From a virus: a DNA stretch of 64,000 bases. The translations under genes were made by a program, and so were the position numbers. Within the stretch, counting starts at the first letter, position 1; every line of letters begins with the position of its first letter. Below, piece by piece: positions 1 to 64,000 of this stretch. The notes under the pieces were generated by a model that was not told the origin of the DNA, ran no database searches, and saw only the letters and a program-made list of their open reading frames with translations. Location: IMG/VR virus record IMGVR_UViG_3300010399_000031, positions 179,404 to 243,403 of that record; one strand, 5' to 3'.

Positions 1-352
1 GAATCGCCCGTGGTTATTCAATGTATCAAACGGCCACAGTCACCCAGTATAGCGGAGTGCATCAATAGCAGACATTCACACAAGGTGGGTCAGTGTATCA
101 TGGAAAGTTAATTACCCATGGCATGAGAGTGTATTAGAGGATCAAAGACATCCAATCCCAAGCAATGTATCATAGTAGGGAATTCACCCAGTTGGAACAA
201 ATGTATCAAAATGTCGTATTCACCCATTCTTTGAAAATGCACCATCACCCCTTATTCATCCACCAAAAGGAAGTGTATCAAGAAGCACAACTCACCCATT
301 GGGTTGTAGTGTATCAACAGCAGCAATTCACCCAATGCGATACAGTGTCGCC
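1..352 (+). repeat. TIGR-like array: 36-bp units of two boxes and two spacers
   Basis: Nine complete units start at 21, 57, 93, 129, 165, 201, 237, 273 and 309, exactly 36 bp apart. Each unit has box 1 (consensus RTGTATCA, unit bases 1-8), a unique 10-bp spacer, box 2 (consensus TTCACCCA, bases 19-26) and a second unique 10-bp spacer. Six box 1 copies and three box 2 copies are perfect; most others carry one mismatch, and units 4 and 7 are the most degenerate. A box-2-like remnant at 3-10 shows that the array continues left of the window, and a degraded box at 345-352 ends it. The gene at 410 follows on the same strand. Two short repeats alternating with two short spacers in a 36-bp period fit TIGR arrays, whose guide RNAs carry two spacers; CRISPR repeats and spacers are far longer. 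The array reads as an apparent 12-residue protein repeat, but in-frame TAG codons at 66 and 135 and the box-shaped conservation argue for a DNA/RNA element. Confidence 0.85.
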
Positions 353-409
353 CACCACGACACACTAAGAAACCATTTTTATTCGAACTAAAGAAAGGAA
401 TAGAGCACC

Positions 410-1663
410 ATGAGCCAAGAAACGATTATCCCCACATACAACCCGAACATCTCCGTGATTCGCACGATGGTGCGCTCAGCTTACGACATGCAACTGTTGC
501 GCATCCAGATGGGCAACCGCGTGACCGCCAGCTTCAAAGTCAAGCTCGGCCTTCGCCAAGACGGCATGAGTGAGAAGGACCTCGAAAAGCAAGAAAAGGG
601 TCTACTCGATCAGCTACGTGCTTCTTACGCCCGCATCACCGACGGCATCATCGAAGAGCATGGTGAAGACATCAAGGTCAAGAAGTTGCCGACTGAAAAG
701 AAGTTCGTCGGCGATGAGCTGATTACCCACTACAGCGAATTGTTGCTCGTAGATAACTACCTGGCTACGCTCAGGAATGAAGAGCGACATTTCAAGGACA
801 TGGAGAAGATCCTAAAGAAGATCCCGGTCTACACCGAGTTCCTCGAAAACGTTCGTGGTATTGGTCCAGCCATGGCGGGCGTGATCATCTCCGAGATTGA
901 CATCTACAAGGCGCAGTATCCGTCTAGCCTTTGGATGTTGGCAGGGCTCGATGTCGTTCACGTCGGTAAGTACACCGACGATAAAGGGGTCGAGCGCACA
1001 GTGCGGGGTTGGGAGATCGACCAATGGTACTCCAACGACCAGAACATCGATAAGGAGTTCCTCGCTGAAGGCAAGTACCCGGTTCACTTCGAAGCCCATG
1101 GTCGTTCGCGTAAAGAGTTTTGTCTCGTGCGACGCACCTACGTCAACAAAGCGGGTGAGCAAAGTGAGCGTGACTCAATCACGTTCAATCCGTTTCTGAA
1201 GACGAAGTTGGTCGGGGTGCTCGGCACGTCTTTCTTGCGTGCTGGTATCGCAACGGTTGATGGTAAGAAGACCGGTGGTGCGGCTCGCTTGGCACTTGCC
1301 AAGGCAGAAGGGTTCGATCCGAAGGATTACGTTGAGATGGACGAAGATCAAGCAGTGATCGTCTACCTACGTGCTAAGGGTCACGAGGTTGTGGTGGAGC
1401 CGAGCCCTTACTCGGTGATTTACAACAACTACAAGAACCGTCTGAACAACGATCCGCGTCACATCGAGAAGAGCGCGCTTCACAAGCACAACATGGCCAT
1501 TCGCTACATGGTCAAGCGTTTTCTGGTTGACCTCTATAACCACTGGCGTAAGCTGGAAGGTTTGGTTGTCGCCCCGGAGTATTCGGAAGGGGTACTCGGC
1601 AAAGTACACGGTGAAGCTAAGGAAGCTGGTTGGCAACATCCGCGCTATCGTAGGTCCGCTTAA
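410..1663 (+). CDS. TasA-like protein (Nop/IS110 C-terminal-like core, no nuclease)
   Basis: 417 aa. Residues 145-185 contain the helix-hairpin-helix-like segment GIGPAMAGVIISEI (150-163) followed by PSSLWMLAGLDVV. This pattern is shared by the C-terminal domain of IS110/IS116/IS902 transposases and the Nop domain of box C/D RNP proteins. Residues 358-385 resemble the terminal helix of IS110 transposases, and about 170 residues of insertion separate the two parts. No N-terminal DEDD/RuvC catalytic domain precedes the core, and no HNH or RuvC motif follows it, so a transposase role is unlikely. The N-terminal 140 residues are helical and charged. Directly upstream on the same strand lies the 36-bp dual-spacer array, so the likely role is an RNA-guided DNA-binding protein of the TIGR-Tas type lacking a fused nuclease. 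The start ATG at 410 follows an AAGAAAGGAA ribosome-binding region. The alternative is an IS110 remnant, but the long intact frame and the array argue against it. Confidence 0.75.
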   Translation: MSQETIIPTYNPNISVIRTMVRSAYDMQLLRIQMGNRVTASFKVKLGLRQDGMSEKDLEKQEKGLLDQLRASYARITDGIIEEHGEDIKVKKLPTEKKFVGDELITHYSELLLVDNYLATLRNEERHFKDMEKILKKIPVYTEFLENVRGIGPAMAGVIISEIDIYKAQYPSSLWMLAGLDVVHVGKYTDDKGVERTVRGWEIDQWYSNDQNIDKEFLAEGKYPVHFEAHGRSRKEFCLVRRTYVNKAGEQSERDSITFNPFLKTKLVGVLGTSFLRAGIATVDGKKTGGAARLALAKAEGFDPKDYVEMDEDQAVIVYLRAKGHEVVVEPSPYSVIYNNYKNRLNNDPRHIEKSALHKHNMAIRYMVKRFLVDLYNHWRKLEGLVVAPEYSEGVLGKVHGEAKEAGWQHPRYRRSA

Positions 1664-1690
1664 ATCCAGTCATTCAGAGAGGAATTTACC

Positions 1691-2065
1691 ATGAGCATCA
1701 AAGAACTTCTGGAACCGTTTCAAGTCGACGCTGAACAGCAACCGATTACACCCGAAGTGTTTTTTGCACGAAGCTTTCAAGTCGCATTGAGGGACCTGAA
1801 TATCACTTCGGTGAAATGGGACGAACTGATGTCGGCGTATCTGGAGAAACACTTCGCTGCACAAGGGGTGGTGGCAACTCGTGCAGATATTAAATCTGCA
1901 CGAGCAAACCTCTCGAAGCAACTGTGCGAACTGAACATGTCGTGGAAAGTCTATCTGAAGGGCATGGAAATGCTCGGCTTCGATATGGTCAATATCCGAC
2001 TTGCTGGCGTCAAGCAGGAAGAGGTCCAGACTACCTTGGGATTAGCGGTTAAGCTTCCTCAATAA
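1691..2065 (+). CDS. Conserved-looking hypothetical protein
   Basis: 124 aa, not recognised. It starts at ATG 1691 after AGAGAGGAA, 27 bp beyond the Tas-like gene on the same strand, and is probably cotranscribed with it. The sequence is soluble and mostly helical, with an aromatic motif MSWKVYLKGMEML near residues 84-96. There is no membrane segment, zinc site or known nuclease motif. A strong terminator follows at 2088, so it closes the unit that contains the array and the Tas-like gene. That position makes it a candidate partner of the system, but nothing in the sequence proves this. Confidence 0.7.
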   Translation: MSIKELLEPFQVDAEQQPITPEVFFARSFQVALRDLNITSVKWDELMSAYLEKHFAAQGVVATRADIKSARANLSKQLCELNMSWKVYLKGMEMLGFDMVNIRLAGVKQEEVQTTLGLAVKLPQ

Positions 2066-2087
2066 ACAAAAAGGATGGAATAGAAAC

Positions 2088-2118
2088 GAGAGCTTCGGCT
2101 CTCCCTTTTCTTTTTTTC
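2088..2118 (+). terminator. Rho-independent terminator
   Basis: Stem GAGAGC, TTCG loop, GCTCTC at 2088-2103, followed by a T-rich run to 2118. It ends the Tas-like gene unit. Confidence 0.85.
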
Positions 2119-2179
2119 CCGAAATACCAGAAATCGAACCCCTCAACAAGCTACAGTAAGAAAATATAAGGGAAACAAA

Positions 2180-2521
2180 ATGAGTGAGAGAAAGTTGTTT
2201 GGAATCGGTCAACGTGTGACCCACTTCGACGGGGGTCCAGGTACGCATGGTAAAGGTACGATCGTCGCTTATAACGGTGTGAAGCCAGATAGCTATGCGG
2301 CTAAGAATCCCGCTAAGGCAGCTGAATTAGTGGCTGGGTGTTTTACTGACCCGAAACTGAAAGAAGCGATGGCGGGCGCTTTGGTCAACAGCTTCTACGA
2401 TGGTGATCGATATCCCTACGTCGTACAGTGGGATCCGCGTGTCGACGATAGCGACATCGCGCGGAAATACCCGAATGGGTACAAAGACGTCTACGGTGAC
2501 GAACTCAAACCCATCGAGTGA
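2180..2521 (+). CDS. Hypothetical protein
   Basis: 113 aa, not recognised. The N-terminal segment GIGQRVTHFDGGPGTHGKGTI (residues 8-28) has the look of a small SH3-like barrel binding module, followed by an alanine-rich helix and a C-terminal YPYVVQWDPRVDDSD stretch that could be another strand pair. There is no signal peptide or membrane segment. It lies alone between a terminator at 2088 and a palindrome at 2548, convergent with the papain-like protease gene, so it appears to be a single-gene unit. Confidence 0.7.
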   Translation: MSERKLFGIGQRVTHFDGGPGTHGKGTIVAYNGVKPDSYAAKNPAKAAELVAGCFTDPKLKEAMAGALVNSFYDGDRYPYVVQWDPRVDDSDIARKYPNGYKDVYGDELKPIE

Positions 2522-2547
2522 AAAAATCTTCGATTGACGACATAAGT

Positions 2548-2570
2548 GGGGACTCCGTAAGGAGTCCCCA
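2548..2570. terminator. Palindromic terminator between convergent genes
   Basis: GGGGACTCC, GTAA loop, GGAGTCCCC. It separates the plus gene at 2180 from the minus protease gene. TATG follows the hairpin on the minus strand (complement of 2541-2544). There is no long T-run on either side. Confidence 0.6.
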
Positions 2571-2574
2571 AACG

Positions 2575-3324
2575 TTACTCTATCGACGTAACGCTCCAGA
2601 AGTCTTCAGCCAGATCTGGCGAAAGGACATAGTCGAAGGGCAGGTAGAAGTAACCATTTTCACCCCAGCCCGATCCCCAGCTATTCCTAATAATGAAGAG
2701 ACGCTTGATGCGATCGTAACCGACGATCAACACGGCGTGACCACCCAAGCATTGTTCCTTGTTCACATCGGGCATGGGTACCAAACCGCTGGCTGCCACT
2801 TCGTCCGATTCGAGCGAATCGTAGACGTAGATGCCAAAGGCGATCGGGTAACCCGATGCAAGCGCGTGCAAAAGGTCGTCTTCGGTTTGATTCACACGGC
2901 GGTACGCAATCGCTTTGTGTTTCAAAGCGTCGTTGTACGCTTCGAGCGAGGGCTTCAGTTTGAAGTTTTCCTCGACGTACGGACACAGCGTTTCGTTGCA
3001 GGTACCCAGCTGTGCGATCACTTTGATGCCGTCGCGGATCTCGGCACCCGAGTCTTCCGTGAGTGTGCCTTCGAGACCGCGCTCGCCGTAGTAGACGAAA
3101 AGGCGCGAGAGACGAATCGGTTGCTCACGCTGTTTGTTCTCGTCGTACTCCAGCGCCCCGACGATGGCGTGGGCCGTGCACGAACCCAACTCACCTTGGT
3201 CTTCGACCGGGGAGCAGCCAGGGCGCAAATCGATCTGGTCGGGAATATCGATCGGTGCAGCTGCCGAGTATTTGTGGTCACGCGGATCGTGTTTGTCTTT
3301 GACACGATTGTACAGTCGCTTCAT
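2575..3324 (-). CDS. Papain-like cysteine protease (C1 family)
   Basis: 249 aa. The catalytic layout of papain-fold peptidases is complete: oxyanion-hole Gln43 and nucleophile Cys49 in DQGELGSCTAHA, His196 in GGHAVLIVGYD, and Asn214 in NSWGSGWGENGYF. The length fits a mature C1 domain with only about 30 residues before it, so there is no inhibitory propeptide and no signal peptide; it probably acts in the host cytoplasm or from the virion. It is encoded alone on the minus strand, convergent with the gene at 2180 and divergent from that at 3403. Papain-like proteases occur sporadically in large phages; targets are unknown. It could process phage proteins or inactivate a host protein. Confidence 0.88.
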   Translation of the reverse strand: MKRLYNRVKDKHDPRDHKYSAAAPIDIPDQIDLRPGCSPVEDQGELGSCTAHAIVGALEYDENKQREQPIRLSRLFVYYGERGLEGTLTEDSGAEIRDGIKVIAQLGTCNETLCPYVEENFKLKPSLEAYNDALKHKAIAYRRVNQTEDDLLHALASGYPIAFGIYVYDSLESDEVAASGLVPMPDVNKEQCLGGHAVLIVGYDRIKRLFIIRNSWGSGWGENGYFYLPFDYVLSPDLAEDFWSVTSIE

Positions 3325-3402
3325 GTTTCACCTTAAGCGTAGCGTTGAAGTGGGATACTTCATACGATCGCATTAACTTTTTATATCGAGAAGGAACAAA
3401 TC

Positions 3403-3858
3403 ATGAGCGAGCATCAAACTCAGAATGTAGGTGAATCTTCCAGGACACGCGATGTTGTTCTGGCAATGAAGTCTGGAATGAAAGATGAATCGATTTGGGA
3501 GAAATTTAAAGATTGGGGAGAACAAGCTGAAAATCAGATGTATCGGCAGGCTGATGTCGATCTTCAAATCCCGAAAGAAAATTCACCCTACTCCTGCGAC
3601 ATCTGCATGGTTGCGATGCCGCATATTTTCCAAAGGAAGACAGACGAGTCTTGGGTGGTTGGATATCGGTTTATCATCGATCACATCTATTTTGATGGTG
3701 AAGAAAAAGAAGTCAAGCGCTATCAAGACTACTGCTTTTTAGTGTTAGCTGAAGGTAGCAGTTTTGCTGGAGTAGGACTCGGTAAAGACACCTTCATCGG
3801 TGAATTCATTCTTAAAGAAGACATCGAGAAATTCCAGTCGATGATCAAGACTCACTAA
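3403..3858 (+). CDS. Small accessory protein, possible paralogue family
   Basis: 151 aa, not recognised. It starts at ATG 3403 after GAGAAGGAA. Two clustered cysteines (CDICM, near residue 64) lie in the first half, and a beta-rich core (GYRFIIDHIYF, then YCFLVLAEG) follows. It is the first of a run of same-strand small genes up to 8612 that share a length of 120-200 aa and a beta-sheet core followed by a helix. The divergent 78-bp gap to the protease gene probably holds promoters in both directions. Confidence 0.7.
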   Translation: MSEHQTQNVGESSRTRDVVLAMKSGMKDESIWEKFKDWGEQAENQMYRQADVDLQIPKENSPYSCDICMVAMPHIFQRKTDESWVVGYRFIIDHIYFDGEEKEVKRYQDYCFLVLAEGSSFAGVGLGKDTFIGEFILKEDIEKFQSMIKTH

Positions 3859-3878
3859 AAATAAACGAGGTGTTTCAA

Positions 3879-4235
3879 ATGCATGCAATCAAAGCAGATA
3901 CTCCGGAGATTCTGATCGACTGGATTCGAGACCACTGTGTCTCGGTCGAAGTGTTTCGGGAGATCAAAGACTGGACCATTCAAAAGCTCCAGCAAAGTTT
4001 GGATAATAACCCTCACGCCCATGATCAAATTTCTTACCTGATTTCACCGGTAAGAGCCACCCCAGCTGTGGGTGAGACGTTCGATGGATATTCGTTTGAA
4101 ATCATCATCGAGCATCCGAACGCCGATCCGGAGATGGCCATTACCTTCTTTCGCGCTGACACCATGGGGCGTATCGTCGGTACCCTGAGTCGCAAAGGAG
4201 TGCTCTCCTGGGTGACGGCTCAAGACGAGGAGTAA
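3879..4235 (+). CDS. Small accessory protein
   Basis: 118 aa from ATG 3879, chosen because ACGAGG sits eight bases upstream; a GTG three codons earlier overlaps that site. Not recognised. An N-terminal acidic helix is followed by paired strands (YSFEIIIEHP, then MAITFFRADTMGRIVGTL). It resembles its neighbours in size and layout. The next gene begins three bases after its stop, so translation is probably coupled. Confidence 0.7.
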   Translation: MHAIKADTPEILIDWIRDHCVSVEVFREIKDWTIQKLQQSLDNNPHAHDQISYLISPVRATPAVGETFDGYSFEIIIEHPNADPEMAITFFRADTMGRIVGTLSRKGVLSWVTAQDEE

Positions 4236-4238
4236 GCT

Positions 4239-4811
4239 TTGAAGATCATTCGCAACCCCTATTGGCGCGATGAAGAGTTAATGATGCTCACCATCAAAGA
4301 CTTGGAACGCCGCCGACTACCCAGCATCGGAGTATTCGAGTGTAATCAATTGACTCGGGCAACACAAAAGGGTAGTAAGTTAAGATCGCCGATCACCTCG
4401 CTCTCTATCCTACCCGAGGATCTCCACGCATGTGTCACCATTGTGAGTGATCCAGAAGACGAGGGAAAGGAGATCGTCAGTATTCGGTTTTATCAAAAAG
4501 TGAAAGAATCACCTGATCTTGTTGTCTTAGAAGACTGGTGTATCTATATCCCTAAAGGGTTGACCCATCTTACGGAGATAGCGCACCGCGTTTCAAGTCG
4601 CTTTGCTCAATTCTTTTTCTATTACCGCGATGCATTTGATGACCCAGTATTCGTTAGAGATTGGGATCGTGTGATTTACGGTTCTTTTAGCGATACATCG
4701 GATAGTTTAGCTGTATTTTTGAAACACAAGCAAGAAGAGGAGCAGCAAAATGATCAAGAAGATAGCACCAGTGACGGGAGTGCTGGGAGGGATGGTTCTG
4801 GAGCAACTTAA
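4239..4811 (+). CDS. Small accessory protein, possible paralogue family
   Basis: 190 aa, starting at TTG 4239, six bases after a GAGGAG site. Not recognised. The middle has alternating strands (HACVTIVSD, IVSIRFYQKV, DWCIYIPKG), then an aromatic helix RVSSRFAQFFFYYRDAF near residues 113-130, similar to the FFYER helices in the genes at 5352 and 7341. The last 25 residues are Gln/Glu/Gly/Ser-rich and disordered. Its 3' end overlaps the next gene by 62 bp in another frame. Confidence 0.65.
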   Translation: MKIIRNPYWRDEELMMLTIKDLERRRLPSIGVFECNQLTRATQKGSKLRSPITSLSILPEDLHACVTIVSDPEDEGKEIVSIRFYQKVKESPDLVVLEDWCIYIPKGLTHLTEIAHRVSSRFAQFFFYYRDAFDDPVFVRDWDRVIYGSFSDTSDSLAVFLKHKQEEEQQNDQEDSTSDGSAGRDGSGAT

Positions 4812-4968
4812 GACGCGACTCGGTTTGATGACGAGCGATGAAGCGAAAGCCAAGGCTTCGCACTACGATGCGTGCATGCAGGCGCTTGCTCCGGATGATC
4901 CGATGCATGTGGATTACTCGATCAAATACTACGACTACGCGCTGTACGCGGATCTACTTGCCGCTTAA
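4750..4968 (+). CDS. Small hypothetical protein overlapping the previous gene
   Basis: 72 aa. ATG 4750 lies seven bases after GAGGAG and inside the 3' end of the preceding gene (62-bp overlap), an unusually long overlap for this genome. The N-terminus is weakly hydrophobic (APVTGVLGGMVLEQL), followed by a helix and a tyrosine-rich C-terminus (YSIKYYDYALYADLL). Function is unknown. The following gene starts 12 bp on, with a perfect GGAGG in between. Confidence 0.65.
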   Translation: MIKKIAPVTGVLGGMVLEQLKTRLGLMTSDEAKAKASHYDACMQALAPDDPMHVDYSIKYYDYALYADLLAA

Positions 4969-4980
4969 AAGGAGGTGGTC

Positions 4981-5355
4981 GTGAAAGCTGGCAAATTCAT
5001 CTTAGGGCTTCAGGCGTTGGAAGTGGTGGCTTCACATGCCAAAGACGTGCAGAACGCCAAGCTCTTTTTGGCATCCATTGCCATTGCCAAGACCAAGCAA
5101 CGCCAAGCTGAACTCGGGGTGCCGTGTGGTTCAACTTATCGGGCTCGGTTTGTAGAAGGGATCGAAAACATTGAGTTTGCCGGTTCAATCTCAATGGATG
5201 GTTTTCTCATCGAGTACAAGATCGGACCCAATCCACCGGTTGAGGACAGGTCGAAGTACGTTTATCTGCATTACTTCGGCCAAGTGGATGAGCAAAAAAT
5301 GCTTGTGCAGTTTTACAAGATCGACAATTTCCCAGAACTGGACGATTCAGAATGA
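4981..5355 (+). CDS. Hypothetical protein
   Basis: 124 aa. GTG 4981 is taken as start because GGAGG at 4971-4975 is correctly spaced for it; a GTG two codons upstream overlaps that site. Not recognised. It has a helical N-terminal half with an alanine-rich stretch and a beta-rich second half (IEFAGSISMDGFLIEYKI, then YVYLHYFGQVDEQKMLVQF). It overlaps the next gene by ATGA. Confidence 0.7.
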   Translation: MKAGKFILGLQALEVVASHAKDVQNAKLFLASIAIAKTKQRQAELGVPCGSTYRARFVEGIENIEFAGSISMDGFLIEYKIGPNPPVEDRSKYVYLHYFGQVDEQKMLVQFYKIDNFPELDDSE

Positions 5356-5945
5356 AGATCAAGAACTTTGGTTTTGACGCGCCGCGTGAGACACAGACCA
5401 TGCAGCGCATTTTGAGTGACATCGAAAAGCGCGCGCCACTGCCGCAACTGAACCTCGTGTATCAGACTTCGTCATTACGTCTACCAACTGAGACGGGCGG
5501 ACAACGCATGATTCCTTGTATTTCGTGCACCGTCAACAACGAGAGCAAGGAAGCGTTTCATGCCGCAGTGGTCGATACCGATCCAACCAATGAAGAGTTG
5601 ACTGTACTGCTCACCCACACGAACGGTGGGTCGGTTGGTTTTCGCACAATCTACACGTTCAAACCCCAGGCGGCGGTTTTTATCTCGTTCGACATTTTGA
5701 AGTTCTTCTACGAACGCGTGCCGACGCTTGAAGCGCTCGATGAGGAAGGTAACACCTTGCCTAACCCACTTTTTCACAAACCGCTTGAAGTGGAAAACGC
5801 ACTGAAAGCGGCGTACAAGGATCTTCCGGAGAGCTACACCTGGAAGCTCAATGTCGAGGCACGCAAGCCCGATAACAAGCCAATTATCGTGTGGCACGCC
5901 GAGAAAGACGAAGATTCGCAATCGCCCACGGAGAGCGAGCAATGA
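5352..5945 (+). CDS. Small accessory protein, possible paralogue family
   Basis: 197 aa, with ATG 5352 overlapping the previous stop. Not recognised. Strands at about 50-105 (RMIPCISCTV, FHAAVVDTD, ELTVLLTHTN) are followed by FISFDILKFFYERVPTLEAL near 110-130; the FFYER helix recurs in the gene at 7341. The C-terminus is acidic and Ser/Glu-rich. It is joined to the next gene by another ATGA overlap, so 4981-6358 is a translationally coupled run. Confidence 0.7.
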   Translation: MKIKNFGFDAPRETQTMQRILSDIEKRAPLPQLNLVYQTSSLRLPTETGGQRMIPCISCTVNNESKEAFHAAVVDTDPTNEELTVLLTHTNGGSVGFRTIYTFKPQAAVFISFDILKFFYERVPTLEALDEEGNTLPNPLFHKPLEVENALKAAYKDLPESYTWKLNVEARKPDNKPIIVWHAEKDEDSQSPTESEQ

Positions 5946-6358
5946 CGCATGAGTGTATCGAGTTAAATGGTCCGGAAGTAATTCACTTCATCCAAGAGAA
6001 TCAGATCAATCCTCAGCTATTGGAGGACTTGGCTCAAAGCGTGATGCGATTTGAAACTCGCTACAGCGGCGAGATGAACCAAGTGATCTCCTCCAGCACC
6101 GATCTGCGCGCCGTTACCGTTCGCACCGACGAAGGTGAGCATGACGGGTACATGGTCACGGTTCATTACTACAAACAAGCCGATCCGAAAGACCCATCGG
6201 GCTGGCACACCCGACTTTGGTTCTTGACCAAAACCGAAGAAGACAAGATCAACGGCATCTGGGAGTTGGGTGAAAACATCGAACAGGCGGATCTTAATGA
6301 ATCCGCACTCAAGATGACCAAGTACGACGTACCCTTATTCGTGCCGAAGGCTGATTAG
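5942..6358 (+). CDS. Small accessory protein, possible paralogue family
   Basis: 138 aa from ATG 5942, which overlaps the previous TGA and follows a GGAGAGCGAG site; a longer reading from 5891 would overlap its neighbour by 55 bp without a better site. Not recognised. An N-terminal helix is followed by strands (VTVRTDEGEHDGYMVTVHYYK, TRLWFLTKT). It is the last gene of the coupled run and is followed by a hairpin at 6383. Confidence 0.7.
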   Translation: MTHECIELNGPEVIHFIQENQINPQLLEDLAQSVMRFETRYSGEMNQVISSSTDLRAVTVRTDEGEHDGYMVTVHYYKQADPKDPSGWHTRLWFLTKTEEDKINGIWELGENIEQADLNESALKMTKYDVPLFVPKAD

Positions 6359-6382
6359 AAACAATAAAAAACAATAAAAGGT

Positions 6383-6412
6383 ATGAAGGGGTTGACCTTC
6401 CCTTCATTCTTA
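6383..6412 (+). terminator. Probable terminator hairpin
   Basis: ATGAAGGG at 6383-6390 pairs with CCCTTCAT at 6400-6407, followed by a short T-rich stretch. TATG lies on the upstream flank. Confidence 0.5.
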
Positions 6413-6440
6413 ACCTTTACTGGAAGACCGAGAACCAAAC

Positions 6441-6878
6441 ATGAGCAGAGCGAAAAAGCTGTTCAGTGCCCTGATCGATGAATTCCAACGCATCGATATT
6501 CCGGGACTAAAGGACGCGATCAAAGAAGGGGCACTGCATCGCAACGGGGTAAGCGAGAAGACCATCGAAATCGCGTCGGCCCACATCGCGATCCACACAG
6601 AGCCATCGGGGGTGACCAATGTTACCGTATTTGATCGCCCGCAGGGCTATCCGTACAAACCCGGCGTTGGCATCACGTTCTTTCTTGAAGAAAGTGACGA
6701 GGTGCATGATCCAGCGCGCGTTGCACGCGATGTCCTGTACTGGATGAGCTTGCATGCAACTATATTCCGACAGCGATTTGATCTACATCGGATTGTGGAA
6801 GTTTTCAAAGAACTCGATTCGCCGACTTTACGTCACGAGTATTGGCGAACCCAGCGTAAAATTCCAGCCTACACGTAA
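6441..6878 (+). CDS. Small accessory protein, possible paralogue family
   Basis: 145 aa, not recognised. It has an N-terminal amphipathic helix, a beta core (IAIHTEPSGVTNVTVFD, VGITFFLEESD) and then a long aromatic helix with ARVARDVLYWMSLHATIFRQRF near residues 94-115. The order matches the genes at 4239, 5352 and 7341. There is no known catalytic motif. Confidence 0.7.
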   Translation: MSRAKKLFSALIDEFQRIDIPGLKDAIKEGALHRNGVSEKTIEIASAHIAIHTEPSGVTNVTVFDRPQGYPYKPGVGITFFLEESDEVHDPARVARDVLYWMSLHATIFRQRFDLHRIVEVFKELDSPTLRHEYWRTQRKIPAYT

Positions 6879-6931
6879 AAGTGATGCTATGACACTGGGC
6901 AATATAGCCTAGGTCTAGCGGAGGAAGACCG

Positions 6932-7132
6932 ATGAATATGAGTCATTTAATCGCGGCTCTGGTGGTGTTGTGGGTGGTCGGGGTATTGGGGTGGATGTGG
7001 TTTTCAATGGTAAAAGGTGCTTCTAATCCGAATAGTTTGCAAGTTATTCGAGTTCGAATCGCAGTGGTCATCGGTGGCGTGGTTTCAATCTTGCTACTAT
7101 ATGGCAACGCCATGCTCACAAGTACGCCGTAA
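6932..7132 (+). CDS. Small two-helix membrane protein
   Basis: 66 aa, with ATG 6932 after a GGAGGAAG site. Two hydrophobic segments, residues 5-26 (LIAALVVLWVVGVLGWMWF) and 43-60 (IAVVIGGVVSILLLYG), are joined by a short basic loop, so it should lie in the inner membrane. It could modulate the host envelope or superinfection; nothing marks it as a holin. A strong hairpin ends the unit directly after it. Confidence 0.75.
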   Translation: MNMSHLIAALVVLWVVGVLGWMWFSMVKGASNPNSLQVIRVRIAVVIGGVVSILLLYGNAMLTSTP

Positions 7133-7138
7133 GGATAC

Positions 7139-7166
7139 GGGGGTTCCAAAAGGAACCCCTTTTATG
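7139..7166 (+). terminator. Terminator hairpin with TATG
   Basis: GGGGTTCC, AAAA loop, GGAACCCC, then TTTTATG (TATG at 7163-7166). Confidence 0.8.
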
Positions 7167-7340
7167 CCCACGGTTAATCAAGTCAGTTCATGGCACAAAA
7201 GTTGTTTTATACGTCGTCAGTAGATCATCTGGGTACGGGGGTTTAGTTGTTTAGTTGAGTAGTTGATAATCATTAGTCTAAAGACAGGATGAAACGCTGT
7301 TGTTTTTGTTTTCACTTTTTTAACATAAAGCGGAGATAAG
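7167..7340 (+). promoter_or_regulatory. Gene-free leader
   Basis: 174 bp without a convincing gene. The middle is low-complexity, built from repeated TAGTTG/TTTAGT words. It probably holds the promoter and leader of the gene at 7341; no clear consensus is recognised. Confidence 0.3.
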
Positions 7341-7766
7341 ATGCGAATCAGAAAATCTAGACTACTGATGACCTTCGAGGCACTCTGTCATGAGTTAGAA
7401 AAAAGGTCACGCCGAGACATTGATGTGTGTGCTTTTCATACCCGATTAACGGGTAAAACAGCGTACGCACTTTCGATCTCAAAACACGGTCTCTTCGTGG
7501 TGTTATCCCACCCAGAGCAAGCCAAGTATATTCAACTTACCACCATGAAACTGACTGGTGGTGAGACGCGTTATTGTGCCCAAATCCATACCGTCGAAGA
7601 AAATAACGTTATGAAAATGGCGTACCTCACGATGGAATTCTTCTACGAGAGGTTATTTAATGGTAACCTGGGAGAGCTTCGTGACGCGTTTCCTGATTTA
7701 AACCGACACCAGGAAATTGTGACCATTCAATCCCAAGAATTGGACTTGACTGAGTTTCCGACCTGA
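7341..7766 (+). CDS. Small accessory protein, possible paralogue family
   Basis: 141 aa, not recognised. It starts at ATG 7341 after CGGAGATAAG. A basic N-terminal helix (RKSRLLMTFEALCHELEKRSRR) precedes strands (AYALSISKHGLFVVLSH, YIQLTTMKL) and the helix MAYLTMEFFYERLF, which strongly recalls FDILKFFYERV in the gene at 5352. The region is AT-richer than the virion genes. Confidence 0.7.
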   Translation: MRIRKSRLLMTFEALCHELEKRSRRDIDVCAFHTRLTGKTAYALSISKHGLFVVLSHPEQAKYIQLTTMKLTGGETRYCAQIHTVEENNVMKMAYLTMEFFYERLFNGNLGELRDAFPDLNRHQEIVTIQSQELDLTEFPT

Positions 7767-7795
7767 GTGTACGGTCAAACGGGGAGATAAGAAAA

Positions 7796-8218
7796 ATGAA
7801 GACGAACACAGCTTTAAACGTAGGAACGGATAACTTCTGGCAATATGTTTCTCGTAGCGATTACAAAATGGAAACATTTGATCGTGATCGCGCGATGGAG
7901 TATATCCGAAGAAATTGCTTTAATGCGCGCGTCTTTAAATTAGTACTGTTGGGGGCCAACATCGCGTTTAATCAGGTACGTAAAACGGATAAGGAAGTAT
8001 TGGGCTTTTTTGCTGACTTCCATCTAGAACTGGACCATCCTGAAATAGATCACCCAGTTAATCATCGAATCATGATGAAGATGGAAATTCGCCGAGAAGT
8101 CAAAGATTCTAAGGGAAAACTCCCTCCGGTATTTTACGAGATGGCACTCCTGATCAACCACGACGGAATAATCGTCGACGTCGATTATCAGCCATTGGAA
8201 CGTCAACTAGCGAAATAG
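7796..8218 (+). CDS. Small accessory protein
   Basis: 140 aa, not recognised. ATG 7796 follows GGGGAGATAAG, nearly the same ribosome-binding region as the previous gene. It has a helical N-terminus, then strands (FFADFHLELDHP, IMMKMEIRREV, FYEMALLINHDGIIVDVDY). It is soluble and fits the size class of its neighbours. Confidence 0.7.
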   Translation: MKTNTALNVGTDNFWQYVSRSDYKMETFDRDRAMEYIRRNCFNARVFKLVLLGANIAFNQVRKTDKEVLGFFADFHLELDHPEIDHPVNHRIMMKMEIRREVKDSKGKLPPVFYEMALLINHDGIIVDVDYQPLERQLAK

Positions 8219-8249
8219 TCTTCTCGACTACTCCAATAGGGTACCCAAA

Positions 8250-8612
8250 ATGCTAGGTTTAATGCGACAAAGAAAACGTAAATTAAATGACACCGATCCG
8301 CCGCCTAAGCCTCGGTGTATTCCAGAAAACGTTTATATGTGGGGTGGATCATTTTGGGATCCATGGAGAAGTATCTCGACCCCATATGCGCAGCAGCAAA
8401 TGGACGAAGTGATTGCTCAATTTAAGCGTTCCACAAAAACCGCGTCACTGCGTTTCATTCGTTACGGTAGTACCTTAATTGCCGATGCAGGTCAGCGCAG
8501 CTTGCATCTGGAATTCGTTTGGGAAGGCGAACAAGTCGTTGAGATTATCAGTCGCTCACGTCGCTACCCAACGAATAACCAAGGCGATTATCGCACAGCT
8601 TGTTCCCCTTAA
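8250..8612 (+). CDS. Hypothetical protein
   Basis: 120 aa, not recognised. It has a basic N-terminus (LMRQRKRKLND), a proline-rich segment with aromatic residues (YMWGGSFWDPWRS) and a C-terminal beta-rich half. There is no signal peptide. The next gene starts 27 bp downstream of its stop. Confidence 0.65.
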   Translation: MLGLMRQRKRKLNDTDPPPKPRCIPENVYMWGGSFWDPWRSISTPYAQQQMDEVIAQFKRSTKTASLRFIRYGSTLIADAGQRSLHLEFVWEGEQVVEIISRSRRYPTNNQGDYRTACSP

Positions 8613-8638
8613 CTACCTTTAGGAAAAAAGGTTCTGAA

Positions 8639-8896
8639 ATGAAACCCTTGCAAGGACTTGTCCTCGCATTAACTGCTACCATCGTGAGCAGTTCGTATGC
8701 AGTCTCCAAAGATGAAGTAATCCAGGAGGCTGTTAAGAAAGGCGCAATTATCGTTGTGTGCGACAACGGTGTGTGCAAAGACTCTAAGACTCAGGAGATT
8801 TTGGGTCAAGGAGAAAACGGAACATTCCTCCTCTACCCGCCAGGTCATGAGCAGGAAGAAGCACAGACTGCGCGACTCTTAGCTCGCGCTGAGTAG
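8639..8896 (+). CDS. Small secreted (periplasmic) protein
   Basis: 85 aa from ATG 8639, chosen because the AGGAAAAAAGG site precedes it and the protein then begins with a classic type I signal peptide: MKP, a hydrophobic core LQGLVLALTATIVSS and a probable cut after SYA near residue 20. The mature protein is about 65 aa with a CDNGVC pair that could form a disulfide in the periplasm. Its function is unknown; envelope modification or superinfection exclusion are possibilities. Confidence 0.75.
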   Translation: MKPLQGLVLALTATIVSSSYAVSKDEVIQEAVKKGAIIVVCDNGVCKDSKTQEILGQGENGTFLLYPPGHEQEEAQTARLLARAE

Positions 8897-8903
8897 CGTT
8901 TAT

Positions 8904-8931
8904 AGGGGTGGTGTTATCCACCCCTGTTATG
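8904..8931 (+). terminator. Terminator hairpin with TATG
   Basis: AGGGGTGG and CCACCCCT form the stem (8904-8925); TATG follows at 8928-8931. Confidence 0.75.
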
Positions 8932-8951
8932 CTCTTAAGTGAGGAATAACA

Positions 8952-9095
8952 ATGACACTTCCAGAAGAGACAAAAGCCGATAAGGCTTGGGGGCGCTTTG
9001 CGTCGTATTTCCTCTTAATCGTAGTGATGGCATCGGCTGGGGCCTTCTTCTCGTACCAACTCGTGCAATTGTTGTATCCCAGATTTCGTTTCTAA
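8952..9095 (+). CDS. 47-aa single-span membrane protein
   Basis: 47 aa. ATG 8952 follows GAGGAATAAC. A charged N-terminus (PEETKADKAWGRF) is followed by one hydrophobic segment FLLIVVMASAGAFFSYQLVQLL (about residues 19-40) and a short basic tail, suggesting an N-in/C-out inner-membrane anchor. It is bracketed by two hairpin/TATG elements and so is its own small transcription unit. Function is unknown. Confidence 0.7.
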   Translation: MTLPEETKADKAWGRFASYFLLIVVMASAGAFFSYQLVQLLYPRFRF

Positions 9096-9113
9096 GCAAT
9101 ACCTTGACCGGTT

Positions 9114-9151
9114 AAAAGCACACTGGCCGAAAAGGTTGGTGTGCTTTTATG
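9114..9151 (+). terminator. Terminator hairpin with TATG
   Basis: AAAAGCACAC (9114-9123) pairs with GTGTGCTTTT (9139-9148), then TATG at 9148-9151. Confidence 0.75.
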
Positions 9152-9210
9152 CCGTCAATTGTGTGTAGACTTATTTTTTTGTCTTTAACTATACACGATT
9201 CGGGGGTGGT

Positions 9211-9663
9211 ATGGGTCTGTGGAAATTCTTTAAGCGCTTCTGGCATGACCAGATCACTACTCCGAATGGCGACATCGATGGTTCACGAGTCGGTCTACTC
9301 ATTGTCCTTATTGGTGCTGCGTACTATATCTACTTTGCCTACTACGCTATCGTCATCAAAGGGCAAGCCTGGGATCCCAGTGCCTATGGTGATGGTTTGG
9401 TGAAGGTAGGGGCGGCCCTTTTGGCAGCAGCCACTGGAGTGGGTATTAAAAGTGGTGCGGAAGTGCCGTACAACCCTACTATCGCCGCAGCTAACTTCCC
9501 CAATGACCCAGGTGTACAAGCAGCGGTAAATGGCGCTGCACAAGGGGTACAAATGACCCTCGATGGTGTGAGTAACCTTGCTCAAGACGAGCTAAACCAA
9601 GCTCAAACCTTTGCTGGCAAGCTCAAGACCGTCTGGCAAGCTATCAAGGGTATTTTCAAATAG
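9211..9663 (+). CDS. Membrane protein, holin-like layout
   Basis: 150 aa starting at ATG 9211 after CGGGGGTGGT. Two hydrophobic stretches at about residues 27-50 (VGLLIVLIGAAYYIYFAYYAIVI) and 62-80 (GLVKVGAALLAAATGVGI) surround the segment WDPSAYGDG, a pattern seen in many small phage membrane proteins. The C-terminal 60 residues are soluble and helical. It could be a holin-like or virion-associated membrane protein; the evidence is topology only. Confidence 0.6.
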   Translation: MGLWKFFKRFWHDQITTPNGDIDGSRVGLLIVLIGAAYYIYFAYYAIVIKGQAWDPSAYGDGLVKVGAALLAAATGVGIKSGAEVPYNPTIAAANFPNDPGVQAAVNGAAQGVQMTLDGVSNLAQDELNQAQTFAGKLKTVWQAIKGIFK

Positions 9664-9672
9664 GAGGATTTC

Positions 9673-9930
9673 ATGCCGTCCAAAACACCGGAGCAAGCCA
9701 AGTTCATGCGTGCGGCTTGTCACGATAAGAAAATCGCCGATGCACACCACATCAGACATGACGTGGCGTGTGAGTTTGTCAAAGCTGACCAAGCCAAAGC
9801 GCGAAGCGAGAAGGCCAAAGCAAGCACTGGCAAACCGGCGCGCGAGAGCATGACCGTTTCCCCGAGTGCCTCGGTCTCCAGCACCGGCTATGTTCAACCG
9901 AATGGCGCGCCGCCGTTCAAAACGTTTTGA
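9673..9930 (+). CDS. Small basic phage protein
   Basis: 85 aa, starting at ATG 9673 after TAGGAGGATTTC. The N-terminus MPSKTPEQAKFMRAACHDKK resembles a widespread family of small phage proteins that begin with a lysine-rich SKxQxxFM motif and are often near structural genes. A helical, lysine/alanine-rich middle is followed by a Ser/Pro-rich flexible tail. It may bind nucleic acid; the function is not established. Confidence 0.65.
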   Translation: MPSKTPEQAKFMRAACHDKKIADAHHIRHDVACEFVKADQAKARSEKAKASTGKPARESMTVSPSASVSSTGYVQPNGAPPFKTF

Positions 9931-9937
9931 GGTTTAC

Positions 9938-10018
9938 ATGCATCCTTTGATCCAAGGTTGGTACATGTACGATTTCATGGTACGCAGCATGTTTGCTGCG
10001 TGCTGGGGAGTCTTCTAA
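9938..10018 (+). CDS. Possible 26-aa leader peptide
   Basis: 26 codons from ATG 9938 after GAGG; the stop TAA shares its last A with the ATG of the next gene (TAATG), typical of translational coupling. It is rich in Met, Tyr and Trp. A small hairpin (CGCAGC/GCTGCG) lies inside it. It could be a leader controlling the next gene or chance. Confidence 0.35.
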   Translation: MHPLIQGWYMYDFMVRSMFAACWGVF

Positions 10019-10434
10019 TGGCTACTCCGCAAAAAGACGTGGCTGCTCTTTACATGCCGCCACGCGGTGCGCAGATCTACGGGATGACAGGCTACACAGC
10101 GTATAACTGCACCATCGTCAGTGTACTTGCCACTGGGGTGGAAAAACCCTTGGTGAATGCATTCGTGCGAGTACCAGCAGGTAGCGGTCCCTATTCGGTG
10201 TGGGTAACAGAACAAGTACCCTATGTGGATAGCGATACCGACACATCTCTTGTTCCCCCGAATGGCGGTTACGTGGCACCAGTTGGTTTTGTCATTCCAG
10301 CACCGCCTGTTGTGGAGCCAGTCACCGATTCGAACGGTAATGTGATTTTGCCCGATCAGAACATCTGGGCTCACCCGGACACAACACCGACCACGACAAC
10401 GCTCAATTCGCCAGTCGTGTTGCCGTACACCTGA
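10018..10434 (+). CDS. Hypothetical, probably virion-associated protein
   Basis: 138 aa from ATG 10018 (GGGGAG site upstream). It is Pro/Thr/Val-rich and beta-like, without charged helices; the middle alternates VPPNGGYVAPVGFVIPAPP. That composition suggests a small structural or decoration protein. No known family was recognised. Confidence 0.6.
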   Translation: MATPQKDVAALYMPPRGAQIYGMTGYTAYNCTIVSVLATGVEKPLVNAFVRVPAGSGPYSVWVTEQVPYVDSDTDTSLVPPNGGYVAPVGFVIPAPPVVEPVTDSNGNVILPDQNIWAHPDTTPTTTTLNSPVVLPYT

Positions 10435-10497
10435 TTTTCCATTCCTACTTTCCGGTAGGCTCACGTAGTCCCCTCTTCTTATCTTTTTGAGGACATC

Positions 10498-11142
10498 ATG
10501 TCTGGAACCACCACCGCAGTGAACAACTCCGCCGCGCTGTTTTTCAAACAGTTCAAAGAAACTCCCATCACCGACCTCACCAAAGCACTGTCGTGTACGA
10601 TCGTCGACGTCAAGCCTGGCGGCAAGCGTGTCGATGTGATGGTGCGTGATACCACCAACGCAAAGAACGTGGCGGGTCAGTACGTCGTGCGTAACGTGCC
10701 GTTCATTGGCGACGGCTCGCCTTCGCCGAGCGAAGGTTATTTCGTGACCCCGACGGACTACACGTTCCCGGTGGCCGCCACGCCGCCGTCGAGTGTCGCT
10801 TTCGCAGCTGGTACGGCCGGTACGTTGGCAACCGCTACGTACGGATATCGCATCTCAGCGACGGACGCTTTCGGTGAAACGCTGGCTTCGACCGAAGTCA
10901 CCGTCGATGTAACTGGTCCGAACGGGAGCGCAACGGGTACGTGGACCAATTCGACGGGCACGACCGGTATCAAGGTGTATGGTCGCACGGCAGGTTCAGA
11001 GCAACTACTGGCCACGCTTGGCGCGGTCGAAACCTGGACCGATACGGGCGCTGGTACGCCCAGTGGTGCATTGCCCACGGCCGCGTCGCACACGCCGGCA
11101 CTCGGTAGCGTGAACCAAAACGGTACGAGCGTCGCCGAGTAA
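10498..11142 (+). CDS. Probable structural protein with Ig/FN3-like domain
   Basis: 214 aa. The second half (about residues 95-200) has the pattern of phage fibronectin/Ig-like modules: GTLATATYGYRISATDAFGE, then TGIKVYGRTAGSEQLLATLG, and WTDTGAGTPSGALPTA. Such modules occur on phage decoration and tail proteins and bind surfaces weakly. Codon use is clearly more GC-rich than in the small genes to the left and like that of the capsid gene, which suggests a highly expressed virion protein. Confidence 0.65.
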   Translation: MSGTTTAVNNSAALFFKQFKETPITDLTKALSCTIVDVKPGGKRVDVMVRDTTNAKNVAGQYVVRNVPFIGDGSPSPSEGYFVTPTDYTFPVAATPPSSVAFAAGTAGTLATATYGYRISATDAFGETLASTEVTVDVTGPNGSATGTWTNSTGTTGIKVYGRTAGSEQLLATLGAVETWTDTGAGTPSGALPTAASHTPALGSVNQNGTSVAE

Positions 11143-11174
11143 GCTTTCACGTCTTTTGCGGTACGGGGGCAATC

Positions 11175-11456
11175 ATGTTGGGCAAACGTGTAGCTACAAA
11201 AGAGGATGGGTTCTTACCCAACCTCACCGAACCCGGTAGTTATGGCCGCGCCACCGCTAAGCGAGTCCAAGGTACTTTCGCCTCATGGTGGAACGTCGTG
11301 GCTCCTGATGGTAGCGTTGTAGAGTTAAACCCGGCCATCCACCAAGTCAACGAGCACGACGACGGCACCATTACGGTGTGGCCCTCGATTGTGACTCGCT
11401 CTTGGCATGGGTGGCTTATCGGCGGTGTTTGGAAAGAGCACAGACCCAGACAGTGA
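11175..11456 (+). CDS. DUF6527-like small protein
   Basis: 93 aa. The segment TFASWWNVVAPDGSVVELNPAIHQV and the ending VWPSIVTRSWHGWLIGGVWK match a small phage protein family with the layout of DUF6527 (my recollection; not searched). It lacks cysteines, in contrast to the related-looking protein at 11834. A terminator follows at 11466. Function is unknown. Confidence 0.65.
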   Translation: MLGKRVATKEDGFLPNLTEPGSYGRATAKRVQGTFASWWNVVAPDGSVVELNPAIHQVNEHDDGTITVWPSIVTRSWHGWLIGGVWKEHRPRQ

Positions 11457-11465
11457 TCGTGCGAG

Positions 11466-11491
11466 AGGGGAGCTTCGGCTCCCCTTTTATT
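11466..11491 (+). terminator. Rho-independent terminator
   Basis: AGGGGAGC, TTCG loop, GCTCCCCT, then TTTTATTT. Confidence 0.85.
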
Positions 11492-11508
11492 TCCCTAAGA
11501 GAGTTAGC

Positions 11509-11853
11509 ATGTATAAAACTGAAAAAGGACAAGTGGTAATAGCCGGGGATTGGCGACCCTTTCGTACCGCAATTGAAAAGGCGATGAAGGAAGAGGGAAT
11601 CGAGAAAGAAGTCTCGGAAGATGGCTCAAGCTCCAGTATCCCGCAACAGATTTGGAATATTGGCTGCTTAAGTATTCTGAACTACTTGGAGGCAAAGCAA
11701 CGCCACTGTGGGGATTGTAAGAAACCACTCACAGAAGGTGAAGACATCCGTTGTCTGGATTGTAAGTGGCTCATGTGTCCGGCATGTGCTGAAAGACACT
11801 TTTGGCCTAACGACCGACCCAAGGGAGAAACACATGGGATTGCGCCAAGGTAA
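11509..11853 (+). CDS. Zinc-ribbon-like hypothetical protein
   Basis: 114 aa from ATG 11509. The C-terminal half carries CGDC at about residues 64-67 and CLDC and CPAC later, with a terminal ERH, the spacing of a double treble-clef or RING/LIM-like zinc site. The N-terminal half is helical. Its end overlaps the next gene by 20 bp. It may bind nucleic acid or protein; no catalytic site is visible. Confidence 0.65.
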   Translation: MYKTEKGQVVIAGDWRPFRTAIEKAMKEEGIEKEVSEDGSSSSIPQQIWNIGCLSILNYLEAKQRHCGDCKKPLTEGEDIRCLDCKWLMCPACAERHFWPNDRPKGETHGIAPR

Positions 11854-12142
11854 GACCGTCTACGAGATGCGTGAGGGTATGTTCTATTTTGAATGCCCAG
11901 GATGTAAGTACGGTCACGCTTTTTATACCAAGAACGGACCCATTTCAAATGGGGTAGAACAGAACTGGACGTTTAATGGAGATCTGGATAAGCCGACCAT
12001 ACGACCCAGTCTTGATGTATGTCGAGATGACCCGACGCATCGATGTCACTCGTGGATTACTGATGGGAAAATTACCTTCCTCGGTGATTGTTTTCACAGT
12101 TTAAAAGGGCAGACTCTCGACATACCAGAGCTTGAAGATTGA
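11834..12142 (+). CDS. DUF6527-like Cys-containing protein
   Basis: 102 aa from ATG 11834, preceded by AAGGGAGAAA. It contains FECPGCKYGHAF, WTFNGDLDKPTIRPSLDV, a CHSWITDGKITFLGDC segment and a terminal LKGQTLDIPELED. This ordered set of motifs is that of the DUF6527 family of phage proteins (recalled), with a CxxC plus His/Cys pair suited to one zinc ion. It overlaps the previous gene by 20 bp. Function is unknown. Confidence 0.7.
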   Translation: MGLRQGKTVYEMREGMFYFECPGCKYGHAFYTKNGPISNGVEQNWTFNGDLDKPTIRPSLDVCRDDPTHRCHSWITDGKITFLGDCFHSLKGQTLDIPELED

Positions 12143-12226
12143 GAAATGAAAAACTATACACCAAGTTTATCCTCTGAAGGGACGAACTGTTCCCATTTCA
12201 GATTTTGAAGATTAGGAGAATCAAAA

Positions 12227-12337
12227 ATGCGATACGTCCAAGTGGCAATGGAAACGAACAAAGGTACTATCGTGCTCGAACTCGATCAAGAGAAAGCACC
12301 GAAGACGGTGGAGAACTTTCTAAAGTATGTCGAGTGA
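12227..12337 (+). CDS. 36-aa cyclophilin N-terminal fragment
   Basis: 36 aa. ATG 12227 has a strong AGGAGA site eight bases upstream. The sequence reads TNKGTIVLELDQEKAPKTVENF then LKYVE and stops; this is the first beta-hairpin and helix of the cyclophilin (PpiB-type) peptidyl-prolyl isomerase fold, which normally continues for about 130 further residues with the active site. All catalytic residues are therefore missing. The site and the 11-bp overlap with the next gene argue that it is translated rather than merely decayed. It could be a remnant, or a mini-protein derived from cyclophilin. Confidence 0.6.
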   Translation: MRYVQVAMETNKGTIVLELDQEKAPKTVENFLKYVE

Positions 12338-12500
12338 CATCATCGAGAGATGGTTAAAAGCCGTCCGGGAGGTTTTCCCCAATGTAGGAACGGGAGAACC
12401 TCTTCGAACCATTCAAGAGGTCCGGGTCGCGCAAAAACCCCCGGTTGTCGATTCTAAACCGACTACGGCCGTCATCTTACCTTTCGTGAGAAAATCATGA
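12327..12500 (+). CDS. 57-aa hypothetical protein
   Basis: 57 aa, beginning MSSDIIERWLKAVREVF at ATG 12327 inside the end of the cyclophilin fragment and ending in an ATGA overlap with the gene at 12497. One amphipathic helix is followed by a Pro/Val-rich tail. The coupling at both ends supports expression. Not recognised. Confidence 0.55.
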   Translation: MSSDIIERWLKAVREVFPNVGTGEPLRTIQEVRVAQKPPVVDSKPTTAVILPFVRKS

Positions 12501-12808
12501 ATACAAAGCTCGATCGTGCAATTGATGCTTTCCTCAACGTGTACGGCGACTTGGAAGGGCTGGAGCGCGCGCAATTCCACGCGATTCTGGCCGACCATTT
12601 AGCCGACGCTATCTCGGATGCAGAGAATGCGGTACAAGCCGTTGCACTCACGGAGCATCGGCGTACGCTGCATACGGTACCGACAGCGCTTGATTGTCTT
12701 GCCAAAGAAGTCGTCGCACGACAAACCAACGCAGCAGTCGAATGGTTACTCAATGCGCATAACCCTGTCGGTTCTGAATTGGAATGCGCGCGGTTTATTT
12801 CTCATTGA
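12497..12808 (+). CDS. Hypothetical protein
   Basis: 103 aa, not recognised. It is all-helical by composition, with alternating Ala/Leu and acidic residues (AILADHLADAISDAENAVQAVAL). It lies in a coupled run 12227-12808 and is followed after 21 bp by the SLOG-like gene with a GGAAGGAGA site. Confidence 0.65.
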   Translation: MNTKLDRAIDAFLNVYGDLEGLERAQFHAILADHLADAISDAENAVQAVALTEHRRTLHTVPTALDCLAKEVVARQTNAAVEWLLNAHNPVGSELECARFISH

Positions 12809-12829
12809 ACCGGGTAGGAAGGAGACTTA

Positions 12830-13369
12830 ATGCTCACAATCGTCGAGCATCATTCTAGCAGTTATGGTCCAAGGACGTTTCATAACGCAAAAGCTGCTGA
12901 TTTGACAGTGGCCATTGCGGTGGATTACTCCACATTTGGTGAAAAGCTCACCATGAAAGCGGCAGGCTCGCACTTTATCGCTTGTCCGTTTAAGACGGAT
13001 GCTTTAACCAATGCCAGAGAGCTTTATAAGTCGCTGTACCGCTGGCGTGCCTCAGTACTCAATGTGGCCGGTAACGGGATGTCTACGTTTGTCAAACATG
13101 ACGTAACGCAAGAACAAGTGAATCAGTACATCTTTGATATCCTCTCGACTGTGCACAAACATTACCCTCTAGCTGGGATTGTATCTGGGGGTCAAACGGG
13201 TGCCGATATTGCAGGTGCAGCCGTGGGGTACAAGTTGGGCATTGCTACGACTGTGACATTGCCCCATGGGTTTAAACAGCGCGATACAACAGGTGTCGAT
13301 AGCAACCACACTCAAAAAGAGATTCGCCAGCAGATCCTTGATTTCGCAGAGAAAATTTACGCTGCGTGA
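12830..13369 (+). CDS. SLOG-superfamily-like nucleotide-binding protein
   Basis: 179 aa. Residues 115-150 contain GIVSGGQTGADIAGAAVGYKLG followed by PHGFKQRD. The SGGQTGAD loop followed by a helix and PxGF is the signature of SLOG/YpsA-like and putative molybdenum-carrier-like Rossmann proteins, which bind nucleotides or their derivatives. The N-terminal 100 residues are less typical (a beta-rich AVDYSTFGEKLTM segment). In phages, SLOG proteins may handle signalling nucleotides or NAD derivatives; the substrate is unknown. It is the last gene before the long RNA-rich region. Confidence 0.7.
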   Translation: MLTIVEHHSSSYGPRTFHNAKAADLTVAIAVDYSTFGEKLTMKAAGSHFIACPFKTDALTNARELYKSLYRWRASVLNVAGNGMSTFVKHDVTQEQVNQYIFDILSTVHKHYPLAGIVSGGQTGADIAGAAVGYKLGIATTVTLPHGFKQRDTTGVDSNHTQKEIRQQILDFAEKIYAA

Positions 13370-13860
13370 AATAATGTGCGAGAAACCATTGATGCGCAGT
13401 GTAGAGCCAGTGTACCCAGCTGAGGGAGAGGGGTTAAGCAGCTGGGGCGACTTGACACATGCTGATGCCCTCCATCATCATCGATGTTTCTGGGTAATAC
13501 CACTGCACGGCTGCGGTGCAGGCGCATGGGCGAGGGGTATCCACTCCCGGACGGAGAGTCTAGACAGTATAGGCTTTGTTGGGTTCGAATCCCAACCTTG
13601 GCCTCAGCGACAGCAGAAGGATTGTGAGGAAGGCTAGGGAATCGATGATCCCAGCAGCGAATACCCCGTTTGCTGCCGAGTCGTAGTAACTGATCCTCGT
13701 GATGGGACGAGGTGTTGGTTGGCTCATTGCAGGTTCAATTCCTGCCCTTAACCTCGTTTTCTTTAGACCACTTAAGTGGCACATTGTTGGGTCTCGCCTT
13801 CACTGTTTCACTCCTGGGCGACTGCCATGACTTGACGATGCGCCAACCTAAGTAGTTTCT
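13370..13860 (+). ncRNA. Candidate structured RNA with tRNA-like T-arms
   Basis: No convincing gene. The stretch holds several perfect helices: CTGCAC/GTGCAG (13503-13508 with 13516-13521), GCAGC/GCTGC within 13654-13678, and CCTCGT/ACGAGG (13695-13700 with 13707-13712). Two T-arm-like hairpins occur, TTGGGTTCGAATCCCAA near 13577-13593 and GCAGGTTCAATTCCTGC near 13727-13743; each is followed by CCTTnnCCTC. GAGGGGTTAAG near 13428 can close the region by pairing with CTTAACCTC near 13747. ACGAGGT at 13707 can also pair with ACCTCGT near 13751, so two folds compete. No complete canonical tRNA could be drawn here. Confidence 0.45.
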
Positions 13861-13869
13861 TGTAGTAGA

Positions 13870-13954
13870 CCCGAGGTAGCTCAGTCTGGTAGAGCGGCGT
13901 CTGTCCGGCCGGTAAAGACGCAGGTCGGTGGTTCAAATCCATCCCGAGGGGCCA
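13870..13954 (+). tRNA. tRNA with expanded anticodon loop
   Basis: 85 nt with encoded CCA (13952-13954). The D-arm GCTC/GAGC, anticodon stem GCGTC/GACGC, variable AGGTC and T-arm GGTGG-TTCAAAT-CCATC are all in place. Two features are odd. The acceptor stem CCCGAGG/CCGAGGG has a tandem G-A/A-G mismatch in its middle. The anticodon loop has 15 bases instead of 7, as if eight bases (a CCGGCCGG palindrome) were inserted. The isotype cannot be assigned. It may be processed, act as a pseudo-tRNA or be a decoy. Confidence 0.75.
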
Positions 13955-14013
13955 ATTTCGATAGTATCTGTAACACCCACGGCAGAGATGCCACTTACTA
14001 GGACTAGACCATC

Positions 14014-14304
14014 ATGTTGTATTTGAAAGTAATGTCGAATGAAGATTTACCGGATACCGATCCGCTTAAGGATTTCAGCATCATTCCGATCAATAACACT
14101 GATCGATTGGTGTTTGTGAAGGACCAGTCTTATCCTGAAACGGATGTGCACTGGTGTGCGCTGATTGGTCCTCACGCAGGGTCGAACCAGGATGGATTTG
14201 ACATTCCCAGTCACGACAAAGACCGAGTGGTCCCCTTAACTGGCAACGCCTATGTTTTGAACGAGCAAGGCAAAACCATCGCCAGTCACGGTGTCGTGAA
14301 ATAA
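14014..14304 (+). CDS. Small hypothetical protein
   Basis: 96 aa, not recognised, starting at ATG 14014 (another ATG six codons later is possible; neither has a strong site). The sequence is acidic and mixed, with TDRLVFVKDQSYPETDVHWCALIG in the middle. It sits between the tRNA and a long structured, gene-free stretch. Confidence 0.55.
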   Translation: MLYLKVMSNEDLPDTDPLKDFSIIPINNTDRLVFVKDQSYPETDVHWCALIGPHAGSNQDGFDIPSHDKDRVVPLTGNAYVLNEQGKTIASHGVVK

Positions 14305-14940
14305 AGCTGTCTGATGAGCCGTGCAAGTCGGCAGATGAGAATCCAATACACGCGATACCTCGCCGCGTGTGGATTTCGTCGGGTGCAAAGCCCACGAAAT
14401 AACGAAGATCACATCGTGTGTCTTGGAAGGACCTCACGGTGGTAGGCCAGATTGCTTAGGACGTCGATGAGCCACTTTGACCGGTGGTGTCCCGAGAGCA
14501 TCTACCTTTTAGATCTTCGTGATTACAGCGGGCGCGCGATGCGTCAAGTTGTGACCTTCTAACCGAATGGAGGAAGGACGCAGCCTGTAAGAACCTATCT
14601 GGGTGAAAGCAGACACCCGTGGACTGACCTCCACGTGAGGTAACGACTGGTCAGAATCGTTATCGAAGATTTAGGTATCTTACGGGGTGCGGAAGTTATG
14701 AATCCGAACCGATGCCTCGCCGGCATTCGCCGAGGAGGGAGTCGCTTGATTCCCTCCTCACACTAGCCTTCATCTTCCCGCAGCTTCGAGTCACACCACC
14801 ATTCGTGTTCGGCAAATCCGAGCGAGTTGGGGCAATGTGCCTAGGCTGCGGGAAGATGTGGGTTGGTCGACCTTGCATCGATGCGCTTTGAGTTGATGGG
14901 TCATGGGAAGAGGGGCGGGGGAGGGCTAAAGCTCTCCCCC
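14305..14940 (+). ncRNA. Candidate large structured non-coding RNA (about 630 nt)
   Basis: There is no convincing gene on either strand. Many perfect helices support a folded RNA: a 14-bp stem from 14771-14784 with 14845-14858 enclosing about 60 nt; GAGGAGGGA 14732-14740 with TCCCTCCTC 14751-14759; AATCC plus ACACGCG (14340-14354) with CGCGTGTGGATT 14364-14375; TTCGT/ACGAA directly after it; TAACGA/TCGTTA and CGTGGA/TCCACG around 14620-14665. A terminator and TATG end it at 14917-14954. Size, structure and the nearby tRNA recall the phage-borne ROOL and GOLLD RNA classes, but no class motif was identified. Confidence 0.6.
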
Positions 14941-14954
14941 AATCCTTATTTATG
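14917..14954 (+). terminator. Terminator hairpin with TATG
   Basis: GGGGGAG/CTCCCCC stem (14917-14940), then an AT-rich run and TATG at 14951-14954. It ends the structured RNA stretch. Confidence 0.75.
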
Positions 14955-14980
14955 CCGGAAAAAAAGGATGAGATAAGAAA

Positions 14981-15436
14981 ATGAAATACTGGATTGATGC
15001 AGAATTCAACTCATACGGGGGTCAGTTGATTTCCCTTGGAATGGTGCGTGAAGACAATGAAAGTCTTTACCTGGTGTATAACCGACCGATGCACATTCAT
15101 CCCTGGGTGAAAGAGCATGTGATGCCGTATTTGGATTCAGTGCCAGATCATATTTCGATTCATCGGATCTTTCCCTCCAATTCAGCTAAGTACATCGAGA
15201 AGTTTATGGCGAGTGATGACAATCCTATCGTTATCACCGATTGGCCTGATGATATCTCGTTTTTCAGTGAGCTTCTTCTGACGGGGCCGGGCACGATGAT
15301 CAACATTCCACGGATATCATTTCGCATGCATCGTATAGATGCTTACCCCACGAAAGTCGAAGGTGCGGTGCAGCACAACGCCTGGTGGGATGCCGTGGCT
15401 CTGAAAGCTAAGTGCGAGGAGCTTGGCTTGGAATAA
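14981..15436 (+). CDS. DEDDh 3'-5' exonuclease (DnaQ/RNase T-like)
   Basis: 151 aa. The exonuclease core is visible: Exo I WIDAEFN with Asp6 and Glu8, the Exo II Asp at 87-90 in VITDWPDD, and Exo III QHNAWWDAVAL with His132 and Asp137. The short size and the DAEF...GGQLISLGMV start resemble small DnaQ-fold exoribonucleases of the Rv2179c-like family. It would remove nucleotides from 3' ends of RNA or DNA using two metal ions. Flanked by two candidate large RNAs, it could trim their 3' ends; that link is inference from position. Confidence 0.8.
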   Translation: MKYWIDAEFNSYGGQLISLGMVREDNESLYLVYNRPMHIHPWVKEHVMPYLDSVPDHISIHRIFPSNSAKYIEKFMASDDNPIVITDWPDDISFFSELLLTGPGTMINIPRISFRMHRIDAYPTKVEGAVQHNAWWDAVALKAKCEELGLE

Positions 15437-15990
15437 AGTAAAAAATACACCACTTTCTATTATATGCGAGAGTGCTCCGCCACAGTGGACGTCCGCCTTA
15501 ACGCTTTCTCCTTTCTGGCGTTTTAGGTCGATGACTGCAATGTTGTATCGATTGGTCGAGCACAATTTTCGCAAGCCGGAGTCGTTGTCCGGACGCGCTA
15601 ACTTTCCGTGTAGGCGCGAGAGCCTGGTTTCCGACACTTACTGGGATAGCGCCCGGCGTCGGATAAACGGAGCGGGTGGAGCTACGCTAGGCTCCATCAA
15701 GTTGTACGCATGAGTGACAGGTCGACGGCCACCCAGGAGTTCTGGTAGCCTGATAGATCGACCACCTACGGGACGCGGAGGTGCTTCCTCCAGAACACCG
15801 GTTCGCGCATCCCGACTCGTTCACTCACTGAGCGCGCAGCCTGCAATGCTGTTAGGACTGAATTCGAATAGGTCTTGATAGCATTGTGGGATGCTCGTTC
15901 GAAACGCAGATCCGCTAGTCGATTCACCAAACGACTCCACGCGCTAGGGAATTGACAATCGAACTAGGGTTTTGCTTTCGCGCATCGGTG
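15437..15990 (+). ncRNA. Candidate large structured non-coding RNA
   Basis: No convincing gene. Perfect helices include TCCGAC 15630-15635 with GTCGGA 15658-15663, TGGAGC 15677-15682 with GCTCCA 15691-15696, GGTCGA 15720-15725 with TCGACC 15758-15763, and GTTCTGG 15739-15745 with CCAGAAC 15790-15796. The last two cross, which indicates a pseudoknot. A T-loop-like hairpin surrounds TTCGAAT near 15862. The stretch ends in a strong terminator at 15996. It may be a second member of the same RNA class as 14305-14940 or an independent RNA. Confidence 0.55.
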
Positions 15991-15995
15991 TGGTA

Positions 15996-16021
15996 GGGGT
16001 GGCTTCGGCCACCCCGCTATG
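15996..16021 (+). terminator. Terminator hairpin with TATG
   Basis: GGGGTGGC, TTCG loop, GCCACCCC (15996-16015), then TATG at 16018-16021. Confidence 0.8.
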
Positions 16022-16049
16022 CCGTCGTTTAAATGACTTAGGGACCATC

Positions 16050-16526
16050 ATGGACTTTCTCTACCACGGCTCAGCCTTTAAACAAGACGAATTGAAACCT
16101 GGCTTTCACCACACCGGTAAGAAAGTCAATTGGGATCAAACGGAAGCGAACATCTGGCTTTACGCCACTACGCTCCGAGAAGAAGCTATTAGCCTAGGTT
16201 TTGCTTCAGCAGTGGAAAAGCAGTACGATGTGAAGCGCTACCACACGGAAGGCAAAGACATTCACTTCGATGTAAGAAAGGGCGAGACACTCAAACCACA
16301 TGAGCTGAACGAAATCAAAGTTTATCTGTACACGATACAGTATGATAAACGTGATGGCTGGGTGAAAGTGAACAACCAGTTTAACGGGATTGACCAAGAG
16401 TACAAGACCACCCATGTCATCAAAGAGAACCTCTTTAAACGAGAGGAAATCAATGTTGAGCAATGGTTGAAAGACAAGAACTTAACCATCGCTACTGAGA
16501 GTATGCCGATCTGGGCAAAGTGGTAA
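16050..16526 (+). CDS. Possible ADP-ribosyltransferase-fold protein
   Basis: 158 aa from ATG 16050. The opening FLYHGSAFKQDELKPGF and the following IWLYATTLREEAISLGFAS resemble the first two motifs of a broad ART-like superfamily (YHGS/T ... vYAT ... A), in which the His and Tyr hold NAD. The third catalytic Glu is not certain; the REEIN segment near residue 135 is one option. It could modify host proteins or RNA, as ADP-ribosyltransferases of other phages do. The match is by motif shape only. Confidence 0.5.
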   Translation: MDFLYHGSAFKQDELKPGFHHTGKKVNWDQTEANIWLYATTLREEAISLGFASAVEKQYDVKRYHTEGKDIHFDVRKGETLKPHELNEIKVYLYTIQYDKRDGWVKVNNQFNGIDQEYKTTHVIKENLFKREEINVEQWLKDKNLTIATESMPIWAKW

Positions 16527-16582
16527 TGTAGATTATCTTGGTTATATATAACAGGAATGATGAAGCAAGGACTTCTTTTAGG

Positions 16583-16608
16583 GGCTGTCCATTTGGACAG
16601 CCTTTATG
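16583..16608 (+). terminator. Terminator hairpin with TATG
   Basis: GGCTGTCC, ATTT loop, GGACAGCC, then TTTATG (TATG 16605-16608). Confidence 0.8.
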
Positions 16609-16636
16609 CCCTTAATTGGTAAAAGGAAGAATCACC

Positions 16637-16948
16637 ATGATCACTGAGTTTACTAGCGCTGATGAATTGGCTTGCGACCATGACAAAGCGGTCGCTTACT
16701 TGACTCCCCGCCAGACGGATCTGGAGAAATTCATGAAATCCATGAAATGGGAAGTTCGGAACACCTTCTCAATCCAGGCCGATGTCTATGGCAATCAGAT
16801 CGTGCATGAACTGAAGCCCCGCCAGTTGCACAGCTTCCCAGTGTGGGGGGAACTGTTCTGGAAGCCCGGTGCTTCTAAAATAGAAGAGCCCGTCATATTC
16901 CACTCGTTCGAAAACTTCGCGGCTTTTGTGATGGCGAAATGGTGGTAA
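16637..16948 (+). CDS. Hypothetical protein
   Basis: 103 aa from ATG 16637, after AAAGGAAGAA. Not recognised. It is Trp-rich in the second half (PVWGELFWKPG, MAKWW at the end) and has a helical middle. There is no signal or membrane segment. The next small membrane gene follows 13 bp later with an AGGAGA site. Confidence 0.65.
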   Translation: MITEFTSADELACDHDKAVAYLTPRQTDLEKFMKSMKWEVRNTFSIQADVYGNQIVHELKPRQLHSFPVWGELFWKPGASKIEEPVIFHSFENFAAFVMAKWW

Positions 16949-16961
16949 TCAGGAGATCGAA

Positions 16962-17084
16962 ATGATCAAGTTCATGATAATCGGTGCTCTGATTCTTTAC
17001 ATCGGCATCAAAATTGGTCAGCACTCGAAAGCCAGCTGGATTGGTGGTATTTTTGAAAAGAAGGATGATCCACGACGTTGGTAA
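16962..17084 (+). CDS. 40-aa single-span membrane protein
   Basis: 40 aa from ATG 16962, with AGGAGA six bases upstream. The N-terminal hydrophobic segment IKFMIIGALILYIGIKIG (residues 2-19) is followed by a polar tail with KKDDPRRW. It is probably an inner-membrane micro-protein. Function is unknown. Confidence 0.65.
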   Translation: MIKFMIIGALILYIGIKIGQHSKASWIGGIFEKKDDPRRW

Positions 17085-17179
17085 GAATTTAGCTGTTCGA
17101 TCAATCAAGTAGGTCGTAGTACAGAGCGCTGTAGCGCGTGGAGCCAGTTGACACGTATTGGGCGACGACTGGGCAGCAC

Positions 17180-17201
17180 GGGGAGACCAGCTCCCCTCTT
17201 A
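17180..17201 (+). terminator. Terminator hairpin
   Basis: GGGGAG, ACCAG loop, CTCCCC, then TCTTA. Confidence 0.6.
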
Positions 17202-17219
17202 CTGATCATTGAGGTATTC

Positions 17220-17534
17220 ATGGATGAGTACGTAGTGGTATCAAAAGAGATGTCTTTCGAGAAACTGCTGACATACTTCAGAAGCTCGATTCCCATGACA
17301 GAGCGGATGGGTGGTGTCGTCCGTATTTCAAAACCGATCGTCGAGAAAATCATCGAGACGCAAGACATGGTGGAAATCAACAATGTAGTTCGTGAGTTAC
17401 TCGCGATCTATCAGAGTGTGAATCCAAAGTCGTTCGATTATGTTTCAGCGAGTCTACTACGTTCTATTTTAGGTGAGACTGTGCGAGACGCAATTGTCGG
17501 TCGATGTCGTGATCTTCTTGTCTTGGCTTCCTAA
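17220..17534 (+). CDS. Hypothetical protein, short paralogue of the next gene
   Basis: 104 aa from ATG 17220, after TGAGGTATTC. It contains MSFEKLLTYFRSSIP, then VVRELLAIYQSVNPKSFDYVS and a C-terminal helix. The order MSF - helix - LLxxYxxVNxxS - helix is also seen in the first 115 residues of the gene at 17594, so the two look like a duplicated domain. Not recognised. Confidence 0.65.
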   Translation: MDEYVVVSKEMSFEKLLTYFRSSIPMTERMGGVVRISKPIVEKIIETQDMVEINNVVRELLAIYQSVNPKSFDYVSASLLRSILGETVRDAIVGRCRDLLVLAS

Positions 17535-17593
17535 GTTGAAATGCGTAGCACTTAAAAACATATCCATAAACTACATTTGAAGCGAGGTTTGTA

Positions 17594-18883
17594 ATGGGTG
17601 TTAAAATCGAATACCTGTTTCACAAGGACATGTCCTTTAACGAAATGATTCCGAAGATCGCCGAGGCGTATCGGAAGATCGTGAAAGAAAATGAGGAGTT
17701 GGGGTTTCCCGCCTTTGAAGTGTGTGCACCGATTCCTTTCCTCGAACGCATGCTCCAAACTGGTTCGAGAACGGTGATTCATGAGGCAGTGATGGATTTG
17801 CTCAATGTTCTCACCGAATTCAAAACGGTGAATGCGGAGAGTTTGAAACAACTCACCGATATCGCGAACAGCAACAAGCTCGACGAGATCGACGCTATTG
17901 CCAAGAAGATGATCGTGGATTGCGAGAAATCGTTCGAACTGGCTTCCACGCCGTCTTCCAACACCACCCCGTGGAGGAAACACGTCTTTTCCGGGGACAA
18001 GCCGACATTTTCCTACCGCGCCGAGATTCTCGCATCGCAAGATGATGCATCGGGTTTGGAGCGCCGACCAATGATCCAGGCGGATTTGTCACGCATTCAT
18101 GCGTTGGATTACGTCGACGATGGTTGGAGACGTGAAATAGGACCGGATGGTTTCACCGGTTACATGGTCAAGGTACGACCGAATCATCCGATGGATCCTA
18201 TCCTCGCTGCCGAGTTGGCCAAACAAACCCCTGAATCGCCGAAAGCCGGAGAACCTCAGGGAGCGGGTGTGAGGGTGAAAAAACAGCCGGACCCTGAAGG
18301 CGAACATTTGCATATCTTTGGTCGCTTGCCGGTAGCATTAAGCGAGGAGACAAAGAAGAAGATGCAAGACTTGTTGGATAGTCGCGACGCAGCCAAGGAA
18401 CTGCTGTCTAAGAAACAAGAGCCGACCACGCCGATGGATATCGCGGCAGCGAAAGTGCTGAAAGCACACAGCGATGCCGGTACGCTTGAATCGGTCTCTG
18501 ACGAGCAGTTGGCGCAGCAGGTGAGTGATCAGTATTTCGAAGACTGGGAGAGGTCTTTACCTCCCCAAGACGGTCAGGAATGGGATCGCAATTCACCTGA
18601 ACAGCGCATTACGGTTGAGGAAATCGCGGCTGAGCACGACATTGATCCTTCGGAAGTGTTGGATCTAAGGGGTGTGAAACCGGTGCAAGATCTGGCGGAG
18701 ATCATTCAAGATCCTGGCGTTTCGATATTTTCACCTGTTGGTGTCAATCGACTCGCATTGTTAATGCGAAAACACGGCGTCACCGGTTACATCTATGCGG
18801 ATGGTCAAATCGCATTGACTGATGGAAGATCGATGACAACCGATGAGTTGATCAAGGAGTTGGAAGGAAAACAAAAGAAGTAA
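17594..18883 (+). CDS. Hypothetical multidomain protein
   Basis: 429 aa, not recognised. Residues 1-115 match the layout of the 104-aa protein just upstream (DMSFNEMIPK, VMDLLNVLTEFKTVNAESL). The middle, about 190-330, is Pro/Lys/Glu-rich and probably flexible. Residues about 370-429 form a compact C-terminal module (FSPVGVNRLALLMRKHGVTGYIYADGQIAL). There is no membrane segment. A terminator follows at 18901. Confidence 0.65.
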   Translation: MGVKIEYLFHKDMSFNEMIPKIAEAYRKIVKENEELGFPAFEVCAPIPFLERMLQTGSRTVIHEAVMDLLNVLTEFKTVNAESLKQLTDIANSNKLDEIDAIAKKMIVDCEKSFELASTPSSNTTPWRKHVFSGDKPTFSYRAEILASQDDASGLERRPMIQADLSRIHALDYVDDGWRREIGPDGFTGYMVKVRPNHPMDPILAAELAKQTPESPKAGEPQGAGVRVKKQPDPEGEHLHIFGRLPVALSEETKKKMQDLLDSRDAAKELLSKKQEPTTPMDIAAAKVLKAHSDAGTLESVSDEQLAQQVSDQYFEDWERSLPPQDGQEWDRNSPEQRITVEEIAAEHDIDPSEVLDLRGVKPVQDLAEIIQDPGVSIFSPVGVNRLALLMRKHGVTGYIYADGQIALTDGRSMTTDELIKELEGKQKK

Positions 18884-18900
18884 AGCTGTTGTAGGTAAGG

Positions 18901-18930
18901 CTAGGAGTTTTCCCGACTCCTAGTTCTCTT
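18901..18930 (+). terminator. Terminator hairpin
   Basis: CTAGGAG and CTCCTAG around a TTTTCCCGA loop (18901-18923), then TTCTCTTGT. Confidence 0.7.
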
Positions 18931-18960
18931 GTGTTGTTTTCATTAGAAGGAATATTCCAG

Positions 18961-19458
18961 ATGGCAGCCAAGCAAGAAAAGAAAGAAGTGCGCGATTTCA
19001 TCAAAGAGTATCTGGACCTCGCGTATGAAAAATGCATGAAGAGCAAACACCACGCACAGGTTCACCTGGATCACTACCAAAACATCACGCTCGTGACCGT
19101 CACCATCTACGACCGCAAGCAAACGGCCTGGTTCGTCGACGGCCTGCCCAACTTCGCCTACTGGCTTACGCAAGAGCAGCGTATCCCGTTCGTGGCGAAG
19201 ATGTGGAAGGAAGGTATCACGGGCACCACGATCGCCAAGATGCTTGGCTTTTCTCCCTCGACCATCTACAAGGATCTGAAGTACCTGCGCGAGGTCTCGC
19301 CCTTCCAGATCGAAGGTCGTTTCACGAAGGAACTCATCAAGCCGTCCAAGACGATTCTGCCCGAGGGCGAGATGCGCATGATCGCCCTGAACGCGATGTC
19401 GCAACGTCAGCAGTTGGATTCGGCCTTCAAGTCGGTTCGCAACATGACGTTGCAGTAA
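18961..19458 (+). CDS. Helix-turn-helix DNA-binding protein
   Basis: 165 aa from ATG 18961, preceded by GAAGGAATA. Residues 76-110, FVAKMWKEGITGTTIAKMLGFSPSTIYKDLKYL, form a clear helix-turn-helix of the sigma/resolvase type (helix 2 TTIAKMLG, turn FSP, recognition helix STIYKDLKYL). The N-terminal half has paired strands (NITLVTVTIYDRKQTAWFVDG) that may dimerise or bind a partner. Codon use is GC-rich like virion genes, suggesting high expression. It is probably a transcription factor or DNA-organising protein; the target is unknown. Confidence 0.7.
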   Translation: MAAKQEKKEVRDFIKEYLDLAYEKCMKSKHHAQVHLDHYQNITLVTVTIYDRKQTAWFVDGLPNFAYWLTQEQRIPFVAKMWKEGITGTTIAKMLGFSPSTIYKDLKYLREVSPFQIEGRFTKELIKPSKTILPEGEMRMIALNAMSQRQQLDSAFKSVRNMTLQ

Positions 19459-19467
19459 GGAGGGTAT

Positions 19468-19665
19468 ATGGATGATGTAATCGAAGCGTCTTACGCCAAA
19501 GCAAAAGCATTACTGGATAAGGCGCAATCTGGTGTTTGGACCAAAGAAGACGGCGAGGAGTTTGATCGACTCGCCGAAATCTTGGCTGATGATCCTCATC
19601 CGACGCGTTTTGCAGAACTGATCGCCAGGATGGAAACCATGGACATCAAAAAGCAACAGCAGTAA
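19468..19665 (+). CDS. Small helical protein
   Basis: 65 aa from ATG 19468, with a perfect AAGGAGG site just before it and only 9 bp after the HTH gene. It is all-helical and acidic (AKALLDKAQSGVW, EEFDRLAEILADD). It is probably cotranscribed with the HTH protein and might be a partner. Not recognised. Confidence 0.7.
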   Translation: MDDVIEASYAKAKALLDKAQSGVWTKEDGEEFDRLAEILADDPHPTRFAELIARMETMDIKKQQQ

Positions 19666-19689
19666 AGTCAACCCCAAAGAAAGGGACAC

Positions 19690-19717
19690 GGAGGAGCATT
19701 ATGCTCCTCCGGTTATG
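19690..19717 (+). terminator. Terminator hairpin with TATG
   Basis: GGAGGAGCAT pairs with ATGCTCCTCC, followed by TATG at 19714-19717. Confidence 0.75.
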
Positions 19718-19805
19718 TTGAGTTTTTCACACCACCGCTTCCTTCGTATGAAGTGTAATCAAGAATTAGAAGTAATGACTTAGGCCATTTTCAAAGGGGT
19801 TCATC

Positions 19806-20108
19806 ATGAGTGCTGTCGCAGTCAAATGGAAGAACGAGATCTTTCAAGGATTTTGGTTTTTGACCAACTTCCTGCGTGGAGAAGGGCTGCAAGAAGATGC
19901 AGTGAAAGAAGTCATCGCCGACCTGACGCAACAGTACGATAAGTACCGGGGTCCAATGGGTAAGGATTTTTGTCCGACCTTTCTGGCAACGACGGTGCGT
20001 GATAACCTCGGCGACATCGAGATGTTTCAACCGATCAGCGAAGAGAAGATCGGATCGACCACGTTCGTCCTTGAAAACGATGGTTGTATCCTGATCTGTC
20101 CGTTTTAA
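19806..20108 (+). CDS. Hypothetical protein
   Basis: 100 aa from ATG 19806. It begins SAVAVKWKNEIFQGFWFL; the words AVKWKNE recur in the gene at 20180 (near residue 110), a hint of common origin. A helical middle is followed by a C-terminal strand pair (TTFVLENDGCILICPF). Not recognised. Confidence 0.65.
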   Translation: MSAVAVKWKNEIFQGFWFLTNFLRGEGLQEDAVKEVIADLTQQYDKYRGPMGKDFCPTFLATTVRDNLGDIEMFQPISEEKIGSTTFVLENDGCILICPF

Positions 20109-20126
20109 AGAACAAACACGTTGGGG

Positions 20127-20152
20127 GCCGGAGGATCTACTCCGGCTTTATG
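20127..20152 (+). terminator. Terminator hairpin with TATG
   Basis: GCCGGAG, GATCTA loop, CTCCGGC, then TTTATG (TATG 20149-20152). Confidence 0.8.
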
Positions 20153-20179
20153 CCCTTAAAGTAACTTTGGAGAAAAGAA

Positions 20180-21460
20180 ATGACTTCAGTTCCAGCGGAA
20201 TATGTAGAACTCGAAAAGTTCGTCGCGCAAGCACCGTACACGACCAGTGAGTTGGTGGATAAACTCGTTCCAGTCACCTGTGATCAAAGCGATCCGGTCA
20301 AGATCTTCAATAAGCTACGGGAGAACGCGTCGAACTTGACCGATCAAGAGTTTCAAGACCTCAAGTGGGGTGCGCGCTATTTAGGCGATGAAACCTTTGC
20401 TTTGATTTGTCAGGAAGCCACTGACGACAACAACGCTCACGCTTTTAACGTGACATATCCGATCATACTTTTCAATGGTCAGGCGCGCATAGATGCTTCG
20501 GTATGTATCGCAGTCAAGTGGAAGAACGAAAGTCAGGAATCGATATCTGTTTTTGCTCCGATCCCGACAAGAAAGGAAGCAGATTACTCAGCCATCGACG
20601 AATTAGTCGCGGGTTCTCCTTATCCGACGGTCAATACTTTTAGCTCGGTGTCAAGTACAAAACCCTCACTCAAAGCGATACTCGCTGAGTGCGCTTGGAA
20701 TGGAGATCAACTTCTGCGCGAACTCGATCTCCACATCGAACAAAAATACAAAACGAATCTGTGGAAGTATCAAAACACGGCGTGGGCTGTGGAATATGCT
20801 TCTGCGGATAAGCGCATACTCAAAGTGTCGACGCCGACGGTGGCCACAGGTTATTGGATCTTTTACTTGGTCTTGACCGAGCGAGCAGGAGCGGTTCGAA
20901 TCGAACGACCAATCGACCACTATGGAAAGCCGACGGGGTATCGTGGAGCAGATGAAGGAACTCGCACTTCCCCGCCTTTCAGCCATCCTAGTCTTGGGAT
21001 GTATGAAGCAAGGGAGAACTTTAACCCAGGCATGGCGTATGGTCCTGGCCCGCAGAGTATGGCGCCTGAGCAGCCCTGGCCGGGATATCCTTCTGGCGGC
21101 CCGCAATCCAGGCAATTTAACATACCACCGGTGCGTGGGAACAACGAGATCAGGATGATCTTCCATACGCTCGACGAGATCGAACCGCATTTGGTCACGC
21201 TTCGCGAGCGTTTTCCCGATCAGGTCAAATTGTTGACAACAGTAACCGACTTGGTGAATAACACCGCCGCAGAAGGACGAGTTTTCACGATCCATCTTTT
21301 CGGCGACTGGAGTAAGACAGAGGCCAAGTGGGCTAAAATCTACCTCGTCGCTGGGGATGAAAGAACGCGAGATGTTTCAGTCAATCTGGAACTGACCCTA
21401 ACTACCCGCATCAATCATCAGTATCAACCCAATCATCAACCAGGCAGCTATCGCTGGTAA
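20180..21460 (+). CDS. Hypothetical two-domain protein with Pro/Gly linker
   Basis: 426 aa, not recognised. An N-terminal helical/beta unit (about 1-130) includes LTDQEFQDLKWGARYLG and CIAVKWKNE. Residues about 255-325 form a linker rich in Pro, Gly and Ser (GMAYGPGPQSM, PWPGYPSGGPQ). The C-terminal unit (about 325-426) is beta-rich (VFTIHLFGDWSKTEAKWAKIYLVAG). The C-terminal unit has the same strand order as the end of the gene at 21884. It may be a host-takeover or virion protein. Confidence 0.65.
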   Translation: MTSVPAEYVELEKFVAQAPYTTSELVDKLVPVTCDQSDPVKIFNKLRENASNLTDQEFQDLKWGARYLGDETFALICQEATDDNNAHAFNVTYPIILFNGQARIDASVCIAVKWKNESQESISVFAPIPTRKEADYSAIDELVAGSPYPTVNTFSSVSSTKPSLKAILAECAWNGDQLLRELDLHIEQKYKTNLWKYQNTAWAVEYASADKRILKVSTPTVATGYWIFYLVLTERAGAVRIERPIDHYGKPTGYRGADEGTRTSPPFSHPSLGMYEARENFNPGMAYGPGPQSMAPEQPWPGYPSGGPQSRQFNIPPVRGNNEIRMIFHTLDEIEPHLVTLRERFPDQVKLLTTVTDLVNNTAAEGRVFTIHLFGDWSKTEAKWAKIYLVAGDERTRDVSVNLELTLTTRINHQYQPNHQPGSYRW

Positions 21461-21487
21461 GTCAATCAAATCTGGAGGTATCAAGTC

Positions 21488-21859
21488 ATGGAAGCTACCC
21501 AAGAAACACTGGCCAGCGTGGCCGAAGACGTTCGTTTTCAACAACGCACGAACGTTCTGAAGTGGTTCGCCAAAACCGGGAAGGTTCTGGGCATCCCGAA
21601 TTTACCCATCTTCGAAGCGGGTGGGATGATTCCCGATGGCGTGACGCTCGGTTTTTTCGTACAGGAAATGGGTCGTATAGTTCCGGAATCGTGCGTTGAG
21701 ATTCACCGGACAATCGGAGAGGGAGCCTATCATTTTGCTTCACAAGTGACCCCGCCGCGACAGTTCAAACAAATCAAAATCACTGGTTTGGTCTACCAGT
21801 ACATGGATCACCCTGACAAAGACATGCGGGTCGAGATCCAACTCTGGGATCTCGACTGA
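21488..21859 (+). CDS. Hypothetical protein
   Basis: 123 aa, with ATG 21488 after TGGAGG. A helical N-terminus (residues 1-35) is followed by alternating strands and a C-terminal QIKITGLVYQYMDHPDKDMRVEIQLWDLD. It ends like its neighbours in a beta strand pair. Not recognised. It is probably in one unit with 20180 and 21884. Confidence 0.65.
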   Translation: MEATQETLASVAEDVRFQQRTNVLKWFAKTGKVLGIPNLPIFEAGGMIPDGVTLGFFVQEMGRIVPESCVEIHRTIGEGAYHFASQVTPPRQFKQIKITGLVYQYMDHPDKDMRVEIQLWDLD

Positions 21860-21883
21860 CATCTGGATGCGATTACGAAAGAG

Positions 21884-22582
21884 GTGTTGGTTAATGAATT
21901 CAAGGATCTGTATTCCCCAGGCATTGGTAAACCAGAACTTGTCTTAACGTTTACATTGAGTCAAACACCTCACCAAACAACAAGGAAGACGATCTGGACG
22001 TTCAAAGGAGTGAAAATTGGTCGTGAGGAGTGGCCTGAAATGCTGACGAAGATTCCCGAGGAGATAGTTCAACAACCCATTTCAAACGAAACACCCGCAC
22101 CGCAAGGTCTTTTCTTGCCGACCGGCCAAACCTACGTGAAGATCAAGGAACCAGAAAAAATGGAAGAAGACACGCTCTATTTATTCGGCGTAGATCCGAA
22201 AATCCTCGGGCGATCACTGTCCAAATCCAATCTTGAGGAGAAAGTCAAACTGCTTCTCGAACGTGGTACGAGAATGTCAGAAGAGGATCTCGCTTCGGTG
22301 AAGAAAATGAAGGTCAACTTCCAAAAGAAAGACGATATCAAATTCTTCCTCGATGAAGTTCTCCGCGTGGGTAACCTTTGGTTGTATAACGCCATCTGTC
22401 ATTTGTTGAAAGAACACGAACCAGCAGTGGAAGCTGATAGGGGCGATGTGTGTTTCAAGCTATCGGTCAAAGGGAACTGGCAAGAATATCGAGACAGTGT
22501 CGATGCTTTTGTCAAGGTTAAAGTGTACCTACCCAAGACGCTGACGGAAGTCGCAATGGTCTCCGGCAGCATGAGTATCTAA
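21884..22582 (+). CDS. Hypothetical protein
   Basis: 232 aa. The start is uncertain (GTG 21884, with TTG one codon later; an AAGAGG element overlaps). An N-terminal beta unit (ELVLTFTLSQTPHQTTRKTIWTFKG) is followed by a Lys/Glu-rich helical middle and a C-terminal unit VCFKLSVKGNWQEYRDSVDAFVKVKVYLP that parallels the C-terminal unit of the gene at 20180. Not recognised. It converges on the minus-strand gene at 22649. Confidence 0.6.
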   Translation: MLVNEFKDLYSPGIGKPELVLTFTLSQTPHQTTRKTIWTFKGVKIGREEWPEMLTKIPEEIVQQPISNETPAPQGLFLPTGQTYVKIKEPEKMEEDTLYLFGVDPKILGRSLSKSNLEEKVKLLLERGTRMSEEDLASVKKMKVNFQKKDDIKFFLDEVLRVGNLWLYNAICHLLKEHEPAVEADRGDVCFKLSVKGNWQEYRDSVDAFVKVKVYLPKTLTEVAMVSGSMSI

Positions 22583-22600
22583 GTAGTTAAGGGCATAAAG

Positions 22601-22640
22601 CCGGAGGGATTTCTCCCTCCGGTCTTACGCCTTCTTTTTT
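22601..22640. terminator. Bidirectional terminator
   Basis: CCGGAGGGA pairs with TCCCTCCGG (22601-22622). A long T-run follows on the plus strand. On the minus strand TATG follows (complement of 22594-22597). It lies between convergent genes. Confidence 0.85.
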
Positions 22641-22648
22641 TTTTGTCT

Positions 22649-24172
22649 TTAGGAAGACTTTTGTCGATATGATTCCAGCATACCGAGGATGTGATCGAGT
22701 TGACGAATGGCAAAATCGTCCTTGACTTCTTTTCGATCTACCCCATCTTCAATCAGTGCCAAGGCAAACTTAAGCCTTGCTTGACTGGCAACGAAATACA
22801 AGTAATGCGCAGCTGCATTAAGCGACTTCCAGTATTGCTGAAACTGCATGTCGATCTGCATAAGTGCACCGATCAAGTTGCGAATATCAGTCAATACCTT
22901 CTTACCGTGCTTAGCCAGGTTAGCGTCAAAACCCGTCGATTTACCTTCATCGTGTTCCTTCTGCGTTTGACTGTAGAAGGTTTGCGATTCAGCAATTTCT
23001 GCTCTGAGCTTTTCCAACTCCGGGATCAGCGCCTCTCGCGTGTGAGCGTAATACAAAATTTCACGAGCCTGCACCGCTTGAGCAAACACTCGGAGTGCTT
23101 GGTGAAACTCCTCCGGCACGGCAGGCGCACCCCGGTTCAATTCCACTGCCTTAGCACTTAGTCTTTGAAGACTCTCAACGCACAGTTGATAGACTTTCCT
23201 GGGTGAGTCCATCAAGCGTTCAAACTGCTGAGCCAGACCATCGAGATACTGCTGCTGCTTGGTGGGATCAGCTTCGCGCGCCGCTGCTTCATCGCGGTGT
23301 CCTGCCAAGAGCATCGTTTTGTACGCTTCACGGGTATCGGCGAGCACCTTTGCAGGGTGGGCATCGTCGACTTCCTTTAGTGTCTGAACCATGATCTTGC
23401 TATACTCACCACGGGTGAGATGGTCCCGTTGAAGCGAGGTGAGAGGCCGAATGTAGCCCGGTGCGTTTTGCGGTTTGACCGCCTCACCTTGATGCTCGGG
23501 GTGTGTTTTCGGCACCTCCCAACCTGTGGTGTCGGTGCTGTACTTATACGAGGTGGAGTCTTCAGTTGCCACCTGGTTGCGCTTACCGCGCGGGTTCACC
23601 TTCAACTCCTTGGTAGAAGCTTTACCGGTGGAACCCGCTTGCATTTCTTCATTCAATGCTTGCGCCACTTCACCAGAAATTTCTGCGCACTCTAGTACCC
23701 CGGCAGTGGCTGACCACTCTTTGAACGTATTGGTGGAAGTACCACTTTTTAAACCGTTTTCAACTGCTTGACCCTTGTAGTGTGCGATCAAATGCACAAT
23801 CAAACTACCTAAGGCGGCTGCAATTGCAGCGATCAGTAAGGCCAAACCACCACTGATCGCTTCCATGGCGATGTCATACTTTTTTTGTTCTTCTTCATCG
23901 CAAAAGCAAGTTTTGAGCACTACCCCGTCCTCCATCACCGCATCGCATTCCAACGCGATATGAGGGGTAAGCATCTTTGCTTCTTCCAAAGCCGTACGGT
24001 ACTGCAAGAGCTTGCCGTATTTTTCTTCCATCGAACCGATGTTATTGAAAAGCACGCGAACTTGTGCGTACTGATCCATTCGTTCGTCTTCGACAACGAG
24101 CTTACCGAACGTCGTATCCAGGTAACTTGTCACTTGTGGTACCGGATACTGGGGGAGATTCACTACTTCCAT
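22649..24172 (-). CDS. Membrane-anchored, possibly processed virion protein (paralogue A)
   Basis: 507 aa. Residues 1-100 are soluble; YDIAMEAISGGLALLIAAIAAALGSLIVHLIA (99-130) joins an AME motif (102-104) to one transmembrane segment (about 107-131). The long C-terminal part is helical with heptad-like stretches. The next gene (24185) has the same plan, including KKYxxAMExI before its membrane segment and related C-terminal segments such as QLDHILGMLESYRQ against QMDRVIHALSNFRQ, so the two are tandem paralogues. phiKZ-type prohead proteases cut after a small-x-Glu motif, so AME could be a maturation site. An internal virion or ejection role is inferred from these features. Confidence 0.6.
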   Translation of the reverse strand: MEVVNLPQYPVPQVTSYLDTTFGKLVVEDERMDQYAQVRVLFNNIGSMEEKYGKLLQYRTALEEAKMLTPHIALECDAVMEDGVVLKTCFCDEEEQKKYDIAMEAISGGLALLIAAIAAALGSLIVHLIAHYKGQAVENGLKSGTSTNTFKEWSATAGVLECAEISGEVAQALNEEMQAGSTGKASTKELKVNPRGKRNQVATEDSTSYKYSTDTTGWEVPKTHPEHQGEAVKPQNAPGYIRPLTSLQRDHLTRGEYSKIMVQTLKEVDDAHPAKVLADTREAYKTMLLAGHRDEAAAREADPTKQQQYLDGLAQQFERLMDSPRKVYQLCVESLQRLSAKAVELNRGAPAVPEEFHQALRVFAQAVQAREILYYAHTREALIPELEKLRAEIAESQTFYSQTQKEHDEGKSTGFDANLAKHGKKVLTDIRNLIGALMQIDMQFQQYWKSLNAAAHYLYFVASQARLKFALALIEDGVDRKEVKDDFAIRQLDHILGMLESYRQKSS

Positions 24173-24184
24173 TGCTCACCTCTT

Positions 24185-25630
24185 TTATTTTGCTCTTTGA
24201 CGAAAATTGCTCAATGCGTGAATGACGCGATCCATCTGTTGCACCGATGTGTTAGACAGTACAGCATCGCGAGCTTGACCTTTTTGCTTCAAATCAATGA
24301 TCAACTGATGGCGCGCCGTGGTGGCTACCCAATACAAGTAATTGGCACACGTATCGAGCGACTTCCAATAGCGCTGAAAAAGCATGTCCGCTTTGATCAT
24401 CACTGCCAGCAAGGCATGCACCTGCGCCAATACTTCCCGACCGTGTTGGTCAACTCCACCTTGAACCTTGTTAGCTTCGGTGGTGCTTTGCAAAGCTTGC
24501 GCTTCTTTACGCATGCGCTCCAGTTCCAGCGCGATCTCTTTGCGCTCGTTGGCATACGAGACGATATTGCGCTCGGTGACAGCGCCGACGAAGTTGCGCA
24601 AAGCGTGATTGATGTCTTTAGGCAACTGAACTTGACCAGCATCAAGTCGGTCTTTCTTATCGTTCAGTTTGCTAATTTGCTCCATCAACAATCGATGTGT
24701 TTCACGCGGTTTAGCCAAGAGCTGATAGTAGCGCTCTTTGAGCGAATTGGTTTCACCGTTTTGCCCTTGCTTGGGGTCAGCTTTACTTGCAGCGACCATT
24801 TCCCGGTAAGCAAGGCGTGCGTCTTGCAGCACTCCGATCGGGTGGATCTCATCGATGGTTTTAAGCAACTGCCCCATGAGTGCGCTATATTCACCCGTTG
24901 CAAGGTGATCCATCTCAAGCGCATTGAGTTGCTTGGCAAAGGGGGTGTGGTCCGGTGTATCGGAGTGAAGCTCTTGAGCAACGTTGCGCCCTTCTCGTCT
25001 AGCTTTAATGTCAGCTTTAGCTTGCTCTGTTAGCTGCATCGCTTTGTTAAGCGTCTGAAGCGCTTCGGGAGATAACTGATTAGCCGATGACTGTGCCAGT
25101 AGCGCCATCTCCTGTTTATGTTTGATGATTGCCGAATTATCCACCGAAGGGATAGCTTGGTCATTCTTACCCGCAAAGTACGCAATAGCGGCCGTAATCG
25201 CCGCTAGAACGGCTCCGACGATCGCAGCAATACCAAGAGCCATCCGGCCATTGATAGACTCCATAGCGAGCGTGTATTTCTTTTGCTTACTCTCCCCGCT
25301 GAAGTAGAGATTGCCCAAATCGGACCCTCCAAGAAGAAGGTCTGCTTCCAGGGCAATTTCCATCGTCAGGACTTTGTGCTCTTCAAGTGCAGCGCTCAAT
25401 TCAAAGAGCGCATCGAGCTTTTCCATCGAGAAGTGTTCACTTGACTCTTGAGTCTCGATGTCAACCGAGTAAGGTAGCTCGGTCGTAAATTCATTCGGAT
25501 AAGTGGGGTTACTCTGTGTCATGCTCTTTTCCAGTGAGAAGAACTGCGTGTCCTCATCGCGGGGTGTGTTCGGAGAGGACGGCTTACTCTGGTAAAAATT
25601 AGCGGGTGGTAAGGGGTTCAGATAAGCCAT
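24185..25630 (-). CDS. Membrane-anchored, possibly processed virion protein (paralogue B)
   Basis: 481 aa, tandem paralogue of the gene at 22649 with a 12-bp gap. YTLAMESINGRMALGIAAIVGAVLAAITAAIAYF (119-152) places AME (122-124) just before one membrane segment (about 127-152). The N-terminal region is Pro/Ser/Thr/Glu-rich and disordered, also with SME near residues 68-70. The rest is helical (ERMRKEAQALQSTTEANKVQ). It is possibly an internal head or ejected protein processed by the prohead protease; this is inference from motif and layout. Confidence 0.6.
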   Translation of the reverse strand: MAYLNPLPPANFYQSKPSSPNTPRDEDTQFFSLEKSMTQSNPTYPNEFTTELPYSVDIETQESSEHFSMEKLDALFELSAALEEHKVLTMEIALEADLLLGGSDLGNLYFSGESKQKKYTLAMESINGRMALGIAAIVGAVLAAITAAIAYFAGKNDQAIPSVDNSAIIKHKQEMALLAQSSANQLSPEALQTLNKAMQLTEQAKADIKARREGRNVAQELHSDTPDHTPFAKQLNALEMDHLATGEYSALMGQLLKTIDEIHPIGVLQDARLAYREMVAASKADPKQGQNGETNSLKERYYQLLAKPRETHRLLMEQISKLNDKKDRLDAGQVQLPKDINHALRNFVGAVTERNIVSYANERKEIALELERMRKEAQALQSTTEANKVQGGVDQHGREVLAQVHALLAVMIKADMLFQRYWKSLDTCANYLYWVATTARHQLIIDLKQKGQARDAVLSNTSVQQMDRVIHALSNFRQRAK

Positions 25631-25654
25631 CAGTCCTCTCCTGGTTAAATTCCA

Positions 25655-26320
25655 TCACACGTGAAGCCAGCCGGCAGTGAGAAATCCGTGCCAGTCACGC
25701 AGCATCAAAGAACCCGCTCCTGCTGAACACGTATTGCCATTTTTATCGACCGTCACCTCCCCAGTGCTGGGGTCACCGTGCCGACACCAGCACTTATGGA
25801 CCGAATCATCGGGTTTGGTGCAATTACTCGCTCTACCATCAACGTGCCAATCTTGACTCCCGTGGACTTTGACGACCAAAGCGTGTCCATCTAACCCGCA
25901 CCACTCGGGGTACTTTTCGTACCAAGTGGCGAAATACATCGCACCCACTGGGGCATCGCGCAAGGTATAACGCACACTGGAATTGTCACGGCGCATGTAG
26001 ATCGATTTGCGACGATGACCGTACTCATCGGAGTCGGTGTATCGATAGCCACAGGCGCACTGGGTGGGGAATTTATCCAACCCGTAACGCTGCACCTGCT
26101 TGCTCGATAGCGTCCCTCCTGCGATCACCTCGCCGTTTTCATCGTGGTCCTTTTCGACCCCGAACATCACGGCGGTGAAATGTCCACCACCATAGCTGCT
26201 ATTGGGACAGACCATTTTGACACGATAGTCCGATGAGCGATATAGTTCCACTTCACAATCGCCCGTCGGCTCGATGAAAAAACACTTGATCCGGTTTGGA
26301 TCGGCTTGCCAATTGCGCAT
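25655..26320 (-). CDS. Cys/His-rich phage protein
   Basis: 221 aa from ATG 26320, chosen so that it does not overlap the upstream helicase gene; a longer reading to 26392 would overlap by 68 bp. It begins MRNWQADPNRIKCFFIEPTGDCEV; this WxxxP...CF.IEPTG start is common in phage proteins of unknown function. Many cysteines and histidines (CACGYRY, CWCRHGD, PEWCGLDGH) suggest zinc binding. It could be a nucleic acid-binding accessory protein. Confidence 0.65.
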   Translation of the reverse strand: MRNWQADPNRIKCFFIEPTGDCEVELYRSSDYRVKMVCPNSSYGGGHFTAVMFGVEKDHDENGEVIAGGTLSSKQVQRYGLDKFPTQCACGYRYTDSDEYGHRRKSIYMRRDNSSVRYTLRDAPVGAMYFATWYEKYPEWCGLDGHALVVKVHGSQDWHVDGRASNCTKPDDSVHKCWCRHGDPSTGEVTVDKNGNTCSAGAGSLMLRDWHGFLTAGWLHV

Positions 26321-26324
26321 GGTT

Positions 26325-28547
26325 TCACCAATTTGTCCACGACGGATGAACGGGTTCGTCGTACTCCAACTTTCCACTGAAGTCCGATTCATACCCCTCT
26401 ATTTCTGCGAAGTCTTCAATCCCTAAGAAAGCGCCTGCGAAGACTTCCCGACGATCACCATCCCCACTCGTTTCACTAAAGTCCTCCAACGCCAACATGT
26501 ATCCTTCTAGCGCGGCTTGCGGACCTAAGGAACCAGCACCCAAAATCTGTTCGACTTGATCCTTACTCCACTGCATGATGTCATGTGAGCGGGTCGAGAT
26601 ATTGGGTTGACCGTTCGTATCTAACTTAACGTTCCAGATATGAACGGCTGAGTCCTGACCATTGCGATCCGTGCGAGCTACGGCTTGCTCGTACTCATAC
26701 GAGCGAAACGGCACGTTCATCATGATCGTGCTATTGGCCATCACAAGTGGCACTGCCGTGGATAGTGACGCGAAGGTCGCGATGAGGGGGTTGATGTCGG
26801 GGTTCTTCTCAAACGAACCCACGTGAGCCGCCAACTCGTTGTTGGTTTTCCCGTAAACGAGAATCGGATGAAACCCTTGATCACGAAAGAACTTAGCTGC
26901 CGCATCTACTACAGGCACATAACTCGTAAAGAAAATCGTTTTCTTGAGTGAGTGCTCGATAATTTGTGCGGGCGACATTGGAACCATGACCTCATGACCG
27001 TCTTTCTTGACTTCCTCGAACCACTTGCCCTTGAGCATATCTTCATGGCATTTCACCCTGTCTTGGCCCAGTACTTTACCCAAAGCCTCACCTTGGACTT
27101 TGAGCATGTAGTACTTCACGATGGATCGCACTTCTTTGAAGTTATCTCGCAACTCCTTAGGTAGCACCGGCATAATCACGGTTTTTTCGTAATGATTGCA
27201 ATAAGCACTCATCTCACGCATGGTGCGAGGATCAAAACCCTTGCGAATCTGTGCGATGTAGTGTTTATACAACTCGAAGGCTTTACGCTTATCATCCGAG
27301 GTGTGACCTGTCACCACTGTGACTAATCCAGCCGCAACCGATTGCTTAGGCAGATAGACGCGTTCAAAATACGCTAAGATGTCTTGATACATCTGGACAT
27401 AATTGCGCATGTTCTTTTGGTAGTAAGCCACACGCGCTTTGACGTACTCCACCATCCTATCTCGCACTGCATCAAGTGTGTAGTACTCGCCGTTGGCCAT
27501 CTCCACTTCGATGACATGGGTGTGGACTTCGGTTTTCACCACACTGCGTTTACTCACATGGAAGTGCACTTTCCCCATGCGGTGATGCAAGATGTCATTG
27601 GCGGTCGAGGAGGACTTACCGTAGATTGTTTGGAAACGCTTTTGCGCATCTTCATCAAAGAACGGATCGATCGTGGAGAACAAGGGCGTGGCTTCCCGAC
27701 CCACGGCTTTAATCGGCGTACCCGAGGACCACACCACGTGTTGACTCTTGGTGTAGCGGCACAACTCACGAAAGAGTTCCGAGCGCAGCGATTCAAACTC
27801 GTTTAACCCGTGTGACTCATCAAGTGCCACCATCACACGAGAAGGTACACCAATCTGATGCAAGTGATGCAACAGGGTTTCAAGCGCATCGAAGTGACAG
27901 ATGAGGTACTTATCTTGTCGGGTAGGGGCGCGATCCATGAGCGAGTGCCAGTAATGCGGCACTTTGTGAAAGCGCTCCTCGTACGTTTGCATCCAGACGC
28001 GCTCGACCGCGTTTTTCGGGCACACGGTAATTAAGACTTCAACCCCCAGGCACAAGGACAAACCAATGCACATAAGGGTCTTACCCGTACCGGGGTCAGC
28101 CCCGAGTAGGTAACCTTTGAGTTGATACTTCGGGACGACCTCGTTGTAGATACCAAAAAACTGCATCTGGTGATCTTGCATCGTGACGTTAAGCTCGGAG
28201 AGGTGTCCGTAGTTCAGAATGTCAGGATGCTGCTCTTGGGTGCTTTTTAACCACGTATTTTGAAAGAGCAATTCCAGCGTTCTTTTCAACGCCCGGATGT
28301 TGTGTCCTTTGTGGTCTTCGTCGACGATACGTTGCAAGATGTACGCCACATCGACTGCAAAAAAGCGGTTAAAGACCACTTCGCTGTTGCTGATATGCGT
28401 GAATACATTATCAGCAATCTTGCGAGTATTCCAAATTTCGTAGATGGAGCGCTGGACGGTGTCGCCTGGCAGCCCCGAGATGGTGATCAGGTCTCCTGAT
28501 TCTCGCACTGAGATGAGTCCGATCAACCGTCGCAGGCTCGAAAACAT
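26325..28547 (-). CDS. SNF2/SF2-family helicase
   Basis: 740 aa from ATG 28547, chosen because GAGGT lies before it; the frame is open for 33 more codons but those cover the leader hairpin. Motif I GADPGTGKT is at 149-157, motif II DESH at 243-246 and motif III SGTP at 275-278. Lobe 2 has IFFTSYVPVVDAAAKFF and ends with motif VI-like QAVARTDRNGQD, the SNF2 arginine-finger signature. It would translocate on double-stranded DNA using ATP. phiKZ-type phages encode such SF2 proteins in their replication modules. It lies next to the DnaB-like helicase on the same strand. Confidence 0.88.
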   Translation of the reverse strand: MFSSLRRLIGLISVRESGDLITISGLPGDTVQRSIYEIWNTRKIADNVFTHISNSEVVFNRFFAVDVAYILQRIVDEDHKGHNIRALKRTLELLFQNTWLKSTQEQHPDILNYGHLSELNVTMQDHQMQFFGIYNEVVPKYQLKGYLLGADPGTGKTLMCIGLSLCLGVEVLITVCPKNAVERVWMQTYEERFHKVPHYWHSLMDRAPTRQDKYLICHFDALETLLHHLHQIGVPSRVMVALDESHGLNEFESLRSELFRELCRYTKSQHVVWSSGTPIKAVGREATPLFSTIDPFFDEDAQKRFQTIYGKSSSTANDILHHRMGKVHFHVSKRSVVKTEVHTHVIEVEMANGEYYTLDAVRDRMVEYVKARVAYYQKNMRNYVQMYQDILAYFERVYLPKQSVAAGLVTVVTGHTSDDKRKAFELYKHYIAQIRKGFDPRTMREMSAYCNHYEKTVIMPVLPKELRDNFKEVRSIVKYYMLKVQGEALGKVLGQDRVKCHEDMLKGKWFEEVKKDGHEVMVPMSPAQIIEHSLKKTIFFTSYVPVVDAAAKFFRDQGFHPILVYGKTNNELAAHVGSFEKNPDINPLIATFASLSTAVPLVMANSTIMMNVPFRSYEYEQAVARTDRNGQDSAVHIWNVKLDTNGQPNISTRSHDIMQWSKDQVEQILGAGSLGPQAALEGYMLALEDFSETSGDGDRREVFAGAFLGIEDFAEIEGYESDFSGKLEYDEPVHPSWTNW

Positions 28548-28590
28548 AGAGACCTCGTTAGCTGGTAGAGTATTGATAGCACAAGATTTC

Positions 28591-28632
28591 GCAAATAAAA
28601 AGGCTAGAGGCGGGCTTACCCGTCCTCTAGCC
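28591..28632 (-). terminator. Terminator upstream of the helicase gene
   Basis: GGCTAGAGG (28602-28610) pairs with CCTCTAGCC (28624-28632), with an inner CGGG/CCG stem. TTTTTTATTT follows on the minus strand. It may end transcripts from 29672 and beyond, or attenuate the helicase gene. Confidence 0.75.
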
Positions 28633-28664
28633 AAATATGTCATCATTTCTGAGAAGAATAAACA

Positions 28665-28780
28665 TGGTGGACGATAGTTGGATTTTCACCACCGGCCCTT
28701 TAACCGAATGCGGCTATGCCCAAACCGGGTAGGCGTGCTATTCGGTCCCAATGCCGCGCACACTGGCTCGCTGATCGTCC
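28665..28780 (-). ncRNA. 116-nt tRNA-like element with CCA end
   Basis: On the minus strand the element begins GGACGAT (28780-28774) and ends ATCGTCC-A-CCA (28675-28665): a perfect 7-bp acceptor-like stem with discriminator base and CCA. A T-arm-like GGTGG-TGAAAAT-CCAAC with one mismatch lies directly before the 3' stem. The interior holds a long arm closed by ACCGAAT/ATTCGGT instead of normal D and anticodon arms, giving 116 nt. It could be a degenerate tRNA, a tRNA-like structure or a processing signal between genes. Confidence 0.45.
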
Positions 28781-28793
28781 GTTGATCACGATT

Positions 28794-28886
28794 TCATGAG
28801 GACTTGCCGAGCAACCTGCGATTCCAGATCTCCGGCGTCAGCAGTCCCCGACCGACCGGGAACGGTTTCGGTAACTTGTCAGTCAT
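28794..28886 (-). CDS. 30-aa coupled micro-protein
   Basis: 30 codons, starting at ATG 28886 inside the last codons of the gene that ends at 28879 (8-bp overlap). The sequence KPFPVGRGLLTPEIWNRRLLG is short, basic and Pro-rich. The tight overlap suggests coupled translation. The function is unknown. Confidence 0.5.
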   Translation of the reverse strand: MTDKLPKPFPVGRGLLTPEIWNRRLLGKSS

Positions 28887-29229
28887 TGATGATCTCCGTC
28901 AGCGTCTGAATCCACTCGTCGTAGACTCCACTATCGAGTGGAGGTGTATCTTCCCGATTGCGCTTCTGTTCAAAACGGAACTTTAGAATCGCCGCAAGCG
29001 CTGCATCTGTGATGCCGAACGGACAAATAACATCTCCGTTGAACCAGCGCTTGAAATCCATCGACATGATGGACTGATGGTTCGGATGAACCGTTTCGAT
29101 GATGACGCGCTCACCGGGCTCCAACACCATCTCTCCGCCATTCACGTTCACCTTTAGAATGGTGGAAACACGAATGTCATCTTCTTCGTAGATAACCTTC
29201 TCGTTGGGTTTCTCGTCGATGGCACTCAT
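28879..29229 (-). CDS. Hypothetical protein
   Basis: 116 aa from ATG 29229, which overlaps the upstream TGA by ATGA; a longer reading to 29289 would cover the previous gene. It has a beta-rich first half (VSTILKVNVNGGEMVLEPGERVIIETVH) and a helical end (DAALAAILKFRFEQKRN). Not recognised. It is coupled to the Acb2/Tad1-hairpin-like gene upstream and the 30-aa gene downstream. Confidence 0.65.
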   Translation of the reverse strand: MSAIDEKPNEKVIYEEDDIRVSTILKVNVNGGEMVLEPGERVIIETVHPNHQSIMSMDFKRWFNGDVICPFGITDAALAAILKFRFEQKRNREDTPPLDSGVYDEWIQTLTEIIND

Positions 29230-29672
29230 GGTTTCAGGTGTCCTTCCACCCCGCGTGCTTTGCGCTTTTCCGTACGGGTGTTGAACCAATCGAGAGCTTT
29301 TTTCATGTGGAGAATCGCCAGTTCATTCTCTTCACACGGGAACTTGCTGTTCAGCGTCGAGGTGCGGTGGATAGCAATCACCAGCAGTGCCTCGGTGGTC
29401 AAACCCGTAACGCCTTCTTCCGGAATCGGACCATCTTGGAAGAACACCCAGCGTTTTTCTTTCTCCCCGTTCTTGTTGACCCAGCGCACTTCGTAGTAAT
29501 GGCCCAGTGCAAACGTGTCATCGTTAAGCCCGGTCATCTCGTAGACTTCCAGACCCGAGTCGTTACTGTAGACGGGCGTCTCGTTGTAAGTGAAAATGGG
29601 TGGTGAACCATTTTTCCACGTCTCGGAAATTGGGGCGTACCACGGATTGATATTAAATTTGACTTCAGCCAT
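29226..29672 (-). CDS. Protein with Acb2/Tad1-hairpin-like C-terminus
   Basis: 148 aa, ATG 29672 after AAGGAGA. Residues 88-143 read GVTGLTTEALLVIAIHR, then LNSKFPCEENELAILHMKKALDWFNTRT and KARGVEGH. This ordered pattern (GLT.EALL - FxC.ENxLA - AL.WL..RT - RGVEG) is that of the small helical-hairpin domain named for the phage anti-CBASS protein Acb2 and anti-Thoeris protein Tad1, which sequester cyclic nucleotide signals (family recalled, not searched). The first 85 residues are beta-rich (YYEVRWVNKNGEKEKRWVFF). In many phages this domain is of unknown use, so a sponge role is only a possibility. Confidence 0.6.
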   Translation of the reverse strand: MAEVKFNINPWYAPISETWKNGSPPIFTYNETPVYSNDSGLEVYEMTGLNDDTFALGHYYEVRWVNKNGEKEKRWVFFQDGPIPEEGVTGLTTEALLVIAIHRTSTLNSKFPCEENELAILHMKKALDWFNTRTEKRKARGVEGHLKP

Positions 29673-29688
29673 TTATTCTTCTCCTTAC

Positions 29689-31308
29689 TTAGTGCGCCAT
29701 TTCCGCCATCTGGAAATCATTGGGTACGCCATCCCAGAAGGGGAATTCTTCCCCTGATCCTACCGGTCCACCACCGACTTTCTTCAGTGAACTATCCGGT
29801 CCATTGATGTCGGGTCGCAACCCGCCGATCTTGTGCAACTCCAGAACAAGGTATTTATCGACCTCATCCATCACGGGCATCCCACGGTGTTTGCCACGCA
29901 TGATAGTGAGGAACGAGCGGCCATTCATCTTCTCGATGTGGATGTACAACTCCCCATCGACTTCCTGAGATAGACGCTTACATCCATCCCAGTAATTCTT
30001 CTCGGCAATGTCGCGGACAAAGTCCACGGCCCCCTCCCGTATCTTACCCATGGCCTCTGAGGAAAGCTGATGCGGGGTGATAAGCAAAATCTTGCGAGGA
30101 GTGCAAAAGTTCTTCATCCGACGGAACAAGTCCCGGATATCATCTCCAATGGAGCCTTGCGCCAATCCCTTCTTATTGATCAGTGCCAGGTAGTCCAAGA
30201 ATAAGCAATGGATTTCAAAGCCTTCAGCTTCAAACTCCATGCACTTGTTGATGATGTTCTGGTAATTCCACTGCGTGGGGTCAACGTACATCACGCGTAG
30301 TTTGTAGCCGGACGCTTGCAGACGTGTGGTCACATACTGCGCGATGTCTTCGGCTGATCTGGACTTCATGTGCTCCTTGGTGCACTTCAGTCCCGTTTCG
30401 TTTTCATACAGGTGTTCGTAGATAAAGCGCATATTCTGCTCCGCTGTATCTTCGAACGTGATGCGCAAAATCATGGGTCGCTTAGTGGCGTCCAACATGT
30501 GCGGCACATTGTAAAGTGGGATTGTGTCAAAAATTGACAGGTTCATCCCAGTCTTGTACTTGTGCTGAAGGGCCCCGATGACCCATTCCTCTCCCCGGCG
30601 AAAGCCGCCTTGCAGCATTCGGTTTATACCCTGGTAGCCCGTTTTCATGACACCGAAACCCATGTCCATTTCTTTGACGTTTTCAAACGCCTTGGCCACG
30701 GAGTCGATATTGCCAAAGTCCACATCTGAGACGATGGCAGGATCACGGAGAATAGCGTCGACCTGAAACGGTTCCAGCTTGGTCATAGCCTCCGAGATAA
30801 ACTTACCCAGATCAGGGATCGAGTCGGGGCGGAACATGAAGGTGGAAGAAATATCCCGGATGATCTGTCCTAACTCCACCCGTCGGAAATGATCGTGAAT
30901 CTGCTTTTTTTTGGTGAGAATGAGTTTCTTTAGCTTCGATTGAGGGATCTCGCTACCGATACCTTTCTCGAATGCCTGAAATAGATCGGTGTCGTCCTTG
31001 GTATCGACCTTCAGGCGAACTAATAAGTCCTCTGCTTCGTACTCGGTAGTAAATGGTTGATCGCACATCCAAACAGCGGTGTTTTTCAGTGCTTGCAGGA
31101 TTTCTCGACTATGGTCAAGACCGATCGAGACTTCGGGCAACTTTGCTTCCAGAATAATCCGGCGCACCAAATTCGACGAATTCTCGCTTTTGGTGTCGAG
31201 CTGACTTTCCAGATACAAAAGTGTGATCCCGGTGGTCAACAGCAACTTGTGGTCCATTATTAGTGCATTTCTATGAGTAACGAATTCGGTTGCGGGAATC
31301 TCTTTCAT
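29689..31308 (-). CDS. DnaB-like replicative helicase
   Basis: 539 aa. The RecA-like domain starts near residue 220 with GINRMLQGGFRRGEEWVIGAL. The P-loop is degenerate (QHKYKTG instead of GxxxxGKT) but keeps Lys-Thr. Walker B is CLFLDYLALI, followed by ILLITPHQLSSEA (motif H3-like) and a later ARG-containing HRG segment. The N-terminal 200 residues are helical, as in DnaB N-domains. It would be a hexameric 5'-3' helicase at the phage fork. phiKZ-type phages encode divergent DnaB proteins of this size. It is divergent from the gene at 31372. Confidence 0.75.
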   Translation of the reverse strand: MKEIPATEFVTHRNALIMDHKLLLTTGITLLYLESQLDTKSENSSNLVRRIILEAKLPEVSIGLDHSREILQALKNTAVWMCDQPFTTEYEAEDLLVRLKVDTKDDTDLFQAFEKGIGSEIPQSKLKKLILTKKKQIHDHFRRVELGQIIRDISSTFMFRPDSIPDLGKFISEAMTKLEPFQVDAILRDPAIVSDVDFGNIDSVAKAFENVKEMDMGFGVMKTGYQGINRMLQGGFRRGEEWVIGALQHKYKTGMNLSIFDTIPLYNVPHMLDATKRPMILRITFEDTAEQNMRFIYEHLYENETGLKCTKEHMKSRSAEDIAQYVTTRLQASGYKLRVMYVDPTQWNYQNIINKCMEFEAEGFEIHCLFLDYLALINKKGLAQGSIGDDIRDLFRRMKNFCTPRKILLITPHQLSSEAMGKIREGAVDFVRDIAEKNYWDGCKRLSQEVDGELYIHIEKMNGRSFLTIMRGKHRGMPVMDEVDKYLVLELHKIGGLRPDINGPDSSLKKVGGGPVGSGEEFPFWDGVPNDFQMAEMAH

Positions 31309-31371
31309 AGAGATCGACGCCGCGCGTATTTTTAGTCAACAAAACTTTTCTGACCCTTTCAGGAGTGTCTT

Positions 31372-31968
31372 GTGAACGAAGCCAAAAGAGTCATCCTGAT
31401 CCCGCATTGGGTTCATGAGACACTGACCCGCCATCAACTGCCAATCAGTGAAGCTTTGAATTTCAACACGTTGCATCGCCTCGTGTCGGCGAACGATTTG
31501 GCAGGTTTCATTTTGCTTAATCGCTACGCACACCATACTGGTATCGAAGAGCGCAAACCGGGTGCTCAGAGTGCTGACATCATGGGTGGCGTTTTTATAA
31601 ATTGCGCCAACCTCGAACGAGACCACGAGCAATACCTCTTTGATGTTGTATATCCTTTGACGAATATGCAACAATTCCAGGAAGAGTTGGTCGATCGGCT
31701 TTTCTCCCCCGATGCTCGCAGTAGTAATGGCGGTGGCGGTATCTACGAAAAACCCTTCAATATCTATGACCTATCCCCTGAATACCAGGGCGTTGTCATT
31801 TATCCCGGATTTTTTACCGGGGAAGCAGGATCCGAACACCATGAGTTTAATCTGGTGGAGGAAGTTGTAAAAGCATTGTATGTGTACGCTCCTTTACACG
31901 AGGTTGCAAGCACGGCTGTGTTTCTTCGATATCTCGGCCTGTTGTCCAAGAAACGGATTATGGTCTGA
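31372..31968 (+). CDS. Hypothetical protein upstream of the capsid gene
   Basis: 198 aa from GTG 31372, with AGGAG eight bases upstream. Not recognised. The N-terminal half is helical, and the second half has strands with YQGVVIYPGFF and a helical end (PLHEVASTAVFLRYLGLL). It lies 47 bp before the major capsid gene on the same strand; a role in head assembly is possible from position only. Confidence 0.65.
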   Translation: MNEAKRVILIPHWVHETLTRHQLPISEALNFNTLHRLVSANDLAGFILLNRYAHHTGIEERKPGAQSADIMGGVFINCANLERDHEQYLFDVVYPLTNMQQFQEELVDRLFSPDARSSNGGGGIYEKPFNIYDLSPEYQGVVIYPGFFTGEAGSEHHEFNLVEEVVKALYVYAPLHEVASTAVFLRYLGLLSKKRIMV

Positions 31969-32015
31969 GGTTCACACCCCAGAAGCATTTTCTAAAACGC
32001 ACCAATGAGGTAATA

Positions 32016-34274
32016 ATGTCTGCTCTGACCCTTTTCCGGCATAAGGCCCCGAAAGCAACGCCGTCCGCAACCGCATTGGACGATTTCGCCCAGCAACTGC
32101 GTCAACACATCGACGGCGCTGGTGCAACGTTCAAAGATCCCTCGCTTGGCGCGGCTGCTGTTGCGATGGAGAACTTCAACGAAGACGTCGCGGGTCGCAT
32201 GACCGACACGCTGCAAGAGTTGAATGTCGCGCTCGAATCGGTGCTGCAAAACATCGGCATGCCGCTCGCTTCGGCAAACGACAAAGAAGATCCGTATCAC
32301 AAGTTTGGCGTTACCAAGACGCAGATGGAGTCCGCTATCGCTGCCGGCATCATGGCCTCGAACGTGGAAGCCGCGCTCGGCGCAACATATGCGGCCGAAT
32401 CGATGCGTGTTCAGCCGGACACGGCGTTCCGCACGACGAAGGTGATGGATGTGTTCGCGCCGGACCAAGTCTCGCCGGACAAGCGTCTTGCGCTCGAAGC
32501 GTACGACGAGAAGGACAACAAGAACGCGATGGTGTATTCGGTCGCGTACAACATGCAAGCGGCCAAGCAAGACGCGTTTGCTGAAATGTTCTTCCCGACG
32601 GTCGTCGTCACGCCCGATCAGGTTGGCTTCACGATGTCGATCCGCCTGATCAACGTGTACAACGAAGTGCGCCGCGACATCTCGGGCAAGCCCAGTCAGA
32701 ATTTCAACAAGCGCAACATCGTCCAGGCCGTGATCGACCCGACGATTCTGCGCAACGACACGACCCGTATGTACCCGGTCGTGCGTCCGGAAAGCACCGC
32801 CATGTTCGTTTCGTCGGGCGACGTCGCTCCGCGCAACATCACGCTGGATGACGGACAGGTCATCACGACTGCGCCGTTGGCGATGCAAACGGAACTCTCG
32901 CTGATCGCGATTTCGCAGACCGATGCCCTGCTTCAGACCGGCATCATGGATTCGACCGATGCGATCGATACGGCAATCGGCCTGGACAACCTGTACTTGA
33001 AACTCTCGGGTACGGTCAGCGGTACACCCACGACCGAAGTCGTGAAGTTCTCCACGCGGCGTCTGCCCCTTGCGACGTTCAACTACGCTCCGCAAGGCAA
33101 CTACCGCACGATGCTGCTGAACTTCAGCACGACGAGCCTGCTCGTAAACGGCACGACGACGAAGGTCGACGGCTCGACTTCGCAGCTGCTCACGTTGCTC
33201 CAATCGGGCAACTACAACGTGCGACTGGGTGTGTACGTCTCGGGTCAGGTGAACTGCGAACTGGGTGACACCAACATCATGGCGTCGAAGGTTTCGGTGC
33301 AATCGGTGCGCAATGCCGCCGGAGAAGCGCTCGATCTGACGACGGGCGACGGTGCAACGATCGTTGCTCTGTTTGCCAACGCCACGATGATCGGTTACGA
33401 TCTCGAAGCGCGCCGTACGAACAGCAACCGCCGTGAACGCGGTCAGTTGCTCGACACGACGTTCTACAACCAAGTGTACGCAGTGCCGCTGCGGGCTCCG
33501 ATCACGATTCCGCGTCCGCTCACGATCGGCGATGCCAACGATTCGAGCGATCTTGCCGCTCTGATCACGGCAACGCACGTGCGTACGACGAACGCGGCGA
33601 TCGACGAGCTGCTTAATGCAGCGAACGTACTTGAAGCATACGTCTCGAATCTCGACCCGCTCGGTACGATTCCGGACGTGCTCGGTGTGACGCGTTTCCT
33701 CGTGACGCCGTTCTTCGAGCGCAAGACGATCGACGTGGCTGCGGTCATCAACAACCTGACGTCGCAAAATCGTCCGGCGGATCTGTCGGCTGTGATCGTG
33801 AACTACCTGCGCGACACGGTCTACCGCATGTACACGGCGTCGGGCTACAAGGCTGCGGCTGACGCGCTCGCTGGCGGTATCGGTCCGGTTCCGACGGTCA
33901 TCATCGGTACGGATCCGACGATCGCACGCTACATCAATGTGGAAGGCGATCTGCGCACGCTCGGCGGCTCGTTCAACGTGCGTGTTGAGTCGACGCTGAA
34001 CACGAACATGGCTGGTAAGATCGTCGTGTCGTTCGGCGAATTCGGTACGGGCAAGGAAGGTGTGCCCAACCCGATGCACTTCGGTAATATGGCGTGGAAG
34101 CCGGAACTCACGCTCGTGCTGCCGCTGCACCGCAACGGCGCAAACAGCAAGGAACTCACGGTTCAGCCGTCGTTCCTGCACGTCGTGAACCTGCCGGTGA
34201 TGGCCATGTTCGACGTCGTGAACTTGTCGGCCGCTGCGACCGACAAGATCGCTATCGACTTCCACAACGTCTGA
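32016..34274 (+). CDS. Major capsid protein (phiKZ type)
   Basis: 752 aa, the usual length of phiKZ-type major capsid proteins (HK97 fold with a long N-terminal region). Candidate prohead-protease sites of the small-x-Glu type occur in the N-terminal 170 residues (AVAME|NFN near residue 50, ALE|SV near 75, ALE|AYD near 165), consistent with removal of a propeptide. Middle and C-terminal parts are beta-rich with repeated short Thr/Asn/Val strands. Codon use is markedly GC-rich and uniform, as expected for the most abundant protein. It is followed by a three-way-junction RNA element and a strong terminator. Confidence 0.85.
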   Translation: MSALTLFRHKAPKATPSATALDDFAQQLRQHIDGAGATFKDPSLGAAAVAMENFNEDVAGRMTDTLQELNVALESVLQNIGMPLASANDKEDPYHKFGVTKTQMESAIAAGIMASNVEAALGATYAAESMRVQPDTAFRTTKVMDVFAPDQVSPDKRLALEAYDEKDNKNAMVYSVAYNMQAAKQDAFAEMFFPTVVVTPDQVGFTMSIRLINVYNEVRRDISGKPSQNFNKRNIVQAVIDPTILRNDTTRMYPVVRPESTAMFVSSGDVAPRNITLDDGQVITTAPLAMQTELSLIAISQTDALLQTGIMDSTDAIDTAIGLDNLYLKLSGTVSGTPTTEVVKFSTRRLPLATFNYAPQGNYRTMLLNFSTTSLLVNGTTTKVDGSTSQLLTLLQSGNYNVRLGVYVSGQVNCELGDTNIMASKVSVQSVRNAAGEALDLTTGDGATIVALFANATMIGYDLEARRTNSNRRERGQLLDTTFYNQVYAVPLRAPITIPRPLTIGDANDSSDLAALITATHVRTTNAAIDELLNAANVLEAYVSNLDPLGTIPDVLGVTRFLVTPFFERKTIDVAAVINNLTSQNRPADLSAVIVNYLRDTVYRMYTASGYKAAADALAGGIGPVPTVIIGTDPTIARYINVEGDLRTLGGSFNVRVESTLNTNMAGKIVVSFGEFGTGKEGVPNPMHFGNMAWKPELTLVLPLHRNGANSKELTVQPSFLHVVNLPVMAMFDVVNLSAAATDKIAIDFHNV

Positions 34275-34285
34275 ACGCAGGGCAT

Positions 34286-34388
34286 GGTGAACGTGCATGA
34301 CCTCAATGGCTTCACGCCATACTCGGGGTGACGCTTGGAGTTGAGGTCGTCAGAAGTAAGTAGAGTTTAAGCTTCTGACGCGTTCACC
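34286..34388 (+). ncRNA. Three-way-junction RNA element after the capsid gene
   Basis: Three perfect 8-bp helices share one junction: P1 GGTGAACG 34286-34293 with CGTTCACC 34381-34388; P2 GACCTCAA 34299-34306 with TTGAGGTC 34341-34348; P3 GTCAGAAG 34349-34356 with CTTCTGAC 34372-34379. P2 and P3 abut. A small ATGGC/GCCAT hairpin sits inside P2. It begins 12 bp after the capsid stop codon, so it is part of the capsid mRNA 3' UTR. It could stabilise that mRNA, be a processing site or act as a separate RNA. Confidence 0.65.
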
Positions 34389-34463
34389 CGAGCCATGCAG
34401 TGCCGAGCCTAGCGTTTAAGACAGCGTGTTGCGCTGTACGTGAAGTGATCCTCAGCTGTACCT

Positions 34464-34501
34464 GCCCTGCCCCCGGTCACAAGCTGGGGCAGGGCTTTAT
34501 G
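34464..34501 (+). terminator. Strong terminator with TATG
   Basis: GCCCTGCCCC 34464-34473 pairs with GGGGCAGGGC 34486-34495 (10 bp), then TTTATG (TATG 34498-34501). It ends the capsid transcript. The rest of 34389-34598 has a small hairpin AAGACGA/TCGTCTT (34543-34568) and no gene. Confidence 0.85.
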
Positions 34502-34598
34502 CCCTTAGTCGACTGAAAATATTTGAAAATATATATCATCTTTAAGACGAAAGTAACCGATCGTCTTCAGTTAAGGTCGCAATGTAAGAGAGTGGTCT

Positions 34599-35753
34599 AT
34601 GACTTCTTCCGCTCAAATTGAGGTACCATCGGTCTTTGGTGAACCCGTCATCACTGGCGATGGTGTATTTAAAACAAGTAAGCAAAAGAAGTATGTCGAG
34701 GTGAGGACAGCGGCGCTGAACTTCACCTCTCAGGATCTGTCCATAGCCTATCGGAACGGGCTAAAGTTTAACCTACCTAGGCAATGGGATCCAGATCACC
34801 AAGGGCAGCTCATCATCCGAACCGACATTTTGCTAAGTCAATTAGTAGAAATTAACGTCGACCATCTATTAAGTGTGGTGGAAGAGCATTGTACACCGGA
34901 AATGAGACTGGTGCGAACAGCCATCGGTCCTCAGGGTGAAACGAACGTTTATAGGAGACCATTCGAGGCACAGACCATCACGATTGACTACTCGATCTCG
35001 ATTCCGGAGTTACGGAATTATGGGGGGAGTGTGTATTTTCACGATGTGGATTTAATGGTAAGTCAATTACCAATTCATCGTGCGCCTGAACATCCGTTCT
35101 CGGAGCAAGGCATGTTGAAAGCGCAATGCGTGGACCTACACCGACAAACCGGAGGTCGCTTTGGTTTCTCCATTGAAATCGTCGATAACCAAGGTGCGAT
35201 TGGTGATCGATACATCAATCTTGGTGGTCATATTTCACGCATTAGTGCAATAACCAACTATCGAAAGATGGATGGGGTGTACGTTAGTTGGAATCACTCG
35301 GTCTGCGGGAAGCTTGACTTACCCGACACGCAGGTACGATGTTATCCATTCGAGGAAGCTGATTTGGAGTTTAAGTTGTTCCGGACGTACCACGAAGCCG
35401 AGCGCTTTGGTAACGGGGATGACGTCAGGAAGAAGGAAATCGCAGACATCGAGCATGATACCGCTGTGCTCAAGGCGAAGATGCAGGCTGAGAAAGTCGA
35501 GGTCGATCGAAAGAATCTAGAACTCGACTCCGCTTTGAAGTCGCTTACACATCAGTACGAGATGCTTAAGACTGAGCGCGATGAGTTGATGGGTCGCCAA
35601 TCCCACACTTTGGAGATCGAAAAGCAAAAACTAAGAGATTATTACGAGTCTAGATCATACGAGCGCAAAGATCGCAATGAGGTGGTCAAGTTTTTACCCA
35701 GTGTGATCATGGGTATAGGTGCTCTAGTACTCGCAGTTCGTGCGTTCTTTTGA
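34599..35753 (+). CDS. Coiled-coil protein with C-terminal membrane anchor
   Basis: 384 aa. Residues 1-260 form a mixed beta-rich domain (FEAQTITIDYSISIPELRNYG). About 270-355 is a coiled coil (KKEIADIEHDTAVLKAKMQAEKV and onward). The last 18 residues are one hydrophobic segment SVIMGIGALVLAVRAFF. It could be a virion or envelope-associated protein. No family recognised. Confidence 0.65.
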   Translation: MTSSAQIEVPSVFGEPVITGDGVFKTSKQKKYVEVRTAALNFTSQDLSIAYRNGLKFNLPRQWDPDHQGQLIIRTDILLSQLVEINVDHLLSVVEEHCTPEMRLVRTAIGPQGETNVYRRPFEAQTITIDYSISIPELRNYGGSVYFHDVDLMVSQLPIHRAPEHPFSEQGMLKAQCVDLHRQTGGRFGFSIEIVDNQGAIGDRYINLGGHISRISAITNYRKMDGVYVSWNHSVCGKLDLPDTQVRCYPFEEADLEFKLFRTYHEAERFGNGDDVRKKEIADIEHDTAVLKAKMQAEKVEVDRKNLELDSALKSLTHQYEMLKTERDELMGRQSHTLEIEKQKLRDYYESRSYERKDRNEVVKFLPSVIMGIGALVLAVRAFF

Positions 35754-35831
35754 TAACTGGACGGAATCAACCTAAGAAGGGTTTCGTTCAAATCACCCGA
35801 TGGAGAGTTTAAAATCGACTCCTCTCTTAGC

Positions 35832-37433
35832 ATGTTAGTTGATGCTGACACGCCACCACTGAATGACTTGGTGGCCAATGGCATTGCTGTGCGCGATATG
35901 AAACACGCCGAGAAGTATATCGACGATGTTTGGCGATCAGTTGAAAAGGAATTTCCCCCGGAGTTTAAGTATCTGGGGTGTGAGCGTTGTCCTTTTCCGG
36001 AAGAGTATCGGGAAACCATCCGCAAACGTACAGTGCGTCCTTCGTACGACATTGCAGAGTCAAACTTTTACATGGTGAAGTATTATTTTAGCTTTAAGGG
36101 AGAGAAGCTAAAACCGAAGTACATTTATCTACCGTACGTCACTGAGAACTGCACCATCCACATCAGCAACGGTCGATATCTGGTCTCGCCTGTGTTAGCG
36201 GATCGCGTGATTTCTATCGGATTGAACTACGTGTTCATTCGACTGTTGCGTGATCGGATGACGTTTGAGAAGTTGAACCATCACTTTAAAGTGGATGATG
36301 TTCGGGAAACAGTGTCAGTGGTGTGGTCCAATGTGTATCACAAAACGGAACAGATGAAAAAACTCAAGAATCCCTTGAGTAAAATGAAGTGTACTCTCGC
36401 GCACTATCTCTTTTGCAAGTATGGCTATACGGAGGCAATGCAACGTTTTGCCCACACCACTCCGGTTGTGGGAGACCACACCACGATCGACGTGCATCAA
36501 TATCCACCTGATCAGTGGGTAATCTGCAAGAGCAATCAAACTAAACCCAAAGGTGTCGGGTTCGGTCCATGGTTACCCTCGAATTTGCGCATCGCCATTC
36601 GCCGGGAAGACTTTGAACGTACGCGAATGGCGAAGAATCTCACAGCGGGTCTGTTTTATGTGGTCGATCACTTTCCAGAGTTTTTTGAAAACCCGGCTAA
36701 TGCGAATGATTCGCGCTGGATGATGATTTTGATGGGGCAGATCATCTGGGCCCCGTCAGTGCCTTATGGTCGCTTGCAAAACGATACAGCTGCCCATATC
36801 GCTTCCTTGGACGATTATATCGACAGTATCATGATCGATAAGTTCAAGCAGATCGAGAAACCCATCACCGATCTGTATCAGCTCTTTGCGCTACTGGTCG
36901 ATAACTTTGATCAATGGTTACTCGATGGTGCTGATAAAGTGAATAGCATGTACGATAAGGAGCTAAACGTCATCGGTTTCTTGCTGGAGACGCTCACCTT
37001 TTTGATTGTACGGCTGAACTTTCGACTCAAAGCGGCGGCTAAAAAGGAGTTGAAGTTACGTGATGTAGAAAACGCCTTGCAACAAGTCAAGCAAGGTGCG
37101 CTCTTTAGTCTTGTGAAAACATCGGGGTGTCTGTCTACTACTAGTAGCCCAGGGGATAATAAAGCGTTCAAACTCACGACTATTTTGATTCCGCAAACCG
37201 CCAGTCAAAAGGGAGTGGGTAAGAGTGATCGAGGCTCCACCACCGATGCAACCAAACGACTACACGTGTCGGTGGCAGAAATTGGAGGTTACTCCAATGT
37301 ACCTAAGTCCGAACCAAGTGGGCGTGCACGCCTTAATCCGCACGTTCTACTGGATGAGTGCGGTATGGTGCAACGTCATGAAGATTTACGTGAGTTGTTA
37401 GACCAAGTCGAGTCGCAGATCAAACGCTTATAA
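35832..37433 (+). CDS. Conserved-looking hypothetical protein, possible RNA polymerase-associated subunit
   Basis: 533 aa. It has a CERC motif near residue 50, then KPKYIYLPYVTENCTIHISNGRYLVSPVL and LNYVFIRLLRDRMTFEKLNHHF, and a helical C-terminal half. The length is close to that of the phiKZ non-virion RNA polymerase fifth subunit (gp68), and its early strand-rich part is compatible, but I see no decisive motif. The safe reading is a phage protein of unknown function in the capsid-to-portal interval. Confidence 0.6.
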   Translation: MLVDADTPPLNDLVANGIAVRDMKHAEKYIDDVWRSVEKEFPPEFKYLGCERCPFPEEYRETIRKRTVRPSYDIAESNFYMVKYYFSFKGEKLKPKYIYLPYVTENCTIHISNGRYLVSPVLADRVISIGLNYVFIRLLRDRMTFEKLNHHFKVDDVRETVSVVWSNVYHKTEQMKKLKNPLSKMKCTLAHYLFCKYGYTEAMQRFAHTTPVVGDHTTIDVHQYPPDQWVICKSNQTKPKGVGFGPWLPSNLRIAIRREDFERTRMAKNLTAGLFYVVDHFPEFFENPANANDSRWMMILMGQIIWAPSVPYGRLQNDTAAHIASLDDYIDSIMIDKFKQIEKPITDLYQLFALLVDNFDQWLLDGADKVNSMYDKELNVIGFLLETLTFLIVRLNFRLKAAAKKELKLRDVENALQQVKQGALFSLVKTSGCLSTTSSPGDNKAFKLTTILIPQTASQKGVGKSDRGSTTDATKRLHVSVAEIGGYSNVPKSEPSGRARLNPHVLLDECGMVQRHEDLRELLDQVESQIKRL

Positions 37434-37477
37434 GTTTTGAGCAAGTAAGAAATAAGTTTAGATAAGGAAACCGAAAG

Positions 37478-39571
37478 ATGTACTCTCAACCTTCTCTTCC
37501 CTTCGATCCAACGCGGCCAACCCAACCGCCTATGCAGATCGATATCAACAATCCCCCCTTCGTTCCGGATTATCGATGCGAAGACGGTCTGATGCCGTTT
37601 CGACCGTATATCGCGGGATTATTGATTCTGGAGATTCAAAACGGATTGGCCCGCCAAAATCCGTTAAGAATCTTTGCCTACAACCTCTTCTCAGCTAATG
37701 GTTGGAGAAACGACGATTTTGCAGGAATCTTCGGTAAGGTATGCGACTACATTGTGTTGTCGCTTGTCAATCGAGAATTTCGTGCTCCGGATGAAGCTGC
37801 GATTCAACTTATCCCGCGCTTCGTGAAGATGGTCGTGGCTGAAAACACGAACCACTTTCAGGAGTTAATTCGATATATTGATCAGGAGCAATGGGCTGCC
37901 GTTCAGCAGCAATGTGCCCTTTGGGCGCGAGTCAAAGGTACCATCGACTTGTTTCGGTCTCGTAATCCGATTTGGGGGTATGGTCAACAACCGCAAATGC
38001 AACGACCGTACATGCACCCGCAGCAACCTCCGATGGGGGATCCGCGCGCAGCGTATCGTTCAATGGCCGCACATCAACTGGGAGTAGCTGCGGGGGGAAT
38101 GGGTACGCCATCCATACAACCTTCGTACGGTGGTTCCAACATTGATCCGCGTTTGTTGGGCGCCAGTGTCTCTGAGCCGATTGTCTCGGCTAAACGTGAT
38201 AACCCGTATGCCCGAATGCTGGCTGAGGAGCAACAAGCCGAAGCTAACCAAGTCAAGCAAGCGGCGGAAGCACTACGCCCGCCTTTTACCGCTCGCACTC
38301 AAAAGGAAGAATTTGCCATGCAACAAGAAAACGTCTCTGCTCAAGTGAATGAATTGGAGGACGGCAGCATTCTCATTCCCGAGGTCACCAGCACCTATTT
38401 CTGGAAACCGACGGAAGAACAACCGGCCAGACCCGCTTATCACCCCTCGACCCAAGAGCGCTTCCATCGCGTTATGCCAGATGGAACGGTCTTTATCGAG
38501 GTTCACGACAAACTGAGCCAATCGAACATGGACTTCGAAGAACACAACCTGCCGCACAGCATCTTCGGCAAAGCGCGCGAAGGTGTGTCTTACGACATCG
38601 CGCGTGCAAATCAGGCGTTTGGTCGTGGCGCGCAAGAGTTCGCTCACCGAATGGATTGGACGATCAAAGCCCGGCAGCTGGGTGACACCGATGAAGGTCG
38701 ACAAGCGCAGGAAAAAGCCAATGAAGAACCGGTATCAGTTGTCACAGACGAAGATGGCTGGCTCTGTGAAGTTTCGGAAGTGAGCTTGATGGTTACGGTC
38801 GGTGTCTCACGAGCCGAGTATGCAGCCAAAACACAGAAGTCGCCTGACGTTTTCCGTCGTTACGCGTTCATCTCCGAACCGGTGATCTGCGAGACCGACC
38901 AATCGGATTTCATCCGTCGACTGGCCGACTCCCGTACGTGGTTGGAATTGGCCGGCAAGATCGAAGCTGGTCTGAAGGAAAACGACATCGGGTTTGTCGA
39001 AGCGGTCACGCGCCGCGCGATCGTCACGCTGAACCGGGTGCTCGCTTTGCACATGTCGGTGCCACCGGATATGATTTGTCTGGGTACGGACTTCGATGTT
39101 GCCACGATTCAAGAACTGGAATCGGCGCTAGAGAGTATGTTCTCCAGCGTCTTTGTGAGTGCGTATAAGAAGCATCAGCGCAACCACATTCTTTCCATGT
39201 TCCAGTCGATTGGCGACGCGGAGGTCGAAAAGACGCTGCGCGATTCGTTCATCGATCCGAGTAAATTCCCGGAAGGTAAAACACCTTGGTTAGGTTTGCT
39301 CACGAGCTGTGTATCGTTTACCACGTTGGACATGTACGCACGCGACCTGGATCTCGAACTCGATCCGGATACCGGATCGATGCTGACGAAGGAAAATAGT
39401 GGTGATCTGCATACGGTGATGGCTGATCTTTATAGCCGTTTGCCTAAGGATCGCACTTTCGCCAAGCATCTGTTCCAGACCAACGATGGTGTATTGCTCG
39501 AAGTGGTCGAAGGCGATCTCGTGCCGGACGCTTACATGCTTGCCCGTGTACCGCAGGTGTGGTTCGGTTAA
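37478..39571 (+). CDS. Large hypothetical, probably structural protein
   Basis: 697 aa. After a Pro-rich start and a helical domain (about 35-150) there is a long linker (about 165-260) rich in Gln, Pro, Met and Gly (YGQQPQMQRPYMHPQQPPMGD), then a mixed C-terminal domain of about 400 residues (VMPDGTVFIEVHDKL, VTRRAIVTLNRVLALHMSVPPDM). There is no known enzyme motif. The size and the neighbours (capsid, portal) suggest a virion or assembly protein. Codon use in the C-terminal part is GC-rich. Confidence 0.6.
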   Translation: MYSQPSLPFDPTRPTQPPMQIDINNPPFVPDYRCEDGLMPFRPYIAGLLILEIQNGLARQNPLRIFAYNLFSANGWRNDDFAGIFGKVCDYIVLSLVNREFRAPDEAAIQLIPRFVKMVVAENTNHFQELIRYIDQEQWAAVQQQCALWARVKGTIDLFRSRNPIWGYGQQPQMQRPYMHPQQPPMGDPRAAYRSMAAHQLGVAAGGMGTPSIQPSYGGSNIDPRLLGASVSEPIVSAKRDNPYARMLAEEQQAEANQVKQAAEALRPPFTARTQKEEFAMQQENVSAQVNELEDGSILIPEVTSTYFWKPTEEQPARPAYHPSTQERFHRVMPDGTVFIEVHDKLSQSNMDFEEHNLPHSIFGKAREGVSYDIARANQAFGRGAQEFAHRMDWTIKARQLGDTDEGRQAQEKANEEPVSVVTDEDGWLCEVSEVSLMVTVGVSRAEYAAKTQKSPDVFRRYAFISEPVICETDQSDFIRRLADSRTWLELAGKIEAGLKENDIGFVEAVTRRAIVTLNRVLALHMSVPPDMICLGTDFDVATIQELESALESMFSSVFVSAYKKHQRNHILSMFQSIGDAEVEKTLRDSFIDPSKFPEGKTPWLGLLTSCVSFTTLDMYARDLDLELDPDTGSMLTKENSGDLHTVMADLYSRLPKDRTFAKHLFQTNDGVLLEVVEGDLVPDAYMLARVPQVWFG

Positions 39572-39618
39572 GTTCTTGCATGCCGAGCCCTAGGAATGAT
39601 CACAGGGCTTGACTTTTT

Positions 39619-39647
39619 AGAGAGGACTTCGGTCCTCTCTTTTTTTG
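39619..39647 (+). terminator. Rho-independent terminator
   Basis: AGAGAGGAC, TTCG loop, GTCCTCTCT, then a T-run. A weaker hairpin AGCCCT/AGGGCT lies just upstream (39586-39609). Confidence 0.9.
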
Positions 39648-39718
39648 TCATTTATTTCACCTATATTTTTTTTGTCCTGATCACGTTGATATGACCCAAC
39701 TTAAGGCACTAAAAAGTC

Positions 39719-40054
39719 ATGAATACGAGCACGACATTAGACTCCTTGACCGCAGCGATTCGAATCACTGTTGAACCCATTGTCGGGACAACTACGCTGA
39801 AGGTAACTTCTGGTAATCTTTACCGTGCCTATGCCTTAATAGGGGTGGGTGCGCCAACAGCGCGCATGCCCTATGGTCGTTATCAAGTCCATGTCATGGC
39901 GCAACGTGATAGCAGCAAAGCGGTCGTAATCTTTAACGATTACGGGGTCAGTCAAAGCGGAGCAAACAGCACGCGCAGCAACGTCGACTTGGCTAGTCTG
40001 TCTGAAGTCGCTGATCAACTCGGACAGTTTCTCTTATCCGGAAAAAGAGGCTAG
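39719..40054 (+). CDS. Small hypothetical protein
   Basis: 111 aa, ATG 39719. It is Thr/Val-rich and beta-like (VEPIVGTTTLKVTSGNLYRAYALIG, YQVHVMAQRDSSKAVVIFND) with a short helical end. Not recognised. The next gene follows after 3 bp. Confidence 0.65.
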   Translation: MNTSTTLDSLTAAIRITVEPIVGTTTLKVTSGNLYRAYALIGVGAPTARMPYGRYQVHVMAQRDSSKAVVIFNDYGVSQSGANSTRSNVDLASLSEVADQLGQFLLSGKRG

Positions 40055-40057
40055 GCA

Positions 40058-40540
40058 ATGTTCATGGTGGAACAGAAGGTGGACCAACACCCCGCAGTCA
40101 AAGCCGTTTGTCAATTCAACAATGAACAAGAACGCATGGGGTTAGGGGTATTTCACATGCTTCGCGCGCTTTACAAAAAGGAGTTAAAGAAAGAAGAGTG
40201 TTTTTGGGCCGCATCACTAGAACCAGTTGTCTCACCGAACACAGGGGTTTGGCGTTACACCCAGATTTATATCACGCATGAAGATCCTCATTTAACCAAT
40301 GTGTTTGATCTTCACCCCAAACGCGCGGTAATCATCGCAGAAAATGATGCCTACGAGGAGTTAACGCTCATCTATCTGCTTAACGATGTGGCGCATGTTG
40401 CACCGCCCAATGATCGAATTCATTATTTCGATTTCGATCAAGCGGTCACCCGCGCAGCTTTCTTTTTGCTACGCGGGCGTCCGATGAATCAAGCAGATGC
40501 ATTGTACCAAGCGATGAGTGTTGATGGTCACTTGCAATGA
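40058..40540 (+). CDS. Small hypothetical protein, paralogue-like
   Basis: 160 aa. The order helix, strands (WRYTQIYITHEDP, AVIIAENDAYEELTLIYLL) and a final aromatic helix (FDQAVTRAAFFLLRGR) is like that of the small accessory proteins in 3403-8612. Not recognised. It is convergent with the portal-like gene. Confidence 0.65.
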   Translation: MFMVEQKVDQHPAVKAVCQFNNEQERMGLGVFHMLRALYKKELKKEECFWAASLEPVVSPNTGVWRYTQIYITHEDPHLTNVFDLHPKRAVIIAENDAYEELTLIYLLNDVAHVAPPNDRIHYFDFDQAVTRAAFFLLRGRPMNQADALYQAMSVDGHLQ

Positions 40541-40555
40541 AGTAAACAGCATAAA

Positions 40556-40584
40556 GGGAGAGCCAAACGGCTCTCCCTAATATG
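40556..40584. terminator. Bidirectional terminator flanked by TATG on both sides
   Basis: GGGAGAGCC, AAAC loop, GGCTCTCCC (40556-40577). On the plus strand TATG follows at 40581-40584 with a T-run; on the minus strand TATG follows as well (complement of 40550-40553). It lies between convergent genes. Confidence 0.85.
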
Positions 40585-40614
40585 TTCTTCTTTTTTTGTG
40601 GTCAATTAGGTGTT

Positions 40615-43600
40615 TTATTCCGGGGGAGTTTGTTCATCCGTTCCTTCACCTTCTGCCCCACCTTCACCACCCGCTTCTTGTCCACTCTCCCCACCACCAG
40701 CCTCAGGTCCGCCGAGGTTCGGTTCACCACCTGCGCCGCCTTCCTCGCCAGTAGCAAACTCATCGGTACCACCTGTAGCTTCACCTCCACCCAGACCACC
40801 ACCACCTTCCGGGGTTGCCCCCGTCTTGTTCAGGATTTCTTCCGAGTTGTTCTTGATCACGGAGAGCTTTACGATGTTTTCCGTAAAGCTCTTGACCAAA
40901 CCCTCCAAGTGAACCTTTTGAGCTTCAAAGAGGTTTACAGCCGGATTACCTGATTCGTCTTGTGCGGTAAGCTCAGACAGTTCTGTGAAGATCCCGTTTT
41001 CCGCCATGAACTTACGCTGGTAGAGTGCACGCACTGAAGCGCGGATCGCATCGACATCCTGACTGATCGTGCCGACTGTATCGCTCGTGAAGAACGTCGA
41101 GCTAATCCATGCGTCCAGTGCTTTGTCCAGACCCTCCACGTACTTATCGTACGCAGTCATCTGATTTTCCAGCGTGACCGTATTGGGTTTGGGTAAACTC
41201 ACTTCCAGGGTGGAAATAAATTGCATCAAGATTTGTTCCACAACAAAACGCTTCTTGTGCTCTTGTACTGTATTTTCCTTCTTCACACTGGATGTAGGTT
41301 GAGTTGGTTTGGCTTCCTCCGGACTGGTGACGGCATACGGAACACCACCCATATTGCTTGGTTGTGTAGTCGTTTGGTTTTCCTCAGGCGGTGTTTCGGT
41401 TGTGGTGCCTGGTGCGGTAGTACCTTGGTTTTTCTGTTGGATGGCTTTACGGGCAGCCGTAACAAAATCATCATGGTCATCTGTGTTGACCTGTTGCTGC
41501 ACTGCCTCTTTAGCCTTCTCTTCGTTTTGGACGCTATCGCGTTTATCCTGCACGAGTTCGTCGTAATTATCGATGAGAATCTGGCGCAAAGCTTCCAACA
41601 AATACTGCGAAGCCAAGGTGTACTTACGACAGTGATCCGACAGTAGTTCAGAAAAACGGGTTTGATACTTAAGCACTCGCTTAGAGAGCAGAAGATTATT
41701 CTGCACAATCGAAGTCGCAAACTCCGCGTGGAAGGCAGCGTCGATATTCTCTGGCGAAAGACCCGTGGCCATGATCGCTTTCTTATCAAGCGACTCGACC
41801 AATTCCGTATCAGGTTTGGTGTACTCAGAATGCTTTTCGGAGAAGTTAATCTCCAGCGAAGGTACTTCCGGGTGACCCTTAAAGGTGAACTCCAGGCCCG
41901 AGCGTTGCAACCAATCGACCAGATCTGTTGGTGAATTCATCCCCAACGGAAAATACTGTTGACGACTGCGTACGATTTCATGCGAAGCAATTTCGATGGT
42001 CTTTTTCGGATCCGGATCTTCCGGATCGAGTACCAATTCAACGTTCGTGCGACCAATCGAATTTTTCACACCCGCCATGGTCTGTGCAAACATGAGCATG
42101 GCGCGCATCGAGTTGAGTACCTTCATGTCGTCAAGTAACGACTCACCCACGCCATCGGGGGTATAATTGAAGGCGAAATACGTCATCAACTCAACTGGAA
42201 TGAAAAGGAGTTGCGTATATTGCTTAGCCAACGTACGTGAAAGCATGATGCGGTAGACTTCTTCACGCCGCGCCAGGGCGACGCCATTACCGTAGTAACC
42301 ATTGCGCAAGCGTGCCAAGAGATCGGCTTCCACGATTTCTTGATAATAGCGCACCGAGTAATCGGTCAGGTTAGCATTGATCGATGGGAACCCCCCCATC
42401 ATCGAGCGCGTTTTAGTAAGCATCGCGGACGGAAACGAACCATTGGCATTAAGCCGTGAGCTGAGTTCTTGATAGTAATCGGTGTTACTCGTACGTGACA
42501 CCGGATTTCCATCTTGATCAACCAAGACGAAAAAGCCAATCTGCTCTTGCGGAGTTCCAGGAATAAACACCGGAATCACTGACTCACTCGGTAGATGCAA
42601 CACAAGTGGATTGCCCACAGTGCGGCGACTGAGTTGCTCTTGTGTCTTGAGCGATGTGATTGAATTGTACCCGTACTGCTTGTTTTTGTAGACCAACTGG
42701 GTAAGTTCCCGATCAGTCAGCTTACTCATTCCTTCTTTTTCCATGGCGCGAGACATTTCACTTTCCAGCGCCATGAGGTTATCATTGACTCCCAACATTG
42801 AGCGAATCCGAGATTCACGGATTTTTTGATTGATTTGAGGGATCTTAAGGACATGGGGGTTATCTGTCACGACCAAGTAGGTATCCGGATGGGGTTTCTC
42901 CATGATCCCTTCAAAAGTCACGCGACCTTCCACCGCTTCAGGAACATGACTATTGAATGCCTCCATGGCCAGTCCCGGACCTTGGCGCTCCATCGTCCCG
43001 ATGTTTTTGACTGAAGGCCCCAAAACTCCCCGATTACGCATCATCCCGGTACGAGTATCGAAGTGATCAGCAAACGCTTCCATTGACATATGACGAGGAG
43101 AATTGATCACATCGTCGATCGAGTTTTCCGGAATCACCGCTATGGCATAACTCCCAGTTTTACCCAGCATGTCCGTCAAAATCTCGGAACACTTCGACTG
43201 AATGTTATAGTCTTGTTCAAAATGCTGCCGAATGCGGGTGAGCATTGCCCCTTGGACTTGGGGCGGCAAGAGATCTTCTGCCGAAGTGAAAATCAACTCA
43301 CTGGTTGTCAGATCTTTCGGTGACAAAATGGAACTCACCAAAATCTCAATGGCGAGTTTCATGTCCGGCAGGATCTGCATCACAGTCTCGGCGTCGCCGA
43401 TGTTCTGAGCAGTGTGCTGGGAGATGTTTTTGAACGCGTTGATTTGTGGCGCAGTCGGTGCGCGTTGACCCTTGTTATCGTACGTCGGTGGTAAGGTCGG
43501 AGCAACCAATTTACTGATGGTTGCGGCCAACTCCGGGTCGGAGCGAACCAAGGACAGCGCCGAGACCTTGCGGCCTGAATTTACGAGTGCAATCGTTTTC

Positions 43601-43617
43601 CTGATCGCGTCTTTCAT
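40615..43617 (-). CDS. Portal protein (probable)
   Basis: 1000 aa. The central region (about 460-700) has the portal features of large myophages: GYYGNGVALARREEVYRIMLSRTLAKQYTQLLFIPVELM, a long stem-like helical stretch, and GLSPENIDAAFHAEFATSIVQNNLLLSKRV, which resembles the C-terminal helix entry of T4-type portals. Several small-x-Glu sites (SME 180, AME 219, ALE near 284) suggest cleavage by the prohead protease. The last 60 residues are Gly/Glu-rich and low in complexity, ending EGTDEQTPPE. Unusually, it is on the opposite strand from the capsid gene. Confidence 0.75.
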   Translation of the reverse strand: MKDAIRKTIALVNSGRKVSALSLVRSDPELAATISKLVAPTLPPTYDNKGQRAPTAPQINAFKNISQHTAQNIGDAETVMQILPDMKLAIEILVSSILSPKDLTTSELIFTSAEDLLPPQVQGAMLTRIRQHFEQDYNIQSKCSEILTDMLGKTGSYAIAVIPENSIDDVINSPRHMSMEAFADHFDTRTGMMRNRGVLGPSVKNIGTMERQGPGLAMEAFNSHVPEAVEGRVTFEGIMEKPHPDTYLVVTDNPHVLKIPQINQKIRESRIRSMLGVNDNLMALESEMSRAMEKEGMSKLTDRELTQLVYKNKQYGYNSITSLKTQEQLSRRTVGNPLVLHLPSESVIPVFIPGTPQEQIGFFVLVDQDGNPVSRTSNTDYYQELSSRLNANGSFPSAMLTKTRSMMGGFPSINANLTDYSVRYYQEIVEADLLARLRNGYYGNGVALARREEVYRIMLSRTLAKQYTQLLFIPVELMTYFAFNYTPDGVGESLLDDMKVLNSMRAMLMFAQTMAGVKNSIGRTNVELVLDPEDPDPKKTIEIASHEIVRSRQQYFPLGMNSPTDLVDWLQRSGLEFTFKGHPEVPSLEINFSEKHSEYTKPDTELVESLDKKAIMATGLSPENIDAAFHAEFATSIVQNNLLLSKRVLKYQTRFSELLSDHCRKYTLASQYLLEALRQILIDNYDELVQDKRDSVQNEEKAKEAVQQQVNTDDHDDFVTAARKAIQQKNQGTTAPGTTTETPPEENQTTTQPSNMGGVPYAVTSPEEAKPTQPTSSVKKENTVQEHKKRFVVEQILMQFISTLEVSLPKPNTVTLENQMTAYDKYVEGLDKALDAWISSTFFTSDTVGTISQDVDAIRASVRALYQRKFMAENGIFTELSELTAQDESGNPAVNLFEAQKVHLEGLVKSFTENIVKLSVIKNNSEEILNKTGATPEGGGGLGGGEATGGTDEFATGEEGGAGGEPNLGGPEAGGGESGQEAGGEGGAEGEGTDEQTPPE

Positions 43618-43648
43618 TTAAACCTCGTCAGCTTAAGAGGCAGTCGTT

Positions 43649-45934
43649 ATGGCCAGCCAAAATTATTACGATCTGTATGTCCAATCGGTCATTCAGCTCG
43701 CAGAAACTATCGTCATCAAGTCAGTAGACACCGCTGACGGGCTTAACAACTACGTCGCAAAAGAATTGGGTGGTGCGGTCGACTCATTGAACCCAACCAC
43801 CTGGAAGTACTACATGAATATTTCGGGCGAATATCATCCGACCGACACGATGATGTCCGTGACCTCAATGGATACCTTGGAGCAAATTAATTTCACCAAG
43901 GAAAATCTCCAAATTCACTTGGCCACGGCAAAGGGATATCAGTACGGGACAACCTCCTATCAAGATCTGGTCTCGCGCTACCCAAATCAAGAAATGCTCA
44001 TCTTGGGTATCCTCTACCCAGCCGATATCGATCAAGCAATCGCGGCGACAGATGGAACGATTCTCGCTTATCCTCCTAACCTGGTGGAAAATAACGAGTA
44101 TTCCTTGATTTACAAGCTACAAGAGTGGATCTACGGCTACAAAGAACGTTGGGTCAATCGTCAATTTAACTTAAGCGATCCGCTTTACCCGTACGTTAAT
44201 CACGGGATCATGTATCTGTTGATTTTGCTTCAGATTCTAAACATTCGTTTAGCTGCGTGTAAGACGAATGAAGCACATTCGTATCACGTGCGAATGTACC
44301 TCGCCTCACACTTGGGTCTGGATCAATTCTTGGATTTCATGACCACCAAACAGGCGCTTTGGTTCTATCGGAATATTTGCTACATCGAGCGCAACACAGG
44401 GCAGCGCCAGATTTTCAACTTGCTCCTTGAGCATATCATGACCGAGCGCAGCTTGCCAATGGCCGAGTACCGCATGGCGCATGATATCTCGCAAATGCCA
44501 GGTCAGCTTGACCCCACGGTTACGTTTGTGCGCACCCCTCTTAATCTCGGGGGAAATGATGACAGCAATAATGTCATCGACTTGGAGCAGATGCTCGATA
44601 AAGAACAGAACGCTGCACGCGATAACATCGCCTATCAGGGGGATATGGAGCCAGCAATTTTAGAAGCAATGCAAAATTCGCTCTCCAGTTCCTTGATGAC
44701 CAAAGTTGTGTCTAGTGAGATGATCGATTATTCGAACAGCTCCCTCTACACTCTTTCGGATACTTTACTCAACCACTGGCTTTGGTTAGCCAGTAACGGT
44801 TCTTACCAAGCATTTGTAACTACCACCAACCCACAAACGGGTGAGGCGATTCCGCTCTCAGTTAAAGATGCTTGGACGCTTATGTGGTATTGTTGGATGA
44901 CGTCCAACGGGATTGATTTGTCTGAGCAAGTGATCCCTGAGATGTTTGCCAATCGAGTGCAGCGTATCCCGACACCCCCTGTGTCAGATTTAATGAGTGT
45001 TGTTGACCCCACGTTAGTGGATGTATCGGTTGCACAAACAGCACTCTCGTTGCAACCAAGAATCACCCCGCTCCTCTCGACCGAGGCGTTTTACCAAACG
45101 TGCGTGCAGATTACGCAAGCGGCGAATATGCAACTTAACTTAATCGCCTTCATGGAGCACAAAGATCGACGGGCTTACGTGCAAGCGATGGTCGAGCGCA
45201 TTTACTCAGATAACGTAGTCTATACCGCTGATGTGGGTCAGACGTACCAGACGTGGTTTGCTCAGCGTAACTTGAATGTCTCCACCTTTAGCAACGACCA
45301 GCTTAATCTGATGTATCTGGATTTGGTTAAACAAGCTACGGGTTTGAGCCTTGTAAATTCACAAAGTTTGTCGAGTTTGCAAGCGGCCATGGTAGCCATG
45401 TTTGAGCGACTATCGAGTTACTCCATTCAGTTCACAAGTAAGATCAATTCCTCCCCAATACGCAATCTGAATGGTCCGGCAATTCGAGTAGGTGATATCT
45501 TAGGCCATGGTTCAACCGAAGTGTGGTTGCCTGATTCCACGGTCAATCCACGTCACCGGCAAGCACATGCGGACGTAGAAATTACACTCGATATCAATCA
45601 TCCGGTGCCACGTGAAGATTACTATTTTCACGTGAATGTGTTGGAAAGTATCGAGATGTTGGCTCGACCACAGATGGGTCTACATAGTTGGGAATTAAGC
45701 TATACTGCACCTACCGCTACACGGGTGAAGTTAGGTAACCCCCCCGATGTCGGTGACACGGGATTGGCCACTATTCCAGGAATGGATGCATGGCTGGCTT
45801 TACCCGATGATGAGAAATATCGATTCGTGGACTTATGGGGTAATTCCAATTATTACCATACTCCACCTGTCGAAGAGCCCCTGGACGAAGCCGTTACAAA
45901 TAAGACTTTGAACGGTTTAGTTTGGCTCGGTTAG
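43649..45934 (+). CDS. Large virion structural protein
   Basis: 761 aa, divergent from the portal-like gene with only 31 bp between. The first half is helical and aromatic (KYYMNISGEYHPTDTMMS, MYLLILLQILNIRL). The C-terminal 200 residues are beta-rich. There is no enzyme motif. The position beside portal-like and tail genes suggests a neck, tail or baseplate component. Confidence 0.65.
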   Translation: MASQNYYDLYVQSVIQLAETIVIKSVDTADGLNNYVAKELGGAVDSLNPTTWKYYMNISGEYHPTDTMMSVTSMDTLEQINFTKENLQIHLATAKGYQYGTTSYQDLVSRYPNQEMLILGILYPADIDQAIAATDGTILAYPPNLVENNEYSLIYKLQEWIYGYKERWVNRQFNLSDPLYPYVNHGIMYLLILLQILNIRLAACKTNEAHSYHVRMYLASHLGLDQFLDFMTTKQALWFYRNICYIERNTGQRQIFNLLLEHIMTERSLPMAEYRMAHDISQMPGQLDPTVTFVRTPLNLGGNDDSNNVIDLEQMLDKEQNAARDNIAYQGDMEPAILEAMQNSLSSSLMTKVVSSEMIDYSNSSLYTLSDTLLNHWLWLASNGSYQAFVTTTNPQTGEAIPLSVKDAWTLMWYCWMTSNGIDLSEQVIPEMFANRVQRIPTPPVSDLMSVVDPTLVDVSVAQTALSLQPRITPLLSTEAFYQTCVQITQAANMQLNLIAFMEHKDRRAYVQAMVERIYSDNVVYTADVGQTYQTWFAQRNLNVSTFSNDQLNLMYLDLVKQATGLSLVNSQSLSSLQAAMVAMFERLSSYSIQFTSKINSSPIRNLNGPAIRVGDILGHGSTEVWLPDSTVNPRHRQAHADVEITLDINHPVPREDYYFHVNVLESIEMLARPQMGLHSWELSYTAPTATRVKLGNPPDVGDTGLATIPGMDAWLALPDDEKYRFVDLWGNSNYYHTPPVEEPLDEAVTNKTLNGLVWLG

Positions 45935-46054
45935 GTGTAATTTCAGTTTGAACAGGCGAATTCATTAGCCTGCGTGCTTGATATGAAACTGCCAATTTCT
46001 TAATTGGATTGTCTGGTAATAAATAAACAGGATTTTTTTTCTAAGGACTAGGTT

Positions 46055-46909
46055 ATGGAGCAGATGACTCGAACTCTCTACTCGGCTGTATTGCAAACGG
46101 CTCTGTACTTGAACGAACCGGTACCAATCAAACCGAACTCGACCCTGAACGAGCGTTTCTCCATTCAAGCGGGGGTGCTGCCGACCATCGATAACCCGCC
46201 ACGGGCGCGTTATTACTCGCTGGGTAACGGAGGTCATACTTTCACGGTCGGTGCAGATATGATCCCCAAGCCCGAGCCGATTCAACACCGAGCAACGGAC
46301 GCGGCCGCATTCAAACCGCTACCGTTCGTGTTGCGTCTACCAGCAAACGACCTGGATCCGGCCACACGCGCCAACTACGCCTTGCGACGTATGGAAGTGT
46401 GGCAGGGGGTAACGTATGTGGCGTACTACCTCAAGCGTATCGATTTCACCGGTGTGACGGTCGACATGCAGTACAAGACGACCGATCCGACCACGGGCGT
46501 GGTGACAACCACCGAGTTCGTACCCGACTCGTCGAATTTGAACCCCACCCCGCCGGTACTCTCCAGCGATAGCGTGAACCTGACCGACGGCACGTATGTG
46601 GCCGCTGACGCGCGCATCGATCTGTCACTCACCCCGTTTGACTGCACTGAGTTGCTCAATGTTGCACAAGTGATTTGGGGTGACCCGGCTTACGCGATTG
46701 TCTCGGAGATTTTGTTCTGCTCCGGCGTCGACCAGATGGTCAGCGTATCCTCGGGCGTGGGTAACGGCACGTTCAACTTCATGGAAGCGATTGCTTCTCA
46801 AGTGATGACGTTCGTCTCGGGTTTCATCCCGGTGAATTTCATGAACAACGGTGTGGATATCTTACTGGATGTGGGCGCGACCGAACCGCTACTGAACCTG
46901 AACGGTTAA
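46055..46909 (+). CDS. Virion structural protein
   Basis: 284 aa from ATG 46055. It is beta-rich with many Thr, Pro and Val. The C-terminal segment FIPVNFMNNGVDILLDVGATEPLLNLNG shares its style with the end of the protein at 49668. Codon use is GC-rich. It is probably a tail or baseplate protein; no family recognised. Confidence 0.6.
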   Translation: MEQMTRTLYSAVLQTALYLNEPVPIKPNSTLNERFSIQAGVLPTIDNPPRARYYSLGNGGHTFTVGADMIPKPEPIQHRATDAAAFKPLPFVLRLPANDLDPATRANYALRRMEVWQGVTYVAYYLKRIDFTGVTVDMQYKTTDPTTGVVTTTEFVPDSSNLNPTPPVLSSDSVNLTDGTYVAADARIDLSLTPFDCTELLNVAQVIWGDPAYAIVSEILFCSGVDQMVSVSSGVGNGTFNFMEAIASQVMTFVSGFIPVNFMNNGVDILLDVGATEPLLNLNG

Positions 46910-46941
46910 TCGGGTACGAGAACGCAAAAGGAGTGTGTAGT

Positions 46942-47550
46942 ATGCTGACGATGCCGGACGGGGGGGACCCGTTCGCGTCAATCCTCGCCATCGATCCTGG
47001 TACGGATACCCTTGGACTTGCGTGTATTCAGTTCGATTGTCGAACTGGACTCATTGTGGGGTCTGAGGCGCAAACGTATAAAGGTTCAAGAATGGCCAAA
47101 CACAGCTGGGTCGGGGACGTGCATGGTGATCGTTTTGCAAGAATCAATGCTCACCGTATCAACCTCGCACGTCTTTTGAACACCATCCAGCCGGCGTTTC
47201 TTGCATCAGAGTCACCGTTTTTCTCCCGAGCCCAACCACAGGCTTATGGAGCATTAACGGAAGTCGTCTATGCACTGAGGTTGACGATTTTCGAATATGA
47301 TCCACTCATGGAGGTTCAGCTCATCGACCCTCCGTCAGTTAAAAATGCAGTAGGAGCCAAAGGAAATGCTGATAAAGAAAGTGTACGTGCCTATGTACTT
47401 TCTTTAGATGATTTAAAATACAAGGGTCGAGTGCCGATTGATGTGTTAGATGAGCATTCAATCGATGCACTGGCGGTGGCTTATGCGATGTTACTCATGA
47501 TCCGGGTCAATTATTTGTTCTGGAAAGACGGGCGTCTTGAGCCACTTTAA
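46942..47550 (+). CDS. RuvC-like Holliday junction resolvase
   Basis: 202 aa from ATG 46942, with AAAAGGAG eight bases before it. The RNase H-fold catalytic set of RuvC is present: Asp18 in AIDPGTDTLG, Glu90 in ASESPFF, and the HxxD pair His172/Asp175 in LDEHSIDALAVAYA. It would cut branched DNA before packaging, as resolvases of other large phages do. It lies between virion and lysis genes. Confidence 0.85.
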   Translation: MLTMPDGGDPFASILAIDPGTDTLGLACIQFDCRTGLIVGSEAQTYKGSRMAKHSWVGDVHGDRFARINAHRINLARLLNTIQPAFLASESPFFSRAQPQAYGALTEVVYALRLTIFEYDPLMEVQLIDPPSVKNAVGAKGNADKESVRAYVLSLDDLKYKGRVPIDVLDEHSIDALAVAYAMLLMIRVNYLFWKDGRLEPL

Positions 47551-47567
47551 ACTACACGGTGAGAGAA

Positions 47568-48041
47568 ATGTTTGAAAACATTAAACTTGACGCCAGACTG
47601 ATCGGCGCGGGGATTTTCGTTACCATCTGTTTGGTTGTCATCGGGGTTATCTGGTTTCAACATCGGGAAGTAAAGAAGCTTAATGTACAAGCGGGTGCGG
47701 CGAGTGCAACTATTGCGGCCCAAGTGGCTGCCGCTAGTGAAGCCAGCAGTGTAATCGTCAATCAACAGAAAAGTGCTGCGATTACCGATGCAGGTAATCA
47801 GGCGATTATCGCTGCCCCGGTTCAAAATCAGGCCAAGCAAGACGCTATTCAAAGTAAAACAGATACAGCAGTAAACCAAATTCAACAACAATATAACACC
47901 CAGCCAAAAACAGATACCAATACAAAGGCTGAGGACGTTGCGATTGCCACGGTTCAGATCGATGGATTGTGGCAAACTTATTGCGCCATGTCGGGAGACA
48001 CCACTGATCCGAACTGCGCGCCACAAGCGTCGCAACAATAA
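47568..48041 (+). CDS. i-spanin (Rz-like)
   Basis: 157 aa from ATG 47568, preceded by GGTGAGA. One N-terminal transmembrane segment (about residues 9-30, LIGAGIFVTICLVVIGVIWF) precedes a periplasmic region rich in Ala and Gln that is suited to a coiled coil, and a C-terminal LWQTYCAMSGDTTDPNC. The gene for a small lipoprotein follows after 14 bp, the usual Rz/Rz1 arrangement. It would span the periplasm and help fuse the inner and outer membranes at lysis. Confidence 0.75.
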   Translation: MFENIKLDARLIGAGIFVTICLVVIGVIWFQHREVKKLNVQAGAASATIAAQVAAASEASSVIVNQQKSAAITDAGNQAIIAAPVQNQAKQDAIQSKTDTAVNQIQQQYNTQPKTDTNTKAEDVAIATVQIDGLWQTYCAMSGDTTDPNCAPQASQQ

Positions 48042-48055
48042 AGAGGGCCTGTACC

Positions 48056-48433
48056 ATGAAAAAGAATCTACTCATCGTAGCCGCTATCGTCGCACTTGCT
48101 GGTTGTGCCGCTCAACCACCTGTGACGGTGACCAAGTATCAAAATGTAGTGGCGGTGGTTCCCAAAAGCTACACCGGTCACTGCGCGATGCCCAAACCCC
48201 CGACCAAGGATACCTACGTTCGAGCCAGCAAGGATGAGCGCATTAACATGCTACTCAAAGCCAATGGTTCACTCATGAAGGTTATCAAGGACTGTAATGA
48301 TCGGTGGGATCAAGTCGATATTTGGAATGAGAAGGAGTTGCAACTCTTTTCCAATGACCCGATTGCTGTTTTTCCTGGACAAGCCCCGGCTGCGCCTGCC
48401 CAAGGAGCATCGAGCGCTGTACCCAATAAGTAA
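48056..48433 (+). CDS. o-spanin lipoprotein (Rz1-like)
   Basis: 125 aa. A type II signal peptide ends in the lipobox LAGC with Cys17 as lipidation site. The mature part has two Cys-Pro-type regions (CAMPKPPTKDTY, KDCNDRW) and a Pro/Ala-rich tail. It follows the i-spanin gene directly on the same strand. It would be anchored in the outer membrane and form the spanin complex with it, which implies a Gram-negative host. Confidence 0.75.
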   Translation: MKKNLLIVAAIVALAGCAAQPPVTVTKYQNVVAVVPKSYTGHCAMPKPPTKDTYVRASKDERINMLLKANGSLMKVIKDCNDRWDQVDIWNEKELQLFSNDPIAVFPGQAPAAPAQGASSAVPNK

Positions 48434-48446
48434 AGGAGGGTAGCGC

Positions 48447-48911
48447 ATGGGTCTCGTAAAAGAAGTCTTAAGTGGTGTGTCGGATACCCGGCTGTTAGCC
48501 GATCATTCACCAGGACACTCTCCACTTAAGACCCTTATTCAAACTTATCGTGAAAAGGCTTTACACAACGATAATGCACCAAATCTAACGGCTGGTTCAA
48601 CAGGATTGGACTTGAAAGAAGGAATCGAGAAACTGTCGATCGAGGACCAAGTCTCGATATTGTACGTGTACTTGATTGACAGCAAACGCATTGTTCCGAT
48701 GGAAACACCCGATCAATTAGAAGACCGTAAGTTTCGCCGTTGGACGCTAAAGGCAATCGTTTGGGTCATTGCTTTTATGTCCGTGACTCTGTTCGGGGCC
48801 GTGGCGGCCATCGCTTATCGGTCAGGTGCAATTCCATCGAACGAAGTGATCAGCGCTTTTTTAGAGTTCGCTGGCGAGATCGTGCATCTCATCTTTGCGG
48901 GTCCCGGCTAA
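48447..48911 (+). CDS. Single-span membrane protein, possible holin or lysis factor
   Basis: 154 aa, ATG 48447 after AAAGGAGGG. The first 100 residues are soluble and helical; one transmembrane segment WTLKAIVWVIAFMSVTLFGAVAAIAYR lies near 98-124, and the C-terminal 25 residues are weakly hydrophobic. It follows the two spanin genes. A holin or antiholin role is plausible by position, but the long soluble head is not typical. Confidence 0.6.
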   Translation: MGLVKEVLSGVSDTRLLADHSPGHSPLKTLIQTYREKALHNDNAPNLTAGSTGLDLKEGIEKLSIEDQVSILYVYLIDSKRIVPMETPDQLEDRKFRRWTLKAIVWVIAFMSVTLFGAVAAIAYRSGAIPSNEVISAFLEFAGEIVHLIFAGPG

Positions 48912-48928
48912 TCACTAACGGAGAAATC

Positions 48929-49621
48929 ATGTCGAGTGTATGGTACAAAGCTTTGACTCGCAGCCATATTGCCTTAGAAGGTGAAGCAGATGGTAAGCTC
49001 CGAAAGGAAAATGAACATCTGTGGTTTGCAGAAATGATTTCCGATGGAATTCATTTTCCAGAGTTGAAGAAAGCCACTTCTTGGGAATTCCACGACCAGT
49101 GGGGTATCAAGATCGGCAAGACCGAGAAGAATGCGGCGGCAGGTCAAGTGCGCGTGCGTGGCACCTATCCGGGGGGTGAAGGTTTCATGAATCTTGGAGA
49201 CCCGGCGTTCACGCACGCCGTGAAGATCAACGCAGCTGATGGTGGTGCCTACGAAAACGAGATTGAAGTGACGAAGGAGTACTTCGAGACGTTCCGGTAC
49301 CTGGCTGATAACGGTATGCAGAAGGATCGTTACTTCTTTCCTGTTGACGGTGGTGTGTTTGAAGTCGACATGTTTCTGTTACCTGGTTTGGCAGAAGCAC
49401 GACTTCAAGGCATGAAGAATCGCGGACGCGACTATCACTTCTGGTGCAAGATCGACTACGAGGTGATGAACTTCGACGCCACCATTCCGGAGATGCCGTT
49501 CAAGGTCAAACGACTCATCAAGGGTGGTCGTGGGATTCAGAACACCCAAGAAGAAACGTCGCTGCTCGACAAGCTATTCAAAGAGGTCTACACGACCCCG
49601 AATCCACTGCTTAAGAAGTAA
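48929..49621 (+). CDS. CYTH-like triphosphate tunnel protein
   Basis: 230 aa from ATG 48929, preceded by GGAGAAATC. The second half has the CYTH spacing: RVR at 75-77, a Lys near 99, EIE-type ENEIEV at 109-114, KDRYFF at 132-137 and FEVDMF at 144-149, then AEARLQ. These Arg/Lys/Glu residues alternate inward in the tunnel of triphosphate-hydrolysing or cyclase enzymes. The N-terminal ExExK signature is not obvious, so activity is uncertain. It could hydrolyse a triphosphate, modify RNA ends or bind polyphosphate. Confidence 0.65.
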   Translation: MSSVWYKALTRSHIALEGEADGKLRKENEHLWFAEMISDGIHFPELKKATSWEFHDQWGIKIGKTEKNAAAGQVRVRGTYPGGEGFMNLGDPAFTHAVKINAADGGAYENEIEVTKEYFETFRYLADNGMQKDRYFFPVDGGVFEVDMFLLPGLAEARLQGMKNRGRDYHFWCKIDYEVMNFDATIPEMPFKVKRLIKGGRGIQNTQEETSLLDKLFKEVYTTPNPLLKK

Positions 49622-49631
49622 CGGTATATTT

Positions 49632-49659
49632 GGGAGAGCCGTTTGGCTCTCCCTTTATG
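49632..49659 (+). terminator. Terminator hairpin with TATG
   Basis: GGGAGAGCC, GTTT loop, GGCTCTCCC (49632-49653), then TTTATG (TATG 49656-49659). Lies between convergent genes. Confidence 0.8.
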
Positions 49660-49667
49660 CCTACAAT

Positions 49668-50228
49668 TTAAACCGGTGCCACGTCCTTAAAACCACTAAG
49701 GTTACCCATGGAGAGCATAACGTTGACCGGGTCAAACCCACCTAGCGATATCACTGGAGTAGCGGCGGCCAGATCTAACACGACATTGACATTGATCTGT
49801 CCCTCCCAGGCGAGTGAATTACTCGACGCTTGCATCGTGTACGGTCCGTTTCCAGCCACGTAATTGGCGTCGATAATATCACTTGTCTCCAGATTTGTTC
49901 CATAAAGGTTGTTGATCTGGGAAAGGATGGATGACAGGCTAAACGCTGCATCCAGTGTCATCAAAATCCCACTGACATTCATCGGGGTGAGTCGACCCAA
50001 ATCCATACGTCGATAGTAAAGCCATTTAGAGCCCGTATCACCCCCGTAGAGGGTTTGTGGCATACTCACCAGTACGGCAGTATCATTTTGGGTTAGATCG
50101 TCTGTATTCGGCGTTAAAGCCTTAGGGATACCAAACGTTGCTTGTGCGGGAAGATGAAACCCGTTCACTGCAAAAATCAGATCCCGTAAAAGTTGCTCTG
50201 AGGCAGAGACCACTGGCGGTGTACTCAT
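49668..50228 (-). CDS. Virion structural protein
   Basis: 186 aa from ATG 50228, with AAGGGAAG upstream. It starts MSTPPVVSASEQLLRDLIF and is followed by beta-rich segments. The MSTP start is shared with the two tail fibres encoded to its right. It is probably a tail or baseplate component; no family recognised. Confidence 0.6.
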   Translation of the reverse strand: MSTPPVVSASEQLLRDLIFAVNGFHLPAQATFGIPKALTPNTDDLTQNDTAVLVSMPQTLYGGDTGSKWLYYRRMDLGRLTPMNVSGILMTLDAAFSLSSILSQINNLYGTNLETSDIIDANYVAGNGPYTMQASSNSLAWEGQINVNVVLDLAAATPVISLGGFDPVNVMLSMGNLSGFKDVAPV

Positions 50229-50267
50229 TTTACTTCCCTTGCATGGATGTTCAGCGCGCCCCAAAAA

Positions 50268-50357
50268 TCAGCTAAATGGTTTAAAAGCTATCCCAGTTAT
50301 CCCCGAACCACACTGAATACCCGTGGTGATTTCTCTTGTTATATCTTGCGTATTCAT
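50268..50357 (-). CDS. Possible 29-aa micro-protein
   Basis: 29 codons from ATG 50357 with AAGGA seven bases upstream. The sequence is MNTQDITREITTGIQCGSG followed by ITGIAFKPFS. It lies alone in a 190-bp gap between two virion genes and just downstream of the terminator at 50381. Plausible but weak. Confidence 0.35.
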   Translation of the reverse strand: MNTQDITREITTGIQCGSGITGIAFKPFS

Positions 50358-50380
50358 GATCTAATCCTTAAAGTAGACAT

Positions 50381-50411
50381 AGACACGGACGGGGGTGAGC
50401 CGTCCGTGTCT
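50381..50411 (-). terminator. Terminator hairpin of the Hint-domain gene
   Basis: AGACACGGACGG pairs with CCGTCCGTGTCT (50381-50411), directly after the gene that ends at 50418 on the minus strand. Confidence 0.75.
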
Positions 50412-50417
50412 CTCACC

Positions 50418-52037
50418 TCAAGTTTTTAACTGATCGAGGTAGTCTTGATACTCCCTCATCCACTTCAGATTCATGTTCAGCATTTGCCGATCCACCACAA
50501 AATCATGAACTTGCTGATCCCATTTAATCTGGTGGTAATCATACCCAAATTCATTAATGAACGCGCTAACAACATAGCCGTTCACAATCACAGGTGAGCC
50601 TTCCACCACTGGAATAAACACCTGTGTATCCGGATCATAGTTTGGTACCACCACTGGGGTGCGTTTAACAAAACCATGTAATGAGGCAAACTCAGCTGGT
50701 CCCTTTAAGAAACTGTGAGGGTCCTTCAAACCTCGAATCAAACCCATTTCAATTTCTTTGTGAATTTGCACATGATCGTGTACCCACCACCAATCTTTAC
50801 CATCTTGCCTCACCCAGTGCGGATGTTCAGCCGACCACTGGTGGTGTGGATCTTCCTCAAACATCAACAACTTTCGCTCCTCACCCACCCGTGAAACGTG
50901 TAAATGTTTAACCGTGGCTGGACCGGTTGGTCCCATGACTATATCGCCTGCCTGGATCGTCTGAATTTGTTTCCACGACCGATCCGCCATAAGGACGAGT
51001 GATCCCGCCACAAAACACGAAGCACCACCACCACCGCCCGCAGCACCCGTAACAGTCCCAACAAAGATACCGTTCCATTTCACCACAGTTTTATTACCAC
51101 CTGAATCACTGGGCGCACCACCATAGAACAGGGTAAGGTTTAAAGTGAGGTCTTTAAATCGCGGACCCATAATCGGTCGACCATTGATCATGGCAAAAGC
51201 ACACTGATTCCAATCTCCACCCGTATAGATATTACCATTGCGGTCCACCATACCGTTTGCAATGGTAAATCCATTAAAGGTGTATCCCGTTTGTGAATCA
51301 AGAAAGTTAGTGTACTGGTTCCCTGAGAAAGAAAGCTGATTCAAATCAACAAAGACACACGCAATAAATGTGTGAGCGGACGAGCCGGCGAAATCTAAGT
51401 ACCAAAGACTACACTGCCAGTTATTACTGGAGTTAGGTTGAATCGCCGACCAAGGGGCGCCGATGTCGTCGCCGGACCCACTAACTGAAAAAGCACAGTT
51501 ACCCTGGGTGGCCAAAAGATATCCGTTAAGATCGTTTCCGCCGTACGCACGCGTCCAAGACATTTGGGAAATGTCAAGACCATACCCCCAATTACCAGGC
51601 GTATACGCCATGGAGTACGGGGTATTGAAATACGAGTACGAATCGATATACGTTCTTGCGTCGGTCGTTCCCCCGTTTGCCAAATCATAAAACGGGTAAG
51701 CGTTATTGATGGTTCCCTGACCATCTGGGTTTCCGGTGTTGGCTGGGTAAGAACCCGCGGGGGTGTTATCGCTCGGTGTACCTTTAGCCATCGTAGTGAG
51801 GTTAAAGGCAATGTAGGCGCCATTATCGCAATTGAGATCGAAAGCGGCAATCGTCGCCCCGTGAACTGGAGCGACGCCAAAACTCTTCCCGTACCAATAA
51901 CTCCAAGCGTAACGTTGCCCAGGACTTACACCCGCCAATCTTGACAAGAGCGTATTTCCAGCATCAATTGTTCCGCTCTCACGACATTCGGCTTGAGCCT
52001 GACCGATACTGATCGCGCCAGACGTTTGCATCGTCAT
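50418..52037 (-). CDS. Tail protein with C-terminal Hint (hedgehog/intein) domain
   Basis: 539 aa. Residues 1-330 are a tail-type domain (starting MQTSGAISIGQAQAECRE, then Tyr/Asn/Gly-rich strands) that ends in a Gly-rich linker GAAGGGGGAS. A Hint domain begins at Cys341: CFVAGSLVLMADRSWKQIQTIQAGDIV, then the His-containing SAEHPHWV at 402-409. No C-terminal His-Asn and no C-extein follow, so protein splicing is not possible, but the Cys could cut itself off from the tail domain or link it to a nucleophile. Such Hint modules occur on tail proteins of other phages. Confidence 0.75.
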   Translation of the reverse strand: MTMQTSGAISIGQAQAECRESGTIDAGNTLLSRLAGVSPGQRYAWSYWYGKSFGVAPVHGATIAAFDLNCDNGAYIAFNLTTMAKGTPSDNTPAGSYPANTGNPDGQGTINNAYPFYDLANGGTTDARTYIDSYSYFNTPYSMAYTPGNWGYGLDISQMSWTRAYGGNDLNGYLLATQGNCAFSVSGSGDDIGAPWSAIQPNSSNNWQCSLWYLDFAGSSAHTFIACVFVDLNQLSFSGNQYTNFLDSQTGYTFNGFTIANGMVDRNGNIYTGGDWNQCAFAMINGRPIMGPRFKDLTLNLTLFYGGAPSDSGGNKTVVKWNGIFVGTVTGAAGGGGGASCFVAGSLVLMADRSWKQIQTIQAGDIVMGPTGPATVKHLHVSRVGEERKLLMFEEDPHHQWSAEHPHWVRQDGKDWWWVHDHVQIHKEIEMGLIRGLKDPHSFLKGPAEFASLHGFVKRTPVVVPNYDPDTQVFIPVVEGSPVIVNGYVVSAFINEFGYDYHQIKWDQQVHDFVVDRQMLNMNLKWMREYQDYLDQLKT

Positions 52038-52049
52038 GATATCTCTCCT

Positions 52050-53447
52050 TTAAGCAGGTATTGATACCGCCATGACATCTGTGACATCCAATTCAGCTAA
52101 CACTTTCCCCCAACCATTGCGTTTAAGGGATGTGATGAGCGTGTCCACTTTTTTGTCAAGCGATTTGACCGCTTCAACGGTGAGGGCGACCATTCTATCG
52201 TACTGTAAAGTGCGATAGTTTTCACCTGAAATGGATAAACCTGTGTGAGGGTCTCGATCCAACACAGCCAGACCTGTGAGTTCTGGAGTCACCTTATAAG
52301 CGTCGCCAGCCAATAAACCCATGTGTCGCCGGGTCGTGTCAGTCCCGGTAAGTTTGGCGGCCAGCTCGTTGTGACGATAAGTCACCCCATTAAGGTGGTG
52401 AATCTTGCTTAACGGATTGGTGATCGGTTCAATATCTTCTTTAAGCCTCTCATCTGACCAATATGCCCAGATATCGTTTGCGCAGTAAATCGTTCCATTT
52501 ACATGAACGTCGCCCAAGGTAACTGTTTGCCCGGCGGCTGCATAAACGTAACCTCCGCTTCCCGGATTGGCTGGAGCCTTCCCGTTGATCTGGTTTTGCA
52601 AAGACGTGGTGGTGCTGTCAATTTGGCTGGAGGTGTATGTACCAACCTGCGTCGCTGTCACCAGGTGGGGATTAGACGTATTGTTTTCATGCGTGGTGAG
52701 TGCTGAGTTCACCGTGTTGATGTTATTCTGAAGCGTGGTTTGCGCCGCGCTTAAATTCGCATCAGACTGCGCCGTGGTGTATGCACCCACTTGCGCTGCT
52801 GTCACTTTGTGCGGGTTGTTAAAATCCGCCAGGTGGTTATTCAATGCGTTTTGCAACGCTTGAATTTGTGAAGCAATCGACGTAGTTCCTAGATCGATAT
52901 ACTTGTAGATCGCATCGTGGGACGCTTCATCGCCTAAGAGGATTGCTTTCGAAATCCGGTCGAGCGCTGCCACCGTGTATTCAAAACCGATCAGGTCTCC
53001 CGCGTCGTGTAGGTGAGCGCTCGGTGCAAACGCAGCGGGTTTGCCGATAATGACAGGCCAAGCCGCAGGGCGATCATCCAGATTCAGATTGTAAATCTGA
53101 TCAATAATTGCTTGCGCCGAAGCTGAATACTCACCCCCAACCACCTGATATTGAAGCGAGATGTTGGCCGACACCGTCTGGTCAGTGATCATGATGATAC
53201 GCATGATCTCCAACCCAGTTTCCACACTCGCCATCGTCTCCAATTCAGCGCAGTAGAACTGATCGGGGGCGAGTGACAAGTTGGTCGCCATATCGGTGAT
53301 GACCAACCCTTGCGTGTAAAACGGACCGTACTCCGGGGCCACCGCTCGAATCTTGCGAGCGGGCATCGACTGAAGTTCCCCGACTACGAGGTTATTCGGA
53401 TTGACGCCCGTCGGATCAAACGGATAGCGGATTACTGGCGTGCTCAT
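52050..53447 (-). CDS. Tail fibre with S74 intramolecular chaperone domain
   Basis: 465 aa. It starts MSTPVIRYPFDPTGVNPNN like its neighbour. The middle has the collar/fibre motif NPHKVTAAQVGAYTTAQ and NPHLVTATQVGTYTSSQI. From about residue 330, YWSDERLKEDIEPITNPLSKI and a later RRHMGLLAGDAYKVTPEL match the peptidase S74/endosialidase chaperone domain, which trimerises the fibre and then releases itself by cutting before a serine (candidate Ser in YWSDERLK). It is a receptor-binding tail fibre candidate. Confidence 0.85.
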   Translation of the reverse strand: MSTPVIRYPFDPTGVNPNNLVVGELQSMPARKIRAVAPEYGPFYTQGLVITDMATNLSLAPDQFYCAELETMASVETGLEIMRIIMITDQTVSANISLQYQVVGGEYSASAQAIIDQIYNLNLDDRPAAWPVIIGKPAAFAPSAHLHDAGDLIGFEYTVAALDRISKAILLGDEASHDAIYKYIDLGTTSIASQIQALQNALNNHLADFNNPHKVTAAQVGAYTTAQSDANLSAAQTTLQNNINTVNSALTTHENNTSNPHLVTATQVGTYTSSQIDSTTTSLQNQINGKAPANPGSGGYVYAAAGQTVTLGDVHVNGTIYCANDIWAYWSDERLKEDIEPITNPLSKIHHLNGVTYRHNELAAKLTGTDTTRRHMGLLAGDAYKVTPELTGLAVLDRDPHTGLSISGENYRTLQYDRMVALTVEAVKSLDKKVDTLITSLKRNGWGKVLAELDVTDVMAVSIPA

Positions 53448-53471
53448 GTTTTAAACTCCGTTATTCATTAC

Positions 53472-55208
53472 TCACGCGGTTAAGACAGAAGCCTTGAAGT
53501 TCTCGAATGCAGTTGCCATGGTTTGCAGACCGTTGGCCACATCCGAGGCGCGCGCAAAGCTGTCTTCGACCACATAAGTGATCCCTGTGGGTTCAGTTGC
53601 CACCGGTGCAACTGCATTGCTAAGAAACGTTCCGTTAGGGGACAATTCTGTCGAAGCAATGAAATTGGCATTGCCGGATGTTTTTACCCAGATATCGAGG
53701 GTTGGATTACTTTGCGAATCGACTCCAGCTGCCCATCCGAATTCGCAATTATTCACCCCGCCGGTCAGATTTAACACTGTCATGGCGGGTGTTTGCCCGT
53801 TACGTCCCGATGACAGGGTGATTAAATACAAACCAGAGACGTTGTCACTAACACCATCTCCGCCCGAAACGATGATTTGTGCGTCCGGATACATCGTGTT
53901 GTTCTGAGCAGAATTTGCCGGTCTAGCCGAACCGACGCGAGTCCACAGATTCGCGTTTTGCGAGATCGACTGAGTCAACGCCATTTGCGAAGCAAAACTG
54001 CCTGAGCTACTTTGTGCAGCGGCGATGATCTCTTGGGCCGTCAGTGAGCCAAGCGTGTCAGAATCGCTCGCGTGATCAGCATTGGTGGCATTGTTTACCT
54101 TCAATGTCACCATCAAATCTTCAATTTGTTGCAACGTCTGACCCGCCAACTTGGCCGAATCTACAGCTTGCGCCGTCGCATCGAGTTTAGCAGCAAGGAG
54201 TTGATCGGTTTCCGCAGTCGTATAAGAACCCACTTCTTGCGCTGTCACGCGGTGCGGGTTGGTGTAATCATCCTCGTGGTTAGCGAGATCTTGACCGAAC
54301 CCAGCGCTCAGAAGCGCAGCCGTTTTAAGCGGCGTCATGAAGACATCGTCGCGCGTAGCCGCTTGCGCGTCGGCAGTAGAGGCCGCACCATAGTTCGGAA
54401 CGTTCCCCAAACCCACTTGCGTGGCCGTGACTTGGTGAGGATTGGTGTGGTCTGCTTCGTGCGTAGCCAAACCACCACTGGGTAGCACCGAGATAGCGGC
54501 AGCTGTCGCTGCCGGCGTCATGTACAGATCGTTTCGCACTCCCGTTTGTGCATCGGTTGTCGAAGCGATAGCGAAGTTTTGCACCAATCCCAAACCCACT
54601 TGAGTAGCAGTGACCAAGTGGGGGTTATCGTGATCTGCTTCGTGTACAGCTAACCCCGTAGAACCCGTCTGCGCGAGCATGTTGGTGATGTCGTTGAGCG
54701 AGGTAACCACATCGCTCATTCCAACGAGGTCCACCAAGTTCCACTCGTGATCGATCACCGGGAACGTCACCGGTTGCTCAGTGACTTGCTCCCACGTCGT
54801 AATGCGAGGGTTATGCAGACGATCGGCTAGAATTTGGGTAATCGTCGCCGTATCGATGGTCCAGATACCGCCAAGCGTTTGATACTTCAGTTGCGCTACA
54901 CCCGTGAGCAAGGTGTTGTAAAAACTGATCGAACCGGCGATCGGCGTTGCGCACGCCAGCGATGCATCATGAAAGACGTGGGTGCAAATGTAATCCACGC
55001 CTTCGGTAAGGATTTTGACATTACCGTCCGTATCTTTGTACGTCACGACGAGCGAGTCGACGAAGTACGGAGCAAAGACCGGAACAAGGAGGTGATAATC
55101 TTGATAATTCTGAGCCGTCAAAATCTGCTGCTCAGACGGGATCAAATTCGAGGCCAACTGACCCGTCGGATCAAACGGATAAGTCGTCCCAACGATGGGT
55201 GTTGACAT
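53472..55208 (-). CDS. Tail fibre with NPHxVT repeats
   Basis: 578 aa. The N-terminus MSTPIVGTTYPFDPTGQLASNL parallels the preceding fibre, so both may attach to the same baseplate site. Residues about 190-340 contain three copies of a module: NPHLVTATQVGLGLVQNF, NPHQVTATQVGLGNVPNY and NPHRVTAQEVGSYTT. The C-terminal 200 residues form a beta-rich tip (Asn/Gly/Ser/Thr). No chaperone domain is visible. It is a host-range candidate. Confidence 0.8.
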   Translation of the reverse strand: MSTPIVGTTYPFDPTGQLASNLIPSEQQILTAQNYQDYHLLVPVFAPYFVDSLVVTYKDTDGNVKILTEGVDYICTHVFHDASLACATPIAGSISFYNTLLTGVAQLKYQTLGGIWTIDTATITQILADRLHNPRITTWEQVTEQPVTFPVIDHEWNLVDLVGMSDVVTSLNDITNMLAQTGSTGLAVHEADHDNPHLVTATQVGLGLVQNFAIASTTDAQTGVRNDLYMTPAATAAAISVLPSGGLATHEADHTNPHQVTATQVGLGNVPNYGAASTADAQAATRDDVFMTPLKTAALLSAGFGQDLANHEDDYTNPHRVTAQEVGSYTTAETDQLLAAKLDATAQAVDSAKLAGQTLQQIEDLMVTLKVNNATNADHASDSDTLGSLTAQEIIAAAQSSSGSFASQMALTQSISQNANLWTRVGSARPANSAQNNTMYPDAQIIVSGGDGVSDNVSGLYLITLSSGRNGQTPAMTVLNLTGGVNNCEFGWAAGVDSQSNPTLDIWVKTSGNANFIASTELSPNGTFLSNAVAPVATEPTGITYVVEDSFARASDVANGLQTMATAFENFKASVLTA

Positions 55209-55292
55209 AAAAACACTCCCGCATGAAGAAGCTAATGTTGTGATTCAAAGTCAAACGACTATACTATTTGATCTTCTTTAAGGCGAACTCCC

Positions 55293-56576
55293 ATGAGTTA
55301 TTCACTCCTCTCGGCAATTGGCAAACCCGTTGGCGGCGGGGGGCGCTGGGTGTCGGTTGACATCTCCAATATGTCGTTTACCGATATTTTCCAGAACTAT
55401 ATTCGGGTGATTGCAACGCTGTCTAACCCGTACGATTCCAGCAATACCGCACTCGATTTGGCAGACATCGAATTTACGGAGGGCGATCCTTCGATGACGT
55501 TTAGCCAGTATCTGTTAAGTATCGGTAATGCTGCATTGCCGACTACCGCGAACCTGCCTGTACTAGATACAGTCTATGCAAAATATAACGATGCGTGGAA
55601 TGCAGGTTACATGGTCACCCCGATCGCGCCCGATGCAGCCATTGATTCACCTTTACCGGACGCCGATAAGACATGGCTTAAACTTACCGATTATGATGAT
55701 CCCACTAATCCTGAAGTCATGCCAGTGGATTTTACGTTATTTGGAAAAAGCTGCATGGTTTCTGTCAATGGTTACTGGCATTATCTGGCTACCGACAACA
55801 CTGGAGCGTACATTCGTGATGGTAATACTTCATGCGTGAAAAGCAAGCGCAACACCATCGGAATCTATTCTCTAGCTTCTTTGGGTTCGATTCAGTATAT
55901 CGATCTCACAGCAGATATGATCTACAAACAAGATCCTAGTAATACGCTATCCAATGGGGTATATATCGACATTGGACAAAGCTTATCGGGTAAAACGGTA
56001 TTACTCGTGATTGCCGGATATTTGCACGTGATGGATGGTTTAACATTTAACCGAGTGGGTGATCAGTTAATTAAAATTGACTGGCCGAACTTCCCGTATT
56101 TCGACCGCTATTTCGAACAAGTCGACGCGATCGATTTGTCTTCGATGAATCTAAGTCACACGGTGAATAACCCTTCTCAAGTGGCGGTGAGTGAACTACT
56201 TAGCGACACTGCGATCACTGCGTACTGCTCGCTATCTCAGTCGTTCATCGTTTTACTCGACAACGAAGAAGTCTTTGTTGATTTTAAAGATGTGGCTGAC
56301 ACGGGAGTGCCGGGAATGTATGTTTCGGCGGAAGAGCCTAATTGGCCCTTGATTACCGGTCACGGTAAAGTCAGTGAATGGTGGAGTGTCGAGGAAGATG
56401 GTCAATGGGCGATATTGACCCAAACGCCTGATGCTCTTATGGATCGTCGTGTGTACTACACCACCGACCCTAAGCAGTTAAATAGCCTCGCTTCTAACCG
56501 CGTTCCAGCAAGACCGAGCATCCTTAGCGCTGCGCGGTTTATCAAACTGGGAACCGATGTGAACTTCACTTCGTAA
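55293..56576 (+). CDS. Virion structural protein
   Basis: 427 aa, divergent from the fibre genes by 84 bp. The sequence is rich in Tyr, Asp and beta strands (YRGAD-less, GKSCMVSVNGYWHYLATDN, SGKTVLLVIAGYLHVMDG) with no signal or membrane segment. A tail or baseplate function is likely from its neighbours. No family recognised. Confidence 0.6.
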   Translation: MSYSLLSAIGKPVGGGGRWVSVDISNMSFTDIFQNYIRVIATLSNPYDSSNTALDLADIEFTEGDPSMTFSQYLLSIGNAALPTTANLPVLDTVYAKYNDAWNAGYMVTPIAPDAAIDSPLPDADKTWLKLTDYDDPTNPEVMPVDFTLFGKSCMVSVNGYWHYLATDNTGAYIRDGNTSCVKSKRNTIGIYSLASLGSIQYIDLTADMIYKQDPSNTLSNGVYIDIGQSLSGKTVLLVIAGYLHVMDGLTFNRVGDQLIKIDWPNFPYFDRYFEQVDAIDLSSMNLSHTVNNPSQVAVSELLSDTAITAYCSLSQSFIVLLDNEEVFVDFKDVADTGVPGMYVSAEEPNWPLITGHGKVSEWWSVEEDGQWAILTQTPDALMDRRVYYTTDPKQLNSLASNRVPARPSILSAARFIKLGTDVNFTS

Positions 56577-56599
56577 GCCGTTGACGGTATAAAGACATA

Positions 56600-56646
56600 A
56601 GACCCCCATACTACCCCGACTCCAACGGGTAGTATGGGGGTCTATG
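56600..56646. terminator. Bidirectional terminator flanked by TATG on both sides
   Basis: AGACCCCCATACTACCC pairs with GGGTAGTATGGGGGTCT around a GACTCCAAC loop. TATG follows on the plus strand at 56643-56646 and on the minus strand (complement of 56596-56599). Lies between convergent genes. Confidence 0.8.
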
Positions 56647-56668
56647 CTCTTACCACGTAATACAAAAC

Positions 56669-57097
56669 TCATGCAGTGAGAATTTGCCGATGAACCAACA
56701 ACTGACGAACGTCTTTCTCGATGTCTTCCGGTCGACCATAGCGTAGCCACTTGGGCATAGCCATGATGATCTGCTTGGTGGCATGCTCGATCATGTCGGG
56801 ACTGGTTTGGTCCGCAAGAATCGATTCGCCGCAGATATCGGTCAGTGTCTTGCCACGCCAGATTGCTTTGGATAGATGAATCGGCAACTTCAGCGCGGAA
56901 TCGGATTTGCTTAACTGCATCAAGCGGTTAAGTTTCTCCAATACGGGGTCGTCGATCTGGGGTTCGCCCTCGACTTGTCCGTCTTTGACACGTGCGAAAA
57001 ATGAGGCCAGAAACATCAAGCGCTTGGTGCGTCGAGGAAGATAGCGATCAAGAAACTGAACGCTATACTGCCTTAATGCCTCTGAGGCTCGACTCAT
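56669..57097 (-). CDS. Hypothetical protein
   Basis: 142 aa from ATG 57097, preferred because AGGAG lies nine bases before it; an upstream ATG at 57130 has no site. It is helical and basic (RYLPRRTKRLMFLASFFARVK), with a C-terminal helix RPEDIEKDVRQLLVH. Not recognised. It is downstream of the RNase H gene on the same strand. Confidence 0.65.
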   Translation of the reverse strand: MSRASEALRQYSVQFLDRYLPRRTKRLMFLASFFARVKDGQVEGEPQIDDPVLEKLNRLMQLSKSDSALKLPIHLSKAIWRGKTLTDICGESILADQTSPDMIEHATKQIIMAMPKWLRYGRPEDIEKDVRQLLVHRQILTA

Positions 57098-57174
57098 AAC
57101 GAAACTCCTGCTGGTTTGCGTGGTCATCATTGTCGGTTGTTAAAGACCACGCGGCTAGGGGTGGTGGAAAAGAC

Positions 57175-58803
57175 TTAAGATGCGGGTACCGACGTCTTCA
57201 TCGAAACAACTCGGATGTTGCTATACATCCCCGCCCAAATGCCAATCGCATCATTGACCTGAATGACGGTTGCATGCCGAAAAGCCAATTCGCTTTCCAT
57301 CCACGTAACAAGACTAACCTTCGGATTGAGCTTCTCCAGACGCCGTAGTCCATTACGATCCAGCATGTCAATGCCAAGAGTGAGTTTAAGCGACTCTTGA
57401 TAAAGTTCACCCGTTGCAGCGTCTGGCTTATAGTTAGCCAGTACGTCTAATGCCGCGAACCCGACGCAGTAATCATCCTTGAGCACGGTAAGTGTCGTGG
57501 ATTCCTTCTTACTGGTCTTGACAACTGTCTCATAAAGAATAGGTGTCAAATCCGTAATTGCTAACTCGGATACCCCAGACAGATACTGTTCGAGTTTCTG
57601 TCCGAGAAATGCAATGTTCTCCACGGCCCGATAAGCGAGCTTTGCGGGACGAAATTGCGTGGTGAGTGGTTCGGCATCTGCTCCCACCAAATCCAGCAAA
57701 TATGGATTGGATCGATAGGTGGCAAGATGACCGTAGTTGCTCAACTCCTTGTGAACCACACTGCTAAAGACATTGCCGATCAACATCTTCATGAGGTTAT
57801 CGGTGTTATCCGCCAAATTCGATTGATGATCGAAAATCGTCTCGATCACCGGGTCAGGCGTATGTAACCGAACCACGGCAAAGGCGCCATCGGCTGAACG
57901 CATGCCATGTTCTCCGTCTTCCTTACCATGATTTCCCAAGTAGTATTCACCTGGCGTCAGATGTGTGCGACGGGTATTGAAGTACAGATTTTGATGAGAG
58001 ATAAACGGGTGCTTGTTCGACTCGTACCCCCAGTAGCCCTCGGGTGCACTCACGATCACTTCATTTTTTACGATTCCAGACAGCGAGTGGTTAGTACCGA
58101 TGGCGGCCCAACGATCGGCTTTGACATTACCCAGAATATCCGAGTGAGCCCGCACCCAACCAAACTTCACAGTGATACCTTTAGCACGCAATTCATCGGT
58201 GAGATCCGAGAGCTTGCGCCAGTATTTCAGATTGGTGATCTCACTACCATCGGATCTTTTCCACCCATGGCGTTTCCAACTCCCAACCCAGCTTTCCATA
58301 CCTTTACGGACGTACTCGCTGTCAGTGAAGATGCTCACTTGCTTGATAGCAAACTGCTCGGCGTGACGCAAACCATGGTAGGCGGCATCTAGCTCTGCAA
58401 TGTTGTTCGACACTTTGATACCGCGCGCCATGTCGATTTCGTACGAACCGAAACCGTCGATATAATGCAGCGGTGTGACGGCATTGACGCTATCGTCTTC
58501 TCCAAGGGTTTTGAGTTGCGCAACCTCAATCTTGGTCATGTAACCGTCAGAGGTAAGAATATGGTCGGGGTTACCTGAACCTTTTTTCGGTACTTCAAAC
58601 GAGTAGAGATACCCGTGTAGTCCCCAACCACCGTAACCGGGATTGGGGATGCAAGAGCCATCGGTCCACAGACACATACCTTGCAACACAACGGGTGCAG
58701 GCTGCTCTTGTTTGGATTCAGATGCGGCTTTGCGCTCTGCTTCAACAGCGGCGATATCATCGGGATGATTCGACTGATGGTATCCTTGTTCTTTATTACA
58801 CAT
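57175..58803 (-). CDS. RNase H with long C-terminal extension
   Basis: 542 aa. The N-terminal domain (about 40-240) carries the RNase HI active site: Asp48 in CLWTDGSCIPNPGYGGWG, Glu137 in NNIAELDAA, Asp161 in IFTDSEYV, and His220/Asp230 in VRAHSDILGNVKADRW. A 65-residue insertion follows the first hairpin. The remaining 300 residues are not recognised (helical, charged). It would cut RNA in RNA:DNA hybrids, for example Okazaki primers. The extension may bind nucleic acid or a replisome partner. Confidence 0.85.
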   Translation of the reverse strand: MCNKEQGYHQSNHPDDIAAVEAERKAASESKQEQPAPVVLQGMCLWTDGSCIPNPGYGGWGLHGYLYSFEVPKKGSGNPDHILTSDGYMTKIEVAQLKTLGEDDSVNAVTPLHYIDGFGSYEIDMARGIKVSNNIAELDAAYHGLRHAEQFAIKQVSIFTDSEYVRKGMESWVGSWKRHGWKRSDGSEITNLKYWRKLSDLTDELRAKGITVKFGWVRAHSDILGNVKADRWAAIGTNHSLSGIVKNEVIVSAPEGYWGYESNKHPFISHQNLYFNTRRTHLTPGEYYLGNHGKEDGEHGMRSADGAFAVVRLHTPDPVIETIFDHQSNLADNTDNLMKMLIGNVFSSVVHKELSNYGHLATYRSNPYLLDLVGADAEPLTTQFRPAKLAYRAVENIAFLGQKLEQYLSGVSELAITDLTPILYETVVKTSKKESTTLTVLKDDYCVGFAALDVLANYKPDAATGELYQESLKLTLGIDMLDRNGLRRLEKLNPKVSLVTWMESELAFRHATVIQVNDAIGIWAGMYSNIRVVSMKTSVPAS

Positions 58804-58842
58804 GGTTCGGTCCTGTTTGTTCGCTTAACCTCTCTAGATGAT

Positions 58843-59343
58843 CTACCGACCCAATGAATTCTGAGTGCCAGAATTTGTCGTAATGTAGCTTTGGCAATCC
58901 TTCAGATACTGCTGATGACTTTCTCGGATCGTGTGTTTTATTTGACCGATATATTGGTAGAGCATTGTGATTTGCTTTTCAGCTACTTGATCGAAATCGC
59001 GAGGGTCGTTGGATTTCCTTAACTTGTCGAGTTGATCGTAAGGGAGATCCGGGGCAGAACCCAAATCGGGTAAACGATAAACTGGACAAGACACGGGAAG
59101 GGTGGTTTTTTTGGCATCTGGTGTTTCTAAAGGAACGGACGGATGGGACCCCGTTGCACTGTCAGAATGAATTTTCTCATCACTGAGACTGGCGCTTTCT
59201 AGTGCAGCGGCTGCACTGGCTTTATGCGGTGCATTTGCTACGTCGCTATCTCCCCAATTGTAGAGTTCGTAATGATTAAACGAATGACAAGAAGAAAGCC
59301 CTATCCATGCGAACAGAACAATACAGACGCGTGTGATTTTCAT
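58843..59343 (-). CDS. Lipoprotein
   Basis: 166 aa with a type II signal peptide (residues 1-19, VCIVLFAWIGLSSC) and Cys19 as lipidation site. The mature part is Ser/Ala/Asp-rich, then charged and helical (LDKLRKSNDPRDFDQVAEKQI) with KDCQSY near the end. It lies directly downstream of a Pro-rich inner-membrane protein gene on the same strand, the same order as an i-spanin/o-spanin pair; see that gene. Confidence 0.7.
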   Translation of the reverse strand: MKITRVCIVLFAWIGLSSCHSFNHYELYNWGDSDVANAPHKASAAAALESASLSDEKIHSDSATGSHPSVPLETPDAKKTTLPVSCPVYRLPDLGSAPDLPYDQLDKLRKSNDPRDFDQVAEKQITMLYQYIGQIKHTIRESHQQYLKDCQSYITTNSGTQNSLGR

Positions 59344-59368
59344 GATGAACCACTTTCTTTATCAATAC

Positions 59369-59950
59369 CTACTGATTACTAGAATTATCCCCGGTGTTAC
59401 CGTGTTCTTCCCGATACTCCTGGCTGCGAATAGCATCAAGTGTACGTTTCCATTCGTTGTACCGTACCGACGAAGAAGACACAGGTGGTTCACGCCGTCC
59501 ACGCGGTGGATAGTAGCGACGCTTTTCACGTTTAGAAGGCTCGGGAGGGATATCCGCCGCCGGAGGCGGGGTATCCTGGGAAGGATTTGGCGGAGGTGTT
59601 ACCGGTTGATCGGGTGACGCTGGTGTATTGACAAAACTAGTGGATTCGTCAGGTTTTACGTTGATGGTTGGTTTTTCTGGTTTAGTGGTAGGTTTGCTAA
59701 CAGGTTGAGAAGATAATTTGCTGGGGTGCTGACCCATTTCCTTGTATTTACGATCGAGAATCACGTAATCGGCAGAGATCTTCACCAATTTCGGGATAAA
59801 CACGATATTCAAAAAGAAGGAAAGAAGAATCAAACCAATGAGGAACACCCGTACCTTGTTGGTTCTGATAGCTTCCTGAACAGTCTTCTCACCGAGTATC
59901 ATTTCCTTGATAAAAGGAAACAAAAAGGCGATGAGTTTAAAGGATGACAT
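59369..59950 (-). CDS. Inner-membrane protein with Pro-rich periplasmic tail
   Basis: 193 aa from ATG 59950 after AAGGA. A membrane segment lies near residues 33-55 (VRVFLIGLILLSFFLNIVFIP). The rest is rich in Pro, Ser and Lys (KPTTKPEKPTINVKPDES, PPPNPSQDTPPPAADIPPEPS), a layout known from proteins that span the periplasm. With the lipoprotein gene downstream it could be a second envelope-spanning pair, for lysis or superinfection exclusion. The Pro-rich tail is unlike the Ala/Gln coil of the spanin at 47568. Confidence 0.6.
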   Translation of the reverse strand: MSSFKLIAFLFPFIKEMILGEKTVQEAIRTNKVRVFLIGLILLSFFLNIVFIPKLVKISADYVILDRKYKEMGQHPSKLSSQPVSKPTTKPEKPTINVKPDESTSFVNTPASPDQPVTPPPNPSQDTPPPAADIPPEPSKREKRRYYPPRGRREPPVSSSSVRYNEWKRTLDAIRSQEYREEHGNTGDNSSNQ

Positions 59951-60050
59951 AGAAGGTCCTTAGTTCATTTTATAGCTTCAAGGTTACCATACTCGGTAAC
60001 AAAATGCAAGAATTCTTCTCTTTTTTGTTATTTCTCGCTCGGAGAGATCC

Positions 60051-61388
60051 ATGTATGTGTTAAAAGGCTTTATCGTCAACCCGACGTTTGCAAACAACGC
60101 GCCGGGTCAGACATCGGTCATGGGCGAGTTGACGACGCAATCGGCAACTTTCTCGATTGAGAAGGGGTGGTATCAGAACGACACGATCTCACCGGATATT
60201 CAGATGGTCACATTCACCAGCGCAACGGACGGTGTTGCTGCTGCGGTGACTAATGATCTACGTGATCGGGTGTTGGCGATCGCCAAATGGGTGTATGATC
60301 AAGTCAACACGAATGTTCAGCTCTACGCTGATCAACTTTTGCAGGACATTCTCACACAATTTCAATCCACAGCGGGTACCTTTGCCTGTGGCAACATCGT
60401 CACCGATGGTAATAGTCATTGGTGTCCGGAATGGGTCAGTTGGGTCGACAATACACTCACCGCAGCAGCAACACCCAATCAGATCAAACTCTGGTTTGCC
60501 GATGCGTCGTTTCAAGATGAGTTCGATGATTACTCGTTCAAGGTAGTCGCTCCCCTCACACCGTTGGATAACTTTTTCCAGACGGGGCAACAAGTAGCTA
60601 CCGCTATCGCAGCTCGTACGCTTCCGCAGCTTTTTGACCAAATCACGGTGATACGCGCCAGTGACCCCGAGACGATTCAAGTTGCACTTACGTACAACTA
60701 CATCGATCCGAACAATGCAACCAACATCGTACCGACAGAGTGGATTGTGCTCGGTTACGGTGCGGCCGGTAATACGATCGATACGATCAACGATGCACTT
60801 GTCAATTACATCCTGGCCAATTCGACCCATACGCGCGACGACTGGGTCAAGATTTTGCCTGACTTATTCAAACGTACTGAGTTTATTCTGGTACCTTTGG
60901 AAGACCAGTACGCTATCGAGGCCAATCCGTTACAAGGTACGGGTATTTACGCCACCATCACTAATTTGGCTCGGGTGAACACTCTGTATAAGAGTGTCGT
61001 ACCGTCGTATCCCTCGGCTCATATCGATAGCCATCTCTCACTCATGGCTCACCCGTACAAGAATCTGCAAATCGCGGTGGTGGGTTCGATTGATAATCGA
61101 AATAATTGGTACGAGTTGCAACAGGTGTTTCCTGATTTGTTGGCCGTTTCCACTACGTCGTCAGATTTTGGTCGCATGTCGCAAGACACGCAGGGACTTT
61201 TACAGCAATTGGCAACGATGCTACCAATTGCAGAGACGATGGGTCCGTTCACGGATATTCCGCACGGATACACTCGGGTCACACGTGACGGGAAGTTATA
61301 CCTCGTGGTCAATTACGAGAACATCAACTACTTGGTGTGTGCAAAGCAAAATCTGACACAAGTTATCCCGCCGCTCAACGGAGGTTAA
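60051..61388 (+). CDS. Virion structural protein
   Basis: 445 aa from ATG 60051, with CGGAGAG upstream. It is mixed in structure with beta-rich parts (ETIQVALTYNYIDPNN, NLQIAVVGSIDNRNNW). The next gene starts 4 bp after its stop. It is probably a tail or baseplate component. No family recognised. Confidence 0.6.
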   Translation: MYVLKGFIVNPTFANNAPGQTSVMGELTTQSATFSIEKGWYQNDTISPDIQMVTFTSATDGVAAAVTNDLRDRVLAIAKWVYDQVNTNVQLYADQLLQDILTQFQSTAGTFACGNIVTDGNSHWCPEWVSWVDNTLTAAATPNQIKLWFADASFQDEFDDYSFKVVAPLTPLDNFFQTGQQVATAIAARTLPQLFDQITVIRASDPETIQVALTYNYIDPNNATNIVPTEWIVLGYGAAGNTIDTINDALVNYILANSTHTRDDWVKILPDLFKRTEFILVPLEDQYAIEANPLQGTGIYATITNLARVNTLYKSVVPSYPSAHIDSHLSLMAHPYKNLQIAVVGSIDNRNNWYELQQVFPDLLAVSTTSSDFGRMSQDTQGLLQQLATMLPIAETMGPFTDIPHGYTRVTRDGKLYLVVNYENINYLVCAKQNLTQVIPPLNGG

Positions 61389-61392
61389 GTAA

Positions 61393-62058
61393 ATGGCCGA
61401 TATGCTTCCGATGTTGGGTGCAGCGGGCATTTACACGCTGAAAGCACCGTTTAACACCGATCTACTGGCAAATACGCAGTATACCTGTGTGGCTATCCGT
61501 AAATTGGTTGAGATTGTCGCAGGGGGAGGCGATCCCTTTACGGATTACTACGTCCCGAAGAGTTTGGATAAATCGACCTATACTACCGATTTAACCAACG
61601 ATGTTTCCATTGTTACGCTACAAGCTGCTGATAACTCGTTGGTTCCAGTGCCGTCGAGTTATTTGGCCGCTTACCCGGACGGGGGTGGAATTCCTTATCG
61701 GGTAATCATCGTTTCTGGTAATTTGGGAGCAATTCCCGATTCACTGGATCTCTCTCCGATTCAGCAAAAAATCCAAGACGATATTGCAGCCATTTTGGGT
61801 ATCCAAGATGTCACGATCCGTGTATCGGCGGTGTCCAATGTCAAGTTGCTCGATACAGCTACCGCGCAAGGGTTGGAAAGCGCGCGGCAAGCCAATATCA
61901 CCAACAACACGACGGACTACTCTATGCTTGTACAAGTGACTGCTCAACGCGATCAAGCTTTGCAACGGATCACGGAGTTGGAAAACTACATCTTGAGTAA
62001 CAACGGGTTACCTCCTGTGGAAAATCCGGATGGCAGTTCACCGAATACCACCGCGTAA
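61393..62058 (+). CDS. Virion structural protein
   Basis: 221 aa. Beta-rich, with a helix near residues 118-130 (SPIQQKIQDDIAAIL) and a C-terminal coiled coil (QRDQALQRITELENYIL) before a Pro/Asn tail. It is coupled to the preceding gene by a 4-bp gap. It is probably an assembly partner of the previous protein. Confidence 0.6.
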   Translation: MADMLPMLGAAGIYTLKAPFNTDLLANTQYTCVAIRKLVEIVAGGGDPFTDYYVPKSLDKSTYTTDLTNDVSIVTLQAADNSLVPVPSSYLAAYPDGGGIPYRVIIVSGNLGAIPDSLDLSPIQQKIQDDIAAILGIQDVTIRVSAVSNVKLLDTATAQGLESARQANITNNTTDYSMLVQVTAQRDQALQRITELENYILSNNGLPPVENPDGSSPNTTA

Positions 62059-62067
62059 CGGCATACA

Positions 62068-62096
62068 CCCCAGGGGACGTCCCCTGGGGTAATATG
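62068..62096. terminator. Bidirectional terminator flanked by TATG on both sides
   Basis: CCCCAGGGGA/TCCCCTGGGG, a near-perfect palindrome at 62068-62089. TATG follows on the plus strand at 62093-62096 and on the minus strand (complement of 62062-62065). Lies between convergent genes. Confidence 0.8.
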
Positions 62097-62099
62097 TCC

Positions 62100-63113
62100 T
62101 CAATTATACTGGAGATTAGGTGCCGTAATACTGGTGGTAGCTTCAATGGTGACAGCTTTCATATCTCCTTCGATATTCATGTCACCCTTAAGTAATGCTT
62201 GTCCAGCGATCGTGATTTTACCCGAACCGCCACCTGTATCATTACTTCCCTCAGCCGTGGTCATATCACCATTTAGCTGATAAGGTCCGTTTTCTGTCCA
62301 GGGGCCATTGTGGGTGGCATTGCCACTTGTCATCTGAAGCGACTGCTGTTGGATGGTCGCTTGACCAAAGGTCCAATCTACATTCTGAGCATTGACTTTC
62401 CACGTACCAGGAACTTGGAAATTCAAATCCTTTTTGTCTAGCTGTACCACCGCGTGATCGGCCGTTTGCATGGTCAGGATTCGATTAATGGCATCTAAGA
62501 AAAAGAAATTGCCAATATCGTCTTGAATCTGAAGGGTGCCGGTACCAGGGTTGATCTGAATATCGAAACTACACACTTCGCCGTTGACTTTGGAGGTGTG
62601 TAAATGCATCAATTTGTTGTGGGTCGATACTTCGAAGAAATAGGACGAATCGGTATTGCCTGCGCTGGAATCATCCGTATTACTTTGTGCACCTGTCTGC
62701 GCCGTACTGGCACTCCACGCATAGATCACTGTCTCTAGCTTACGCAGATGTAGGTCATCGGTGAGTGTCATCCAATAGTACTTATCCGAATCCCCCATGC
62801 GCCAAAGCATCAAACGCTCACCCGCGCGGATATTGGGTGGCGTCATTCGGTTGCTACTGCCCATGGGTAGCCATTCAGCTGGTTTAGAGGGACTTTGCAA
62901 GATACTGTCTGAATAGTTCTGCCCTTGTGCGTTCACACCTGTTGCTTGGTATTGATTGGCGTTATTGCTGAGAGTACCCGAGAGCATTGGGAATTCTTCC
63001 ACCGGTATGACTTCTAGAATCTTGGAGTTTAACGGCAAATCGTTTGCTGCCACGCCAAAACTGTGAGCGTGTAATTTGGAAAGCGTGGGTTCGTTTTTCG
63101 GTAACGTTTGCAT
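62100..63113 (-). CDS. Baseplate spike-like protein (gpV/gp5 type)
   Basis: 337 aa. The N-terminal half has an OB-fold-like part (IRAGERLMLWRMGDSDKYYWMTLTDDLHLRKLETV). The C-terminal third consists of short strand repeats with Gly/Asn/Thr (HNGPWTENGPYQLNGDMTT, ITIAGQALLKGDMNIEGDMKAVTI), typical of the triangular beta-helix of central spikes. It probably forms the membrane-piercing tip of the baseplate. No lysozyme domain is present. Confidence 0.65.
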   Translation of the reverse strand: MQTLPKNEPTLSKLHAHSFGVAANDLPLNSKILEVIPVEEFPMLSGTLSNNANQYQATGVNAQGQNYSDSILQSPSKPAEWLPMGSSNRMTPPNIRAGERLMLWRMGDSDKYYWMTLTDDLHLRKLETVIYAWSASTAQTGAQSNTDDSSAGNTDSSYFFEVSTHNKLMHLHTSKVNGEVCSFDIQINPGTGTLQIQDDIGNFFFLDAINRILTMQTADHAVVQLDKKDLNFQVPGTWKVNAQNVDWTFGQATIQQQSLQMTSGNATHNGPWTENGPYQLNGDMTTAEGSNDTGGGSGKITIAGQALLKGDMNIEGDMKAVTIEATTSITAPNLQYN

Positions 63114-63183
63114 AGAAAACCTTCTGAATCAAAAAACACTGCTCGAAGTAATCGTCTGATAACCCCGTACGTAAGAAACCAAC

Positions 63184-64000
63184 ATGCGAATACTCGGCAT
63201 CGAACTCGTAGGTTACATCCCTTTGATGGGAAACACCGTAGCAATGTTCCGTATGAACCTTGCCCAAAAGATCCAATTGATCCTTGGTACCAATGGTAGC
63301 GGTAAGTCCTCCCTTATGTCGGAGTTGACTCCGTTACCGGCTGACGGCAGTGCTTTTCACAAAGGCGGCGGTAAAACCATAACCATTAGCCATCGCGGTC
63401 AACACTATACATTGATTAACCGATTTGACACTCAAAAGGGTTGGCACAGCTTTGCGCGCAATGGAGAGGAGCTTAACGCCTCGCATTTGCAGACGACGCA
63501 ATACGAACTGTGTCGACAAGAGTTTGGCTATACCGAGAATGTTCGGAAACTTCTGCAAGGTAAGATTCGTTTCTCGCGGATGAAGCCAAAAGACAGACGC
63601 GAATGGCTCACGTATCTGTCGGATGTCGATTTTGATTACGCTATCGGTGTGTATGATCGTCTACGTAAAGAGGCGAGTGCTTCCTCTGGGTTTTTGCGTC
63701 GACAACGCGAACGCTTAGTGGTTGAGCAGCAAAAGATCATCACCGGTGAAGAGCAGCAGCGTCTAAAGACTGAAGTCGATGCAATTCACCAAGAGTTATC
63801 TAAACTCTTAGCGGTGAGAAAACCGATTGAGCATGATCTTGCTGATCTGGAGAATCACCATCAGAAGGGTTTAGTGCAGCTAGAAGAAATGGCCACGACT
63901 TTGATGAGGATGCGCATTCATGCACCTTTATCAGCCTATGGTGGTCCGGAAAAGTATCGAGACGAATGGGGTCAGCTGCAAGCGCCAATCTTTAACCACC
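63184..64000 (+). CDS. SbcC/Rad50-like ATPase (partial, runs off the window)
   Basis: At least 272 codons from ATG 63184. It starts MRILGIELVGYIPLM and has the P-loop GTNGSGKSSL at about residues 36-45, followed by RFDTQKGWHSFARNGEEL and a QGKIRFSRMKPKDRREWLTYL segment, and then a charged, coiled-coil start (RRQRERLVVEQQKIITGEEQQ). This is the N-terminal half of an SbcC/Rad50 ABC-type ATPase that works with an SbcD/Mre11 nuclease on DNA ends. It is a replication/recombination gene; the second half lies beyond the window. Confidence 0.85.
   Translation, partial: MRILGIELVGYIPLMGNTVAMFRMNLAQKIQLILGTNGSGKSSLMSELTPLPADGSAFHKGGGKTITISHRGQHYTLINRFDTQKGWHSFARNGEELNASHLQTTQYELCRQEFGYTENVRKLLQGKIRFSRMKPKDRREWLTYLSDVDFDYAIGVYDRLRKEASASSGFLRRQRERLVVEQQKIITGEEQQRLKTEVDAIHQELSKLLAVRKPIEHDLADLENHHQKGLVQLEEMATTLMRMRIHAPLSAYGGPEKYRDEWGQLQAPIFNH

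Follow-up and report, generated by a model that had tools for sequence, protein, structure and literature searches.

A candidate family of large structured RNAs with a hammerhead-like 5' domain in nucleus-forming jumbo phages

Introduction

Two families of large phage RNA, ROOL and GOLLD, are among the described systems that come closest to the locus reported here. In PMC12286853, ROOL appears as a large ornate phage RNA that is often encoded near tRNAs, GOLLD as a large phage RNA near tRNAs that is better conserved in its 3' part than in its 5' part, and both as RNAs that form RNA-only multimeric cages. Small self-cleaving RNAs also lie beside phage tRNA genes: the Theta ribozymes of gut phages adopt an HDV-like fold and are thought to process tRNA ends (PMC10879173). 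As for hammerheads, one survey discarded matches without a 10.1-11.1 pair and reported core insertions near C3 (PMC3088659).

Here we describe a putative RNA, RNA-1, encoded in a 64-kb stretch (the window, to which all unlabelled coordinates refer) of a 243-kb virus record. Like ROOL and GOLLD it is a large phage RNA near a tRNA gene, but it matches neither Rfam model, has a body core of its own (AAGUUGU...GCAGCCURYA) and carries a ribozyme-like, specifically hammerhead-like, 5' part. With the Theta ribozymes it shares a small putative self-cleaving domain in the vicinity of tRNA genes, but its fold is hammerhead-like and the domain is attached to a large RNA. It follows type I hammerheads, which are open at stem I, in the order of stem I, CUGAUGA, stem II, GAAA, stem III, U16.1 and H17, and its three stems covary. 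By contrast, in the RNA-1 family 4-62 nt of linker precede a second T-loop hairpin and a C, all inserted before G12 and outside the consensus, its stem III may hold 100-200 nt, and the Rfam hammerhead models do not match it.

Results

The list of open reading frames contains no convincing gene in 14305-14980, between an ORF that ends at 14304 and the next that starts at 14981, in agreement with the initial annotation of a gene-free region of about 630 nt. The upstream ORF (14014) has its stop codon 2 nt ahead of RNA-1, which ends just short of ORF 14981. The plus strand of 14305-14945 has a minimum free energy (MFE) of -290.6 kcal/mol compared with a mean of -226.7 for shuffled sequences (z -8.0; 0 of 20 shuffles as good). 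Since the minus strand, which also folds well, reaches only z -5.0 in the same test, the plus strand is the likelier RNA strand.

The predicted fold contains a closing helix with three hairpins (14587-14683), and the complementary loops CUGACC (14624-14629) and GGUCAG (14649-14654) form a kissing pair that remains a candidate, since this pairing does not vary. Further downstream are a long hairpin of 28 nt (GAGGAGGGAGUCGCUUGAUUCCCUCCUC, 14732-14759) and, within 14771-14858, the 14-bp helix already noted in the initial annotation, formed by 14771-14784 with 14845-14858 over a folded loop of 60 nt. The likely 3' end is a terminator-like hairpin (14917-14940) with a T-tail, AATCCTTATT, reaching 14945. 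This element had been called a strong terminator; the hairpin is present, but the T-run is weak and shuffled sequence yields about as many terminator-like sites. At gathering thresholds, Rfam matched only the tRNA in the region around 14305-14945, and a search of 2.7 kb with the limit relaxed to an E of 5 gave weak unrelated matches only, with neither the ROOL nor the GOLLD model among them. Membership of either family, whose setting the region had been said to resemble, is thus not supported by sequence models. Group I and group II introns, an RNase P-like RNA and twister-sister were considered and dropped because their cores did not fit and Rfam support was absent.

A homologue was reached through the flanking exonuclease-like ORF (14981-15433). 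This locus, L002, lies on a 245-kb viral contig and holds the whole region at the same genomic place, with 81% identity over 682 nt. To avoid circularity, the fold was predicted from the window alone and then applied to L002. Of 228 predicted pairs, 66 have a changed base in L002; L002 retains 39 of these, 21 of them because both partners changed, and loses the other 27. When random letters were placed at these positions, about 19 pairs were kept (about 10 by double change) and 47 broken, and 0 of 2000 trials did as well. RNAalifold on window and L002 returned 20 double-compensated pairs. At the level of single elements, the 14-bp helix is identical in L002, the 28-nt hairpin is kept through one-sided and two-sided changes, and the terminal hairpin is compensated. 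Helices broken without compensation, which would speak against a functional RNA, were sought in L002 and not found. The compensated pairs indicate that the secondary structure of RNA-1 is under selection, and the comparison bears out the earlier proposal of a helix-rich large RNA. The evidence supports a structured RNA of large size that lies close to a tRNA and outside known classes, and the lack of an Rfam match, the homologues and the compensated helices agree with the earlier suggestion that the class may be new.

No motif of a known class had been recognised in this region. RNA-1 does lie outside the Rfam classes, but a hammerhead-type 5' domain had been overlooked: the 5' third (14306-14529, plus strand) has the anatomy CUGAUGA...GAAA...UH amid stems I, II and III. 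From 5' to 3', the plan common to the loci compared is stem I, CUGAUGA, a T-loop-like stem II hairpin, the linker, a second T-loop-like hairpin, C, GAA, A15.1, stem III, U16.1, H17 and stem I. In the window, stem I pairs GCUGU (14306-14310) with ACAGC (14525-14529), and the two strands covary across 14 loci. The next strand is the predicted catalytic-core strand CUGAUGA (14311-14317), which fits the hammerhead consensus CUGANGA and served as a search seed, so that its constancy is partly imposed. Stem II (14318-14332) reads GCCG-UGCAAGU-CGGC, and its stem covaries among loci. Between it and G12 lie a linker with an extra helix (14333-14380), which shows compensatory changes between window and L002, and hairpin 2, GGG-UGCAAAG-CCC (14381-14393), whose GGG/CCC covaries to AGG/CCU. 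Pairing and adjacency assign G12-A13-A14 and A15.1 to 14396-14399. Stem III (14399-14523) joins 14399-14410 with 14512-14523, with one mismatch at 15.3, and encloses about 100 nt that fold into a domain; the helix sequence differs per clade and L002 keeps the fold, stem III being imperfect in both window and L002. Self-cleavage is predicted 3' of U17, between 14524 and 14525.

Stem I occurs in the versions GCUGU/ACAGC, GCUCU/AGAGC, ACCC/GGGU, UCCCG/CGGGA, UCGCA/UGCGA, GCGGA/UCCGC, ACUGU/ACAGU and AUCUG/CAGAU, and stem II as GCCG/CGGC, ACGG/CCGU, GUGG/CCAC, GCGG/CCGC, GGGG/CCCC and CCGG/CCGG. The stem II loop has the consensus U[GU]C[AG]AGU and the loop of the second hairpin UGNAANG, while the linker contains a helix in some loci and none in others. 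Stems I and III join the core flush, without extra bases, and the 15.1-16.1 pair is A-U in every locus save L067, where it is G-C. Position 17 is U, A or C and in no locus G; U, the letter in the window, is a slower choice among classical hammerheads.

How far this conservation can be trusted depends on the searches. Our seeds were CUGAUGA, parts of the loops and CGAA, and their constancy is therefore partly imposed, whereas no letters were fixed in the stems, the joints, the 15.1-16.1 pair or position 17. A composite alignment built from 14 loci has standard pairs in 95% of its pair cells, and 14 of 17 pairs changed on both sides (5/5 in stem I, 3/4 in stem II and 5/5 in stem III). Covariation in this alignment is 0.741, against 0.200 when shuffled (reached in 0 of 500) and at most 0.144 with slid partners. 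The 3' partners in the alignment were chosen by eye, and an automatic search was run alongside. Under strict rules it found the identical solution in 12 of the 14 loci; the window and L002 failed because of the stem III mismatch. Shuffled downstream sequence reached the score of the window in 9 of 2000 cases, and 13 loci summed give a log10 p of about -25, which is overstated since relatives are not independent. Out of sample, stems I and III fitted L086-L089, which had been found by seed alone, and did not fit protein-coding chance matches.

A pairing of 10.1 with the C before GAAA was rejected. Position 10.1 instead covaries with the stem II hairpin (G-C, A-U, C-G), which makes the second hairpin an insertion between stem II and G12. 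In canonical hammerheads stem II closes at the core with an N10.1-N11.1 pair and nothing separates its 3' strand from G12; here linker, hairpin and C intervene, and we therefore file the domain as a hammerhead-like variant, not as a canonical member. The Rfam hammerhead models matched neither the window (E up to 5), nor L065, L067 and L075 (E up to 10), nor Pseudomonas phage PaBG, L081 and L082 (E up to 1). This variant probably works like a hammerhead. In the MFE structure of the window, UUUCGU (14374-14379) of the linker pairs with the core segment ACGAAA (14394-14399), which would hide the GAAA strand. In L002 and FLC9-type RNAs, UUUCGU/UUCGU can likewise pair with ACGAAA/GCGAAA and mask the core. 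In these modelled folds the UUUCG/CGAAA pairing may act as a switch, or it may be a sign of weak or lost cleavage here.

The hammerhead-like module was found at 18 loci. Searching a phage collection with the nucleotide sequence of the whole region returned short pieces only. Burkholderia phage FLC9 (LC667451, 322 kb) has the first 28 nt nearly unchanged within a 507-nt annotation gap, close to a neighbour gene that is also found at the locus of the window. Scanning with the 5' sequence added L064, L065, L066, L068 and L067 from viral contigs (L065, L066 and L068 on contigs of 310-315 kb) and L075 from genome contigs. Gapped seeds added L078/L080/L081, L079 (phage PaBG, KF147891), L082, L086, L087, L088 and L089. 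A single genuine element occurs in each of 11 jumbo genomes, a tally that leaves aside one extra seed match in G004, and a reversed-pattern control gave 0. Beyond the known loci, a relaxed seed, CTGATGAGNCNTNCNAGTNGNC, returned protein-coding chance matches only. One-mismatch seeds in phiKZ, 201phi2-1, PhiPA3, Phabio, Viktualia, LucasX, DT01, FLC8 and SURPRISE13 hit mostly at control frequency, and the three sites inspected, in FLC8, PhiPA3 and phiKZ, look coding; the ribozyme seed search gave no convincing element in the well-studied relatives phiKZ, 201phi2-1, PhiPA3 and Phabio.

Several loci depart from the common arrangement. Compact modules occur at L075:1229-1362, on a contig catalogued under a Thaumarchaeota MAG and near a Gp37/Gp68-like phage gene, and at L067:4320-4400, where the module stands alone about 15 nt 5' of a small ORF and may act as a 5'-UTR element too. 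In L088 (minus strand, 1.8-2.2 kb), stem III surrounds about 210 nt, and downstream of it a terminator-like hairpin takes the place of a body. SURPRISE13 has a gene-free gap of 788 nt (L084:1743-2528, minus strand) with a T-loop2/GAAAC piece like that of PaBG, without CUGAUGA, and with a tRNA-like sequence on the opposite strand.

Downstream of the ribozyme-like domain, bodies share a pair of motifs, AAGUUGU and, 15-150 nt further on, [GA][CU]GCAGCCU[GA][CU]A (in short GCAGCCURYA), and otherwise differ. In the window the pair is AAGUUGU ... CGCAGCCUGUA (14546-14589, plus strand). It is present at ten loci (window, L002, FLC9, L064, L065, L066, L068, L086, L087 and L089), and nowhere else in the 0.97 Mb of sequence searched nor in one shuffle, apart from the second RNA described below and its L002 counterpart. 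The body of L086 was located by the pair as already defined elsewhere, 334 nt from the ribozyme and with the pair spanning 46 nt. Unpaired copies of CGCAGCCTGYA in G002, G006, G008 and FLC9 look like chance matches in coding regions. The module lacks the body pair in L088, PaBG, L078/L080/L081, L082, L067 and L075, and Xanthomonas jumbo phage LucasX (L156, MW825358, ~174,650-174,800) has the pair AAGTTGT...TGCAGCCTACA without the ribozyme seed. Module and body are thus separable parts.

A second large, structured, gene-free RNA, RNA-2, is predicted at 15437-16025 on the plus strand (z -4.6). It has the body pair (15699-15845) and a terminal hairpin (15996-16015) and is without a hammerhead core. 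Its L002 counterpart carries the body pair too, and 142 nt (15567-15707) are 92% identical there. RNA-2 is preceded by a promoter-like motif, TATATGCG, and a similar one, TATGCG, occurs 5' of the ribozyme in L086, L087 and L089; TATG is reported in late promoters of phiKZ-type polymerases. The initial annotation had passed over RNA-2 as well as the link to nucleus-forming jumbo phages.

That link comes from gene content. All ten tested genomes with the large-domain element, the window's included (nine of the ten with a body), encode a homologue of PhiPA3 gp53 (E 1e-9 to 1e-42), which we take to be ChmA, the shell protein of the phage nucleus. In the same ten genomes this gene adjoins an RNA-polymerase subunit (E 1e-55 to 1e-101). 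Neither a gp53 homologue nor an RNA-polymerase subunit was seen in PaBG and two smaller phage contigs.

Genes for tRNA lie near the element in the window, L002, PaBG, L078/L080/L081, L082 and L088. The tRNA that had been noted beside the region is a tRNA-like gene with an enlarged anticodon loop (13870-13951, plus strand), detected by the Rfam tRNA covariance model (39.9 bits) and not by ARAGORN. Its anticodon loop contains an 8-nt palindrome, CCGGCCGG, which is either an assembly error or a real insertion; minus the palindrome the loop would read tRNA-Asn(GTT), a tRNA that L002 has nearby. A further gene-free segment of 149 nt (13487-13635) is 93% identical in L002, conserved above the neighbouring proteins, and includes a T-arm-like hairpin, GTTGGGTTCGAATCCCAAC; neither Rfam nor ARAGORN matched the segment. 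Conserved neighbours beside the RNA in several relatives are 12830-13366 (phrog_10774, annotated as a putative molybdenum carrier in some phages) and 16050-16523 (phrog_13483). Flanking genes vary among FLC9, L064-L068, L087 and L089. At most a few nt separate the start of the RNA from an upstream stop codon in the window, in FLC9 and in the L064-L068 group, and the RNA may therefore be excised from a longer transcript.

Discussion

We consider it likely, though short of assured, that 14306 to about 14945 (plus strand) encodes one large structured non-coding RNA of about 640 nt in a nucleus-forming jumbo phage, with a hammerhead-type variant as its 5' domain and a body released by cleavage. 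The conserved structure, the hammerhead geometry with its covariation and the family distribution are established above; that RNA-1 is transcribed and cuts itself, that its body is set free and that this body has any role is inferred. RNA-1 would be made as part of a transcript that starts upstream or at a phage promoter, and its 5' domain would fold and cut after U14524. After the cut, the body would begin with a 5'-OH at 14525 and extend for about 420 nt to the terminator near 14945, freed from the mRNA/tRNA transcript. This body, whose family is marked by AAGUUGU...GCAGCCURYA, is probably active in infection as a folded RNA.

The 5' domain might instead be a rigid junction with a hammerhead fold that no longer cuts, leaving the RNA as one piece of about 640 nt. 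We think this unlikely: it would account for the masking of the core by UUUCG/CGAAA pairing when the window, L002 and FLC9-type RNAs are folded computationally, for the imperfect stem III of window and L002 and for the similar T-loop2/GAAA piece without CUGAUGA in SURPRISE13, but loss of cleavage should bring drift, and every jumbo-phage copy keeps the core letters, A15.1-U16.1 and a letter other than G at position 17. Rather unlikely, too, is a role in the processing or stabilisation of the flanking mRNAs (ORFs 14014 and 14981), in which the ribozyme would split messages and the body shield an end. Hammerheads between phage genes have been proposed as transcript splitters (PMC3088659), and the RNA fills the gap from 2 nt past the upstream stop to the next ORF. 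The flanking genes, however, vary between phages, and a function that resides in the RNA is favoured by the length of the body (more than 400 nt), by the conserved motif that the body has of its own and by a ribozyme-free paralogue.

A divergent ROOL or GOLLD RNA would share phage origin, size, tRNA neighbourhood and candidate kissing loops with RNA-1; we regard it as very improbable, as neither Rfam model matched even at the relaxed threshold and the descriptions of the two RNAs consulted (PMC12286853) name no hammerhead domain. That the helices arose by chance in G+C-rich DNA and form no RNA at all would suit the well-folding minus strand, yet the compensatory changes and the conserved motif pairs leave this explanation next to no weight. 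Within the preferred reading of a large RNA with a cleaving 5' domain, a more speculative extension, which we hold doubtful, is a gated, naturally allosteric hammerhead: the double T-loop insertion and the UUUCG/CGAAA helix would switch cleavage, and a ligand, tRNA or RNA partner would time the release of the body. T-loop motifs of this type dock on tRNA elbows elsewhere.

The sequence comparisons point to the RNA-1 family as a new family of large phage RNAs. With it, nucleus-forming jumbo phages would possess a conserved RNA of large size, undescribed as far as the databases and the open-access PubMed Central papers searched go. The insertion between stem II and G12 would widen the tolerance of the hammerhead core, and the arrangement would link a self-cleaving RNA to large ornate phage RNAs. 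As the family includes isolated phages, with the whole element in Burkholderia phage FLC9 and the module also in Pseudomonas phage PaBG, these proposals are directly testable.
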